From: Clostridiales bacterium
GTDB taxonomy: Bacteria > Bacillota > Clostridia > Ch29
Direction: 5' to 3'
Assembly: GCA_012728565.1 (NCBI GenBank)
Contig: JAAYEV010000228.1
Location: forward strand, 1-51,161
Length of the DNA stretch: 51,161 nucleotides
This document shows positions 1 through 51,161 of this stretch, one piece after another. The position numbers were made by a program, and so were the translations under genes. The notes under the pieces were generated by a model. The model was not told where the DNA came from and made no database searches. It saw only the letters and a program-made list of their open reading frames with translations. Position 1 is the first letter of the stretch. Every line of letters starts with the position of its first letter.

Positions 1-347
1 AGTATCATGAAAAATGTGGGTAACAGCTGTGCCCACCATGGATTGCCCTGTGGAATTCTATTATCAACCTGGAGCGTTCCCGCCTGGATCTGGGGCATTA
101 TGAACTGGCTAAAGGTCTGAAGGTCGGGAACTGCGGACTGAAACTCGCTGCCGTCGTCCATTACTCCCGTTACCCTGTTTTACTCTTTGACCAGCGACTT
201 AACCCTTTCCTGTTCAAGCATTATTATTAGCTGGGAATACTCCAGTTTTTCAATCTCTTTGGTATTGGCTCCGTACATTTGAACTATGGCCACTATTATT
301 ATGAATATCAGTATATAAAAACTGGATCCACGGAAAAGTCTCGTCAA
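1..347 (-). pseudogene. ftsH: FtsH N-terminal region (partial at window edge), interrupted by an in-frame TAA at 180-182
   Basis: Reverse complement from TTG at 345-347 (RBS ggaggg) reads LTRLFRGSSFYILIFIIIVAIVQMYGANTKEIEKLEYSQLIIMLEQERVKSLVKE*NRVTGVMDDGSEFQSAVPDLQTFSQFIMPQIQAGTLQVDNRIPQGNPWWAQLLPTFFMIL; FtsH-like TM-ectodomain-TM layout; downstream of hpt as in Firmicutes. Confidence 0.7.
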
Positions 348-421
348 TAATAACCCTCCCTTCTGCTTGATTTAAGTCATGATAGCTATTTTAACACATC
401 CGCAAAAAAAACTCAAACCCT

Positions 422-979
422 TCAGCATACGCAGTTTTTGCTGTTGTTATACTCCTCAGGTTTCAGCACGCAAATTTCGGGCAGGTTTCTGAACCTCTCC
501 GCAAAGTCAAGGCCGTAGCCCACAACAAACTCGTCTTCAATTTCAAAACCCTTGTAGTCCACCTTCACGTCCGCCTTCCGCCTGTAGGGCTTGTCAAGAA
601 GAGTGCATATCTTGATGCTGTTTGCGCCCCTCGACTTAAGGTTCTCCATTAAATAGCACAAAGTCAGCCCGCTGTCTATGATATCTTCAACAATAAGCAC
701 GTCCATGCCCTCTATGCTGTTGTCCAGGTCTTTCAGTATCCGTACCACACCGGAAGTCTCGGTGGTGTTCCCATAGCTGGAAACGGCTATAAAATCCAGT
801 ATAAGAGGAACGTCAATGTTCTTTACCAGGTCGCCCAAAAATACCACCGCTCCCTTGAGCACTCCTACAATTACCAACTTTTTGCCCCGGTAATCCCTGG
901 ATATTTCCGCCGCCAACTCCTTCACCTTTTCCTGGATGCTTTTTTGGTCTATAAGGACCCGTTCAATACTATTTCTCAT
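422..979 (-). CDS. hpt: hypoxanthine phosphoribosyltransferase
   Basis: PRPP-binding motif VEDIIDSGLTL; synteny tilS-hpt-ftsH. Confidence 0.96.
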   Translation of the reverse strand: MRNSIERVLIDQKSIQEKVKELAAEISRDYRGKKLVIVGVLKGAVVFLGDLVKNIDVPLILDFIAVSSYGNTTETSGVVRILKDLDNSIEGMDVLIVEDIIDSGLTLCYLMENLKSRGANSIKICTLLDKPYRRKADVKVDYKGFEIEDEFVVGYGLDFAERFRNLPEICVLKPEEYNNSKNCVC

Positions 980-997
980 GCTAGTATTCCTCCCCGG

Positions 998-2398
998 CTA
1001 AAATTGTCGGAATTCCAGTCCAAGTACCTGCCTGGTATCCGCTGTCACTTTATATTTTTCATCAATCCTGTACCCGGCTATCCAGATTATATCCCGGCCG
1101 CTCCTGACAATAGGTACCAGGTCCCGCTTGTTTCTTGGCACCTTTTGGTCTATGAAAAAGTCCTTAAGCTTTTTTGTCCCGGCCATGCCCAGCGGGTTAA
1201 ACCTGTCCCCTTTTTTTCGACCCGTAACCACAAGATTCCTGCCGGTTTTTGCTAAATCCAGGAACGCCCGGCGGTCATCAGCGGTGTTTCTTTCCCTTTT
1301 GTAATCCTCCATGCTAAAAATCTTCGCCTCTATAACGCCGTCGGCTTCATGTATGCTTGTGCTGCCGGGAACGGCAAGCCGGTAGGTTTCTTCTATTCCG
1401 CCTGCTGGGTGCGGCTGCCTGGCTACGAAAAACCGACCGTATTCCACGCCCGCCACGATGCCCCGCGGAAGGTTTATTCTTTTTCCTGTTTCGCCCTTTT
1501 CCAGCAAGGCATACAGCTTTTCTATATGCACAAGCTCCAGGTTGTTTGCATCTCCCAGCAGGTGCTCCACCGCCATGCGCAGGACCCGCCAAAGGACTGC
1601 GGTGTGGAGTTCAAGGAGCTTTTCAGCGCTAAACTCAAGCCTCCCTGTACCCTGTTCCTCCGCCAGACGGCTGAATTCATCCCGGGCGGCGCCTGAAATA
1701 AAGTCGTTTTCCCATCTTAGTACCCGGGCGGCCCCCAATACCGCCCGGTCTATGTTGCTGTTATAGTTATCCCTTAAATAGGGCAAAAGCTCCAGCCTGA
1801 TCCTGTTCCTGAAATACACCGGTGATAAATTGGTTTTATCGGTAACCGGGTTTAACCGGTGTTCCTTGCAGTACTCTTCAATCATGGGCCTTGGCACCTC
1901 TAAAAGCGGCCTTATTATGGTTTCCCTCACCGGTTTTATGCCCCCAAGGCCCTCCACTCCGGCACCCCTAATCAGCCGCATGAGCACCGTCTCCACCTGG
2001 TCATCCCGGTTGTGGGCCACTGCTATCTTGTTGAAACCCTCCCCTTGCATCACCCGGTTGAAAAGGTCGTACCTGGCCCTTCTGCCCGCCTGCTCGGGGG
2101 AAAGGCCCTCCCGTGCAGCCATGCGGGGAACGTCTTCGCATTCCACGATGCAGCGTATACCCCTTTCCCGGCAGAAGGCTTGCACATACTTGGCATCCTC
2201 CTCCGCATCACCGGGACGGAACTTATGGTTCAGATGGGCACATACAAGCCGTATATTGTAGTGCTCCTTGAACCGGTAAAGCAGGTGAACCAGCGCAGTG
2301 GAATCCGGGCCCCCCGAAAAACCCACTACTATGCCATCCCCGCTTTGTATCATACCGTATTCATTTATGGTATTATGGAAAATATCCTCTATTTTCAA
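998..2398 (-). CDS. tilS: tRNA(Ile)-lysidine synthase
   Basis: SGGPDSTAL P-loop motif, synteny with hpt. Confidence 0.96.
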   Translation of the reverse strand: MKIEDIFHNTINEYGMIQSGDGIVVGFSGGPDSTALVHLLYRFKEHYNIRLVCAHLNHKFRPGDAEEDAKYVQAFCRERGIRCIVECEDVPRMAAREGLSPEQAGRRARYDLFNRVMQGEGFNKIAVAHNRDDQVETVLMRLIRGAGVEGLGGIKPVRETIIRPLLEVPRPMIEEYCKEHRLNPVTDKTNLSPVYFRNRIRLELLPYLRDNYNSNIDRAVLGAARVLRWENDFISGAARDEFSRLAEEQGTGRLEFSAEKLLELHTAVLWRVLRMAVEHLLGDANNLELVHIEKLYALLEKGETGKRINLPRGIVAGVEYGRFFVARQPHPAGGIEETYRLAVPGSTSIHEADGVIEAKIFSMEDYKRERNTADDRRAFLDLAKTGRNLVVTGRKKGDRFNPLGMAGTKKLKDFFIDQKVPRNKRDLVPIVRSGRDIIWIAGYRIDEKYKVTADTRQVLGLEFRQF

Positions 2399-2416
2399 AT
2401 ATATCCCTTCCCCGGG

Positions 2417-3310
2417 TCAAAGTATAACCGCAATCACCATTATGAAAAAGGCTATGGATGCCAATAGTGCCAGGTTTATAGCCACATCCAGCCTTTGCCG
2501 GCGGCGCTGCTTTCCGCCGGGTATAAGGTCCGCCGTGTTACTCAAGCTGTTAATAAGGTCCTCAAGGCTTTGACAGTCCTTTTTCAGCCCTTTTATTATA
2601 ACCTTTTTTAGCCCTTTACTCAATTGGGATTTGTCAATGGTATCCAAAAGGGCGTCAAAGCCCATGCCGGTATCCCGAAGCCCGCCCAAGAGCATTTCCG
2701 CAAGCATCATCAATATGGCAAACCCCTGGTATCCCTCGTCGGCAGTCCTTTGTCCCCGGCCCCAGCTTGCCCTGTCAAAGGCCGGGGTAAACTGGACCAC
2801 CGCTTCTCCCTCTTTGACTGCGCCCCCGAAGTCCACCAGGCACAGGCCGCCGCCCCTTTTGTCAAGCACCAGGTTCTCCGGCTTTATATCGCAGTAGAAC
2901 ACGCCCCGCCGGTTAAGCCAAAGGCAAATCCCGGCAGTAACGGCGGCTATCTTCACCAGCGTTTTGGGCTGCATTCTTTTTGCCTCGCATACCCTTTTCA
3001 AGTTTTCGCCTTCAAAATAGGTCATTACAAAAAAGTAACAGTTTATGCCGCCTACCCTGCAGTCGTCCCTGTACAAGACCGCCGGTATATTGTCCATAGG
3101 GCCAAGCCTTGCCAGAATCCGGTATTCCCTGTCTATTCCCGCCATGTCTGTGCTCAGCTTAAGCGCATACCTGTCCCCGCCGGGGATGTCCTCAACCAGG
3201 TACACCCTCGCCGTGCCGCCGCTGCCCAAGAGGGCAATAACCCGGTATTCGCCGCCGTACCACCGGCCCCTTATCACCGTACCCGGCTCTATATTTATCC
3301 TCTTTATCAT
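2417..3310 (-). CDS. Ser/Thr protein kinase with C-terminal TM helix (YabT-like)
   Basis: FYCDIKPENLVLD and LVDFGGAV kinase motifs; C-terminal hydrophobic segment; spoIIE-yabS-yabT-tilS synteny. Confidence 0.88.
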   Translation of the reverse strand: MIKRINIEPGTVIRGRWYGGEYRVIALLGSGGTARVYLVEDIPGGDRYALKLSTDMAGIDREYRILARLGPMDNIPAVLYRDDCRVGGINCYFFVMTYFEGENLKRVCEAKRMQPKTLVKIAAVTAGICLWLNRRGVFYCDIKPENLVLDKRGGGLCLVDFGGAVKEGEAVVQFTPAFDRASWGRGQRTADEGYQGFAILMMLAEMLLGGLRDTGMGFDALLDTIDKSQLSKGLKKVIIKGLKKDCQSLEDLINSLSNTADLIPGGKQRRRQRLDVAINLALLASIAFFIMVIAVIL

Positions 3311-3330
3311 ATGTATACCCTCCCATAAGC

Positions 3331-3354
3331 AAAAAAAAGCAGCTCCAAGCTGCT
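3331..3354 (-). terminator. hairpin AGCAGCT-tgg-AGCTGCT followed by T8, between the VWA and kinase genes
   Basis: Perfect 7-bp stem and T8 run read on the minus strand. Confidence 0.75.
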
Positions 3355-3400
3355 CCCGGCGTTAAAAGTTTCATGTTGGCGGGCGGATAGGCCTGTTTTT

Positions 3401-4186
3401 TTATAGGATAAAAGGATTTTCATTTCCACCCTGCGGCAGGTGTTCACCGGCTTCAATCTGCCGCTGAGCAATCATTTCCGCCGGATACAAACCCAGGTTA
3501 TCCTCTTCAAAAAGCCGGGAGGAAAGCATAATGCCCGCGTAGGTGGGCGTCGGCCCTCCGGCCTTTATTCCCTCAAGCTTTACAGCCAGTTCTTCAAAAT
3601 TGTCGGTAAAGGTGCTTACCACCCTGCTGTCCCTTCCGTCTCCCCCGGGGAAGGCCACCATCCCAAGATATGACCTACCCTTCCTGGCTTTAAGGGATAT
3701 CAGCAGGTCCTGTATACTGTTTTTTGCCGTTCTTATTTTGTTTTTCATACTGCCGCTGCAGTCCAGCGCCACAACGCATTTTAGGTCCACCTCGTCCCCC
3801 AGCCTTTGTATGTATTCAAGTACTCTAGCCCTGGAGTCCGGCGGGATATCCTCCATCGAGCAGCCGGTTATTTTTTGCAGCTGACGGCTTACCGCCCTTT
3901 CTATTGTCATCTGGATTGACTGCCTTGTGACCATCTGGACCGAATAGCCAAGCCGGGGCAGGGGTATGATATCGCAAATACCGCCGCCGGCCCTTGCTAT
4001 ACCGTCCAGTTCCACAAAGGGCTCCTCCGCCCCGTCGCTGTCGGTTATGCCTATAGTGTTAACTATAATCCCCTTCCTGTGGGCGATTCGGGCGGCCCCG
4101 GCGGGGCTGTCCCCTATATTCGACCTGCCGTCGGTTATTACTATTATCTCCCTAAGCTGCATTGGCGTTTTTAATTTCCCATCCAT
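3401..4186 (-). CDS. VWA-domain protein (YabS-like)
   Basis: VALDCSGSMKNKI MIDAS motif; between spoIIE and yabT-like gene. Confidence 0.85.
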   Translation of the reverse strand: MDGKLKTPMQLREIIVITDGRSNIGDSPAGAARIAHRKGIIVNTIGITDSDGAEEPFVELDGIARAGGGICDIIPLPRLGYSVQMVTRQSIQMTIERAVSRQLQKITGCSMEDIPPDSRARVLEYIQRLGDEVDLKCVVALDCSGSMKNKIRTAKNSIQDLLISLKARKGRSYLGMVAFPGGDGRDSRVVSTFTDNFEELAVKLEGIKAGGPTPTYAGIMLSSRLFEEDNLGLYPAEMIAQRQIEAGEHLPQGGNENPFIL

Positions 4187-4201
4187 TTTCCTACCACCCC
4201 G

Positions 4202-6553
4202 CTACCTGTTCTCCCAAACCTTTGAGACAATAACCGTCATATCATCCCTGGCCTGTCCATTATAGTATTCCAAGGCCCTTTCAAAAATAATACGGGCAAG
4301 CTCCTTAGGATTCCGACTGCCGGTTTCTCTTAAAAGGTCCGCTATCCACTCTTGCTTTCCCTTGCCGCCCTGTGCATCCATAATGCCGTCGGTAACCATT
4401 ATTATAAAATCGTCCCCGTTCACCGACAGCTTTTTGGTATGGAACTCTATACTGTCTATTATGCCCATCGGCAGCGAAGAGGAGGCTATTATTTTTACCT
4501 CTTCCCCCCGCTTTATGTATGTCGGCGGGGCCCCTATCTTTATCGCCCTGGCTTCCCCGGTATACAGGTCTATTATTACCACGTCAAGGGTGGAAAAACT
4601 GTCCCCCGGGGACTTCAGCATTAGAATTGAGTTAATGGTCCTTACCGCCATATCGTGGTCATACCCTACCTCCAGCAGCTGTTCCAGCATGTTTACGGCG
4701 GTCGAGCTTTCCATTGACGCCTGTTCACCGGTGCCCATACCATCCGAAAGGGCAATCAGGTATTGATTGTCCCTCAGCTCCGCGAAGGTATAATTGTCAC
4801 CGCTTACCTGGCTGTCCGCCTTGGGTGCCGTGCAAACCTCGGTGACAACATTGAATTTTCTGGCTTCCACCAGCTTCAGCGAACACATCCCGTTCCTAAT
4901 GCTGCATACATACCCCGGCTTGCCAAACTTTTTCCCGGTAACCGCCGAAACCACCGGTACCACTTTTTTGACACACTCCCTGCACCCGTAGCAGGATTTT
5001 TTGTCCAGGTACACCTCCAATCCCTTTCCGGGTTTTTCCAGCACGCTTACCCGGGACACCCCTATCCCCTGCCGGCTGAGCCCCTTTGATATGCTTTTTT
5101 CCAGCTTTTCGTTGAAGGAATACTTGATATCAATCTCCCCGGCAAGGTTTTTTATAACATCCGACATGCCCTGCAGCTGCTGGGATACAAGGTTCCTGCA
5201 GTCCTCCATCCTGTTCTGCCACCTGTAATTTATCCGGAAAAGGTCAAAAAGGTAGTTTACCGCCTCAAGAAGTTTGTCCGGCTTGATGCACTTCTTTCTA
5301 AGGGACGGCGGCATGTGTTTTAATTCCACCCGCCCCTTTTCTTCGGCTGTACCAAGCAGCTCGAACACCGACTGGTATGTCATGTAAAACTCTTTTTCCC
5401 AGCAGGTCCTGTAGAAACTACAGTCCCTGCATACCCTTTGGCATACGCCGTCATACAATTTGTTCAAGCCTGAACCGCCCAGGAAGTCCTCTTTGAAGGA
5501 CACATCTTCGAAGGTGGCGGACAGCTGGCTGAATACACCGGCCAGCTCTTTAAGCCTTACCGAGATAAACTCCTGCGCCTTTGCCTCGTAGGGCACCGGC
5601 CCCGCCATCCCTCCCCATTCCCTTTCCATTACACGGGATAAGCCCTCCAGGGCTTTGCCGGGTATCAGCGCCAGGACGAATGATGCGGCCAGCATTTCCT
5701 CCATGTTGATAACCGGCATCGCACCACCGCCTATATAAAAATTCAAAATGGAGCTGCCTATAATAAAGCCCAGTATGCTTCCCGGCCTGCCCAGTTCCCG
5801 GAAGGTGCCGGATAAAAGCCCCGCAAAGGAAAATACTCCAACCATCGCCGCCGCCCGGGTGGTCATAAGTCCCGAGGTAATGCCCAGCAGCGCCCCCGCT
5901 GCACTTCCTGCGGCGGCACCGCCGCCGTATGCGGCGGCCATTATCGCCGCGGCCGTCGCCACGGTTTTTATCGAAATGTGCCAAATCCGCAGGGCGCCCA
6001 CGCCGCTTACCGCGATTGCCATGGTGACCGCCGCGCATATGGCCTGTTCCCTGGATATGTAATCGCTTTCGTAAAACGGGAAAAGCTCGAAGGCATAATC
6101 GAATATGTATACCAGGATGCCCGCCGCCAGCGCCTCAAACCCCGCCGCGAATACGTCCATCGGCGCGTATCCCCCGGTAAGATACATCCAATAAGCTGAA
6201 GTACCCATCATTGAAAAAAGGGCCGCAAAGGACGCCATCCGCCGGTCCGGCGCCTTTTTCCTTCCGAATAGGCGAAGCATTAAAAAGATGAGCCCCATCG
6301 CTGCTATATACCTGTAAGATTCTATAAGTCCCACGGTGCTGACAGTGCCCGCCGCCACCGAGAGGAATACCGGCACCGCCATACACCGGTTTAATAAAGC
6401 CGCACCGAAAAAAGCCGTGCCAAAGGGCATTGCGCCTTCCAGCACAAAGGCCCTGGACAGCAGAAATCCCAAAAGGTTTACCATCAGCATACCCTTAACA
6501 AGAACCGCATTCCCCGATGAAGAATATACAAAGGAAGCCTGTCCCTTATCCAT
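4202..6553 (-). CDS. spoIIE: stage II sporulation protein E (PP2C phosphatase)
   Basis: Multi-TM N-terminus; C-terminal PP2C motifs LSDGMGTGEQA and VTDGIMDAQ. Confidence 0.96.
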   Translation of the reverse strand: MDKGQASFVYSSSGNAVLVKGMLMVNLLGFLLSRAFVLEGAMPFGTAFFGAALLNRCMAVPVFLSVAAGTVSTVGLIESYRYIAAMGLIFLMLRLFGRKKAPDRRMASFAALFSMMGTSAYWMYLTGGYAPMDVFAAGFEALAAGILVYIFDYAFELFPFYESDYISREQAICAAVTMAIAVSGVGALRIWHISIKTVATAAAIMAAAYGGGAAAGSAAGALLGITSGLMTTRAAAMVGVFSFAGLLSGTFRELGRPGSILGFIIGSSILNFYIGGGAMPVINMEEMLAASFVLALIPGKALEGLSRVMEREWGGMAGPVPYEAKAQEFISVRLKELAGVFSQLSATFEDVSFKEDFLGGSGLNKLYDGVCQRVCRDCSFYRTCWEKEFYMTYQSVFELLGTAEEKGRVELKHMPPSLRKKCIKPDKLLEAVNYLFDLFRINYRWQNRMEDCRNLVSQQLQGMSDVIKNLAGEIDIKYSFNEKLEKSISKGLSRQGIGVSRVSVLEKPGKGLEVYLDKKSCYGCRECVKKVVPVVSAVTGKKFGKPGYVCSIRNGMCSLKLVEARKFNVVTEVCTAPKADSQVSGDNYTFAELRDNQYLIALSDGMGTGEQASMESSTAVNMLEQLLEVGYDHDMAVRTINSILMLKSPGDSFSTLDVVIIDLYTGEARAIKIGAPPTYIKRGEEVKIIASSSLPMGIIDSIEFHTKKLSVNGDDFIIMVTDGIMDAQGGKGKQEWIADLLRETGSRNPKELARIIFERALEYYNGQARDDMTVIVSKVWENR

Positions 6554-6758
6554 TCAAATACCCCCAACTGTTTTTTGGAAATGACCTGCCCTGTGCATAG
6601 CGAAATCGGTTACTCAATTATAGCAGAGCCCGCGTCAACTTTTTGTCAATCTTTGGTATCAGAAAGGCAAAAGTGTATGACAAGTTGGACAGCCTTTGCG
6701 ACATATGTATCCCGAGATTCAACAAAAGCCGCTGTGATTGAATGGAAGGAATAAAAAA

Positions 6759-6780
6759 AGGAGATACCAATGTATCTCCT
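6759..6780 (-). terminator. terminator of the tRNA cluster
   Basis: AGGAGATAC-attg-GTATCTCCT followed by a T run on the minus strand. Confidence 0.8.
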
Positions 6781-6782
6781 AT

Positions 6783-6858
6783 TGGTGGGCACAACTGGGC
6801 TCGAACCAGTGACCCCCTGCTTGTAAGGCAGGTGCTCTCCCAACTGAGCTATGCGCCC
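6783..6858 (-). tRNA. tRNA-Val (anticodon UAC)
   Basis: Cloverleaf readable on minus strand GGGCGCATAGCTCAGTTGGGAGAGCACCTGCCTTACAAGCAGGGGGTCACTGGTTCGAGCCCAGTTGTGCCCACCA. Confidence 0.96.
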
Positions 6859-6861
6859 GCA

Positions 6862-6936
6862 TGGTGACCCCTAGGGGACTCGAACCCCTGTTACCGCCGT
6901 GAAAGGGCGGTGTCTTAACCGCTTGACCAAGGGGCC
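6862..6936 (-). tRNA. tRNA-Glu (anticodon UUC)
   Basis: GGCCCCTTGGTCAAGCGGTTAAGACACCGCCCTTTCACGGCGGTAACAGGGGTTCGAGTCCCCTAGGGGTCACCA. Confidence 0.96.
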
Positions 6937-6943
6937 ACGGTAA

Positions 6944-7020
6944 TGGTAGCGGCGAACGGATTTGAACCGCTGACACTGCGGGTATGAACCGCATGCTCTA
7001 GCCACCTGAGCTACGCCGCC
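6944..7020 (-). tRNA. tRNA-Met (anticodon CAU, elongator-like)
   Basis: GGCGGCGTAGCTCAGGTGGCTAGAGCATGCGGTTCATACCCGCAGTGTCAGCGGTTCAAATCCGTTCGCCGCTACCA. Confidence 0.95.
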
Positions 7021-7023
7021 CGA

Positions 7024-7100
<77 letters not shown>

Positions 7101-7153
7101 TCAATTATTTATACCGACGACAAGTTTTATTATATAATATATATTATTTACCG

Positions 7154-8107
7154 TCAACCCTTTTGTGTAGGAATCCCGCCGGTATTTTGATGAAGCCTAA
7201 TAAAATTCTGGTAAATGACACCCTGCAGGCCGTCCCATTCGCTTACGGTAATACGCTCAAAACCCCAGTGCTCCATCAGGCATTTAAGTATTATGGTTCC
7301 GGCATTTATTATATCCGCCCTTCCGGGATGAAGCCCGGGTATTTTCCGTTTCTTGCTTATATCCAGCAGCGCCAGTTTTTCAAGTATACATTTTACTTCG
7401 CTCAATGTCAACACAAAATTGTGAACTTTATCCGAGTCGTAGCGCTCCATGCCCTGGGCCACCGCCGCTAGGGTGGTTATGGTACCGCCTATGCCGATCA
7501 TTTTGCAGTCCCCCGCGGTTATATCCTTTGCATTTTTGGCCAACATATCCGTTACAAAATGTTCAATTTCCGAAGCTTCCGCCGGGGTTACAGGGTCGTT
7601 TCTCACGAACCTTTCGGTGAGCCTTACGGCGCCAATGTCCAGGCTTTTATAATTATTTATCCTAAGACCCATGCCTGTTACCAGTTCGGTGCTGCCTCCC
7701 CCGATATCCGCCAGGAAGGTGCATCCTTCACCGGCATCGCAGCCCAGCGCCGCGCCGACAAAACCAAGCTCCGCCTCCTGCTTTCCGTCCAGCACCCATG
7801 CCCTTATACCAAGCCGGCGGATTTCCCGTATAAGGTCCTCGCCGTTTGAAGCATCCCTTACTGCACTGGTAGCAACGGCCAGCACCTCATCGGCACCCAT
7901 GGAAATGGCTTTCTCCTTGAAGTCCCGGACCGCCCCAAGGGTTGCTTCCACCGCCCCGGGGGATAACACGCGGTTTGCGTCCACCCCTGCGCCCAGCCTG
8001 GTGGTTCTCAGGGTTTTGTAAAGGGGCTGTATATTTGCCTCATCCACCCGGGCCACCAGCAGTCTCACCGAATTGCTGCCCACGTCTATTACCGATACCC
8101 TTTTCAT
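7154..8107 (-). CDS. Ppx/GppA family exopolyphosphatase
   Basis: VIDVGSNSVRLLV and ADIGGGSTELV motifs. Confidence 0.93.
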   Translation of the reverse strand: MKRVSVIDVGSNSVRLLVARVDEANIQPLYKTLRTTRLGAGVDANRVLSPGAVEATLGAVRDFKEKAISMGADEVLAVATSAVRDASNGEDLIREIRRLGIRAWVLDGKQEAELGFVGAALGCDAGEGCTFLADIGGGSTELVTGMGLRINNYKSLDIGAVRLTERFVRNDPVTPAEASEIEHFVTDMLAKNAKDITAGDCKMIGIGGTITTLAAVAQGMERYDSDKVHNFVLTLSEVKCILEKLALLDISKKRKIPGLHPGRADIINAGTIILKCLMEHWGFERITVSEWDGLQGVIYQNFIRLHQNTGGIPTQKG

Positions 8108-8157
8108 GGTATGGTACCTCCAACTTAATAAACCGCGCCCGCAGGCACGGCTGTTTA

Positions 8158-8577
8158 CTAATAGTCCCCTCTCCTAAAGCCTCCACCTCGTTTTGAATCC
8201 TGGCTTTTTTTGAGCTGCTGCTGTCTCTCGTCGCTGTCCCTCAGAAACTTTAACATGCGGTCTTCAAAGGACATGTTCTTTGACTTTTCCCGCCTTTCCG
8301 CCTCCCAGTCAATCTCAATGGGCCTTGTGGCTTTTTTCAATTGCATGCCAGTCTGCTTGAGGGATAAACTTATCTTGCCCTTACTGTCGATGGAGATTAC
8401 TTTAACTTTAACCTTATCCTTTTCTTTAAGATATTGTTTAATATCTTCCACATAATGGTCTGCAACTTCGGATATGTGCACAAGACCGGTTTTTCCTTCC
8501 GGCAGTTGAATGAAGGCCCCAAAACTGGCAATGCTGGTCACCGTTCCTTCAACTATGCTCCCTACCTGAAACGGCAT
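8158..8577 (-). CDS. yabR: S1 RNA-binding domain protein (YabR-like)
   Basis: N-terminal S1 domain VGSIVEGTVTSIASFGAFIQLPEGKTGLVHISEV. Confidence 0.9.
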   Translation of the reverse strand: MPFQVGSIVEGTVTSIASFGAFIQLPEGKTGLVHISEVADHYVEDIKQYLKEKDKVKVKVISIDSKGKISLSLKQTGMQLKKATRPIEIDWEAERREKSKNMSFEDRMLKFLRDSDERQQQLKKSQDSKRGGGFRRGDY

Positions 8578-8654
8578 AGGTCAAAAATTCCTCCTCTTGA
8601 GTTAATAAGCATTATAACAGCCTGTGATAATTATATATTATGCCCCTTGGTATG

Positions 8655-8981
8655 TCAATTGCTCCCGTTTTCCCCGGAATGGTTAACGTCCACGAACATG
8701 ATTTCCCCCGATTTAATAAGGCCTAACCTTTCACGGGCAACCTTTTCTATATATTCGTCGCTTTGCATTCTTTCCAGCTCTTCCCTGAGCCTTTCGTTTT
8801 CCTTCTTGATTTCCTCTATTTGAGCCCTAATGGCTGCTTCCTGTGCGCGGGACTTCCTAATGACCATATACTGGGCGGTAAGCGTGTATGCCAGGTATAC
8901 CGCCAGAAGAATAAATACGATGCTTTTTATCCTTACCGGCTTTTTGTCTTTTTTCGACTTCAAATCATACACCCGTCCCAT
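8655..8981 (-). CDS. divIC: septum formation initiator DivIC/FtsB-like
   Basis: TM plus coiled coil plus ERLGLIKSGEIMF; adjacent to yabR and yabQ. Confidence 0.9.
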   Translation of the reverse strand: MGRVYDLKSKKDKKPVRIKSIVFILLAVYLAYTLTAQYMVIRKSRAQEAAIRAQIEEIKKENERLREELERMQSDEYIEKVARERLGLIKSGEIMFVDVNHSGENGSN

Positions 8982-9053
8982 TAGAAAACCCCCATTCCTT
9001 TTCTTTTGTCCATATTATATTATTGTTCTATACACAGCTAATAAACCCTTCCA

Positions 9054-9533
9054 TCATTTTTTATTCTTAATCAGAGGTAAATATTTCCTCGCCTCCTGTC
9101 CCATCCTGGCAAAGGTTTTGCACACGCGGGTCTTTACGGTGTTGCACGGTTTCCACAATATATTGGACAGCACCCTCAAGGGTCCCCGCATCAGTTTAAC
9201 AACGGTAAAAAATAAGCCCTTAACAAAATACGCCAACCCGTTCAGCAGGGTTTCAACGATACCGCCCAGGAAATATAAATAAAGCATTGTACCCAGTCCA
9301 AAACCAAGCAGTTGATAAACCCGCACAAGGCCGCTGCTGCTTCTGTAGACGATTGACAGCGTAACAACAAGGGCCGCAGCCCAAAAAAGCATGTCTCCTA
9401 TAAAGGTAACCATCCCGCCAAAACGGAAAATATCTCGAACAAACCTGTAAAATCCGAATATAAGTCCCAGCATCAGCCCGCCATAAACCGAAGCCAACAA
9501 TATGACCACCTGGTCCTCTATGGAAAGGAGCAT
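9054..9533 (-). CDS. yabQ: spore cortex biosynthesis protein YabQ
   Basis: Membrane protein in yabP-yabQ-divIC order. Confidence 0.88.
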   Translation of the reverse strand: MLLSIEDQVVILLASVYGGLMLGLIFGFYRFVRDIFRFGGMVTFIGDMLFWAAALVVTLSIVYRSSSGLVRVYQLLGFGLGTMLYLYFLGGIVETLLNGLAYFVKGLFFTVVKLMRGPLRVLSNILWKPCNTVKTRVCKTFARMGQEARKYLPLIKNKK

Positions 9534-9570
9534 TTAAGACCCCCTCACTATTTGTTGTCGTTAAAAAGTT

Positions 9571-9603
9571 AAATAAACCACCGCACGGAACGGTGGTTTA
9601 TTT
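9571..9603 (-). terminator. hairpin AAATAAACCACCG/CGGTGGTTTATTT after yabP
   Basis: 13-bp perfect stem, 7-nt loop, overlaps yabP stop. Confidence 0.6.
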
Positions 9604-9870
9604 GAACATCCTTGCAAGTATACCCTTTCCCCGGTCTTTAAACTCCCTGCCTTCGGAATAAATACAGCTTGTGATACTACCCTTTACCTTCAGGTTACCG
9701 TCATCTATACTGAGCTTATTTATTTGAAGTCCCTCCCCCGTAACCGTGAGGGTGCCAAGGGTAGTCTCCAATATGACTTTGTTCTCATCAAAACTGTATA
9801 TATCCTTTACCCCGGATATGAATAAAAGGTTCCTGTCATCCAGCGTAATGCTGTGTTTTTTATCCTCCAC
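9598..9870 (-). CDS. yabP: sporulation protein YabP
   Basis: KHSITLDDRNLLFISGVKDIYSFDENKV YabP/YqfC fold; synteny. Confidence 0.92.
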   Translation of the reverse strand: MEDKKHSITLDDRNLLFISGVKDIYSFDENKVILETTLGTLTVTGEGLQINKLSIDDGNLKVKGSITSCIYSEGREFKDRGKGILARMFK

Positions 9871-9922
9871 GGCCTGACCCCCTTTACGTTAAATATTTAT
9901 TCCTAAGCCCGGGCATTTATTC

Positions 9923-10903
9923 CTATTCCCAGGCCTTCATTATCTCGATTCCCTTGAAATAGTGTTTCAGGATTTCTTCCGCTTTTTTGCCCTCCTTGGC
10001 AAGGGCATAGGCGCCCCACTGGGACATGCCCACCCCGTGGCCGTACCCTCGGCCCTTTATTACAAGCCGGTCTCCCTGGACCTCTATGCTGTCTATAAGC
10101 GTCGACTTCATCTTTGTGCTGCCGATGGCTATTCGAAAGCCTGGAGCGGATACCTTTTTGCCGTCAAAGTCCAACGTGACAGCCCTGCCCGAAGGACCCT
10201 TTTCCGCAACCTTGACGCTGCTTAGGCCCTTTATTTGAACCCCCGTTTCCTTAAGGGCCTTCTCCACTTCCTGCCTGGAAAAGGAAGCTGTCCAATTGCT
10301 GTCGTCCTTTGGAGCCTCGGGTGAATCCGGCGAATCCACAACTTTTATATAGGGGGGCTCGGCCTCTTCAAAGGCAAGGCCTTCCTTGGCGGATGCCGTC
10401 TTTCCCCCGGCATGGGCATGAAACCAGGCCTTTATATAGTTGTTATTGTAGACCGCAACTTCACCCCTGGTCCTTTCCACCGCTTTTTTTACCCTGTCGT
10501 TGACCGCCTGTTGGTTCCATGCCTGGGCTTCCTCAATGTCGGTGGAAACGTGGGCTCCCTCGTACTTGGATCCGCCCTTTTCGGATACGAATTCCATGAC
10601 AAAGGTACGGGCCAGGATTGCCTGGGCCGCCAACGCCTCTTCAGGCCAATCGTTTTTCATCTCTCCCGCCACTACGCCCTGCAGGTATTCCTCAAAGGGC
10701 AGTTCCTTTATTTCGCCGGTTTCCTTTATATACACCTTTAAAACCGGTTCCTTTCCCTGTCCCCTGCTGATGGATTCCGGGATCTTTAACGGCGCCTGCT
10801 CGGGCGCAGGCCTTCTTTCCTGCCTTCTGCAGGAGGCACAGGATATTAAAAGCAGAAGCACCACAATGAATAATAAGACTTTTACCGCGCTATTTCGCTT
10901 CAC
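9923..10903 (-). CDS. SpoIID/LytB-domain lipoprotein
   Basis: GYGHGVGMSQWGAYALA hallmark; signal/lipobox LLISCASC; likely GTG start after RBS aaaggaggg. Confidence 0.9.
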   Translation of the reverse strand: MKRNSAVKVLLFIVVLLLLISCASCRRQERRPAPEQAPLKIPESISRGQGKEPVLKVYIKETGEIKELPFEEYLQGVVAGEMKNDWPEEALAAQAILARTFVMEFVSEKGGSKYEGAHVSTDIEEAQAWNQQAVNDRVKKAVERTRGEVAVYNNNYIKAWFHAHAGGKTASAKEGLAFEEAEPPYIKVVDSPDSPEAPKDDSNWTASFSRQEVEKALKETGVQIKGLSSVKVAEKGPSGRAVTLDFDGKKVSAPGFRIAIGSTKMKSTLIDSIEVQGDRLVIKGRGYGHGVGMSQWGAYALAKEGKKAEEILKHYFKGIEIMKAWE

Positions 10904-11239
10904 TTCCCAAATCCCTCCTTTTTGTTTGCCCGGTGGGCTGTACCGATACCGCCCGGCCGCTGCCGGACAGCATACATTCACCAACCGAACAAGGCGGGCT
11001 ATCGCCTGCCATTGTTATTATTATTTGGAATATTTATTTTTTCTAATATGCAAATATTTACCTTAAGTCCTTCGGGTATTTCGGCCCGCCGCCGCGCAGG
11101 CGGCTGCCAGGCTCCGGCCGGATAACAGCCCGGCGGTGGAAGGTTCAGTATAACCCGGGGCAGGCAGCACCCTTGGGGAGAAAATGAAGCGGCCGAAAAA
11201 TGCCGAAGCGGCGGGTATAAAAACCCGCCGCTAATTTTT

Positions 11240-11482
11240 TTACTCCATAAGTTCATACATTTCCCTTGCCCGGTCTTTGCCGGCATTCTCTATTAAATCC
11301 AGCACCCGGACCCGGACCCTTTTTTCACCAAAGGCAAGTTCCAAAACATCTCCCGGTTTTACCTCCGAGCCCGCCTTTGCCATTTTGCCGTTTTGCAGTA
11401 TCCTGCCCCGGTCACAGGCCTCCTTTGCCACGGTTCTTCTTTTTATAAGCCTCGATTCTTTTAAGAATTTGTCCAGCCTCAA
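11240..11482 (-). CDS. rqcP: S4-domain RNA-binding protein (RqcP/YabO)
   Basis: MRLDKFLKESRLIKRRTVAKEACDRGRI S4 domain. Confidence 0.92.
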   Translation of the reverse strand: MRLDKFLKESRLIKRRTVAKEACDRGRILQNGKMAKAGSEVKPGDVLELAFGEKRVRVRVLDLIENAGKDRAREMYELME

Positions 11483-11510
11483 GTCCTACCCTCCCGTTCG
11501 CCGGTAAGAG

Positions 11511-11538
11511 AAAAATCAGGTCCTAGGACCTGATTTTT
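11511..11538 (-). terminator. perfect 28-nt palindrome downstream of hup
   Basis: AAAAATCAGGTCCTAGGACCTGATTTTT. Confidence 0.8.
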
Positions 11539-11550
11539 TTTATTTTCTTA

Positions 11551-11826
11551 CTATTGGTTCACCATGTCCTTCAGGGCTTTTCCGGCTTTGAAGACCGGGG
11601 CCTTGGAAGCGGGTATTACCATCTCTTCCTGGGTCTTGGGGTTGCGTCCTTTTCTTTCTTTCCTGGTCTTTACCTCGAAGGTCCCGAAACCGACCAACTG
11701 TACCTTTTCGCCCTTAACCAATGCATCGTTAACCGACTCCATGAACGCGTTTACGGCTTTCTCAGCGTCTTTTTTGGTCAAACCGCTCTTCTCGGCCATG
11801 CTGGCAATAAGTTCTGCTTTATTCAC
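11551..11826 (-). CDS. hup: HU family DNA-binding protein
   Basis: GFGTFEVKTRKERKGRNPKT signature. Confidence 0.98.
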   Translation of the reverse strand: MNKAELIASMAEKSGLTKKDAEKAVNAFMESVNDALVKGEKVQLVGFGTFEVKTRKERKGRNPKTQEEMVIPASKAPVFKAGKALKDMVNQ

Positions 11827-11907
11827 ATAATTACCTCCCTTTTATTGGATTTCCAAATTTCCAATAATGCTATTCTACGAAATCTTTGAGAATCCTTCTC
11901 TTTGGTA

Positions 11908-13380
11908 CTATTTTTTATCATTTTTATGAAATTTATGTACTTTTGACGCCTGCCAAAGCTGTTCCATCTGGTCAAGAGTCATCCGGTCGAGGGTTTTTCC
12001 CATTTTTAGGGCCTCCTTCTCGATAAAAGCAAACCTTTGGATGAACTTTTCAACCGTCTCCCTAAGGGCCAGTTCGGGCCTTATATTTTCAAACCGGGCC
12101 AGGTTTACCACGGCAAACAATAAATCCCCAAGCTCTTCCTTTATTCTGCTCATTTCGCCGTTTTTATATACCTCTTCCAGCTCGGACAGTTCCTCCTTTA
12201 CCTTCGCCATCACGTCTTCAATCCTGTCCCAGTCAAACCCTGCCAGGGCCGCTTTTTGCTGCACCTTGTAGCTGCGCATCAGCGAGGGCAGTGTTTTTGG
12301 TATATTCATGAGGGCGGCCGTATAGCCCCTTACCCCCTTCTCCTTCCTCTTTGAAGCCTCCCACCTGTCCAGTGCTCCGTCGCTGTCCCGGGCCCTTTGG
12401 CCGCCAAATACGTGGGGGTGCCTGCGGATAAGCTTTTCACATATGCCTTCCACCACCTTGCCAAAGTCAAACTCTCCCTCTTCATCGGCTATCTGGGCAT
12501 GGAACACAACCTGGAGCAGCAAATCCCCCAGTTCCTCCTTAAGCAGCCCTACATCCTTTTTTTCTATAGCGTCCAGTACCTCGTAGGCCTCTTCCAAGAG
12601 ATAGGGCTTAAGGCTTTGGCGGTCCTGTTCCCTGTCCCAGGGGCAGCCCTTCTCTCCCCTGAGTACCCTCATTATTTCCAAAAGGTCGTTTATATCATAG
12701 CCCTGCCTTTGCGCTGCAGGAACGTATACACTGGTAAGATAGTCTATGTATGAAAGCCTGTCCATCTTGTAAAGGGGCACCTTCTCGATTATTTCCCGGC
12801 CTTCCACTCCTGCAGCCCTTATTACCCACACAGGGTAGTGCGCCGGGAATTTTTCCATAAGCGCCAGTTTTACTTCCGAGGCTATAAGCCGGTCATAGAC
12901 CTGGGTTATAATAATACCCTTACCGGTGTCCACCTCTCTCCCTTTAATAGCCAGCCCGTCCAGGACCTGCAAACCCTTAACCGGGTCTATCCCCAGCCTT
13001 TGATATGTTATTTCGAGAAAGCTCATGCCGGCTACCGTCCCAACCTCTATTCCCCTCTGCTTTGCCAAGTCAAGCAGCAGGTAATAGCTGGTTTCGGCCA
13101 CTGCGGGATTTCCCGGTACCGCGTATACCAGGTCGCCTTTTTCCGCTTCCCGCACCAGCGTCTCTGCAATCCGGGCATACACTTTTTCGAAAGTGCTTTC
13201 TTCATGGTAAAACCTGTCGAAGGAATTGTAGGCTATTCCCCGGGCCCTGAGTTCCTCCACCATCGGGTGCTTTTCCGTCCTTAAAAAAACCCTTTGAGCC
13301 TTTTCCAGCGTTTCCAAAGCTTCCAGCGTAAGGTGCTCCCACCGCCCGGGGCCCAGGCCTACTACCGTAATTCTTCCCAT
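11908..13380 (-). CDS. mazG: MazG family NTP pyrophosphohydrolase fused to SAM-methylase-like domain (YabN)
   Basis: N-terminal TP_methylase fold, C-terminal MazG repeats (GCPWDREQ, EELGDLLLQVVFH). Confidence 0.95.
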   Translation of the reverse strand: MGRITVVGLGPGRWEHLTLEALETLEKAQRVFLRTEKHPMVEELRARGIAYNSFDRFYHEESTFEKVYARIAETLVREAEKGDLVYAVPGNPAVAETSYYLLLDLAKQRGIEVGTVAGMSFLEITYQRLGIDPVKGLQVLDGLAIKGREVDTGKGIIITQVYDRLIASEVKLALMEKFPAHYPVWVIRAAGVEGREIIEKVPLYKMDRLSYIDYLTSVYVPAAQRQGYDINDLLEIMRVLRGEKGCPWDREQDRQSLKPYLLEEAYEVLDAIEKKDVGLLKEELGDLLLQVVFHAQIADEEGEFDFGKVVEGICEKLIRRHPHVFGGQRARDSDGALDRWEASKRKEKGVRGYTAALMNIPKTLPSLMRSYKVQQKAALAGFDWDRIEDVMAKVKEELSELEEVYKNGEMSRIKEELGDLLFAVVNLARFENIRPELALRETVEKFIQRFAFIEKEALKMGKTLDRMTLDQMEQLWQASKVHKFHKNDKK

Positions 13381-13395
13381 AAACTCGAATGCCTC

Positions 13396-14994
13396 CTATT
13401 TCTTAAAGATTCCGGTTCTTTTAAGCAGTGCCGTTATCCTTTTGCCGCCCGGCATCAGTTCCAGTTCCCCTGCCGTTACCCCGCCTATTAGAACCAGCAC
13501 TACGCCATAAAGAGCAGCCCCGGCCGAAACCGCCGTAAGGGTGGCAAGCGTGTTGCTGCCCACAGCCTTTAATGCCGCCGCATAAACCGCCGCCGCCGCC
13601 GCTGACATCACAACGGTTGCCGCCACCGGCTTTATTAAGGAATCCATAATCCCGATGCGGATTCCTATTTCCCTTTTAACGGCGGCATAGTCCAGCACCG
13701 CCGCCACCATGTATCCCACCACCGTGCCCAGGGCGGCGCCCCTTATGTTTATTGCTGCAATACCGGTCAGGAAGTAGCTTGTAACCAGTTTGAAAACCGA
13801 GCCTATGAGCAGGTTCTTAACCGGTATTATCGGTTTGCCTATGCCCTGCAGCATACCGGTAGCGGTCTGGATAACCGCCAGGAAAACAAAGCCCAGTGCC
13901 AGCACCTGCATCACCATCCACGCTTCCGGTTCCCGGGGGTACAGCATAAGCATTATGGGCCGGGCCAGCACAAACAATCCCGCCGAAGCGGGGAGCCCCA
14001 CCAGTATCCCGGTTTTCATCCCCACCACCGATTTCCTTCTCAAGCCCTGCCAATCCTTTCGGGCCAACGATTCGGATACGGCGGGCACAAGGCTGGCGGC
14101 CAGCGCCACCGTTATGACCTGGGGGAAATTAATAAGAGTGGCCGCCATCTGGGATAGCTGCCCGTACATGCTGTTGGACTGTTCTATGGAAAACCCGGCG
14201 AACTGGAGCCGCCTTACGACTATTCCCAGGTCGATGAGCGTCATAAGCGGCATCACCGAAGTGCCGAGGGTTATGGGTATCGCTATCGCAAAAAGCCGGT
14301 ACAGTATGCTGCTCATGGATTCCCGCACCCCTATCGGGCTTTGCCGGTCCTCCGCCAGTATTTTCTTTTTGTTAAACAGGTAGACCATGTAAATAACTAT
14401 AAGCCCGGCCACGGCACCGGAGGAGGCACCGAAGGACGCCCCGGCGGCGGCGTATTCCAGTCCCCTTGGCAAAAGCACTATGGCCAGTATGAATCCAACA
14501 ATCACCCTTCCCAGTTGTTCAAAAACCTGCGAAAGGGCCGTGGGTACCATATTCTGCAGCCCCTGGAAATATCCCCGGAAGGCGGACATAAGCGGCACAA
14601 AAAACAGCGCCGGGGCCACCGCTATCATGGAATAGTAAGCCTTGGGATTTTGTATGGCATTCACCAGGTACTTTGAAGCCGCGAACAGGGCCGTTGAAGA
14701 GACCAGGCCCACCGCGAACAGCGTGACAAAGGAAACCCTGAATACCCGGTGTGCTTCTGCGGGCTGTCCCAGAGCGATTTTTTCCGAAACCAGCTTTGAT
14801 ATGGCGGTGGGCAGTCCCGTCGTGGAGATTGCAATGAGAAACCCGTATATGGGATAGGCCGACCCGTAATAGCCCATTCCCTCCGAAGTGATTATATTTG
14901 CAAGGGGAATCCTGTAAACCGCTCCGATGACCTTTACAATAACCCCGGCTATGCTCAGTATGAGCGTCCCCTTTAATAGCGAATGCTTTTGCAT
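13396..14994 (-). CDS. SpoVB/MurJ-like polysaccharide (flippase) protein
   Basis: Multi-TM MATE-like sequence, GMGYYGSAYPIYGFLIAISTTGLPTAISKLVSE. Confidence 0.93.
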   Translation of the reverse strand: MQKHSLLKGTLILSIAGVIVKVIGAVYRIPLANIITSEGMGYYGSAYPIYGFLIAISTTGLPTAISKLVSEKIALGQPAEAHRVFRVSFVTLFAVGLVSSTALFAASKYLVNAIQNPKAYYSMIAVAPALFFVPLMSAFRGYFQGLQNMVPTALSQVFEQLGRVIVGFILAIVLLPRGLEYAAAGASFGASSGAVAGLIVIYMVYLFNKKKILAEDRQSPIGVRESMSSILYRLFAIAIPITLGTSVMPLMTLIDLGIVVRRLQFAGFSIEQSNSMYGQLSQMAATLINFPQVITVALAASLVPAVSESLARKDWQGLRRKSVVGMKTGILVGLPASAGLFVLARPIMLMLYPREPEAWMVMQVLALGFVFLAVIQTATGMLQGIGKPIIPVKNLLIGSVFKLVTSYFLTGIAAINIRGAALGTVVGYMVAAVLDYAAVKREIGIRIGIMDSLIKPVAATVVMSAAAAAVYAAALKAVGSNTLATLTAVSAGAALYGVVLVLIGGVTAGELELMPGGKRITALLKRTGIFKK

Positions 14995-15100
14995 GCCCTT
15001 TGCCCCCTATTTTTCGCATCTATAAAACATAAATATTATACCAGAAATACCAGGCAGTATACAGGTCTTGTGCTCCATAAACTTAATCAGTGCCCATGAC

Positions 15101-15133
15101 AAAAAAACAGCAGTCTTGATGCTGCTGTTTTTT
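15101..15133 (-). terminator. terminator after spoVT
   Basis: AACAGCAG...CTGCTGTT with A/T runs. Confidence 0.75.
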
Positions 15134-15155
15134 GAGCCGTTTTTTTATGTCAACG

Positions 15156-15713
15156 CTACTGCTCCATCTGCTTGCCCAGGAACGAAGCCGCTGCGGTTGA
15201 CAGCTTTGTCTCCAGTTCGCCCATCCTAACATCGCTTTCCTTAGAAAGAAGTATGACTGCTCCTATCGGATCGCCCAAGGATACTATCGGAGCAATTACC
15301 TGAGCAGTATACTTGGTTTCACCATCCTCATCGGATGCAATGCCAATAGTCCTGTGACCTTCGGTTTTGTTCAGAACTACCGCTTTCTTTTCCTCCATCG
15401 TCTTTTCGAGGGCGGCGCTTACCCGCTTTTCCATGTATTCCTTTTTGGACGCACCTGCTACGGATATTATTGTATCTCTATCGGCAATCACTGCTATATG
15501 ACCGGATGCTTCATTAAGAGATTCTGCGTACTCCTGTGCAAATTCGTTCAACTCTCCGATAGGTGAATATTTCTTAAGTATTACTTCCCCTTCCCGATCG
15601 GTAAATATCTCCAAGGGGTCCCCTTCCCTGATCCTAAGGGTTCTCCTGATTTCCTTGGGTATTACAACCCTGCCAAGGTCATCAATTCGCCTCACTATCC
15701 CTGTTGCCTTCAA
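15156..15713 (-). CDS. spoVT: stage V sporulation protein T (AbrB-like with GAF domain)
   Basis: MKATGIVRRIDDLGRVVIPKEIRRTLRIREGDPLEIF. Confidence 0.98.
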   Translation of the reverse strand: MKATGIVRRIDDLGRVVIPKEIRRTLRIREGDPLEIFTDREGEVILKKYSPIGELNEFAQEYAESLNEASGHIAVIADRDTIISVAGASKKEYMEKRVSAALEKTMEEKKAVVLNKTEGHRTIGIASDEDGETKYTAQVIAPIVSLGDPIGAVILLSKESDVRMGELETKLSTAAASFLGKQMEQ

Positions 15714-15845
15714 CGGTGTATCCCTCCTTTTTCTGAATTTTGTTACAGATTACCCAGCAAGATTATTATTAGATACTTACCGGGGTTTTATTCATAATCT
15801 GCAACTTGAAGTACAGAAAAAGGATATTATTTGTTTTTTCGGTCT

Positions 15846-16820
15846 TTACATATTTTTCGGGTAGGTTTTCACATCCGCCTGTTCCCTGAGTTTTGAAACA
15901 GCCTGGCTGTACGCTTCTTCCTGCTCGTAATAAAGAAGCATGGCCTCTATGTTATCCCTTACTTCCTCGAAGGGAGTGGGGTCCACGATGGTCTTTTCAA
16001 AAACTTTTATTATATGAAACCCGAACATGGTCTCCACTATACCGCTTATCTCGCCCTCCTCCAGTGCAAAGGCCGCCTCTTCGAAGGGCTGCACCATCAT
16101 TCCGTAACCGAATTCCCCGAGGTCGCCCTTGCTGGTCTTGCCGTTAGGATCCACGGAGTACTGTTCCGCCAGCTTCCCGAAGTCCTCCCCGGCCTTTGCC
16201 TTGGCCAGCACCTCCTCGGCCTTCTCCCGGGTGTCAAGAAGGATATGGCTTGCCCTTACCCTGTCGTTCTTGAACTCCTTTATGTTTTCATCATAGTATT
16301 TCCTTATATCCTCTTCCGAAACGGTAGCATCCTCCACCACTTTTTCCCTGTACTTTCTTATTACCAGGTCCCGCTTTACCTGGGAAGCGAATTCCTGCTC
16401 GGTTAGGTTTTGATTTTTGAGAAATTCAAGGTATTTTTGCTCATCCCCAATAGAATCCTTATAGGCCTTTACCTCCTGGTCCACCTCCTGCTGGGTCACC
16501 TCTATTCCCTGCTTTTCGGCGTCTTCCAGGACCAACCTTTCAAGTATAAGTTTTTCCACCACCTGTTCCTTCACCACATCGATAAATTTCCTGCCGTCAA
16601 TATCCTGGTTCCAAATATCGGCTCCGTACTGGCTCTCAATGGTGATTTTATGCAAATCGAAACTCTTGTCGAACTCCTCCCTGGTTATCACCTGGCCGTT
16701 CACCTCGGCAACAACGGAGTTCTTTATCGCTTCGGGATTTTTCCTTATAATACCGCAGCCTGATACTGCAACCACAAGCACCACAGCCGTCACCAGCAGC
16801 AAGGTCTTCTTCATCTTCAA
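15846..16820 (-). CDS. peptidylprolyl isomerase lipoprotein (PrsA/SurA-like)
   Basis: Lipobox VSGCG; rotamase SHILLDTREKAEEVLAKAKAGEDFGKLAEQYSVDP. Confidence 0.94.
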   Translation of the reverse strand: MKMKKTLLLVTAVVLVVAVSGCGIIRKNPEAIKNSVVAEVNGQVITREEFDKSFDLHKITIESQYGADIWNQDIDGRKFIDVVKEQVVEKLILERLVLEDAEKQGIEVTQQEVDQEVKAYKDSIGDEQKYLEFLKNQNLTEQEFASQVKRDLVIRKYREKVVEDATVSEEDIRKYYDENIKEFKNDRVRASHILLDTREKAEEVLAKAKAGEDFGKLAEQYSVDPNGKTSKGDLGEFGYGMMVQPFEEAAFALEEGEISGIVETMFGFHIIKVFEKTIVDPTPFEEVRDNIEAMLLYYEQEEAYSQAVSKLREQADVKTYPKNM

Positions 16821-16870
16821 GTTGAATTCACTCCCCTACCCGGAATCGTATATCCTAATTATATAGTAAT

Positions 16871-19800
16871 TTAGTCTTTGTTAAAACATATAATTTTTTC
16901 TAACAGGCTTTTTATTACCAACAGCATCCTGCGGGGATCTGCTGCATCGGTTTTGAAAGTAAAACCGGGGGTCGCCGTGGCCCGGAACTTCAGCTTTCCC
17001 GGGTACCCACTCATCAATTCGGCTATGGTCCGGGGCTTAACGGGCGCATCCTCGGTAAACTGCACCTTTATCAGGTTTCCCCTTTGCTCCACCGCGGCAA
17101 TGCCCAAACCCTGGCACAGCGATTTGATGTATGAAAGAAGCAGCAGGTTTACAACCGGGAGCGGCGGGTCGCCGAACCGGTCTTTTATTTCCTCGGTTAC
17201 ATCGGAATAATCGACATCGGTCTCTATGGAGGCAATGCGCCTGTATATTTCAACTTTTTGTTTCTCGTCGCCGATATAGGAATCCGGGATGTAGGCATCC
17301 ACCTTGAAGTCCAGCTGGGTTTCCACTCTCTTCTCCACCGGAAGCCCATTAAGTTCCTTGACCGTCTGGTCCAGCAGCTTGCAGTACAGGTCGTAGCCCA
17401 CGGTAATCATATGCCCGTGCTGCTCCGGCCCCAGTATATTGCCGGCACCCCTTATCTCAAGGTCCCTCAGGGCGATTTTAAAACCGGCGCCGAACTCGGT
17501 GAACTCCTTTATGGCCTTCAGCCTTTTTTCCGCGGCCTCGGTCAGCACCTTATCCTTCCTGTAGGTAAAATATGCATAGGCCAGCCGATTGGACCGGCCC
17601 ACGCGGCCTTTAAGCTGGTACATCTGGGACAGCCCCAGCCTGTCGGAATCGGTTACTATAAGCGTGTTAACATTCGGCATGTCCAGCCCGTTTTCTATGA
17701 TGGTGGTGCAAAGCAGTATGTCGTATTTCCCTTCATAGAAGTCCACCATCACTTTCTCAAGGGTCCCTTCGTCCATCCTACCGTGGGCTATGCCGATGGA
17801 CGCCTCCGGCACCAGCGCTTTTAGCTCCCTTGCCATCTTCTCTATCGAATTGATACGGTTGTGAACAAAATAAACCTGCCCGTTTCTGCCCAACTCCCTC
17901 AATATTGCGTCCCTAATAAGCCGGTCGCTCTGTTCCACTATATAGGTCTCCACCGGGTACCTGTCCCGAGGAGGGTCCAACAGGATACTCATATCCCTCA
18001 TGCCCGCCATGGACATGTGCAGTGTCCTGGGTGTCGGGGTTGCGGTGAGCGTCAGCACGTCAATGTTTTCCTTAAGTTTTTTTATGGCCTCCTTGTGAAG
18101 CACACCAAACCTTTGTTCCTCGTCCACTATAAGAAGGCCCAAGTCCTTGAACTGTACATCCGGCTGCAGCAGCCGGTGGGTGCCTATGAGAATGTCTATA
18201 TTGCCTTCTTTAAGAAGCCTTAATATTTCCTGCTGCCGGCCGGCGGTCCTGAACCGGCTTATCATTTCAACATTTACCGGGAACTGTTCCATCCTCTGCC
18301 TGAAGGTGTTGTAATGCTGCTGGGCAAGTATGGTGGTGGGAACCAGCATCGCCACCTGTTTCCCGTCCATAACCGCCTTGAAAGCCGCCCTCATCGCCAC
18401 CTCGGTTTTGCCGTAGCCCACGTCGCCGCACAACAGCCGGTCCATTGGCCTTTTTCTTTCCATATCCCTTTTTGTCTCTTCAATGCACCGCAGCTGGTCG
18501 GGGGTTTCCTCGTAGGGGAACAGGTCATCAAACTGCTTTTGCCATATTGTATCCGGGCTGAAGGCGTATCCTTCAGCCGCTTCCCTGGCAGCGTAAAGCT
18601 GCAGCAGTTCCCTTGCCATGCCCTCTATGGCCTTCTTTACCCCGGCCTTGGTTTTTGCCCATTCCCTGCCCCCCATTTTGTTTACGCGTACCTTTTTGCC
18701 CTCGGCACCGACGTACTTTTGTATAAGGTGGGACTGGTAGGTGGGAAGGTACAGCATATCGCCGCCCCTGTACTCAATCTGTAAATAGTCCCGCTTTATG
18801 CCCTCCACCTTTAGTTCCCTAATTCCCCTGTATATGCCTATGCCCAGGTTCTCATGGACCACGTAATCGCCGGGGCTGAGCTCGGTAAAGATTTCTATGC
18901 CCTGTTTTTTTGCCTTTTTGGAGGGTTTAAGCCTTTTTTTTGAAGCGCCGAAAATATCCCGGTCGGAAAACACCGCCAGTTTTGCCTGGGGGAAAAGAAA
19001 ACCCTCCCTAACCGCCCCGGTATCCAGCACCACCTCTCCGTCCATGAAGTCCCTGCCGGTGATGCCTCCGGCCACGGCAGGAAATATGTCCTCCTTTTTG
19101 AGTTCCTGCTCCAGTATTTCCTGCCGGGAAGTTGACCCGGCCAGTACGCATACAAGGTAGCCCTCCCTCCTTAGCCTTGCCACCTCCTTGGTAAAAAGGG
19201 GCAGTTTGCCGTGGAAAGTACCCATTGACCTTGTGGAAAAATGAAAATCCCTCCCCCGCCCCTTCAATATATCGGTAATACCCACCACCGGCCTTTTCTC
19301 AAGCATGACTTCCAGCTGCGCCGGGTCAAATATCCTGTGCCGCTGCCGGTGGAGGGCTGCTCCCCTTTCAAGCCTGTCGCTGTAATGGTTTAAAAAGTCT
19401 GTATGAAATTTCTCCGCCTCTTCAAAAATCCTTACCGGGTTATCCAGTACCAGCAGGTGGTTTTCCCCCAGGTATTCGAAAAAGTCCGTCGTCCGGCACC
19501 CGTACATGTGGTAGTTGCCAAGAAACCGGCTGCCTGCCCCGGTTAGGATGGCCTCCTTCACCCGGGAGACCTCCCCCTCCAGCTCCGCGGCCCGGTCCCT
19601 TTGGCCGGAAGCTCTAATCGCCTTTACCGTTTCTTTAAGGTCGGCATCCATACCGCGGGCTATATTCTTTCCCTCTTCCGGCAGCATAATCAGTTCCCTG
19701 CAGGGCGGTATCCTTACGCTGTCCACCCTTTCAACCGACCTTTGGGAATGGGTATCCATAATCCTTATCGATTCTACCTCGTCCCCAAAAAATTCCATCC

Positions 19801-20401
19801 TGTACGAAAAGGAGGCCCCCACCGGGAATACGTCCAGTATCCCGCCCCTGGCGCTGAACTGGCCCGGCCCCTCGGTCATATCCTCCCTTTCATAGCCGGC
19901 AAGGGTAAGCCCCTTTATTACTTCCTCCATGCCGGGCCTCTGGCCCACCTCTACATGCAGCGTGTATTCCTTGTACCTTTCAGGGGGCATCACCGGGAAC
20001 ATCAGCGCTTCCACGGTGGCTACCGCAATATCCGCATCCCCAAAAGTTAGCGCGCCCAGGGCCGCTATCCTCTCCCATTCCGCTTCCATGCTGTGCACCA
20101 TGTCGTTGTACAATACCGGCTGCAGCGAAGGATAGTAGAACACCCTGCCGGTAAAACCCTTAAGGTCCTCAAGCAGCTCCCGGGCATTGGCGTCACTGCT
20201 GCAAACCACTACAATAGGGTACCCTTTGTCGGCAAGGGCAGCCGTCCAAAAAGCCCTCCGGGACCCCGAAAGGCCTGATAAATCAATCCTTTTTTCCCCC
20301 CCACTAAGCTCCAATACCGCCTGGTTAAACGGGGGGCTTTGCTGTATCCTGCGAAGGATATACTTGAAATTCAATACGCACAACCCCTTAAGCAAATGCA
20401 A
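16871..20401 (-). CDS. mfd: transcription-repair coupling factor
   Basis: UvrB-like N-terminus, CarD-type RNAP interaction domain, RecG-like helicase motifs (LLCGDVGYGKTEVAMRAAF). Confidence 0.98.
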   Translation of the reverse strand: MHLLKGLCVLNFKYILRRIQQSPPFNQAVLELSGGEKRIDLSGLSGSRRAFWTAALADKGYPIVVVCSSDANARELLEDLKGFTGRVFYYPSLQPVLYNDMVHSMEAEWERIAALGALTFGDADIAVATVEALMFPVMPPERYKEYTLHVEVGQRPGMEEVIKGLTLAGYEREDMTEGPGQFSARGGILDVFPVGASFSYRMEFFGDEVESIRIMDTHSQRSVERVDSVRIPPCRELIMLPEEGKNIARGMDADLKETVKAIRASGQRDRAAELEGEVSRVKEAILTGAGSRFLGNYHMYGCRTTDFFEYLGENHLLVLDNPVRIFEEAEKFHTDFLNHYSDRLERGAALHRQRHRIFDPAQLEVMLEKRPVVGITDILKGRGRDFHFSTRSMGTFHGKLPLFTKEVARLRREGYLVCVLAGSTSRQEILEQELKKEDIFPAVAGGITGRDFMDGEVVLDTGAVREGFLFPQAKLAVFSDRDIFGASKKRLKPSKKAKKQGIEIFTELSPGDYVVHENLGIGIYRGIRELKVEGIKRDYLQIEYRGGDMLYLPTYQSHLIQKYVGAEGKKVRVNKMGGREWAKTKAGVKKAIEGMARELLQLYAAREAAEGYAFSPDTIWQKQFDDLFPYEETPDQLRCIEETKRDMERKRPMDRLLCGDVGYGKTEVAMRAAFKAVMDGKQVAMLVPTTILAQQHYNTFRQRMEQFPVNVEMISRFRTAGRQQEILRLLKEGNIDILIGTHRLLQPDVQFKDLGLLIVDEEQRFGVLHKEAIKKLKENIDVLTLTATPTPRTLHMSMAGMRDMSILLDPPRDRYPVETYIVEQSDRLIRDAILRELGRNGQVYFVHNRINSIEKMARELKALVPEASIGIAHGRMDEGTLEKVMVDFYEGKYDILLCTTIIENGLDMPNVNTLIVTDSDRLGLSQMYQLKGRVGRSNRLAYAYFTYRKDKVLTEAAEKRLKAIKEFTEFGAGFKIALRDLEIRGAGNILGPEQHGHMITVGYDLYCKLLDQTVKELNGLPVEKRVETQLDFKVDAYIPDSYIGDEKQKVEIYRRIASIETDVDYSDVTEEIKDRFGDPPLPVVNLLLLSYIKSLCQGLGIAAVEQRGNLIKVQFTEDAPVKPRTIAELMSGYPGKLKFRATATPGFTFKTDAADPRRMLLVIKSLLEKIICFNKD

Positions 20402-20417
20402 ATGTTACCGGGCTCTT

Positions 20418-20816
20418 TCAACCGGTATACTCCGTCATTATCCTGTTCCACAGGCTGTGCAGGACCGTTGAGGCCAGTACAGCCGCAAATACCGAGCCGG
20501 AAACCCTGATCGCAAGCCAGGCCGCCGTACCCAGCAGAGTATGGCTTACAATGCTTAAAACAAAAGCTGTAAAGGAACGGTCGGGGGGTGAACTGTAAAG
20601 GTCGTAAAGCCCCTCCACCATTCCGAACACAAAATGGGCGGGCACAACGGGTGCACCGAAAATCACCGCACCGAGAGTTTTTAATAGTTCCTCCACCGCC
20701 GGTATATAAAAGACCAGGACCCTGTTTCCCATGCTTTTTAGCAGGGCGCTGCTTATGAGAAAGCCCATAAGGGAGGCGGAAAGTCCTGCGGAAATGACCA
20801 AAAGCACCTGTCTCAT
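20418..20816 (-). CDS. short PrsW-like membrane protein
   Basis: PAVEELLKTLG, HFVFGMVEGLYD, VLHSLWN: candidate EExxK/H motifs in a 132-aa protein. Confidence 0.6.
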   Translation of the reverse strand: MRQVLLVISAGLSASLMGFLISSALLKSMGNRVLVFYIPAVEELLKTLGAVIFGAPVVPAHFVFGMVEGLYDLYSSPPDRSFTAFVLSIVSHTLLGTAAWLAIRVSGSVFAAVLASTVLHSLWNRIMTEYTG

Positions 20817-21373
20817 CGGTTGAACAAATTCATGGCCGCTTCCACGCCATCTTTTAAATAGGTTTCAACGGCCAGCACCGCCCTTTTTTTTGCCTCCTCC
20901 ATCAGTGCCTCCTGCTCCTTAGGGAATCTGTCCAGCACAAAATCAGCCAGGTCCCGGTCCTCGGGCACCGGTCCTATGCCCAGCCGCAGCCTCGGGAAGT
21001 CCTCGGTCTGAAGCTGGTAGATTATGGACTTCATTCCGTTATGGGTACCGGCGCTGCCGCTTTTTCTAATCCTTATCCTGCCCACCTCCAGGTCGGCGTC
21101 ATCGTATATTACCAAAAGGTTCCCAAAGTCAATCCGGTAATACTCCACCGCATCCAGCACGCTCATGCCGCTTAGATTCATATAGGTGGCCGGCTTTAAA
21201 AGCAGTACCTCTTGCCCCGATATTCTCCCCGTCCCAACGCTCCCCTTGAACTTTGCTCTTGATACCCTTATACCGTGTTTTTCCGCCAAAAGGTCTATTA
21301 CGTCAAAGCCTACGTTGTGCCTTGTGCTTTCATACTTTCTCCCCGGGTTCCCAAGACCCGCTATAATATACAT
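20813..21373 (-). CDS. pth: peptidyl-tRNA hydrolase
   Basis: IIAGLGNPGRKYESTRHNVGFDVID; GSAGTHNGMKSI. Confidence 0.98.
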   Translation of the reverse strand: MYIIAGLGNPGRKYESTRHNVGFDVIDLLAEKHGIRVSRAKFKGSVGTGRISGQEVLLLKPATYMNLSGMSVLDAVEYYRIDFGNLLVIYDDADLEVGRIRIRKSGSAGTHNGMKSIIYQLQTEDFPRLRLGIGPVPEDRDLADFVLDRFPKEQEALMEEAKKRAVLAVETYLKDGVEAAMNLFNR

Positions 21374-21427
21374 ATTAACCACCCCGGATGATTTCTACCA
21401 TTAATTCTACCACATTTGGCAAAATCA

Positions 21428-21451
21428 AAACCACCGTTTGCTCCACGGTGG
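21428..21451 (-). terminator. terminator after panD
   Basis: CCACCG...CGGTGG then TTTTGATTTTG on minus strand. Confidence 0.6.
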
Positions 21452-21461
21452 CCTTTATATT

Positions 21462-21812
21462 TTACCCGGCTATTTTGTTTTGCTCGTCCAGCAGGACTAT
21501 AGTCGGCCGTACGTCCGCCGCCTCTTCCCTGCTGACCGAGCAGTAGGATAGGATAATGACCACGTCGCCCTTTTGGACAAGCCTTGCCGCCGCGCCGTTT
21601 ACGCAAATGGTCCCGCTTCCCCTTTCTCCCTTTATTACATAGGTTTCAAACCGCGCGCCGTTGTTGTTGTTCACCACCTGTACCTTTTCGAAGGGAACAA
21701 TGTCTGCAGCCTCCATAAGGGCCTCGTCTATGGTAATGCTTCCAACGTAGTTCAGGTCCGCATCGGTAACCACCGCCCTGTGAAGCTTTGATTTAAGCAC
21801 AGTAATATACAA
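21462..21812 (-). CDS. panD: aspartate 1-decarboxylase
   Basis: [22 protein letters not shown] with the GS processing site. Confidence 0.97.
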
Positions 21813-21815
21813 GCT

Positions 21816-22676
21816 TTACACCTCCATCTTTATGTTGTCTATAAGCCTGGTGCGGCCTATCCTTACCGCAAGGGCTATGAGTACGCCGTTCTTTATCTCC
21901 CTCAGGGGTTCCAGGGTTTCCGCATCCACCACCTCGGCATAGTCGATGTGGGCCAGCGGCTGCGAGGAAATTTTATCAACTATTCCGGACCTTATTAGCT
22001 CCGCGTTTCGCTCCCCGTCCTCAATCCGCTTCTTTGCCTCAAAAAGGGACCGGGACAGCACCAACGCCGCTTCCCTTTCCTCCGGGCTGAGGTAGGTGTT
22101 CCTGGAGCTCAGGGCAAGCCCGTCCGCTTCCCTTACAATTGGAAGCTCCTCTATTTGTATGTCAAAGTCCAGGTCCCGCACCATGGTCTTTATGACCAAT
22201 ACCTGCTGGGCGTCTTTTTGGCCGAAATAGGCCCTGTCCGGCCGTACCAGGTTGAACAGCTTGGACACCACCGTCATTACCCCCCTGAAATGCCCCGGCC
22301 TGGACGCGCCGCACAGCCGGTCGGTGAGCCGCTCCATGTCCACAAAGGTGCAGCTGCCTTTGGCATACATTTCATCGGCCTCAGGGGCAAACACTATGTC
22401 CACGCCCAGACCCCTGCAGCTTTCCATGTCCCTTTCGAGGTCCCTGGGGTAGGTATTGTAGTCCTCGCCTTCGCCAAACTGGGTAGGGTTAACGAATATG
22501 CTGACCACTACGCAGTCGTTGTCCTGCCTGGCTTTCCTTATAAGCGACAAGTGGCCCTCGTGCAGGTAGCCCATGGTGGGAACAAGACCTACGCTTTTGC
22601 CTTCACTGCGCACTGCTTTAAGAAGCTGCCTAAGTTCGTGCTTTGTTTTTACAAGTTCCAAAACAACCGCCTCCAT
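21816..22676 (-). CDS. panC: pantoate-beta-alanine ligase
   Basis: VGLVPTMGYLHEGHLSLI; FVNPTQFGEGEDY; start refined to MEAVVLELVKTKHELR. Confidence 0.96.
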   Translation of the reverse strand: MEAVVLELVKTKHELRQLLKAVRSEGKSVGLVPTMGYLHEGHLSLIRKARQDNDCVVVSIFVNPTQFGEGEDYNTYPRDLERDMESCRGLGVDIVFAPEADEMYAKGSCTFVDMERLTDRLCGASRPGHFRGVMTVVSKLFNLVRPDRAYFGQKDAQQVLVIKTMVRDLDFDIQIEELPIVREADGLALSSRNTYLSPEEREAALVLSRSLFEAKKRIEDGERNAELIRSGIVDKISSQPLAHIDYAEVVDAETLEPLREIKNGVLIALAVRIGRTRLIDNIKMEV

Positions 22677-22759
22677 TGGAAAAGTGAGATACAGGATGTG
22701 GGATGAGGTAATTTCATAATCCATCCCATTTCCCGGTAAAGTGTCCCAATATAAAACAA

Positions 22760-22812
22760 GGCGCATTCTGCCAACAAAACAGAATACGCCACAAAGGCCC
22801 GGCATATTTCTG
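22760..22812 (-). promoter_or_regulatory. candidate three-arm attenuator (anti-terminator/terminator) in the panC leader
   Basis: Minus strand: CAGAAATATGCC - GGCGTATTCTG - CAGAATGCGCC-TTGTTTT; the middle arm can pair with either neighbour. Confidence 0.45.
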
Positions 22813-22913
22813 TCTCGGTCCCTAAAAGGGCTCAGAGCAGATTTTTTAACCTGAAGTTTTATTGCCCGGTGCAGCTCCCATGGATGCTGCCCTTATATAA
22901 AGTATAATCGGTC

Positions 22914-23864
22914 TTAGTCCTGATCAAAAAGCTTGCTCACCGAAAGGCCTTCATAAATCCTTGTAATGGCCTCGGCGAAAATGGGGGCCACCGAAAGGAC
23001 GGTTACCTTGTCGAAGGCCTTTTCACTGGGTAAGGGTATTGTATTTAGGATAACCATTTCCTTTATCGCCGAGTCTCTTATCCTGCCTACCGCGGGTCCC
23101 GAGAACACCGCGTGGGTGCAGCAGGCGTATATGTCCCTTGCTCCAAGTTTATCCATGGCATTTGCCGCTTCGGTTATGGAACCGCCGGTATCAACTATAT
23201 CATCGATAAGAATGACATCCTTGCCCTGTATATCCCCTATTACGTTCATTACCTCCGCCACGTTGGCCTTGGGCCTTCTCTTGTCCACTATCGCAATGGG
23301 CAGGTTCATCATATCGGCAAAGTATCTTGCCCTGGACACGCTTCCAACGTCGGGAGACACAACCACCGCGTCTTTCATCCCTTTTTGGACAAAGTATTCG
23401 GCCAGTATGGGAGCGCCCAGCAGATGGTCCACCGGAATATTAAAATACCCCTGTATCTGCGCCGCATGCAGGTCCATGGTAAGCACCCTGTCGGCGCCCG
23501 CCGTCGAAATAAGGTCCGCCACCAGCTTGGCGGTGATGGGGTCCCTCGCCTTGGTCTTCCTGTCTTGTCTTGCGTAACCGTAATAGGGTACCACCGCTGT
23601 AATCCTGTCGGCGGAAGCCCTTTTCAAGGCATCCATAAGTATTAATAGTTCCATCAAGTTATCGTTAACCGGGGGACATACCGGCTGTATAACAAACACG
23701 TCGGCCCCCCGCACCGATTCTTCGATATTGATTGCGATTTCGCCGTCCGAGAACTTGCCCACCCCGGCTTGGCCCACCGGTATTCCTATACATTTTGCAA
23801 TCTCCTTTGCAAGCTCCGGGTTTGCATTTCCGGTAAACAGCTTTATTGTCTTTCTTGCCACCAT
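22914..23864 (-). CDS. prs: ribose-phosphate pyrophosphokinase
   Basis: VVSPDVGSVSRARYFA and DDIVDTGGSITEAA motifs. Confidence 0.98.
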   Translation of the reverse strand: MVARKTIKLFTGNANPELAKEIAKCIGIPVGQAGVGKFSDGEIAINIEESVRGADVFVIQPVCPPVNDNLMELLILMDALKRASADRITAVVPYYGYARQDRKTKARDPITAKLVADLISTAGADRVLTMDLHAAQIQGYFNIPVDHLLGAPILAEYFVQKGMKDAVVVSPDVGSVSRARYFADMMNLPIAIVDKRRPKANVAEVMNVIGDIQGKDVILIDDIVDTGGSITEAANAMDKLGARDIYACCTHAVFSGPAVGRIRDSAIKEMVILNTIPLPSEKAFDKVTVLSVAPIFAEAITRIYEGLSVSKLFDQD

Positions 23865-23893
23865 CCTTTAAGACCTCCCATATTGTTCTGTTG

Positions 23894-25264
23894 TTACTTG
23901 AGACCCTTTCTCTTGACCCAGTCCTTTACTTCCGCCTGGGTCCCGCGTTCTATTGCCAGGCTGTACTCTCCGACGTCCTTTGTTATGGTGGAACCGGCGG
24001 CAATATAAGCGCCTTTTTTTACCCGCACCGGCGCCACCAGGTTGACGTTACAGCCGATAAAGGCACCGTCTTCTACCACCGTCCTGTGCTTTTTCCTGCC
24101 GTCATAGTTTACAAATACTACACCGCAGCCTATATTGACGCCTTTACCCACGTCCCCGTCACCTATATAGCTTAAATGGGACACCTTGGAGCCCTCTTCC
24201 AGGCATGAGTTTTTAACCTCCACAAAGTTGCCCACCCGGTTGCCGCCCTTTATGCTGCTGCCCGGCCTGATATGGGCATAGGGTCCTATCTTGCACAGGC
24301 TGCCGATATCGCTGTCCCGGACCACCGAAAACTCAATCTCGTTTCCACTGCCTATGGTACAGTTCTGTATCCTTACTCCCGGTCCAATTATGTTGCCCTG
24401 ACCTATTGTCGTATTCCCTTCAATGTGCGTACCCGGCAGTATCCTGGTATCGATGCCTATGGCAACCGTGCTGTCAATATAGGTGGAATCCGGGTCGTCG
24501 ATAATAACGCCTTCCTCCATAAGCCTTATGAGGTTCCTCTTGTTCATTATTTTCTGAACCATCGAGAGCTGGTGTTTTGTATTTACACCCATAATTTCCT
24601 GTTCGTCATCCAAGACACAGCCCCCTATAATTATACCCCTATCGCTTAAAAATTCAACAATATCCGTCAAATAGTATTCGCCCTGGGCGTTGTCGTTTTT
24701 GATGCTGCCTATGCCCTGGACCAGTCTTTCCCTGTCGAAGCAGTAAATACCGGAATTTATCTCCCGGATTTTTCTCTGGTCGGAATCCGCGTCCCTGTGT
24801 TCCACTATACCGGTTATACTGCCCCCTTCCCCCCTTATTATCCTGCCGTAACCTTCGGGGTTGTCCATTTGCACCGTGAGAACGGTCATGCCAAAACCCC
24901 CGCCAACGTGGTAGTCAACCAGCCTTTTAAGGGTTTCTCCCCTAACAAGGGGCGTATCGCCATACAATACCAGGACCCTCTTTGCATCCTTCGAAACATG
25001 GGGAAGGGCCTGCATCACCGCATGGCCGGTACCCAGTTGGGGTTCCTGGCATACAGTAATCACATCCTTATCCAGCGCGTCCTTCACCACGTCGGATTTA
25101 TATCCAACCACCACTATTACCTGGGATGGCTCCAAAGCTTTTACGCTTTCCACCACGTGGTTTATCATTTCTCTGCCGCATACCCTGTGAACCACCTTAG
25201 GAAGGTCGGATTTCATTCTCACTCCCTTACCTGCTGCAAGTATTATAACCGACAAGTCCTTCAT
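23894..25264 (-). CDS. glmU: bifunctional UDP-GlcNAc pyrophosphorylase / GlcN-1-P acetyltransferase
   Basis: LAAGKGVRMKSDLPKVVH; left-handed beta-helix C-terminus. Confidence 0.98.
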   Translation of the reverse strand: MKDLSVIILAAGKGVRMKSDLPKVVHRVCGREMINHVVESVKALEPSQVIVVVGYKSDVVKDALDKDVITVCQEPQLGTGHAVMQALPHVSKDAKRVLVLYGDTPLVRGETLKRLVDYHVGGGFGMTVLTVQMDNPEGYGRIIRGEGGSITGIVEHRDADSDQRKIREINSGIYCFDRERLVQGIGSIKNDNAQGEYYLTDIVEFLSDRGIIIGGCVLDDEQEIMGVNTKHQLSMVQKIMNKRNLIRLMEEGVIIDDPDSTYIDSTVAIGIDTRILPGTHIEGNTTIGQGNIIGPGVRIQNCTIGSGNEIEFSVVRDSDIGSLCKIGPYAHIRPGSSIKGGNRVGNFVEVKNSCLEEGSKVSHLSYIGDGDVGKGVNIGCGVVFVNYDGRKKHRTVVEDGAFIGCNVNLVAPVRVKKGAYIAAGSTITKDVGEYSLAIERGTQAEVKDWVKRKGLK

Positions 25265-25494
25265 CAAGTACACCACCCGTAATTAGAAATATGACCCTGG
25301 GGCACAATGCCCTGGTAACATTTCTACAAAAAGTTAAGATTCCCTTTTGCGAAATTTTCCGGTCTAAGAATATATTATGAAATTGTTGTTCCGCCTATAC
25401 CGCGAAAACAATCGCTCTGACAAGAAAGCGTTCGACCGGGACAAATTGTATGCAAAATCGATTGAAACATGCCTTTTTCAGCATTAAATATCGA

Positions 25495-25553
25495 TTGGTT
25501 TATTATAGCAATTAAACTATAATAATCTTAGAAACAGCGGTCGGACCGCTGTT
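25495..25553 (+). promoter_or_regulatory. predicted promoter (TTGGTT-17-TATAAT) followed by a 21-nt palindrome AACAGCGGTCGGACCGCTGTT
   Basis: -35 at 25495-25500, -10 at 25518-25523, palindrome 25533-25553. Confidence 0.55.
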
Positions 25554-25578
25554 CAACGCTGGAAAGGCAGATGATTTA

Positions 25579-26553
25579 ATGAAAATAGGGATACCTAGAA
25601 CCCTTACCTACTACGCCTACAAACCCCTTTGGGAAACCTTTTTTCAAGACCTGGGCTGCGAGATTGTGGTGTCCGAAAAAACGTCCAAGGGCATCCTGGA
25701 CAAAGGGGTGGAGTTTGCCGTTAACGATGCCTGTATACCCATTAAACTGTTCCACGGGCATGTGCACAACATAGGCAATCGGGCGGATTTCATATTCGTA
25801 CCCCGCTTAATTAACCTTACCGGGGAAAAGACTGTAACATACTGTCCCAAGTTCCTTGGCCTGACGGACATGGTCCGGGCCTCCATGCCCGACCTTCCAC
25901 CCCTTCTGGACTTCAGGATAGACCTAAGGGAGAAATGGAAAGCCCGGCGCAGGGAATATGAAAGGCTGGGCTGCCTGCTGGGTATGTCCCCCGGCCGGAT
26001 AGGACACGCCTTCCGCAGCGCCAAGAGGGCCCTGCGCTCTTACAGAAGGCGCCTGTCGCACGGGAATGACCCTGAAAGAGCCGTCGCCGAGCTTAGGGAA
26101 CATACCGGTATTCCGTCCCTTCCGTCCCGGCCGATAACACTGGCGGTGGTGGGCTACCCGTACCTTTTGTATGACGACTTTGTCAACGCAGGGCTTATGA
26201 CCAAGCTGTATAACATGGGTATTAGGATACTGACCCCGGAGATGGTCCCGGAAAGGCAGCTGCTAATAAAAGCCAAGGGCCTGCCAAAGGACCTTTTCTG
26301 GACCTTCAGTAACCAAGTGGTAAGAAGCGCCATATATTACATAGACGACAGCAGAGTGGACGGGATAATACACGTCACCGCCTTTGGATGTGGCCCCGAT
26401 TCCATGGTGGGAAAACTGATAGAACTGGAGGCCAAGCAAAGGGGCGTGCCCTATGTATTGATATCACTGGATGAGCACACCGGTGAGGCAGGGATTCTTA
26501 CAAGGCTGGAAGCCTTTGTGGACATGCTCAGGTACAGGAGGGGCGAATTATGA
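25579..26553 (+). CDS. DUF2229 / CoA-dehydratase-activase-related (HgdB-like) protein, paralog 1
   Basis: NDACIPIK, VTAFGCGPDS, LDEHTGEAGILTRLEAFVDML. Confidence 0.8.
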   Translation: MKIGIPRTLTYYAYKPLWETFFQDLGCEIVVSEKTSKGILDKGVEFAVNDACIPIKLFHGHVHNIGNRADFIFVPRLINLTGEKTVTYCPKFLGLTDMVRASMPDLPPLLDFRIDLREKWKARRREYERLGCLLGMSPGRIGHAFRSAKRALRSYRRRLSHGNDPERAVAELREHTGIPSLPSRPITLAVVGYPYLLYDDFVNAGLMTKLYNMGIRILTPEMVPERQLLIKAKGLPKDLFWTFSNQVVRSAIYYIDDSRVDGIIHVTAFGCGPDSMVGKLIELEAKQRGVPYVLISLDEHTGEAGILTRLEAFVDMLRYRRGEL

Positions 26554-27632
26554 GAGTTACTTTTCCCCATATGGGCTCCTCGCCCATTGCGTTCAAAATG
26601 CTTATCGAAAAACTGGGCCATGAGCCGGTAATGCCGTTAAGGCCAAGCGAGAATACCCTTTCCCTCGGCTCCCATTACGCCCCGGAGTTCGCCTGCATAC
26701 CCTTCAAGATACTGCTGGGCACCTACCTGGAGGCCCTGGAGCGGGGCGCGGAAATGATAATAACCTCCGGCGGCATGGGCCCGTGCAGGGCAGGGTATTA
26801 TGGCGTGCTCCATGAAAAAATTCTCAGGGACCTAGGTTTTGACGTGGAATTTGTAGTGCTGGAGCCGCCGCAGAAAAAAACCATGGACTTTTTAAGAAAG
26901 TTAAGAAGGATAACCCGCGGCAAGTCACTGTCGGTTGTGTGGGATGCGCTGTCCACCTGCTGGCAAAAGCTGAGGGTACTGGATTATATTGACGAGTTGT
27001 CCTACGAGATAAGGCCCCGGGAGCTTGAAAAAAACGAGACCACAAGGGTCCTGGAAGAATGTTACCAGATAATTGACAGCGCATGGACAAGGGAGGAAAT
27101 ACGGGAAAGCCGGGTGGAATGTGAAAAACGGCTTAGGGCCATACGGACTGATAAAACCAAGAATCCCTTAAAGGTGGGTATAATAGGCGAAATATACGTG
27201 GTGCTGGAGCCCGCCGCCAACTTCGATATACAGCGCATGCTGGGGGATATGGGGGTGCTGGCCCGCCGTTCCATCTACCTGGCCGACTGGACCAAAAACA
27301 ACACCTTCTTCAAGGGAGAAGACCACATCAAAAAAGCGGCCAAACCCTACCTGGCGGAACTGGTGGGAGGGCATGGAACCCTAAGCGTAGGAAATACGGT
27401 ATTGTATTCAAGGGAGGGTTATGACGGCGTAATACAGCTTGCGCCCTTTGCCTGCATACCGGAAATTGTTTCAAAGAGCATCCTCGGCAAGGTGGCCAGG
27501 GACTTGGACATACCGGTACTGACACTGTTTATTGACGAACAAACCGGCAAGGCGGGTATAAAGACTAGGCTGGAGGCCTTTGTCGACCTTATGCACAGCA
27601 GGAGAAAGATAAGACGGGAGGCGCTTGTATGA
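26550..27632 (+). CDS. DUF2229-related CoA protein activase-like, paralog 2
   Basis: FACIPFK, GGMGPCRAGYYG, APFACIPE, IDEQTGKAGIKTRLEAFVDL; ATGA overlap with upstream gene. Confidence 0.8.
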   Translation: MRVTFPHMGSSPIAFKMLIEKLGHEPVMPLRPSENTLSLGSHYAPEFACIPFKILLGTYLEALERGAEMIITSGGMGPCRAGYYGVLHEKILRDLGFDVEFVVLEPPQKKTMDFLRKLRRITRGKSLSVVWDALSTCWQKLRVLDYIDELSYEIRPRELEKNETTRVLEECYQIIDSAWTREEIRESRVECEKRLRAIRTDKTKNPLKVGIIGEIYVVLEPAANFDIQRMLGDMGVLARRSIYLADWTKNNTFFKGEDHIKKAAKPYLAELVGGHGTLSVGNTVLYSREGYDGVIQLAPFACIPEIVSKSILGKVARDLDIPVLTLFIDEQTGKAGIKTRLEAFVDLMHSRRKIRREALV

Positions 27633-28582
27633 ATGGTTACCTGGGGGTTGACGTGGGTTCGGTGAGCACAAAACTGGTGGTGGTGGACGACTGCTTGAAC
27701 ATACTTGCAAGCATCTATACCAGTACCGCCGGCAAACCGATTGAGACGGTGCAGGAATGTTTGAAAAGGATAAAAGGGGACCTGACCGACGAGGTGGAAA
27801 TCTGCGGGGTGGGAGTAACGGGAAGCGGCCGGGAAGTGGCATCGGTGGTGGTTGGAGCGGACGTGGTCAAGAACGAAATAACCGCCCATGCAATAGCCGC
27901 TTCCAACATAATACCCGAAGTAAACACCATAATCGAAATAGGGGGACAGGATTCCAAGATAATAATACTGCGGGACGGAATAGTGGTGGACTTTGCCATG
28001 AACACCGTTTGTGCCGCCGGCACCGGTTCTTTTTTGGACCACCAGGCCGCAAGGCTGGGTATACCCATAGAGGACTTCGGAGCGCTGGCCCTTAAATGCG
28101 AAGGCCCGGTTAGAATAGCGGGCCGATGTTCGGTGTTTGCAGAGTCGGATATGATACACAAACAGCAGCTGGGCCACCCTATCGAGAGCATAATAGCCGG
28201 CCTGTGCGAAGCGCTGGTAAGGAATTACCTCAACAACGTGGGCAAGGGCAAGGATATTAAGCCGCCGGTTGTATTCCAGGGCGGTGTGGCGGCAAACATA
28301 GGGATAAGGGCCGCCTTTGAACAGGCCCTGGGCTTTGAAGTGACCGTACCGGAGAACTTCATGGTGATGGGGGCTATTGGGTCCGCCCTGCTTGCCAGGG
28401 ACCATGCCCGCAAGCACGATAAAACCCGTTTCAAGGGCTTTGATGCCAGCAAATTTAATTACCGGGCAAGGAGCTTTGAATGCAAAAGCTGTTCAAACCT
28501 GTGCGAAGTGATTCAAATATTCCAGGACGGGGAACTTGTGGCCCGCTGGGGCGGAAGATGCGGACGGTGGGACACGCTGTAA
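27629..28582 (+). CDS. acyl-CoA dehydratase activase (ASKHA ATPase, HgdC/BadF-BcrAD family)
   Basis: GVDVGSVSTKLVVVDD, IGGQDSKIIIL, NTVCAAGTGSFLDHQA, CSVFAESD; ATGA overlap with upstream gene. Confidence 0.9.
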   Translation: MNGYLGVDVGSVSTKLVVVDDCLNILASIYTSTAGKPIETVQECLKRIKGDLTDEVEICGVGVTGSGREVASVVVGADVVKNEITAHAIAASNIIPEVNTIIEIGGQDSKIIILRDGIVVDFAMNTVCAAGTGSFLDHQAARLGIPIEDFGALALKCEGPVRIAGRCSVFAESDMIHKQQLGHPIESIIAGLCEALVRNYLNNVGKGKDIKPPVVFQGGVAANIGIRAAFEQALGFEVTVPENFMVMGAIGSALLARDHARKHDKTRFKGFDASKFNYRARSFECKSCSNLCEVIQIFQDGELVARWGGRCGRWDTL

Positions 28583-28608
28583 TCATGGGGACGGTTCTTT
28601 TGATTACA
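28578..28608. repeat. REP-like element TGTAATCA-tggggacggttcttt-TGATTACA
   Basis: 8-bp perfect terminal inverted repeats around GGGGACGGTTCTTT; contributes the TAA stop of the preceding CDS. Confidence 0.55.
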
Positions 28609-28829
28609 GGCCGCGGGTAGCGGGTACCAAGGACCGGCGGCCGGCGATCAAAAACGCCGGCAAGGTATATTTTCCCCGGAGCCGGATACAATCCTAGAGG
28701 AATGGTGACATACCATATTGGTAGTAAGAGGTGAGAAGTTGGAGGTGAGATTAAAACAATACGCCCGAGCATTACAAAAATCGCACTTCCCTCATCACAC
28801 TTCTCTCTTCTCAAATAAAGGAGCCTTAT

Positions 28830-29909
28830 ATGAAAATCACTTTTCCGCACATGGGCGGCGTGTACATACCCCTTAAAACTCTATTTGAAGAGCTGCAGGT
28901 GGAGGTGGTAATCCCCCCCTTCAACAACGATGAGATGAAGGGCTTGGGCTGCAAGCATTCTCCCGAATACTCCTGCCTGCCCTTTAAGCTTATACTGGGA
29001 AATGTACTGCATTCGCTTGAGCGGGGCGCCGACACCGTAATAATGCTTGGGGGCTCCGGCCCGTGCCGTTTCGGGTATTTCGGGCACCTCTTAAACATGA
29101 TAGCCAGGGACCTGGGTTATCGCTTCACGTTCATCTGCCTTGAACCGTCCACCCTGCACGGGGATATACGGGACTTCATAAAAAAGGTCGGCTGCGGCTA
29201 TCGTACCTTTCTTCGCGCCCTTATGTTGGGATGGAAAAAGCTTGAAGCGGTGGACGGGCTGCAAAAAAAGTATTGGACCTGCCTCCCCTATTCGCGGGAC
29301 AAGGAAAAGTCCCAAACCGTTCTTCGAAATGCCGTGGACCAAATAGCCGCCTGCCGCAGCGTCCCGGAAATAAAAAGCGCTGCCGCCGCAGGCTCAAATG
29401 CCCTGGACAGCTTAAGGCAAGCCACCGACAGCCTTCCCAGGGTTGCTGTAGTAGGAGACATATACACGTTGAACGAGCCCTATTCCAACCAAAACATAGA
29501 ATGGCTGCTTGCCGAACAGGGCATTGAACCCTGCCGCTCCATCTATACAAGCGGCTGGGTCAAAAATTCCCTGCTGCCCTGGAACAAGAAAGCCTATTAC
29601 TGCCGGGCAAAGGCCTTTGCCAAGGGCTACCTGGAGGACTGCATAGGGGGGTTTGCACTGGACACGGTATACCATGCCGTATCCTCTGCCGAAACGGGGT
29701 TTGACGGGATAGTCCATGTATTCCCCGTCACTTGTATGCCGGAAATTGTCAGCCGACAGGTACTTGAAAAAATATCACTGGAAAAAAAAATACCCATCAT
29801 GTCGTTAGCACTTGATGAGCATATGGAAAGAACAGGTGTAGAAACCCGCGTTGAAGCTTTTGCTGAACTTCTGCACGGCAAAAAGCACAATGTCAATCAA
29901 AACCTATGA
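28830..29909 (+). CDS. DUF2229-related CoA protein activase-like, paralog 3
   Basis: YSCLPFK, GGSGPCRFGYFG, VTCMPEIVSRQVL, LDEHMERTGVETRVEAFAEL; close to paralog 2 in layout. Confidence 0.8.
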   Translation: MKITFPHMGGVYIPLKTLFEELQVEVVIPPFNNDEMKGLGCKHSPEYSCLPFKLILGNVLHSLERGADTVIMLGGSGPCRFGYFGHLLNMIARDLGYRFTFICLEPSTLHGDIRDFIKKVGCGYRTFLRALMLGWKKLEAVDGLQKKYWTCLPYSRDKEKSQTVLRNAVDQIAACRSVPEIKSAAAAGSNALDSLRQATDSLPRVAVVGDIYTLNEPYSNQNIEWLLAEQGIEPCRSIYTSGWVKNSLLPWNKKAYYCRAKAFAKGYLEDCIGGFALDTVYHAVSSAETGFDGIVHVFPVTCMPEIVSRQVLEKISLEKKIPIMSLALDEHMERTGVETRVEAFAELLHGKKHNVNQNL

Positions 29910-30182
29910 TTATTCCATGCTTTCTTCTGCAACGGCCTTTTCATACTCTTCTAATATGGCTTTTTGAATCATTTCTCTTGTTTCTGAGTTTATGGGATGG
30001 GCAATGTCCTTGAACTCTCCATCCGGAGTTCTACGACTGGGCATGGCGATGAATGTTCCGTTTTGTCCGTCTATAACTTTTATATCATGTACTACAAATT
30101 GATTGTCGAAGGTCACAGAGACAACAGCCTTCATCTTCCCCTCAGAGTTTACCTTTCTAACCCTTACGTCGGTAATCTGCAT
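29910..30182 (-). CDS. spoVG: septation/regulatory protein SpoVG
   Basis: [39 protein letters not shown]. Confidence 0.98.
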
Positions 30183-30279
30183 AATTTCACCACCTTCCGT
30201 CAAACATAAAGCCGGCTTTTTTAATATTCTATACTGACTAAAAATTTCCTGCCGGAATTATTAAATTTTCCAAAAAATA

Positions 30280-31101
30280 TTAAACCGGCAGCCGATCGTT
30301 GGGTCTTAAGCTTACCTTTCCTGCTTTCTCGTCCACCCCTTCAAGATACATAAGGGGTATATAATTGGACACCAGCTTTTCCTCCGGCTTTGAGGTGGTA
30401 ATCATAACTCCTATTCCAACAACCCTGGCATCAAACTCCTTCATCAGGTCAACCATACCCCGGGCGGTACCCCCGGCTTTCATGAAATCGTCTATTATAA
30501 GCACCCCGGCGCCCCTTTCCATTGCCCTTTTTGAAAGGGACATGGTCTGTATCCTTCCGGTGGACCCGGACAGGAAATTGATATTGACCGCCGACCCTTC
30601 GGTAACCCGGTTGTCCCTCCTTGCGATAACAAGGGGCACACCAATGGCCCGCGCCGTCATCAGCGCTATGGGTATACCCTTGGTTTCAACCGTCACAACG
30701 TACTGGATGGGCTCCCCGTCAAAACACCCGGCCAGCACATTCCCCGCCGCCCATGCCACCTGTGGATCGGATATCACATCCGCCATGTAAAGGAACCCCC
30801 CGGTGATTATCCTGCCGGGGTCGGACAGGGTTCGGGCAATGCGGCTCAAAAACTCCATGCTCTCGGCCGCTGTTACGCTGTTTTTGTATTTTACTCCCCC
30901 GGACGCTCCCGGCACCGTCTCTATCCTGCCCAGTCCCAGCTCCTCGAGAACGTTTTTGGCTATGACAATATCTTCGCTTATGGTGGACTTTGCAGCGTTC
31001 AATTTCTCTACAAAGTAGTTTAGGGAAAACAGTTTATTGGGATTATCGGAAAGTATCTTTACCATGGCCGCAATCCGTTCATTTCTCTTAAACCTTTCCA
31101 T
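30280..31101 (-). CDS. purR: purine operon repressor
   Basis: N-terminal wHTH plus PRT domain VLIIDDFMKAGGTARGM. Confidence 0.97.
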   Translation of the reverse strand: MERFKRNERIAAMVKILSDNPNKLFSLNYFVEKLNAAKSTISEDIVIAKNVLEELGLGRIETVPGASGGVKYKNSVTAAESMEFLSRIARTLSDPGRIITGGFLYMADVISDPQVAWAAGNVLAGCFDGEPIQYVVTVETKGIPIALMTARAIGVPLVIARRDNRVTEGSAVNINFLSGSTGRIQTMSLSKRAMERGAGVLIIDDFMKAGGTARGMVDLMKEFDARVVGIGVMITTSKPEEKLVSNYIPLMYLEGVDEKAGKVSLRPNDRLPV

Positions 31102-31450
31102 AATCTATTCCTCCACACGAATATTCTGAGGTCCTGGTATAATTTTATTCGTTTTTTTATGCATATTCAACCTAATAATGGTATTTCATATAAATATATT
31201 GTGATATAATCTATAAAAATGAAAAAATCAGCCGTATAAGGCAATAATACTAATAATAATATGATATTGAGAATAAACGCCGTTTATACAGTAAAATATG
31301 CGGTCAAATAAAGCCGGTCAAAAGGCATCGGGTATACGGCTGCTTGTACCGGAGGGGGAAGCGCGAGGGAACCGGCATGCCGTACATGAACCGGGCACCG
31401 GATTTTGGCGCATGGAAGATGATACTTGATTGGTAAAGGAGAGGCTCATT

Positions 31451-32839
31451 ATGATACCGGATTTCAGCGCAGGCAAAAAACTGTACATACACTTTATAGG
31501 GATCGGCGGAATAAGCATGAGCGGCATCGCCCACATACTTCTTGAGAGGGGACACAGGGTTTCCGGCTCGGACAGAAGCACTTCGCCCATCACCGAGAAA
31601 TTGAAGGCCAAGGGGGCCGAAGTTTACGTAGGACACAGCCGGGAATACATTAAGGACCCCGACCTGGTGGTATACACATCAGCGGTGGACCAGAGCAACC
31701 CGGAGCTTGAAGCCGCCCGGGAAAAGGGGATAGAAACCATAGACAGGGCAAGCATGCTGGGCTTTCTTATGAAGGAATACCGGTACCCGGTGGCGATCGC
31801 CGGGGCCCACGGTAAAACAACTACCACCTCCATGGTCTCCCTCATATTCGAAAACGCAGGCCTTGACCCCACGCTGCTCATAGGCGGGGAGCTGGACCAA
31901 ATAGGGGGCAATGTGAAGGTGGGCAAGGGCCCCTACCTGGTTACCGAGGCATGCGAGTACAGGGAAAACTTCCTGAAATTCCGCCCCTATGCGGCAGTGG
32001 TTCTCAATATCGACCGGGACCACCTGGACTTTTTCAAGGACTTCGAACACATAAAGTCTGCCTTTGAAAGGTTTGTAAAGCTTATTCCCGACCACGGCTG
32101 GGTTGTTGCCTATAACGGCGACCCGGCCCTTATGGATATTGTCTCGCGCCTTTCCTGCAGAGTAATTACCTACGGCACCGAGGAAGGGGCGCAAGTCACC
32201 GCAAAGAACATATCCTTCGACGCCGACGGGTGCGCAGGCTTTGACCTGTATATTGAAGGAAGATATATGGACAGAATCCGGCTCGCCATCCCGGGACGGC
32301 ACAACGTGCTCAACGCCCTGGCAGCCATTTCAACGGGACGGATTTTTGAAATAAACATGGATACAATAAAGAAAACGCTGGCGGGCTTTACCGGTACGCA
32401 CCGGCGCTTCGAGATAAAGGGACGCAAAAAGGGTTTTACGGTAGTGGACGACTATGCCCATCACCCCGCCGAGATTAAGGCTACCCTGGAGGCGGCGGCT
32501 AATTTCCCCCACAAAAGGACCTGGTGCGTGTTTCAGCCTCATACCTATACCCGGACCAAACTGCTGCTGGACGAGTTCGCCCAATGCTTTGACGGGGCGG
32601 ACAGAGTGATAATAACCGACATATACGCCGCCCGTGAGCGGGATACCGGCGAGATTCACTCGTCCCACCTGGTTAAGGCAATATCCGAAAGGGGTGGCAG
32701 TGCGGTTTATATTCCCGGGTTCCGGGAGGTGGTCCGCTACCTTTCGGAAAACCTGCAGCAAGGGGACTTGGTGCTGACCGTGGGGGCCGGGGATGTGTAC
32801 AAGGTTGGCGAAATGCTGCTTGAGGCGGATAATTCTTAA
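31451..32839 (+). CDS. murC: UDP-N-acetylmuramate-L-alanine ligase
   Basis: HFIGIGGISMSGIA, AGAHGKTTTTSM; start refined to MIPDF after RBS ggagagg. Confidence 0.97.
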   Translation: MIPDFSAGKKLYIHFIGIGGISMSGIAHILLERGHRVSGSDRSTSPITEKLKAKGAEVYVGHSREYIKDPDLVVYTSAVDQSNPELEAAREKGIETIDRASMLGFLMKEYRYPVAIAGAHGKTTTTSMVSLIFENAGLDPTLLIGGELDQIGGNVKVGKGPYLVTEACEYRENFLKFRPYAAVVLNIDRDHLDFFKDFEHIKSAFERFVKLIPDHGWVVAYNGDPALMDIVSRLSCRVITYGTEEGAQVTAKNISFDADGCAGFDLYIEGRYMDRIRLAIPGRHNVLNALAAISTGRIFEINMDTIKKTLAGFTGTHRRFEIKGRKKGFTVVDDYAHHPAEIKATLEAAANFPHKRTWCVFQPHTYTRTKLLLDEFAQCFDGADRVIITDIYAARERDTGEIHSSHLVKAISERGGSAVYIPGFREVVRYLSENLQQGDLVLTVGAGDVYKVGEMLLEADNS

Positions 32840-32917
32840 GGCTTTGGCAAACCCTAACCCATAGGCTACATCCCCTGCGGGATTTGTGCCAATACTTTCA
32901 AAAGGAGTGTATAAACC

Positions 32918-33064
32918 GTGGCAAAGGGTAAGAACAAGAACAAGGGCCCGGTGGCATTTACTTCGGATGAAGGGGATAATATAAACATTAAGCTCCCGAA
33001 CACCGATTCCATTTCCACCAAGCGGCCGTCGGATAAAAAGGGCCGTGGTAAAAAATCCCGCTAA
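32918..33064 (+). CDS. 48-aa basic small protein (not in ORF track)
   Basis: GTG start after RBS aaaggagtg: MAKGKNKNKGPVAFTSDEGDNINIKLPNTDSISTKRPSDKKGRGKKSR. Confidence 0.65.
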   Translation: MAKGKNKNKGPVAFTSDEGDNINIKLPNTDSISTKRPSDKKGRGKKSR

Positions 33065-33072
33065 AAAGCCCG

Positions 33073-33101
33073 TTGACTTATCGTTTAATGTGTGATAGTA
33101 T
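33073..33101 (+). promoter_or_regulatory. sigma-A type promoter of the T-box transcript
   Basis: TTGACT-17 bp-TAGTAT. Confidence 0.6.
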
Positions 33102-33114
33102 TAGTTTCAATTTA

Positions 33115-33376
33115 TGACGGCTTAACGCAATGAAGGGGAACAGTAGAAGGATAATGCCCTGCAGAGAGGCGGGCCCAAGGCTGAAAGGTCCGCCGGGAAT
33201 AGGCCTTCGAAACCCGCCCCTGAGCCGGCGGTGAGGAACCGTCCCGGGCTGCCGCCCGTTACCAAGGCTTATCAATGATGGTTGATAATGAGCCGGGCCG
33301 GGTAATTACGGCCAAACGAGGTGGTACCGCGGAAGTAACCCTTTCGTCCTCCGATGGAGGATGAAAGGGTTTTTTT
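33115..33376 (+). ncRNA. T-box riboswitch, proline specifier (CCC at 33213-33215), with terminator
   Basis: AGTAGAAGG, GAAACCCGCCCCTGAG specifier loop pattern, T-box core AACGAGGTGGTACCGCGG (33315-33332), terminator AACCCTTTCGTCCTCC...GGAGGATGAAAGGGTTTTTTT. Confidence 0.93.
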
Positions 33377-33438
33377 ATAAGACCCGCAAGGCTATTACAA
33401 CCGAAATCCATAACTTTTTTAAACGGGGGGAAAGACAA

Positions 33439-34269
33439 ATGAAAAACAACAGCATAGGGTTTATAGGAGCCGGGTCAATAGCCCGCACCATGATTGCCGG
33501 TCTTGTTTCAAAGGGGGTAACAGACCGGAAAAGAATCTGGGTGACAAACAGGCAAAACCGGGAAAGCCTGCAAAAGCTGCGGGAAGAGTTTGGAGTGAAC
33601 TTTACTTACAGCAAGAAGGAGCTTTTGGAAAATGCCGGAATAATAATCATCGCGGTGAAACCCTCGGATATAACGACGGTGCTGGAAGAAATCAAGCCGG
33701 TTGTGGATGAAAGCCAGCTTCTCATATCGGTTGCTGCCGGGGTGACCACCCAATCCATAGAGGCTTGTATAGGCAGTAGGCCGGCGGTGGTCCGGTGTAT
33801 GCCCAACACCTCGTGCGCGGTGGGGGAATCGGCAACGGCAATAGCAGCGGGAATGTATGCAGGGGAGAAGCACCTTTCCGCAGCGCGCAAATTGTTTGGA
33901 GCACTGGGAGAAGCGGTGGTAGTTGACGAATCCAGCATGGACCTTGTCACCGGGCTTTCAGGCAGCGGTCCCGCATACTTTTACTACCTGGTTGAGCTTA
34001 TGGAAAAAACGGCGGTTGCTGCAGGCCTTTCAAGGGAGGTTGCCAGGAAGCTGCTGTTCCAGACCATTTACGGTGCGGCAAAGATGCTGAGGGATACCAA
34101 CGAAGACCCTTCCCTACTGAGGCAAAGGGTAACTTCCCCCGGTGGAACCACCTTTGCTGCGCTGGAAGTGCTTAAAAACATGGGCCTGGAGGATGCCGTA
34201 AATAAAGCCGTATTAAAGGCCGCTGTCCGCTCAAGGGAGTTGGGGGTTCAAAGCATAAGGCAGGGCTGA
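33439..34269 (+). CDS. proC: pyrroline-5-carboxylate reductase
   Basis: IGFIGAGSIARTMIAGL; GLSGSGPAYFYYLVELME; true start MKNNSIG, not 33361. Confidence 0.96.
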   Translation: MKNNSIGFIGAGSIARTMIAGLVSKGVTDRKRIWVTNRQNRESLQKLREEFGVNFTYSKKELLENAGIIIIAVKPSDITTVLEEIKPVVDESQLLISVAAGVTTQSIEACIGSRPAVVRCMPNTSCAVGESATAIAAGMYAGEKHLSAARKLFGALGEAVVVDESSMDLVTGLSGSGPAYFYYLVELMEKTAVAAGLSREVARKLLFQTIYGAAKMLRDTNEDPSLLRQRVTSPGGTTFAALEVLKNMGLEDAVNKAVLKAAVRSRELGVQSIRQG

Positions 34270-34316
34270 CCCGCCGCCCTTTCGCGGCATTTTGCCTGTA
34301 CCTGCCCGTTGTTTAT

Positions 34317-35393
34317 TTACAGGACTTTCGCGCCCAGTATGGCAACATCATCGGGGAGCCTTCCCCCGGAGAATTTTTTAACCGATTCAATAACGTTCTC
34401 GACACTATCACCCTGTTCCAGTGCCCTTATTATGCCGTCCACGCCGAAGAATGCACCGGTACCGTTCCTGGCCTCGGTAATCCCGTCGGTATACAGGTAC
34501 AGGCTGTCGCCCTTTTCAAGGCGCAGCTTGTATTCCCGGTACCCGCAGCCCCGGGCAAGGCTGCATATGGGAAGACCCACACCCTCCACCACTGCGGCGC
34601 TGCCCCTTTTTAGCACTACCGGTGGGTTATGACCCGCATTGGAATAGGTGAAGACTGAATCTTCCGGATTGTAAATCCCGTATAGAATAGTAATGAAGAC
34701 CTCGTCGTCAAGTCCCAGGCCGAGGAATTTTTCCAGCAGACCCTCAAGCACCAGCGGCGGTGAACAGCCCTCCTCCGCAAGGGTTCTAACCGTCTGCCGC
34801 ACAAACATAGTCATCATGGAGGACATTACGCCGTGCCCCGCGATATCGAATATATAAACGGCGGTGTTTCGCCCCTCCACGGGAAAAACGTCAAACAGGT
34901 CTCCGCCCAGCATTTCGCAGGGAATGTACAGGTAATCCACCAAAAAACTGCCGTTCACCTCGCCTTTTTGGGGCAGCATCCTGTGCTGCAGTGTTTTGGC
35001 AAAGCAAAGGTCGTCGTTAAACTTCCTGTTCTGCTCCCTTATGCTTCTCTCCATGGCCTTTTCATTGGTTATATCACGGAAAACTTCCACCGCGCTGCAT
35101 ATCCTGCCCTGTTCATCCCTTACGGGAGAGCTGGCAACCGAGTACACCCTGCCGTTTACCGTCTCCTCCTTCTTATGAATCCTTCCGGTTCTGAGGGTTT
35201 CGTCGGTGATACAGTCGGGGCACGGGCTGTTGAGACCGAGGGCTTGGTAGCATTTCATGCCGGTAAAGTCACCCACCTGGTCCTTCATTGCCTTGTTCAT
35301 GAAAACAATGCGATGGTCGGGGTCTATCACCCTGACCCAGTCTATCATGCCGTTTATTATATCCAGTGAATATTTCCCCAATTTTTTATCCAT
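34317..35393 (-). CDS. PAS domain plus SpoIIE/RsbU-type PP2C phosphatase
   Basis: PAS-like N-terminus, GGDLFDVFPVEGRNTAVYIFDIAGHGV. Confidence 0.92.
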   Translation of the reverse strand: MDKKLGKYSLDIINGMIDWVRVIDPDHRIVFMNKAMKDQVGDFTGMKCYQALGLNSPCPDCITDETLRTGRIHKKEETVNGRVYSVASSPVRDEQGRICSAVEVFRDITNEKAMERSIREQNRKFNDDLCFAKTLQHRMLPQKGEVNGSFLVDYLYIPCEMLGGDLFDVFPVEGRNTAVYIFDIAGHGVMSSMMTMFVRQTVRTLAEEGCSPPLVLEGLLEKFLGLGLDDEVFITILYGIYNPEDSVFTYSNAGHNPPVVLKRGSAAVVEGVGLPICSLARGCGYREYKLRLEKGDSLYLYTDGITEARNGTGAFFGVDGIIRALEQGDSVENVIESVKKFSGGRLPDDVAILGAKVL

Positions 35394-35485
35394 TGAATTC
35401 TCCCCGCCAAGCTTTGGTTTACTATTTCATTCGCTATAAACCCCCTCTTTCCTCCAGCCCTTTGACGAAATTTTAACCATAATGC

Positions 35486-35511
35486 AAAATAAGAGCGGTC
35501 TCGCCGCTCTT
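35486..35511 (-). terminator. terminator of the TPP-regulated operon
   Basis: AAGAGCGG-cgaga-CCGCTCTT then ATTTT on minus strand. Confidence 0.65.
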
Positions 35512-35517
35512 ATTTTA

Positions 35518-35796
35518 TCAGGAAATACTGCAGCCGCAGGTATTGGACAGCGTCACCACCATGGTGTACCTGACTCCCTTTTCCTCCATCCTCCGCTGTA
35601 TTTCCTCCAGGACCCCCATCACCGCTTCCCTTTCCCCCTTTATTATGGTGGACATTTCATTTACGCTGCTTGATACGCCGCCGCTTTTCCCAATAATGTC
35701 CACCACTTCCTTCACGGTGGCTATACAGTCCTCGGTATACAGCGGATAAAAGCTTACCTGGCAGGACACTATAGGGGTTTTTCCCATACCGCACAT
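35518..35796 (-). CDS. YkoF-like thiamine/HMP-binding domain protein
   Basis: MCGMGKTPIVSCQVSFYPLYTEDCIATVKEVVDIIG..., overlaps end of methyltransferase; in TPP operon. Confidence 0.7.
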   Translation of the reverse strand: MCGMGKTPIVSCQVSFYPLYTEDCIATVKEVVDIIGKSGGVSSSVNEMSTIIKGEREAVMGVLEEIQRRMEEKGVRYTMVVTLSNTCGCSIS

Positions 35797-36446
35797 ATAA
35801 ATCCTCCCCTTTCGGTCTTTGACAGCCTTTTTTCCTGCTCCCAGGAGATTTCCTCGGAACTTGCCGTTGGCGGTATAAACAAGCACTCGCCGTAGCCTTT
35901 AAGGTTTTCCCTGTCCAAGCTTTTAAGCTGTTCCATGGTAATAAATGATGCGTACTTGAATACGCTGTTTTCCTGGAAGTCCTTGCTGAGGTAGAGTTCC
36001 CCCCACTTGCTTTCAGGGTTTATGGTGCCGATAAGAAGTCTTCCCCCCGGTTTTAACACCCTGAACATTTCATTGTAAGCCCTCTGGGGCTCCTTTATGA
36101 ACTCGAAGGCGGCCATGGAAAACACCCCGTCAAAGTGATTGTCCGGGAAATCAAGGCTGTACACGTCCATCCGTTTGAATTCAATCCCCGGCTTTATTCC
36201 TTCCGCCTTCTTCCTTGCCACCGCCAGCATTTCCTCCGAAATGTCAATGCCCGTCACCTCGCACCCGTAACCTGCAAGCTTTAGGCTGAAATTGCCGGTA
36301 CCGCAGCCCACGTCCAGCACCCTCCAATGCTTCTTGGGCGGGAAAAGACTAAAGGCGAGACGGGTTTCGGTCTCATCGGCAAACTTCCCAATGCCACCCT
36401 TGTACCATTCGTCGTAATCCTTCGCTATCACATCGAAAACAGCCAT
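35769..36446 (-). CDS. class I SAM-dependent methyltransferase
   Basis: VLDVGCGTGNFSLKLA, FDGVFSMAAFEFI. Confidence 0.93.
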   Translation of the reverse strand: MAVFDVIAKDYDEWYKGGIGKFADETETRLAFSLFPPKKHWRVLDVGCGTGNFSLKLAGYGCEVTGIDISEEMLAVARKKAEGIKPGIEFKRMDVYSLDFPDNHFDGVFSMAAFEFIKEPQRAYNEMFRVLKPGGRLLIGTINPESKWGELYLSKDFQENSVFKYASFITMEQLKSLDRENLKGYGECLFIPPTASSEEISWEQEKRLSKTERGGFICAVWEKPL

Positions 36447-36458
36447 GAACCGCGCCTC

Positions 36459-37193
36459 CTACAATAATTCTAATATGCTTTCCTTAAGCCGGTTGAACCT
36501 GTCCGAGGTAAAGGTTTTGCTCCCCCGGGGCCGGTCTATGTCCACCGTGAACACCCGCCTTACCGACGCCGGGCGCTCGGTGAAAAGGTATATCCTGTCG
36601 GAGAGGAATATCGCCTCGTCTATGTCGTGGGTAATAAACAGTATGGTGCTGCCAAGCTTCTCCAGGACCTGGAGCAGCCATTCCTGCATTTTTCTCCTGG
36701 TTATGGCGTCCAAGCCGCCGAAGGGCTCGTCCAGCAGCATTATATCGCTTTTGAACATGTAAGTCCTAAGAAGCGCTGCCCTCTGCCTCATACCCCCCGA
36801 GAGCTGGGAGGGATACCTGTCCTGGAAGCCCTCGAGGCCGAACACCGGGAAATATTTGTCGGCCTGCGCCCTTGCCTTTTCTATGCCCTCTCCCCTTATT
36901 ACAAGGGGTATAATGACGTTGTCCATTATGGTCCTCCAGGGAAACAGGAGGTCCTTCTGGTGCATATAGCTCACCCGCCCCGGTTTGCCGGTATGGTCTT
37001 CGCCGTCTATCAAGACCTTACCCGCATCGGGTTTAATAAGCCCGGAGATTATGTTAAACAAAGTGCTTTTGCCGCAGCCGCTAGGACCCAGTATGGACAC
37101 CAGTTCCCTTTCATCGGCATAAAGCGATATATCCTCCAGCACCCTTAGGTCCTCGTATTTGCTGGATATGCCGGTAACCTCGATCTTTTTCAT
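36459..37193 (-). CDS. ABC transporter ATP-binding protein (ThiZ-like)
   Basis: GPSGCGKSTLF, QLSGGMRQRAAL, LLDEPFGGLDA. Confidence 0.93.
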   Translation of the reverse strand: MKKIEVTGISSKYEDLRVLEDISLYADERELVSILGPSGCGKSTLFNIISGLIKPDAGKVLIDGEDHTGKPGRVSYMHQKDLLFPWRTIMDNVIIPLVIRGEGIEKARAQADKYFPVFGLEGFQDRYPSQLSGGMRQRAALLRTYMFKSDIMLLDEPFGGLDAITRRKMQEWLLQVLEKLGSTILFITHDIDEAIFLSDRIYLFTERPASVRRVFTVDIDRPRGSKTFTSDRFNRLKESILELL

Positions 37194-37195
37194 GG

Positions 37196-38176
37196 CTACT
37201 CTCCCGACAGGAACTCATTGGTAAAGGCCTTATCAACGTCCAACATGCTCTCTATCAGGTCCCTTTCATACATCCATGTTGCATAGCTTTCCCAAATTTC
37301 CCTTTTCATAAGTCCCCAGGCCGGAGCATCGGACTGGTACTCTTTGCTTAGGAATTTTTGGCTCTCTATCACCAGCTCCCTGTCCAGCTCGGGGGAGACT
37401 TTAAGCAAGAACTCCGCCGCCTCTTCCGGCTTTTCTATGCAGTACTCGTATCCCTTTGTCACCGCCCTCAAAAACCCTTTAACCAGGTCGGGGTTTTGGC
37501 CTATGGTTTCCTCGGAAGCTATAATAACCGGCGTATAAAAGTCCAGGGCTTCGTCCTCTTCCCGAAGGTTTATAAAATTCAGGTCAATACCCCTAAGCTC
37601 TGCGGCCACCCCGTCCCAGCCGTAGTAAATCCAAGTAAAGTCCACGTCCTTGGTTACGCTGGTGAAAAAGTCCGCGGAACCTATGGACACCATCTCCAGC
37701 TTGTCAAAGTCGGCGCCGTACTTGTCCATCATGGCCCTTAGTACCGCCTCCTCCATCGGCGAGCCCCATCCGCCGTACTTTTTGCCCTCAAAATCGGCGG
37801 GAGTTTTTATTCCCTTTTCCACCGGGGATGCAAACCCCGAGGTGTTGTGCTGTATAATGGCAGCTATGGCAACCACCGGTATCCCTTCCACCCGGGCATG
37901 GGTTACCTCTTCCTGGTAGCTTATCCCGAACTCCGCATGTCCTGCGGCCACCAACTGGGCGGTACCCCCTTCGTTCACCTGGAGTATCTCCACCTCCAGC
38001 CCTTCCTCTTCAAAATATCCCAGCTCCTGCGCTGCGTACAGCCCGGTGTGGTTTGTATTTGGCACCCAGTCCAGCAGCACCGTCACCTTACCGCCTTCGC
38101 CTGCGGAATCGCTTTTGCATGAAACCACCGATAACGCCAGTGCGAGTATAATCATTAACACTAAAGCCTTTTTCAT
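37196..38176 (-). CDS. ABC transporter substrate-binding lipoprotein, NMT1/ThiY-like
   Basis: Lipobox SVVSCKS; VLLDWVPNTNHTGLYAAQELGYF typical of pyrimidine-precursor binders. Confidence 0.92.
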   Translation of the reverse strand: MKKALVLMIILALALSVVSCKSDSAGEGGKVTVLLDWVPNTNHTGLYAAQELGYFEEEGLEVEILQVNEGGTAQLVAAGHAEFGISYQEEVTHARVEGIPVVAIAAIIQHNTSGFASPVEKGIKTPADFEGKKYGGWGSPMEEAVLRAMMDKYGADFDKLEMVSIGSADFFTSVTKDVDFTWIYYGWDGVAAELRGIDLNFINLREEDEALDFYTPVIIASEETIGQNPDLVKGFLRAVTKGYEYCIEKPEEAAEFLLKVSPELDRELVIESQKFLSKEYQSDAPAWGLMKREIWESYATWMYERDLIESMLDVDKAFTNEFLSGE

Positions 38177-38196
38177 AACGCATTCCTCCAAGTTTT

Positions 38197-39060
38197 CTAT
38201 TCTTCCTGTCGGGCCGCGTATTTCGCCCAGGGCATAAGCCAGCCCTCCAGAAGTTTTATTATTTCAAAAACCCCAAGGCTCAGCACCGTTATAACTATTA
38301 TGGCGGCAAAGGTCTTGTCCACCGCGAAGGAATGCATGGACCTTCGCATGAACTCGCCAAGGCCCGCCTTTGCCCCCAGCCATTCGCCGATGACTGCGCC
38401 CATAATGCTGTAGGCCGCCGATATTTTCATGCCGGAAAACAGCGAGGGCAGCGCCCCGGGCAGTTTAAGCAGCCGGAAGATTTGCATCCGGCTTGCGCCC
38501 ATGCTTTTTAAAAGGTCGTACATCTCCCCGTCCACTCCCTGGAGACCTCCCATAAAGCTTACAACCACCGGGAAAAAACATACAAGGGTAACCACTATCA
38601 CCTTGGGCAGCAGCCCGTACCCGAACCAAATAACAAAAAGGGGCGCTATGGTTATTATCGGGATGGTCTGGCTTATGACAAGGATTGGATACAGTGCCTT
38701 CTTAATCACCGGCACGCCGTCCATCACAAAGGCCAGCACAAAGGATACCGCAACGGCTATGACAAACCCGGTCATAGCTTCGTAAAGGGTAACCCGGGTA
38801 TGACCGGCTATTATCGGGAAGCTTTTGACAAGGGATACCGCAACCTGCGACGGGGCGGGCAGAATAAAGTCCGGCACACCGCCCAGCCTTACGCCGGCCT
38901 CCCACAGGGCAGCCAGTATAAGGCCCGCCGCCAGCTGGGGCCCCAAGTCCCTCCTTCCGCCTGTACCCGGCTGCCGCCACCGGCCGTGCTTCCGTCGAAC
39001 CCCCGGCAGCGGACGGCAGCCAAGGTCCTTCTTACTCCCTGTACTTGCCGACCTTTTCAT
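38197..39060 (-). CDS. ABC transporter permease (ThiX-like)
   Basis: BPD permease TM pattern, LPGALPSLFSGMKISAAYSIMGAVIGEW. Confidence 0.92.
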   Translation of the reverse strand: MKRSASTGSKKDLGCRPLPGVRRKHGRWRQPGTGGRRDLGPQLAAGLILAALWEAGVRLGGVPDFILPAPSQVAVSLVKSFPIIAGHTRVTLYEAMTGFVIAVAVSFVLAFVMDGVPVIKKALYPILVISQTIPIITIAPLFVIWFGYGLLPKVIVVTLVCFFPVVVSFMGGLQGVDGEMYDLLKSMGASRMQIFRLLKLPGALPSLFSGMKISAAYSIMGAVIGEWLGAKAGLGEFMRRSMHSFAVDKTFAAIIVITVLSLGVFEIIKLLEGWLMPWAKYAARQEE

Positions 39061-39331
39061 CCATGGTCACGCCTTCCTTTTTATAGTCAATCTTAACTAT
39101 TGATACAACCCTGCTTGCACCCTGTTCGGCGCATAACTCCTGGGCCCTTTTCACTATCTCAAGCAGCCGGTCCAACTCCCCCTCCATGGTGGTTTCCATC
39201 GGCCCTACCTCGTATTTCACGCCGCTTTGCGCAATCATGCTTATAACCCTGTCCACCACCGGGTAGATGCGCTCCTCCGGCACCACCGGCAGCACCTGCA
39301 GACTTACGTTTACACTTGCCGTTTTGCTCAC
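39032..39331 (-). CDS. MTH1187/YkoF-type thiamine-binding protein (start uncertain)
   Basis: VSLQVLPVVPEERIYPVVDRVISMIAQSGVKYEVGPMETTMEGELDRLLEIVKRA. Confidence 0.85.
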   Translation of the reverse strand: MSKTASVNVSLQVLPVVPEERIYPVVDRVISMIAQSGVKYEVGPMETTMEGELDRLLEIVKRAQELCAEQGASRVVSIVKIDYKKEGVTMDEKVGKYRE

Positions 39332-39440
39332 CCCCAGTACATTGGAATATTTATTCCCCCGGCCCGCCCGCAGCAGCGGCCCACCCAATCCAAGTCCGCC
39401 GTGTAATACCCGGTATTATGTAAGTATAGGCATACACGAA

Positions 39441-39477
39441 ACAGAAACTGCCCGTCCCTTAAACGGGTAACGGGCAG
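39441..39477 (-). terminator. expression-platform terminator hairpin of the TPP riboswitch
   Basis: CTGCCCGT...ACGGGCAG then TTTCTGTTT on minus strand. Confidence 0.7.
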
Positions 39478-39485
39478 CAAAAACT

Positions 39486-39570
39486 AACTTCCTACGCTGG
39501 CATTACCCAGATCAGGTATAAGGGTCGGAATGCATCCCTCTCAGCCGGCCGAAAACCAGCTCCCCTGTAA
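39486..39570 (-). ncRNA. TPP riboswitch (THI element)
   Basis: Minus strand GGGGAGCTGG...CTGAGAGGGATGCATTCCGACCCTTATACCTGATCTGGGTAATGCCAGCGTAGGAAG. Confidence 0.97.
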
Positions 39571-39612
39571 TTATTCGGTTCAACTAAATTATATCACAAC
39601 TACAAAATATAG

Positions 39613-40602
39613 TTAACCCGAAAACATAATTTCCAACAGTTCATTCCGGGTTATAGGCCCGAAATAGGAAGTAAGGTCCATTCCTTCCATGGCCTTTTCA
39701 ACCGTTTGTGGGTCGTATTTCAACCCCTTAAGCCCGGCCTCAAAGCCTTCGGTCTCCAGTACACCCAGGTAGTCTCCGTAAAATTTGCATTCCCTTATAA
39801 GTCCTTCCTTGATATGAATGAAAACTCCCACCTTTCCGCCGGGGAAACGCTTCTCGAAGCGGTAATTAAACGGGGGGGATTCGCCATAGGTCCAGGCCCA
39901 GGATGCGAACTTATCCCTGGCGGTCTCGGATATCCGGAGAATAGCCTCCTCCGGGAGTTTTATCTCCTCGGATTCATAATCGTTGGACAGCCTTCTTTGA
40001 AGGCGTTCCCGGAACTCGTCTATGGTCATATCCTCCTTCAGAAACTCCCGAATGTTGCCCACCCGGCTTCGGATGGACTTTATACCCTTGGACTCTATCT
40101 TGTCGGCTGATACGTTCAGGGCTTCCGCCAGGTCCTCGATGTTCACATCAAAGAGCAGGGTCCCGTGGTGCAAAAATTTCCTCCGGTACAGTCGCTGGGC
40201 ATTGCCGGATATTTTCTTGCCATAGGCGACGATATCGTTTCTTCCCACCAGCGTGGCATCCACGCCGAGTTCTCTAAGTACATTTATAATCGGGTTCACA
40301 AAAACCGAAAAGTTTATGGGCCGCCCCGGCTCCACGCGGGATATAAACGTGAAATTCAAATTTCCCAGGTCGTGGTAGACCGCTCCTCCCCCGGAAATCC
40401 TTCTTACCACCTTGATACCCCGTTCCTTTACAAACCGCTGGTTGATTTCCTCCAGCGTATTCTGATTTCTACCTATGATAATGGAAGGCTCGTTCTGCCA
40501 AAGCAGGAAATAGTCTTCCCCCGGGTCCACGTGCATCAGGCAGTATTCCTCCAAGGCAATATTGAAATAGGGATTAGTACTGTTATTGATTATGTATCTC
40601 AT
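39613..40602 (-). CDS. lplA: lipoate-protein ligase A
   Basis: RRISGGGAVYHDLGNLNFTFI. Confidence 0.96.
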   Translation of the reverse strand: MRYIINNSTNPYFNIALEEYCLMHVDPGEDYFLLWQNEPSIIIGRNQNTLEEINQRFVKERGIKVVRRISGGGAVYHDLGNLNFTFISRVEPGRPINFSVFVNPIINVLRELGVDATLVGRNDIVAYGKKISGNAQRLYRRKFLHHGTLLFDVNIEDLAEALNVSADKIESKGIKSIRSRVGNIREFLKEDMTIDEFRERLQRRLSNDYESEEIKLPEEAILRISETARDKFASWAWTYGESPPFNYRFEKRFPGGKVGVFIHIKEGLIRECKFYGDYLGVLETEGFEAGLKGLKYDPQTVEKAMEGMDLTSYFGPITRNELLEIMFSG

Positions 40603-40761
40603 AGCATACCCGCTCCTGTGTCAATATTTTTTATAAGACTGCCGCCAATACCGTTTTTTCGGCCCGTTTCTTGAACTCATATGCACTGCGCAAAAACGCA
40701 AGTTCCGGGACCGGCGGCACTGGCGGCGGGATAAGCGGCGCCGCGTTCCCGTATAACTATT

Positions 40762-40804
40762 TATAAAACAGCCTTTAGCCGAAACGGCAAAAGGCTGTTT
40801 TATA
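40762..40804. terminator. strong bidirectional terminator-like hairpin after the gcv operon
   Basis: TATAAAACAGCCTTT / AAAGGCTGTTTTATA (15 bp) with inner GCCG/CGGC. Confidence 0.85.
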
Positions 40805-40821
40805 CCAAGACCCTATTGGAT

Positions 40822-41121
40822 TCAGGACTGCAGCTGATACCGGAAGATCAGCGTGGCTTTTCCTTTCCTCTCCTTAATATCGGCCTTTAATATTTCCGCC
40901 ACCTTCCCATCGTCCAGCGTGACCTGGGTACCCTCCAGTGCTTCAATATATTCCTTTAGCCCTTCAACTTGCTCCGGGCCCACTTCTTTCATGACGCCCC
41001 ATGCGCCTGCAAGCACGCTTGCAGGGTTTCATGTGGAGCAGGCCTTCTCCAGCCTTTCCTTCACCGAAGCAGCAATGGCATCCTTAAAAGCTTTTTGGTA
41101 GTTCCCGTCCGCTGCGAACAT
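40822..41121 (-). CDS. candidate CxxU selenoprotein or UGA-readthrough small protein, last gene of the gcv operon
   Basis: One frame: MFAADGNYQKAFKDAIAASVKERLEKACST(UGA)NPASVLAGAWGVMKEVGPEQVEGLKEYIEALEGTQVTLDDGKVAEILKADIKERKGKATLIFRYQLQS*; RBS aggggtg; UGA at 41029-41031. Confidence 0.6.
41006..41025 (-). promoter_or_regulatory. candidate bacterial SECIS-like hairpin 3 nt after the in-frame UGA
   Basis: CCTGCAAG-CGTG-CTTGCAGG, 8-bp perfect stem. Confidence 0.45.
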
Positions 41122-41163
41122 TATGTCACCCCTTGTCATTTTACTATTAAATTTCAATCCTTC

Positions 41164-42642
41164 TTAAAGCTGTTTCTGTTCTGCCCCATCCTTCTGCCAC
41201 TTCAGGATGGGTTTCCTGGCTGCCAGCACCTCATCGATCCTGCGCACCGGGGTATTGTGAGGCGCCTCTTTGAGAACCTGGGGATTCTCCCTGGCCTCCT
41301 CGGCAATACGAATCATGGCATCGATGAACTCATCCAGGGTTTCACGGCTTTCGGTCTCGGTGGGCTCCACCATTATCGCTTCATGGACGATGAGCGGGAA
41401 ATAGATTGTAGGCGGATGGTATCCATAATCTATTAACCTCTTGGCGATATCCAGGGTGGTCACTTCACCGGTCCCGTCCTTCAAGCCGCCAAGCACGAAC
41501 TCATGCTGGCACATCTCATCAATGGGCAGCTTGTAATGCTCCTTAAGTCTGGCCATCATATAGTTGGCGTTTAGAACCGCCCTGCGGCTGGCGTCTTTCA
41601 ACCCCTCCGCGCCCATGGCCAGTATATAGGTATAGGCCCGAATCATGACCCCGAAATGGCCGTAGAAGCTTTTTATCTTGCCTATGGAATAGGGCCTGTC
41701 ATAGTCCAGGTAGTACCTGTCCCCGGATTTCTCGATCATGGGAACGGGCAGGAACTCCACCAGGTGCTCCTTTACACCCACCGGTCCGGACCCGGGGCCG
41801 CCGCCACCATGGGGAGTGGAAAAGGTTTTGTGCAGGTTGTAGTGAATCACGTCAAAGCCCATGTCACCGGGCCTGGAGATACCCATAATGGCGTTCATAT
41901 TGGCCCCGTCGTAATACAGCAGGCCTCCGGCCTCGTGGACCAGGTCGGCGATCTCCTTAATGTTCTTCTCAAAGAGTCCCAGGGTGCTGGGGTTGGTGAG
42001 CATCAGCCCCGCCACCTCATCGCTTAATGCCGCCTTGAGGTCCTCCATATCAACGGCACCGTCCTTGGTGGATTTGATCTCAATAATGTCAAAACCCACC
42101 ATCGCGGCGCTGGCCGGGTTGGTCCCATGGGCGGAATCAGGCACTATAATCTTGGTCCTCTTTTTGTCCCCTCTTTTCTTGTGGTATGCCTTGATTATCA
42201 TCAGACCCACCATTTCCCCGTGGGCCCCCGCAGCCGGCTGCAGGGACACTCTGCTCATTCCGCTTATCTCCGAAAGCATGTAGTCCAGGTCGTACATGAG
42301 GGCCAGGGCTCCCTGCACGGTGTCTTCAGGTTGATAGGGATGGAGATTGGTAAAGCAGTCCAAAGAGGACATATCTTCGTTGATTTTCGGGTTGTATTTC
42401 ATGGTACAGGACCCCAAAGGATAGAACCCCGTGTCCACCCCGTAATTCTTTTTGGACAGCAGGGTATAATGCCTGACCACATCCACTTCGCTGACTTCCG
42501 GCAGTTCTACTTCCTCTTTTGTAAGAAGATGGGCGGGAATCATGTCCTCAAGAGGTGTCCTTTCCACATCGGTTTCCGGGAGCGAATAAGCTTTTCTGCC
42601 TTCCTTTGAAAGTTCGAAGATCAACTTGTTATAGCTTCTCAA
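41164..42642 (-). CDS. gcvPB: glycine dehydrogenase (decarboxylating) subunit 2
   Basis: PLP-binding [20 protein letters not shown]. Confidence 0.98.
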
Positions 42643-43980
42643 TCAGATCACCTCCATTAGCTCTGCCAGCCGGTCGATTTCCTGCTTTGTCCTTTTTTCG
42701 GTGACGCACAGTAAAACACCGTTTTCGATGCCGTATTCCTTGTTAAGGTTGTAGCCGCCCAAGATGTTGCTTTTAAGCAGTTCTTTGTTTACGAGGTCTG
42801 CATCCTTGGGTCCTATCAGGGCAAATTCCCTGAAGAAGGGCTTATCGAAAGCCGGCTTGTATTTACCCCCTGCCGTGATTCTTCTCGCAGCATAATAGGC
42901 TTTTTCCGCAACCTGAAGCGCCACTTCCCGCAGGCCTTTCTTCCCCATGGTGACCATATATATCGCGGCGGTCAGGGCGTTCAAGCTCTGGTTGGAACAG
43001 ATATTCGAGGTGGCCTTGTAGCGCCGGATATGCTGTTCCCTTGCCTGCAGGGTCAGTACGAAGGCCCGCCTGCCGTCCACGTCCACCGACTGCCCCACCA
43101 TCCTGCCGGGCATCCTTCTCATCAGCTTTGAAGTCACAGCCATAAATCCAATGTACGGTCCTCCATAGTTCAGGTTGTTGCCCAGAACCTGGGCATCCCC
43201 CACGGCGATATCCGCTCCATATTCGGCCGGTTTTTTCAAGATAGCCAGGGAAATGGGGTCCACCGAGCTGACCAGCAGCGATTTATTGCCATGGGTGATT
43301 TCCTCGATCTCCGTAAAGTCTTCAACAATGCCGAAGAAGTTGGGGTTCTGGACAATGACAGCCGCGCTGTCTGCATCAATGAGTTTCTTCAGCATCTCCG
43401 GGTCGGTTACACCGTCCGCCATTGGTATTTCCACCATTTTTATATCCCGGGAATGCATGTAGCTTTTCAGCACCTGCCGGGTCTCGGGATGTACCGTCTC
43501 GGACACCAATATGGTGTTCCGCCGGGTGCTGTCCACCGCCATTATGGCCGCTTCCGCACAGGCGGTGGCCCCGTCGTATAAAGACGCATTGCTCACATCC
43601 ATGCCTGTAAGGCCGCAGATCATGGTCTGGTATTCGAAGATTGCCTGGAGGGTGCCCTGGCTTATCTCCGGCTGATAAGGCGTGTATGCCGTGTAAAATT
43701 CAGACCTTTTGGCCAGATGTTTGATTATCGAAGGTATGTAATGGTCATAGGCACCGGCTCCAAGGAAACAGACCAGGTCATCGGTGGTTCGGTTCTTTTT
43801 GCCAAGCTCTTTCATCTTTCGCTCGATTTCCAGCTCTGACATGCCGGGATTCAGCCTAAGGTCCCTCTTTAGAATCAAGTGGTCGGGAATACTCTGGAAC
43901 AATTCGTCCATGGATTCTATGCCGATAACGTCCATCATAGCCTTGGCATCGGCATCGGTATTGGGAATATATCTATGCAT
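42643..43980 (-). CDS. gcvPA: glycine dehydrogenase (decarboxylating) subunit 1
   Basis: [43 protein letters not shown]. Confidence 0.98.
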
Positions 43981-43981
43981 G

Positions 43982-44365
43982 TCATTCCTCCTTTTCACAA
44001 AATATTTTGTAAGCTTCCTCGTCCATCAGGCTTTCCAGTTCGGAAGGATCGTTCATTTCAATGGCCACAATCCAGTTATCAAAAGGTCCTTCGTTCAAAA
44101 GCTGGGGGGAATCTTCCAGCTCTTCGTTGACTTCCACGACCTTCCCGGAAACCGGGGTGTAAGAATCCGCAGCGGCCTTTACGGATTCAATAACGCAGAA
44201 CACGTCCCCGGCCTCGTACTCCGTACCCAACTCCGGGAGCTCCACGTAAACGATTTCACCGAGTGCGTGCTGTGCATAGTCGGTGATACCAATAAGCGCT
44301 TTGTTTCCGTCAACCTTGACCCACTCATGGTCTTTAGAGTAATACAAGCCTTTTACCGTTATCAT
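43982..44365 (-). CDS. gcvH: glycine cleavage system H protein
   Basis: Lipoylation site [18 protein letters not shown]. Confidence 0.98.
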
Positions 44366-44381
44366 TATTCTTTACCTCCAT

Positions 44382-45488
44382 TTATTTTTTATAGTTTTTC
44401 GCATAGAATCTCTTGTCAACAATTTTGGCTGTCGCAGTTTTTTTCCTGATCTGGATTTCAATGATGTCTCCCAGGTTTGCATATTCTTTTTGCACCAGCG
44501 CGAAGCCTATGTTTTTGCCCAGGGTGGGAGAATAATACCCGGTGGTCACGAAACCTATCTCTTTTCCTTCCGAAAGCACACTATAGCCATGCCTTGGGAT
44601 ACCTCTTTCGATCATCTCAAAGCCTACAAGCTTTCTTGCGGGGCCCTCCTGCTTTTGCTTTAATAGCGCTTCCCTTCCAATGAAATCCCCTTTATCGAAC
44701 TTAACAAAGTACCCCAGCCCCGCCTCCAAGGGCGATATGTCCTGGGAGATTTCATTGCCATATAACGGGAGAGCGGCTTCAAAGCGCAGGGTATCCCTGG
44801 CGCCAAGGCCCACGGGAACCACTCCGTCCTCTTTTCCTGTTTCCAGGATTTTTTCCCACACCATAGGAGCGTCCTCGTGGCTCAAGTAAATTTCAAACCC
44901 GTCCTCCCCGGTATAGCCGGTCCTCGACACCAGGCAGTTCGCCCCGGCAATCTTCACATCCCGTTTCAGGTAGAAAGCGGGAATCTCGGAAAGGTCGGTG
45001 TCGGTGAGTTTTTGAAGTACCGCTTCGGCCTTGGGGCCCTGCAGGGCCAGCTCGGAAACCTGGTCCGAAAGGTTTTCAATCTCCACTTGATAGTCTCCCT
45101 TATGGTCCAGCATCCACTGATAGTCTTTTTCCATGTTTGCCGCGTTCACAACGAGGAGATAATGGTCTGCGGAATACTTATAAACCAGCAGGTCGTCTAC
45201 CACTCCGCCATTCTCATAGCACATGAAGGCGTAAATAATTTGATTGTCATTCATTGTCCCAATGTTGTTGGTGAGCAGATACTGAAGGTATTCTGCAGCG
45301 TCTTTTCCCTTCACTTCGATCTCTCCCATGTGAGAGACATCGAATAGCCCCGCAGCGGTGCGCACGGCTTCATGCTCACGGGTCAGGCCGGAAAACTCCA
45401 CCGGCATGGCCCAACCGGCATAATCCACCAGCTTGGCTCCATACTTTTTGTAACTGGGAAACAAAGAAGTTTTCTTTAAATTATCCAT
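44382..45488 (-). CDS. gcvT: aminomethyltransferase (T protein)
   Basis: GLFDVSHMGEIEVKGKDA; SRTGYTGEDGFEIY. Confidence 0.98.
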   Translation of the reverse strand: MDNLKKTSLFPSYKKYGAKLVDYAGWAMPVEFSGLTREHEAVRTAAGLFDVSHMGEIEVKGKDAAEYLQYLLTNNIGTMNDNQIIYAFMCYENGGVVDDLLVYKYSADHYLLVVNAANMEKDYQWMLDHKGDYQVEIENLSDQVSELALQGPKAEAVLQKLTDTDLSEIPAFYLKRDVKIAGANCLVSRTGYTGEDGFEIYLSHEDAPMVWEKILETGKEDGVVPVGLGARDTLRFEAALPLYGNEISQDISPLEAGLGYFVKFDKGDFIGREALLKQKQEGPARKLVGFEMIERGIPRHGYSVLSEGKEIGFVTTGYYSPTLGKNIGFALVQKEYANLGDIIEIQIRKKTATAKIVDKRFYAKNYKK

Positions 45489-45532
45489 CTCGTTTCTCCT
45501 TTTCTAAAATCATTTTCATGGAAAGGGTGTGC

Positions 45533-45561
45533 ACAATACTGTTAGTTACACATATTATCAA
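45533..45561 (-). promoter_or_regulatory. predicted gcv operon promoter TTGATA-17-TATTGT
   Basis: -35 45556-45561, -10 45533-45538 on minus strand. Confidence 0.5.
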
Positions 45562-45791
45562 ACACACCTTATTTCGTCAATTCCGTAATGGTCCCGTTTC
45601 TTCGGAACATACTAAATAATAATATTTCCTGAAATTCAGCAGATATTATGTTATTTGCCTGCCCTTTGAAATATGTTTTCTTTGAACAGCCTCTCCTTGG
45701 CCGGTACCATATGGGATGCTGCAAAGGCGCGCCGGACCTTTCGGCTCTCCTCCCCGGTCCATTTTTTGAGTTTTCCGTGGAACCGAACTCA

Positions 45792-46415
45792 TTACTTCGG
45801 CTTCACCCTATATCTTAAAACCGTTTTGAGCTTTGCCTGTTCTGTTTTTCTTGCATCCGACAGGTATATTTCCCTGTGTTTCATGGAAGCGACCTCAAGA
45901 TTATTTTTTTCAATAAAATCCTTCATGACTTCAAAGGTCCTGGGTTCATCATCATAGGGGCCGACATGAAGCATTTGCACCGCCAGCCCGTCCTTCATCG
46001 TTCCAAAAGTCACTTCATCCAGCAGCGGATGCGGTTTTTTCTTCCGAACCGTTTCAAGGGCCCTATACGCCACCTCTTCTGTAGTAAAATCCGGCTGTCT
46101 AATCATTATGGTATAGAGCAGCTGCTCCTTGTCCAGCACATCCGCCTTCCTCCCCTCCTCTGTCAGGTCCCATACGCCTTCCAGCGGGTATACCGTATAT
46201 TCGAAATATCCTTCCGGGGTATACCCCTGCTTTGGCATCATCCTGACGGCGTAGGAAAGGGAATACAAAACGCCCACCCTCTGTGCAAATTCTTCGCTGT
46301 TCGGGTTCCCTTGCCCGCTTGTCATAAAAAACTTCTGCTCCGGCACGGTAATAATCTGCGGCTTTTGTCCGGGCATGTACAAGTTTTTTTCATGCTTTTT
46401 CCATTCATGTTTCAT
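45792..46415 (-). CDS. GyrI-like small-molecule-binding domain protein
   Basis: MLHVGPYDDEPRTFEVMKDFIEKNNLE...HREIYLSDARKTEQAKLKTVLRYRV. Confidence 0.88.
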   Translation of the reverse strand: MKHEWKKHEKNLYMPGQKPQIITVPEQKFFMTSGQGNPNSEEFAQRVGVLYSLSYAVRMMPKQGYTPEGYFEYTVYPLEGVWDLTEEGRKADVLDKEQLLYTIMIRQPDFTTEEVAYRALETVRKKKPHPLLDEVTFGTMKDGLAVQMLHVGPYDDEPRTFEVMKDFIEKNNLEVASMKHREIYLSDARKTEQAKLKTVLRYRVKPK

Positions 46416-46821
46416 CCGGCGTCCTCCCTTTTTTCACAATCCTTGGCACGCGCACACCGCACTGCCACACCTCCTTTCCCCGTGCCGGGTATTCTGTATT
46501 TCCGGACCGGCCCGGGCAGGCGTGCGATACCTTCTTCCGTTAAGGTTCCGTTCTACAGCACCCCGGTTAGTTCCAACCCCTGTTTAGCCTTCGCATAAAA
46601 CTGGCTGTGAGAGCCCTGTGAATAATAAAGGGATATTGTCCACAACACCCGCGGGTATCAAACCTTATATCATAAATACCCGCCGATGTCTCCCTTATAT
46701 CATTCTAGTCCTAAATTTGGCAATTATTCTTATTATTATTTTATTGTCTACGGGTAATGCATTCAAGTAAAAGCATTCTTTGCACCGCTTATAGAAATGG
46801 GGCGGCCAAGGGGCTGCCCAA

Positions 46822-47259
46822 TTACCTGTTCTTCAAACTGTTTAATTCATCAATAGATCTTCTGTCCTTATGCAGTATCTCACCTGCAATATCCCTGGAT
46901 TTATCATCCAGGCTGCCCCTTAGAACCTTCTCTGCCATGTTCACTCCCTGGGTTTCACCCTCCACCGCTTTTTTTATTATTTCATCGGTGTCACCCCTTA
47001 AGCCGAGGTCTATGTTGACCTTCATGTCAGCCATTTTACCCTTTATCCCAAGGTTTTCGTGGGGCCGCCCGCCTATGTCCTGAATATAGCCTGCTAATTT
47101 CTCGATGTTTTTCCTATGCTGTTTCTGGACCGCCTGGAAAGTTTTCTTCACATTTTCATCTTTAGCCCTGGATATAAAGGTATTAAAACTCTCTACTGCC
47201 ATGTACTCTCCCTGTAAAAGCCGGTTAAGAGATTTGACCTTTTTTGTATTATCCGGCAA
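46822..47259 (-). CDS. ferritin-like DUF2383 family protein
   Basis: LNRLLQGEYMAVESFNTFI ... helical bundle pattern with HRKNIEKLAGYIQDIGG. Confidence 0.75.
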   Translation of the reverse strand: MPDNTKKVKSLNRLLQGEYMAVESFNTFISRAKDENVKKTFQAVQKQHRKNIEKLAGYIQDIGGRPHENLGIKGKMADMKVNIDLGLRGDTDEIIKKAVEGETQGVNMAEKVLRGSLDDKSRDIAGEILHKDRRSIDELNSLKNR

Positions 47260-47400
47260 CCTTTTTGCCTCCTTTTTGAAAATTTCCTTTTTGCTCGCAA
47301 TATTATTTTCCCCTCCATGCCGGAACTAATACAATAACCGTCCTTCCGGACGGCCTGCTGCCTGATATCAATGTCATAATATAAAATGGTTTTTTCAAAT

Positions 47401-48735
47401 CTATATACTTAATAACCATGTAGCAGTTGAAAAATATAAAATAAGAGTCAAGGCATCGACAATGGTTGTTATTAGTGGACTTGCCATAATCGCAGGGTCT
47501 ATCTTAAATATTTTTGCTATAATAGGTAGAATCCCACCTGCAATTTTTGCCAACATAACTGTAAAAAACAAGGTGATGCATACAGTTACAGATATTAATA
47601 AGTCAGTCTTTCCAAAATAATATATCCTTACAAAATTTACAACAGTTAGGGCTATTCCGACAAGGCAGCTTACTTGGAGTTCTTTCCATAGTACCTTAAA
47701 AACATCTTTAGGCCTAATTTTTCCTATAGCTAATCCTCTGATTATGAGTGTTGATGATTGGGAACCAGCATTTCCTCCTGTATCCATGAGCATTGGGATG
47801 AATGAAGCAAGCACCACAAATGACTGCAATACTTCATCAAATTTTCTTATAATATTTCCTGTAAAGGTTGCAGAAATCATTAAGATTAAAAGCCAGATTA
47901 TCCTATGCTTTGCTAATACCATTGTATTTGTCTTCAAGTATTCTTTTTCAGAAGGCTGCATAGCAGCCATCTTCTGAAAATCTTCGGTATTTTCCTGGTC
48001 TATAATATCTACAATGTCATCTACTGTCACTATACCAACTAACCTACATTCGCTATCAACTACAGGCATTGAAAGGAAGTCATATTTTTTAAATAATGAT
48101 GTGATTTTTTCCCGGTCATCATAAGTGTTAATATACACAACATCTTTTTCCATAATGTCTCTAACTATTGTCGTATCTTCACTTAATATTAGTTTTCTAG
48201 TTGATATGACACCTTCAAGTTTTCTATTATTGTCAATAACATAGCAAGTATAAATTGTCTCCTTGTCTACCCCTGTTTCCTTAATGTGCTGTATTGCTTG
48301 TTTTACTGTCATTTCCTTTTTTAAGTCAACAAACTCTATAGTCATTATGCTTCCAGCTGAATTCTCAGGATAGTTCAAGAATTGATTGATAAGTATTCTT
48401 GTATCTTCATCTGTATTCTTAAGAACCTTCTTTACTATGTTTGACGGCATTTCTTCTAAAAAGTCAATTGTATCATCAAAAAATAGTTTATCGAAAATAT
48501 TCTTGATTTCCTTATCAGTAATAGATTCAATTATATATTTTTGTAGTTCATTAGGTATATAAGAGAAAACACCTGATGCCATATCCTTAGGCAGTATCCT
48601 TAATACCACTAATAGTTTCTGCTTGTCTAACTCTTCAAAAAGTTGTGCGATGTCAACAACATTCATGTCAACGATTTCTTTTCTTACATCAGCATATTTA
48701 CCCTTCTCAATAAGATTGAGAATCATTTCTTTCAT
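47401..48735 (-). CDS. mgtE: Mg2+ transporter MgtE
   Basis: MgtE N domain, CBS pair, DTGGNAGSQSSTLIIRGLAIG signature; start MKEMILN after RBS ggggag. Confidence 0.97.
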   Translation of the reverse strand: MKEMILNLIEKGKYADVRKEIVDMNVVDIAQLFEELDKQKLLVVLRILPKDMASGVFSYIPNELQKYIIESITDKEIKNIFDKLFFDDTIDFLEEMPSNIVKKVLKNTDEDTRILINQFLNYPENSAGSIMTIEFVDLKKEMTVKQAIQHIKETGVDKETIYTCYVIDNNRKLEGVISTRKLILSEDTTIVRDIMEKDVVYINTYDDREKITSLFKKYDFLSMPVVDSECRLVGIVTVDDIVDIIDQENTEDFQKMAAMQPSEKEYLKTNTMVLAKHRIIWLLILMISATFTGNIIRKFDEVLQSFVVLASFIPMLMDTGGNAGSQSSTLIIRGLAIGKIRPKDVFKVLWKELQVSCLVGIALTVVNFVRIYYFGKTDLLISVTVCITLFFTVMLAKIAGGILPIIAKIFKIDPAIMASPLITTIVDALTLILYFSTATWLLSI

Positions 48736-48842
48736 TTTGTAGCTCCCCTTTGACAGAGCCACACTACCCGATTGGTAGTTATGGCCCAAAATTTATTATT
48801 CCTTTTTTCATTAAAATTACTGGGTAAAGGGTCAAAATCCAT
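48732..48842 (-). CDS. 36-aa leader ORF upstream of mgtE, MgtL-like acidic/proline N-terminus
   Basis: RBS ggtggaggtgg; MDFDPLPSNFNEKRNNKFWAITTNRVVWLCQRGATK*; its TGA overlaps mgtE ATG (ATGA). Confidence 0.6.
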   Translation of the reverse strand: MDFDPLPSNFNEKRNNKFWAITTNRVVWLCQRGATK

Positions 48843-48850
48843 AACTACCA
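48773..48850 (-). promoter_or_regulatory. 12-bp perfect inverted repeat enclosing the leader-ORF start codon
   Basis: TGGTAGTTATGG (48839-48850, minus) / CCATAACTACCA (48773-48784, minus). Confidence 0.6.
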
Positions 48851-48875
48851 CCTCCACCTTCTTTAATCATTTACA

Positions 48876-48970
48876 AAACAAAATAATAGCTAAGAACGTT
48901 CCAAAAAAGCGATGAGAAACTAAAGATTAACAAATAAGCTTTTAACCTATAAAAAACGATTATTTTGTTT
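48876..48970. repeat. 12-bp perfect inverted repeat in mgtE leader
   Basis: AAACAAAATAAT 48876-48887 / ATTATTTTGTTT 48959-48970. Confidence 0.5.
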
Positions 48971-49050
48971 AAGTTTCAAATCAAATAGTCCTGTAAACTG
49001 CCTTTATCAAAGAAACTGTCATGGGTGGTAATGGAGATTTGTTCTCAAAG

Positions 49051-49164
49051 AAAAGCATATATGAAAAAACAGAATTTGAATCATAATATTTAACAAACTC
49101 TTATTAGAGAAGAATAGAGTTTGACAGTTATAGTTCTATTTTTTCTATAATAATATATGCTTTT
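49051..49164. repeat. long imperfect palindrome in mgtE leader
   Basis: AAAAGCATATAT 49051-49062 / ATATATGCTTTT 49153-49164, with further inner complementary arms. Confidence 0.5.
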
Positions 49165-49220
49165 TTCTCCATAGACCATACTATCACTGCCAGATTCCAT
49201 TCTTCTCACCTCCGAATACT

Positions 49221-49254
49221 AAAAGCCTTCGCCGAACTTGAACATGACGAAGGC
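49221..49254 (-). terminator. M-box expression-platform terminator
   Basis: GCCTTCG...CGAAGGC-TTTT; competing 9-bp pairing AACTTGAAC/GTTCAAGTT with the M-box 3' strand. Confidence 0.8.
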
Positions 49255-49266
49255 ATTAATGTAAGA

Positions 49267-49420
49267 CTTCCCCGTTCAAGTTTTGGCTCTACAAGGCAAT
49301 GAAGTCGCATTAGATTAAGCCTTCTCTGTTCGGCAAAACCTGCTTACCAGTGCAGAGTGTTTCCACTCTTTTACGGCAGCAACCCGTATCCTTGTAGTAG
49401 CCTCGCCTACCGAGATTTTA
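49267..49420 (-). ncRNA. M-box (ykoK) Mg2+ riboswitch
   Basis: Minus strand GGTAGGCGAGGCTACTACAAGGATACGGGTTGCTGCCG...AATGCGACTTCATTGCCTTGTAGAGCCAAAACTTGAACGGGGAAG. Confidence 0.93.
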
Positions 49421-49436
49421 TTCAATTTTCTATTTC

Positions 49437-49465
49437 ATTCTATGCTTTTTATCCGTAGATGTCAA
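49437..49465 (-). promoter_or_regulatory. mgtE promoter TTGACA-17-TAGAAT
   Basis: -35 49460-49465, -10 49437-49442 on minus strand, just upstream of M-box. Confidence 0.75.
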
Positions 49466-49573
49466 CCAACTCTGTTGTTTTTTATTGTTCGGTACACCAT
49501 AGCAAAATGTTTCTGTTTAATTTTTTTCGCACATAATCCTATCAATATGAACCAATACCCAAATCATATGCTA

Positions 49574-49599
49574 TAAAAAATACGCGGCTGGACGCCGCG
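49574..49599 (-). terminator. terminator after lipoprotein gene
   Basis: CGCGGC-gtcca-GCCGCG then TATTTTTTATAG on minus strand. Confidence 0.7.
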
Positions 49600-49607
49600 G
49601 CCAAAAC

Positions 49608-50111
49608 CTATTTTGTTATATTTATACCTCTGTCTCCAACCACAACCGTTCCATCTTTTAATGAGATATATGGTGAAAATTCAATGGTTTCATCGTTATA
49701 AGCAAAGCGAATTGTTGCATCCGGAAAAATATCGCTCACATTACATTGAATTATAAACGGACGACATTCTTTTTCTTCAAATATTAATGTTGAATCCATC
49801 GTTTGGATATCATTTTTATACAATGATAATGACATATTTGAATACCTAGGTATTACAAGATAATATTCTCCTTTTGATATATAATGAATAGGTATATTTT
49901 CGCTGTCTAAATATTCTTGTATATAAAATGAAAGTTCACCTATTTCATTATACCCTAAATACGCCACAGCATATAATTGGTCCTTGAGAAATGGTATGGA
50001 TTCTATCTTTTTTGGTTCAGAATCACCTTTTTCCGTTTGGAGTACAGAGCACCCGGAGAACAACACAATTAGAGCAATAATTACAACGGCGTACACAACT
50101 GGTTTTTTCAT
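49608..50111 (-). CDS. hypothetical lipoprotein
   Basis: Signal peptide with lipobox LFSGCS; AT-rich gene. Confidence 0.75.
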   Translation of the reverse strand: MKKPVVYAVVIIALIVLFSGCSVLQTEKGDSEPKKIESIPFLKDQLYAVAYLGYNEIGELSFYIQEYLDSENIPIHYISKGEYYLVIPRYSNMSLSLYKNDIQTMDSTLIFEEKECRPFIIQCNVSDIFPDATIRFAYNDETIEFSPYISLKDGTVVVGDRGINITK

Positions 50112-50271
50112 CTTATTACACCCCGTATAATATATACTTTACTGGTTTAAAGACTTACCTTTATTTTTGCGCCTGTGTTTTGCCGGAACAGTCGGACTTG
50201 GGCCAGCCGGGGCTTTCCTATCATCGGAATTACTAACTCAAATTAGAGCCCTGTACTATTTAGCCCTGTAA

Positions 50272-50817
50272 TCATTTTACTTTAACTTTAAACTCTGTTC
50301 TTAACGTTACTTTTTCCTCCTGGTCCATGTCCAGGCAAAAATCCGTTACCGCCGTAAAGGTGTAGTCCCCGGTGGGCAGCCTCAGCTCTTTCTCCGAGAA
50401 GTACTTCTCCCAGAACTCCGCATCCGGGTCTTCCCGGGTGAACCCACCGCTTTTGGAAAAGGGTATCGTATAGACTTCGCCTTTCTTTAAAACCGTTTCC
50501 TTTAATATACCCAGGACAATATCGCTATTTATATACTTGTCGCCGTCATGTATCAAATGGTGAAAGTAAGGCTCCCCCGACCAAATCGCGATGCTTTCGT
50601 TTTGGCCTATATACTCAATGGTAGAGTGCAGCTTAATCTCCTCACCCTCATCAAATTCCAGCTTATTGATGTAGGTTTTAATAGCGAAGTTTTCATCTCC
50701 TGCTTCAAATACCATAGGCTCTGCATCTGCCGCTTCCAGGTTGGCTCCGGCCTGGGAGCAACCCGCCAGCATTATTGCCAAAACCAGGATTAACGTTAAT
50801 ATTTTCTTCCGCTTCAT
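50272..50817 (-). CDS. hypothetical lipoprotein
   Basis: MKRKKILTLILVLAIMLAGCSQA lipobox; start refined. Confidence 0.78.
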   Translation of the reverse strand: MKRKKILTLILVLAIMLAGCSQAGANLEAADAEPMVFEAGDENFAIKTYINKLEFDEGEEIKLHSTIEYIGQNESIAIWSGEPYFHHLIHDGDKYINSDIVLGILKETVLKKGEVYTIPFSKSGGFTREDPDAEFWEKYFSEKELRLPTGDYTFTAVTDFCLDMDQEEKVTLRTEFKVKVK

Positions 50818-51161
50818 ACAGCCCACCCTCTTTTATTTGCTGCCAGTTTAGACGGTATCCCCTCCGTCATGGTTCCACCCATTCGAACTTGTGCAGGCCC
50901 GGCCCCGTTAGGGTAAATTGACCTGTCTAACATGCGGAAAATTCCGGCAGCAAATATCCGCCCATGCCCAGTTGGATGGTCTCGCCGAAAACAGCACATA
51001 CCGTTCCATTTGTTATCATTCTTGTCCTGGTCATCATTTCCTTCCCGACACATAAAAAAAGGGAGAATAACTGTTAAGTGTATATTTAAAATAAACTCCG
51101 CTCCAAACGACTTTCCCTCAAACCCTTATCCCTTCTCGCCTTAGGACCATTCCCCTAATTC

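Follow-up and report, generated by a model that had tools for sequence, protein, structure and literature searches.

A predicted selenocysteine-only CxTU protein family associated with clostridial glycine cleavage operons

Textbooks describe four components of glycine cleavage, a core pathway that has been studied extensively. Selenoprotein families are usually recognized by homologs in which Cys is aligned to the UGA, although such homologs are a customary sign and not a requirement, and the finder deep-Sep states its reliance on them as a limit of its own (PMC12013277). Among the closest described systems, GrdA (PF04723) is likewise a small selenoprotein with a CxxU motif that belongs to the glycine metabolism of anaerobic Firmicutes (PMC13188914), and Peptoclostridium acidaminophilum has the cluster gcvTHPAPB-fhs, within which no lpd is annotated (PMC12674515). 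The families NF041239 (CC/Se motif), DUF1858 (PF08984), and SelW-like (PF10262) also combine Cys-x-x-Sec with a length of about 100 aa and include some clostridial members. Here we analyzed a 51,161-nucleotide stretch of DNA from a Clostridiales bacterium (hereafter the window). Directly after gcvPB it carries a gene for a protein of about 100 aa in which UGA at codon 31 is very probably read as selenocysteine (Sec) by the host's own SelA/SelB/SelC/SelD together with a bacterial SECIS (bSECIS), and which very probably represents a new family found regularly in the clostridial gcv operon.

Gene layout and conservation of the in-frame UGA

The features of the locus are listed in Table 1. The reading frame opens with ATG at 41121, 42 nt from the gcvPB stop, runs for 30 codons to a TGA at 41031-41029, and continues for 68 codons to a stop TGA at 40824-40822, so that the 99-residue ORF spans 41121-40825 on the minus strand. 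Every element of this layout, including the ribosome-binding site, had been given in the original prediction and was confirmed, and reading the sequence gave the same junction around the TGA (ACST-U-NP). An ordinary six-frame ORF display contains just the downstream half (40822-41016), also as predicted. The start codon is supported by the N-terminus M-[x]-F, which is conserved among members.

Table 1. Features of the selenoprotein locus, in window coordinates
Feature	Position	Strand	Basis
Predicted selenoprotein gene, 99 residues including Sec31 (motif C28-S-T-U31-N)	40822..41121	-	33 homologs with TGA at the same codon
In-frame TGA, codon 31, predicted to be read as Sec	41029..41031	-	TGA in 34/34 distinct homologs, 0 sense codons
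Ribosome-binding site AAGGGGTGA	41126..41134	-	Seen directly in the sequence
Probable bSECIS hairpin H2	40993..41007	-	Recurrence in most homologs, compensatory pair, structure excess over synonymous shuffles
Originally predicted hairpin H1, CCUGCAAG-CGUG-CUUGCAGG	41006..41025	-	Seen directly in the sequence
gcvPB, upstream neighbor	41164..42642	-	Adjacency conserved in homologous loci
gcvPA	42643..43998	-	Homologous clusters
gcvH (lipoyl carrier)	43982..44365	-	Homologous clusters
gcvT	44382..45488	-	Homologous clusters
Lipoate-protein ligase (lplA-like), downstream neighbor	39613..40602	-	Many homologous loci have lipB-lipA instead
Terminator-like inverted repeat AAACAGCCTTTTGCC...GGCTAAAGGCTGTTTT after the selenoprotein gene	40765..40800	-	Sequence; part found by scan

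Homologs were found in 33 other genomes, with identities down to 32%. A search of 99 genomes related to that of the window revealed three homologs elsewhere (identity 91, 76, and 46%), each with one internal TGA. An independent pattern scan of a species-level genome collection, using peptide patterns that exclude the Sec codon, yielded five relatives, all five with the TGA, including Alkaliphilus serpentinus (an isolate genome, locus L026) and Alkaliphilus sp. NP8. Wider profile searches brought the family to 34 distinct members, and in one order 27 of 249 genomes were carriers by profile search.

The column of codon 31 was TGA in 34/34 distinct members, with Cys or another sense codon in 0/34. 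The comparison of homologs at this codon, which the original prediction had proposed, therefore gave UGA in every case, with an invariant Cys at -3; no member had a residue other than Cys or Sec at position 31 or ended there, and a sequencing error is excluded by the occurrence of the same TGA in independent genomes. The family motif is C-x-[T/S]-U-[D/N], and C28, U31, R23, G42, V43, I92, R94, and Y95 are invariant across members. Because the search profiles had Cys substituted at the Sec position, they would have favored Cys homologs; none was found among about 1,000 distinct genomes of one phylum searched with profiles, with other phyla covered by the pattern scan only. Plasmid and phage searches and a scan of viral contigs found no relatives. 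Weak profile matches (E 0.001–1) were set aside: the best three were Ku-like proteins, and one other that was inspected was unrelated. Judged from these sequences, the members form a new selenoprotein family that is apparently Sec-only among those found.

Calculation of dN/dS (Nei-Gojobori) within the window's genus gave 0.08–0.35 after the TGA and 0.08–0.25 before it; dS was saturated for one pair, and a pair outside the genus (L048/L049) showed 0.50. On both sides of the TGA dN/dS was thus mostly low, the mark of purifying selection. AlphaFold2 modeling with six family members predicted one compact alpha/beta domain (pLDDT 88.6, pTM 0.78) consisting of a long N-terminal helix (H8-26), a loop with C28/U31, a short helix (H33-37), a strand (E41-47), a helix (H49-62), a strand at E66-68, and a C-terminal beta hairpin (E74-85, E88-98).

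The original prediction observed that selA, selB, and selC lie outside the window, which is true, and called for a genome search that included selD; all four genes were found elsewhere in the same genome. Contig C53 carries selA (614 bits), selB (367 bits), and tRNA-Sec (selC, 72.6 bits), as well as selD (C53:6261-7181), which has one in-frame TGA. By its sequence this SelD is itself a predicted selenoprotein, and it serves as an internal control indicating that the genome uses UGA as Sec. The selA gene was present in 11/11 tested carriers, but equally in 5/5 tested non-carriers, and therefore does not discriminate between the two.

RNA structure downstream of the UGA

The published bSECIS model has a stem of 4–16 bp, a loop of 3–9 nt, a UGA-to-loop distance of 16–37 nt, and a G within the first two loop positions (PMC13188914). 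We folded 33-nt sliding segments of each gene and compared them with 300 codon-usage-weighted synonymous shuffles per gene. Excess RNA structure was strong for segments starting at about +6 to +24 after the UGA, with little elsewhere, and peaked near +9 and again near +18 (Stouffer z about -10 each, inflated by sequence relatedness). Two overlapping hairpins, H1 and H2, together explain this excess.

H1 is the palindrome that the original prediction had put forward as the SECIS. It is present at 41025-41006 as described (+7 to +26, 8 bp, loop CGUG), overlapping the ASVLA codons, but it is not the conserved element, for which H2, centered farther 3', is the main candidate. The hairpin is complete in the window, L003, L026, L028, and L034, partial in others, and missing from L033 and L035. 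Its UGA-to-loop distance of 11 nt, about which the prediction had itself been cautious, indeed falls below the published range of 16–37 nt (PMC13188914). H1 as the sole SECIS was rejected on its loss in L033 and L035 and on this spacing. It is not needed across the family; its contribution to the element may be auxiliary, possibly as a folding aid in the window's genus.

H2 occupies +25 to +39 in the window, with a 5-bp stem GGCGC/GCGUC (+25 to +29 with +35 to +39) and the loop AUGGG at +30, and covers the codons of the A-W-G-V motif. Its UGA-to-loop distance of 26 nt lies inside the published range, whereas its first loop G is at position 3 and the model wants one within the first two (PMC13188914); the UGG or GUG loops of most homologs satisfy the published points, G position included. 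The idea that all 34 sequences share one stem register was rejected, since no stem of at least four columns reached 70% pairing. No common register emerged because two exist, one with a UGG or AUGGG loop (group A, 18 sequences, some folding partly otherwise) and one with a GUG loop (most of the other 16), and pairing was therefore tested in two groups. Within group A, the pair +25:+39 was G-C in eight sequences, C-G in five, U-A in one, and unpaired in four (14/18 paired), with a permutation p of 0.0014, a significance inflated by sequence relatedness. Position +39 is the wobble base of the invariant Val43 and covaries with +25, the first base of codon 39. H2 was not the best predicted local fold in L057-L059, and Rfam gave no match above threshold within the RNA element. 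The conserved RNA element is probably mainly H2, a candidate bSECIS.

Taken together, the conserved UGA, the Sec machinery, purifying selection, and the structured RNA give good support to the originally proposed selenoprotein, a prediction drawn from sequence data. SelA/SelB/SelC/SelD of the host genome would decode the UGA at codon 31 as Sec, directed by a bSECIS hairpin with its apical loop about 26–30 nt past the UGA. The decoding mechanism is standard; what is new is the family, its unusual Sec-only distribution, and its operon context.

Operon context and possible roles

The selenoprotein gene lies directly 3' of gcvPB in 21/34 members and 3' of fhs (formate-tetrahydrofolate ligase) in 8/34; the three of these that were examined read gcvPB-fhs. 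One member has the order gcvPB-lipA-sel-glyA, two genes after gcvPB. Four members (L036, L061, L062, and L063) have no gcv or fhs gene nearby, and the protein can therefore also act outside the gcv operon. Larger stretches were inspected in six genomes. G140, G1002, and G906 showed a complete gcvT-gcvH-gcvPA-gcvPB-fhs-sel, G860 showed gcvT-gcvH-gcvPA-gcvPB-sel-lipB-lipA, and G594 showed gcvT-lpd-gcvH-gcvPA-gcvPB-sel-lipB-lipA, while G721 had no gcv genes near the selenoprotein gene. The typical operon thus appears to be gcvT-gcvH-gcvPA-gcvPB-[fhs]-selenoprotein, often followed by lipB-lipA or lplA. The terminator-like repeat 3' of the selenoprotein gene indicates that this gene closes the gcv operon, and similar repeats occur in L002 and L003.

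The window also holds several regulatory RNAs: a TPP riboswitch (39472-39576, minus strand) ahead of a gene for a small conserved protein and of an ABC transporter whose binding protein resembles THI5/NMT1, an M-box magnesium riboswitch (49263-49421, minus strand) upstream of an MgtE-like gene (47401-48789), a T-box leader (33121-33354, plus strand), and a pan motif (22806-22893, minus strand).

Since the dihydrolipoyl arm of GcvH is the natural partner within the operon, the role that we tentatively prefer is that of an accessory CxTU redox partner of the glycine cleavage system. The invariant Cys28/Sec31 pair would form a selenenylsulfide and exchange electrons with this arm or with the enzyme that re-oxidizes it. 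Against a redox role stand the four members without gcv context and the canonical lpd in most carriers. Replacement of Lpd by the selenoprotein was rejected as a simple explanation: most carriers have lpd as well, G594 within the gcv operon itself, and this coexistence makes a substitute unlikely in general. Four of 11 carriers (G000, which is the window's genome, G001, G025, and G561) showed no lpd over the TIGR01350 cut-off despite a gcv operon, all in draft assemblies in which gaps are possible. A bolder and rather doubtful extension makes the protein a fifth, selenium-dependent and Sec-only component of clostridial glycine cleavage, passing electrons from or to dihydrolipoyl-GcvH with an acceptor other than, or besides, NAD via Lpd; if true, it would couple glycine oxidation or reductive glycine synthesis to such an acceptor.

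The protein might instead serve lipoate assembly, or protect lipoyl or folate chemistry as a repair or peroxidase-type enzyme rather than an electron carrier. We consider this somewhat unlikely, yet it accounts for the lipB-lipA or lplA genes next downstream in many loci, and the neighboring fhs, folE, and glyA genes suggest a general tie to folate one-carbon metabolism. However, the gene lies beside gcvPB more consistently than beside any lipoate gene, and the presence of lipB-lipA downstream is readily explained by the need of GcvH for lipoate. A GrdA-like function, with a C1 or C2 group from glycine bound to Sec as a selenoether, would fit the shared substrate pathway, the comparably small size, and the CxxU motif, but is improbable given that no significant sequence relation to GrdA or any Pfam family was detected.

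Readings in which the UGA is not decoded fare worse still. If it were a true stop, the product would be a 30-residue peptide and the downstream part a separate small protein or a regulatory RNA; a GTG at 41016 could indeed open a 64-aa ORF in the window, and the region 3' of the UGA is structured. This is very improbable, because the two halves align as one conserved unit and are modeled with confidence as a single domain, conservation at the protein level covers Cys28 and the residues past the TGA, and the genome has the full Sec machinery. That an ordinary small gene was split by nonsense mutation, pseudogenization, or sequencing error, which would look identical in a single genome, is a negligible prospect given the same-codon TGA in 34 distinct homologs from independent assemblies, the A. 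serpentinus isolate among them, and the persistence of selection after the TGA.

Comparison with known families and systems

No such family appears among the 119 prokaryotic selenoprotein families inventoried in May 2026 (PMC13188914), and the openly searchable full-text literature linking selenoproteins with gcvPB or glycine cleavage yielded nothing recognizable as it. NCBIfam 20.0 and Pfam hold no model of the family, and the read-through protein had no match in either. It apparently escaped notice for two reasons: annotation breaks off at the UGA, and Sec finders depend largely on Cys homologs, which this family seems to lack. The case also suggests that further families of the Sec-only type are still hidden. 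A conserved extra selenoprotein in the gcv operon ties selenium concretely to the metabolism of glycine, lipoate, and one-carbon units in anaerobes, and it suggests a previously unrecognized selenium-dependent partner of an ancient glycine breakdown pathway. It also offers a handle on the re-oxidation of dihydrolipoyl-GcvH in clostridia whose clusters lack an obvious lpd.

A fold search of the PDB gave no match at E<=0.001, and the sequence profile found nothing significant there. The top PDB fold matches, parts of cereblon (TM about 0.4), were taken as generic beta matches, as were the viral ones, largely tail or uncharacterized proteins with TM of at most about 0.5. The modeled topology differs from that of thioredoxin-fold selenoproteins, whose CxxU stands at the N-terminus of the first helix, with no thioredoxin among the PDB matches listed.

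Unlike GrdA, the new family sits in the glycine cleavage operon and has CxTU followed by D/N, and PF04723 was unmatched at E<=1 by any of the 34 members. The NF041239, PF08984, and PF10262 models likewise matched no family member at E<=1, and their gene context differs; the other NCBIfam selenoprotein models gave no profile match to the family. The L-protein, dihydrolipoamide dehydrogenase (TIGR01350), is a flavoprotein of about 460 aa with the FAD/NAD pyridine-nucleotide-disulfide oxidoreductase fold, whereas the selenoprotein has 99 aa and its model is without a PDB match (E<=0.001), yet both would act at the same step, the redox reaction of dihydrolipoyl-GcvH.
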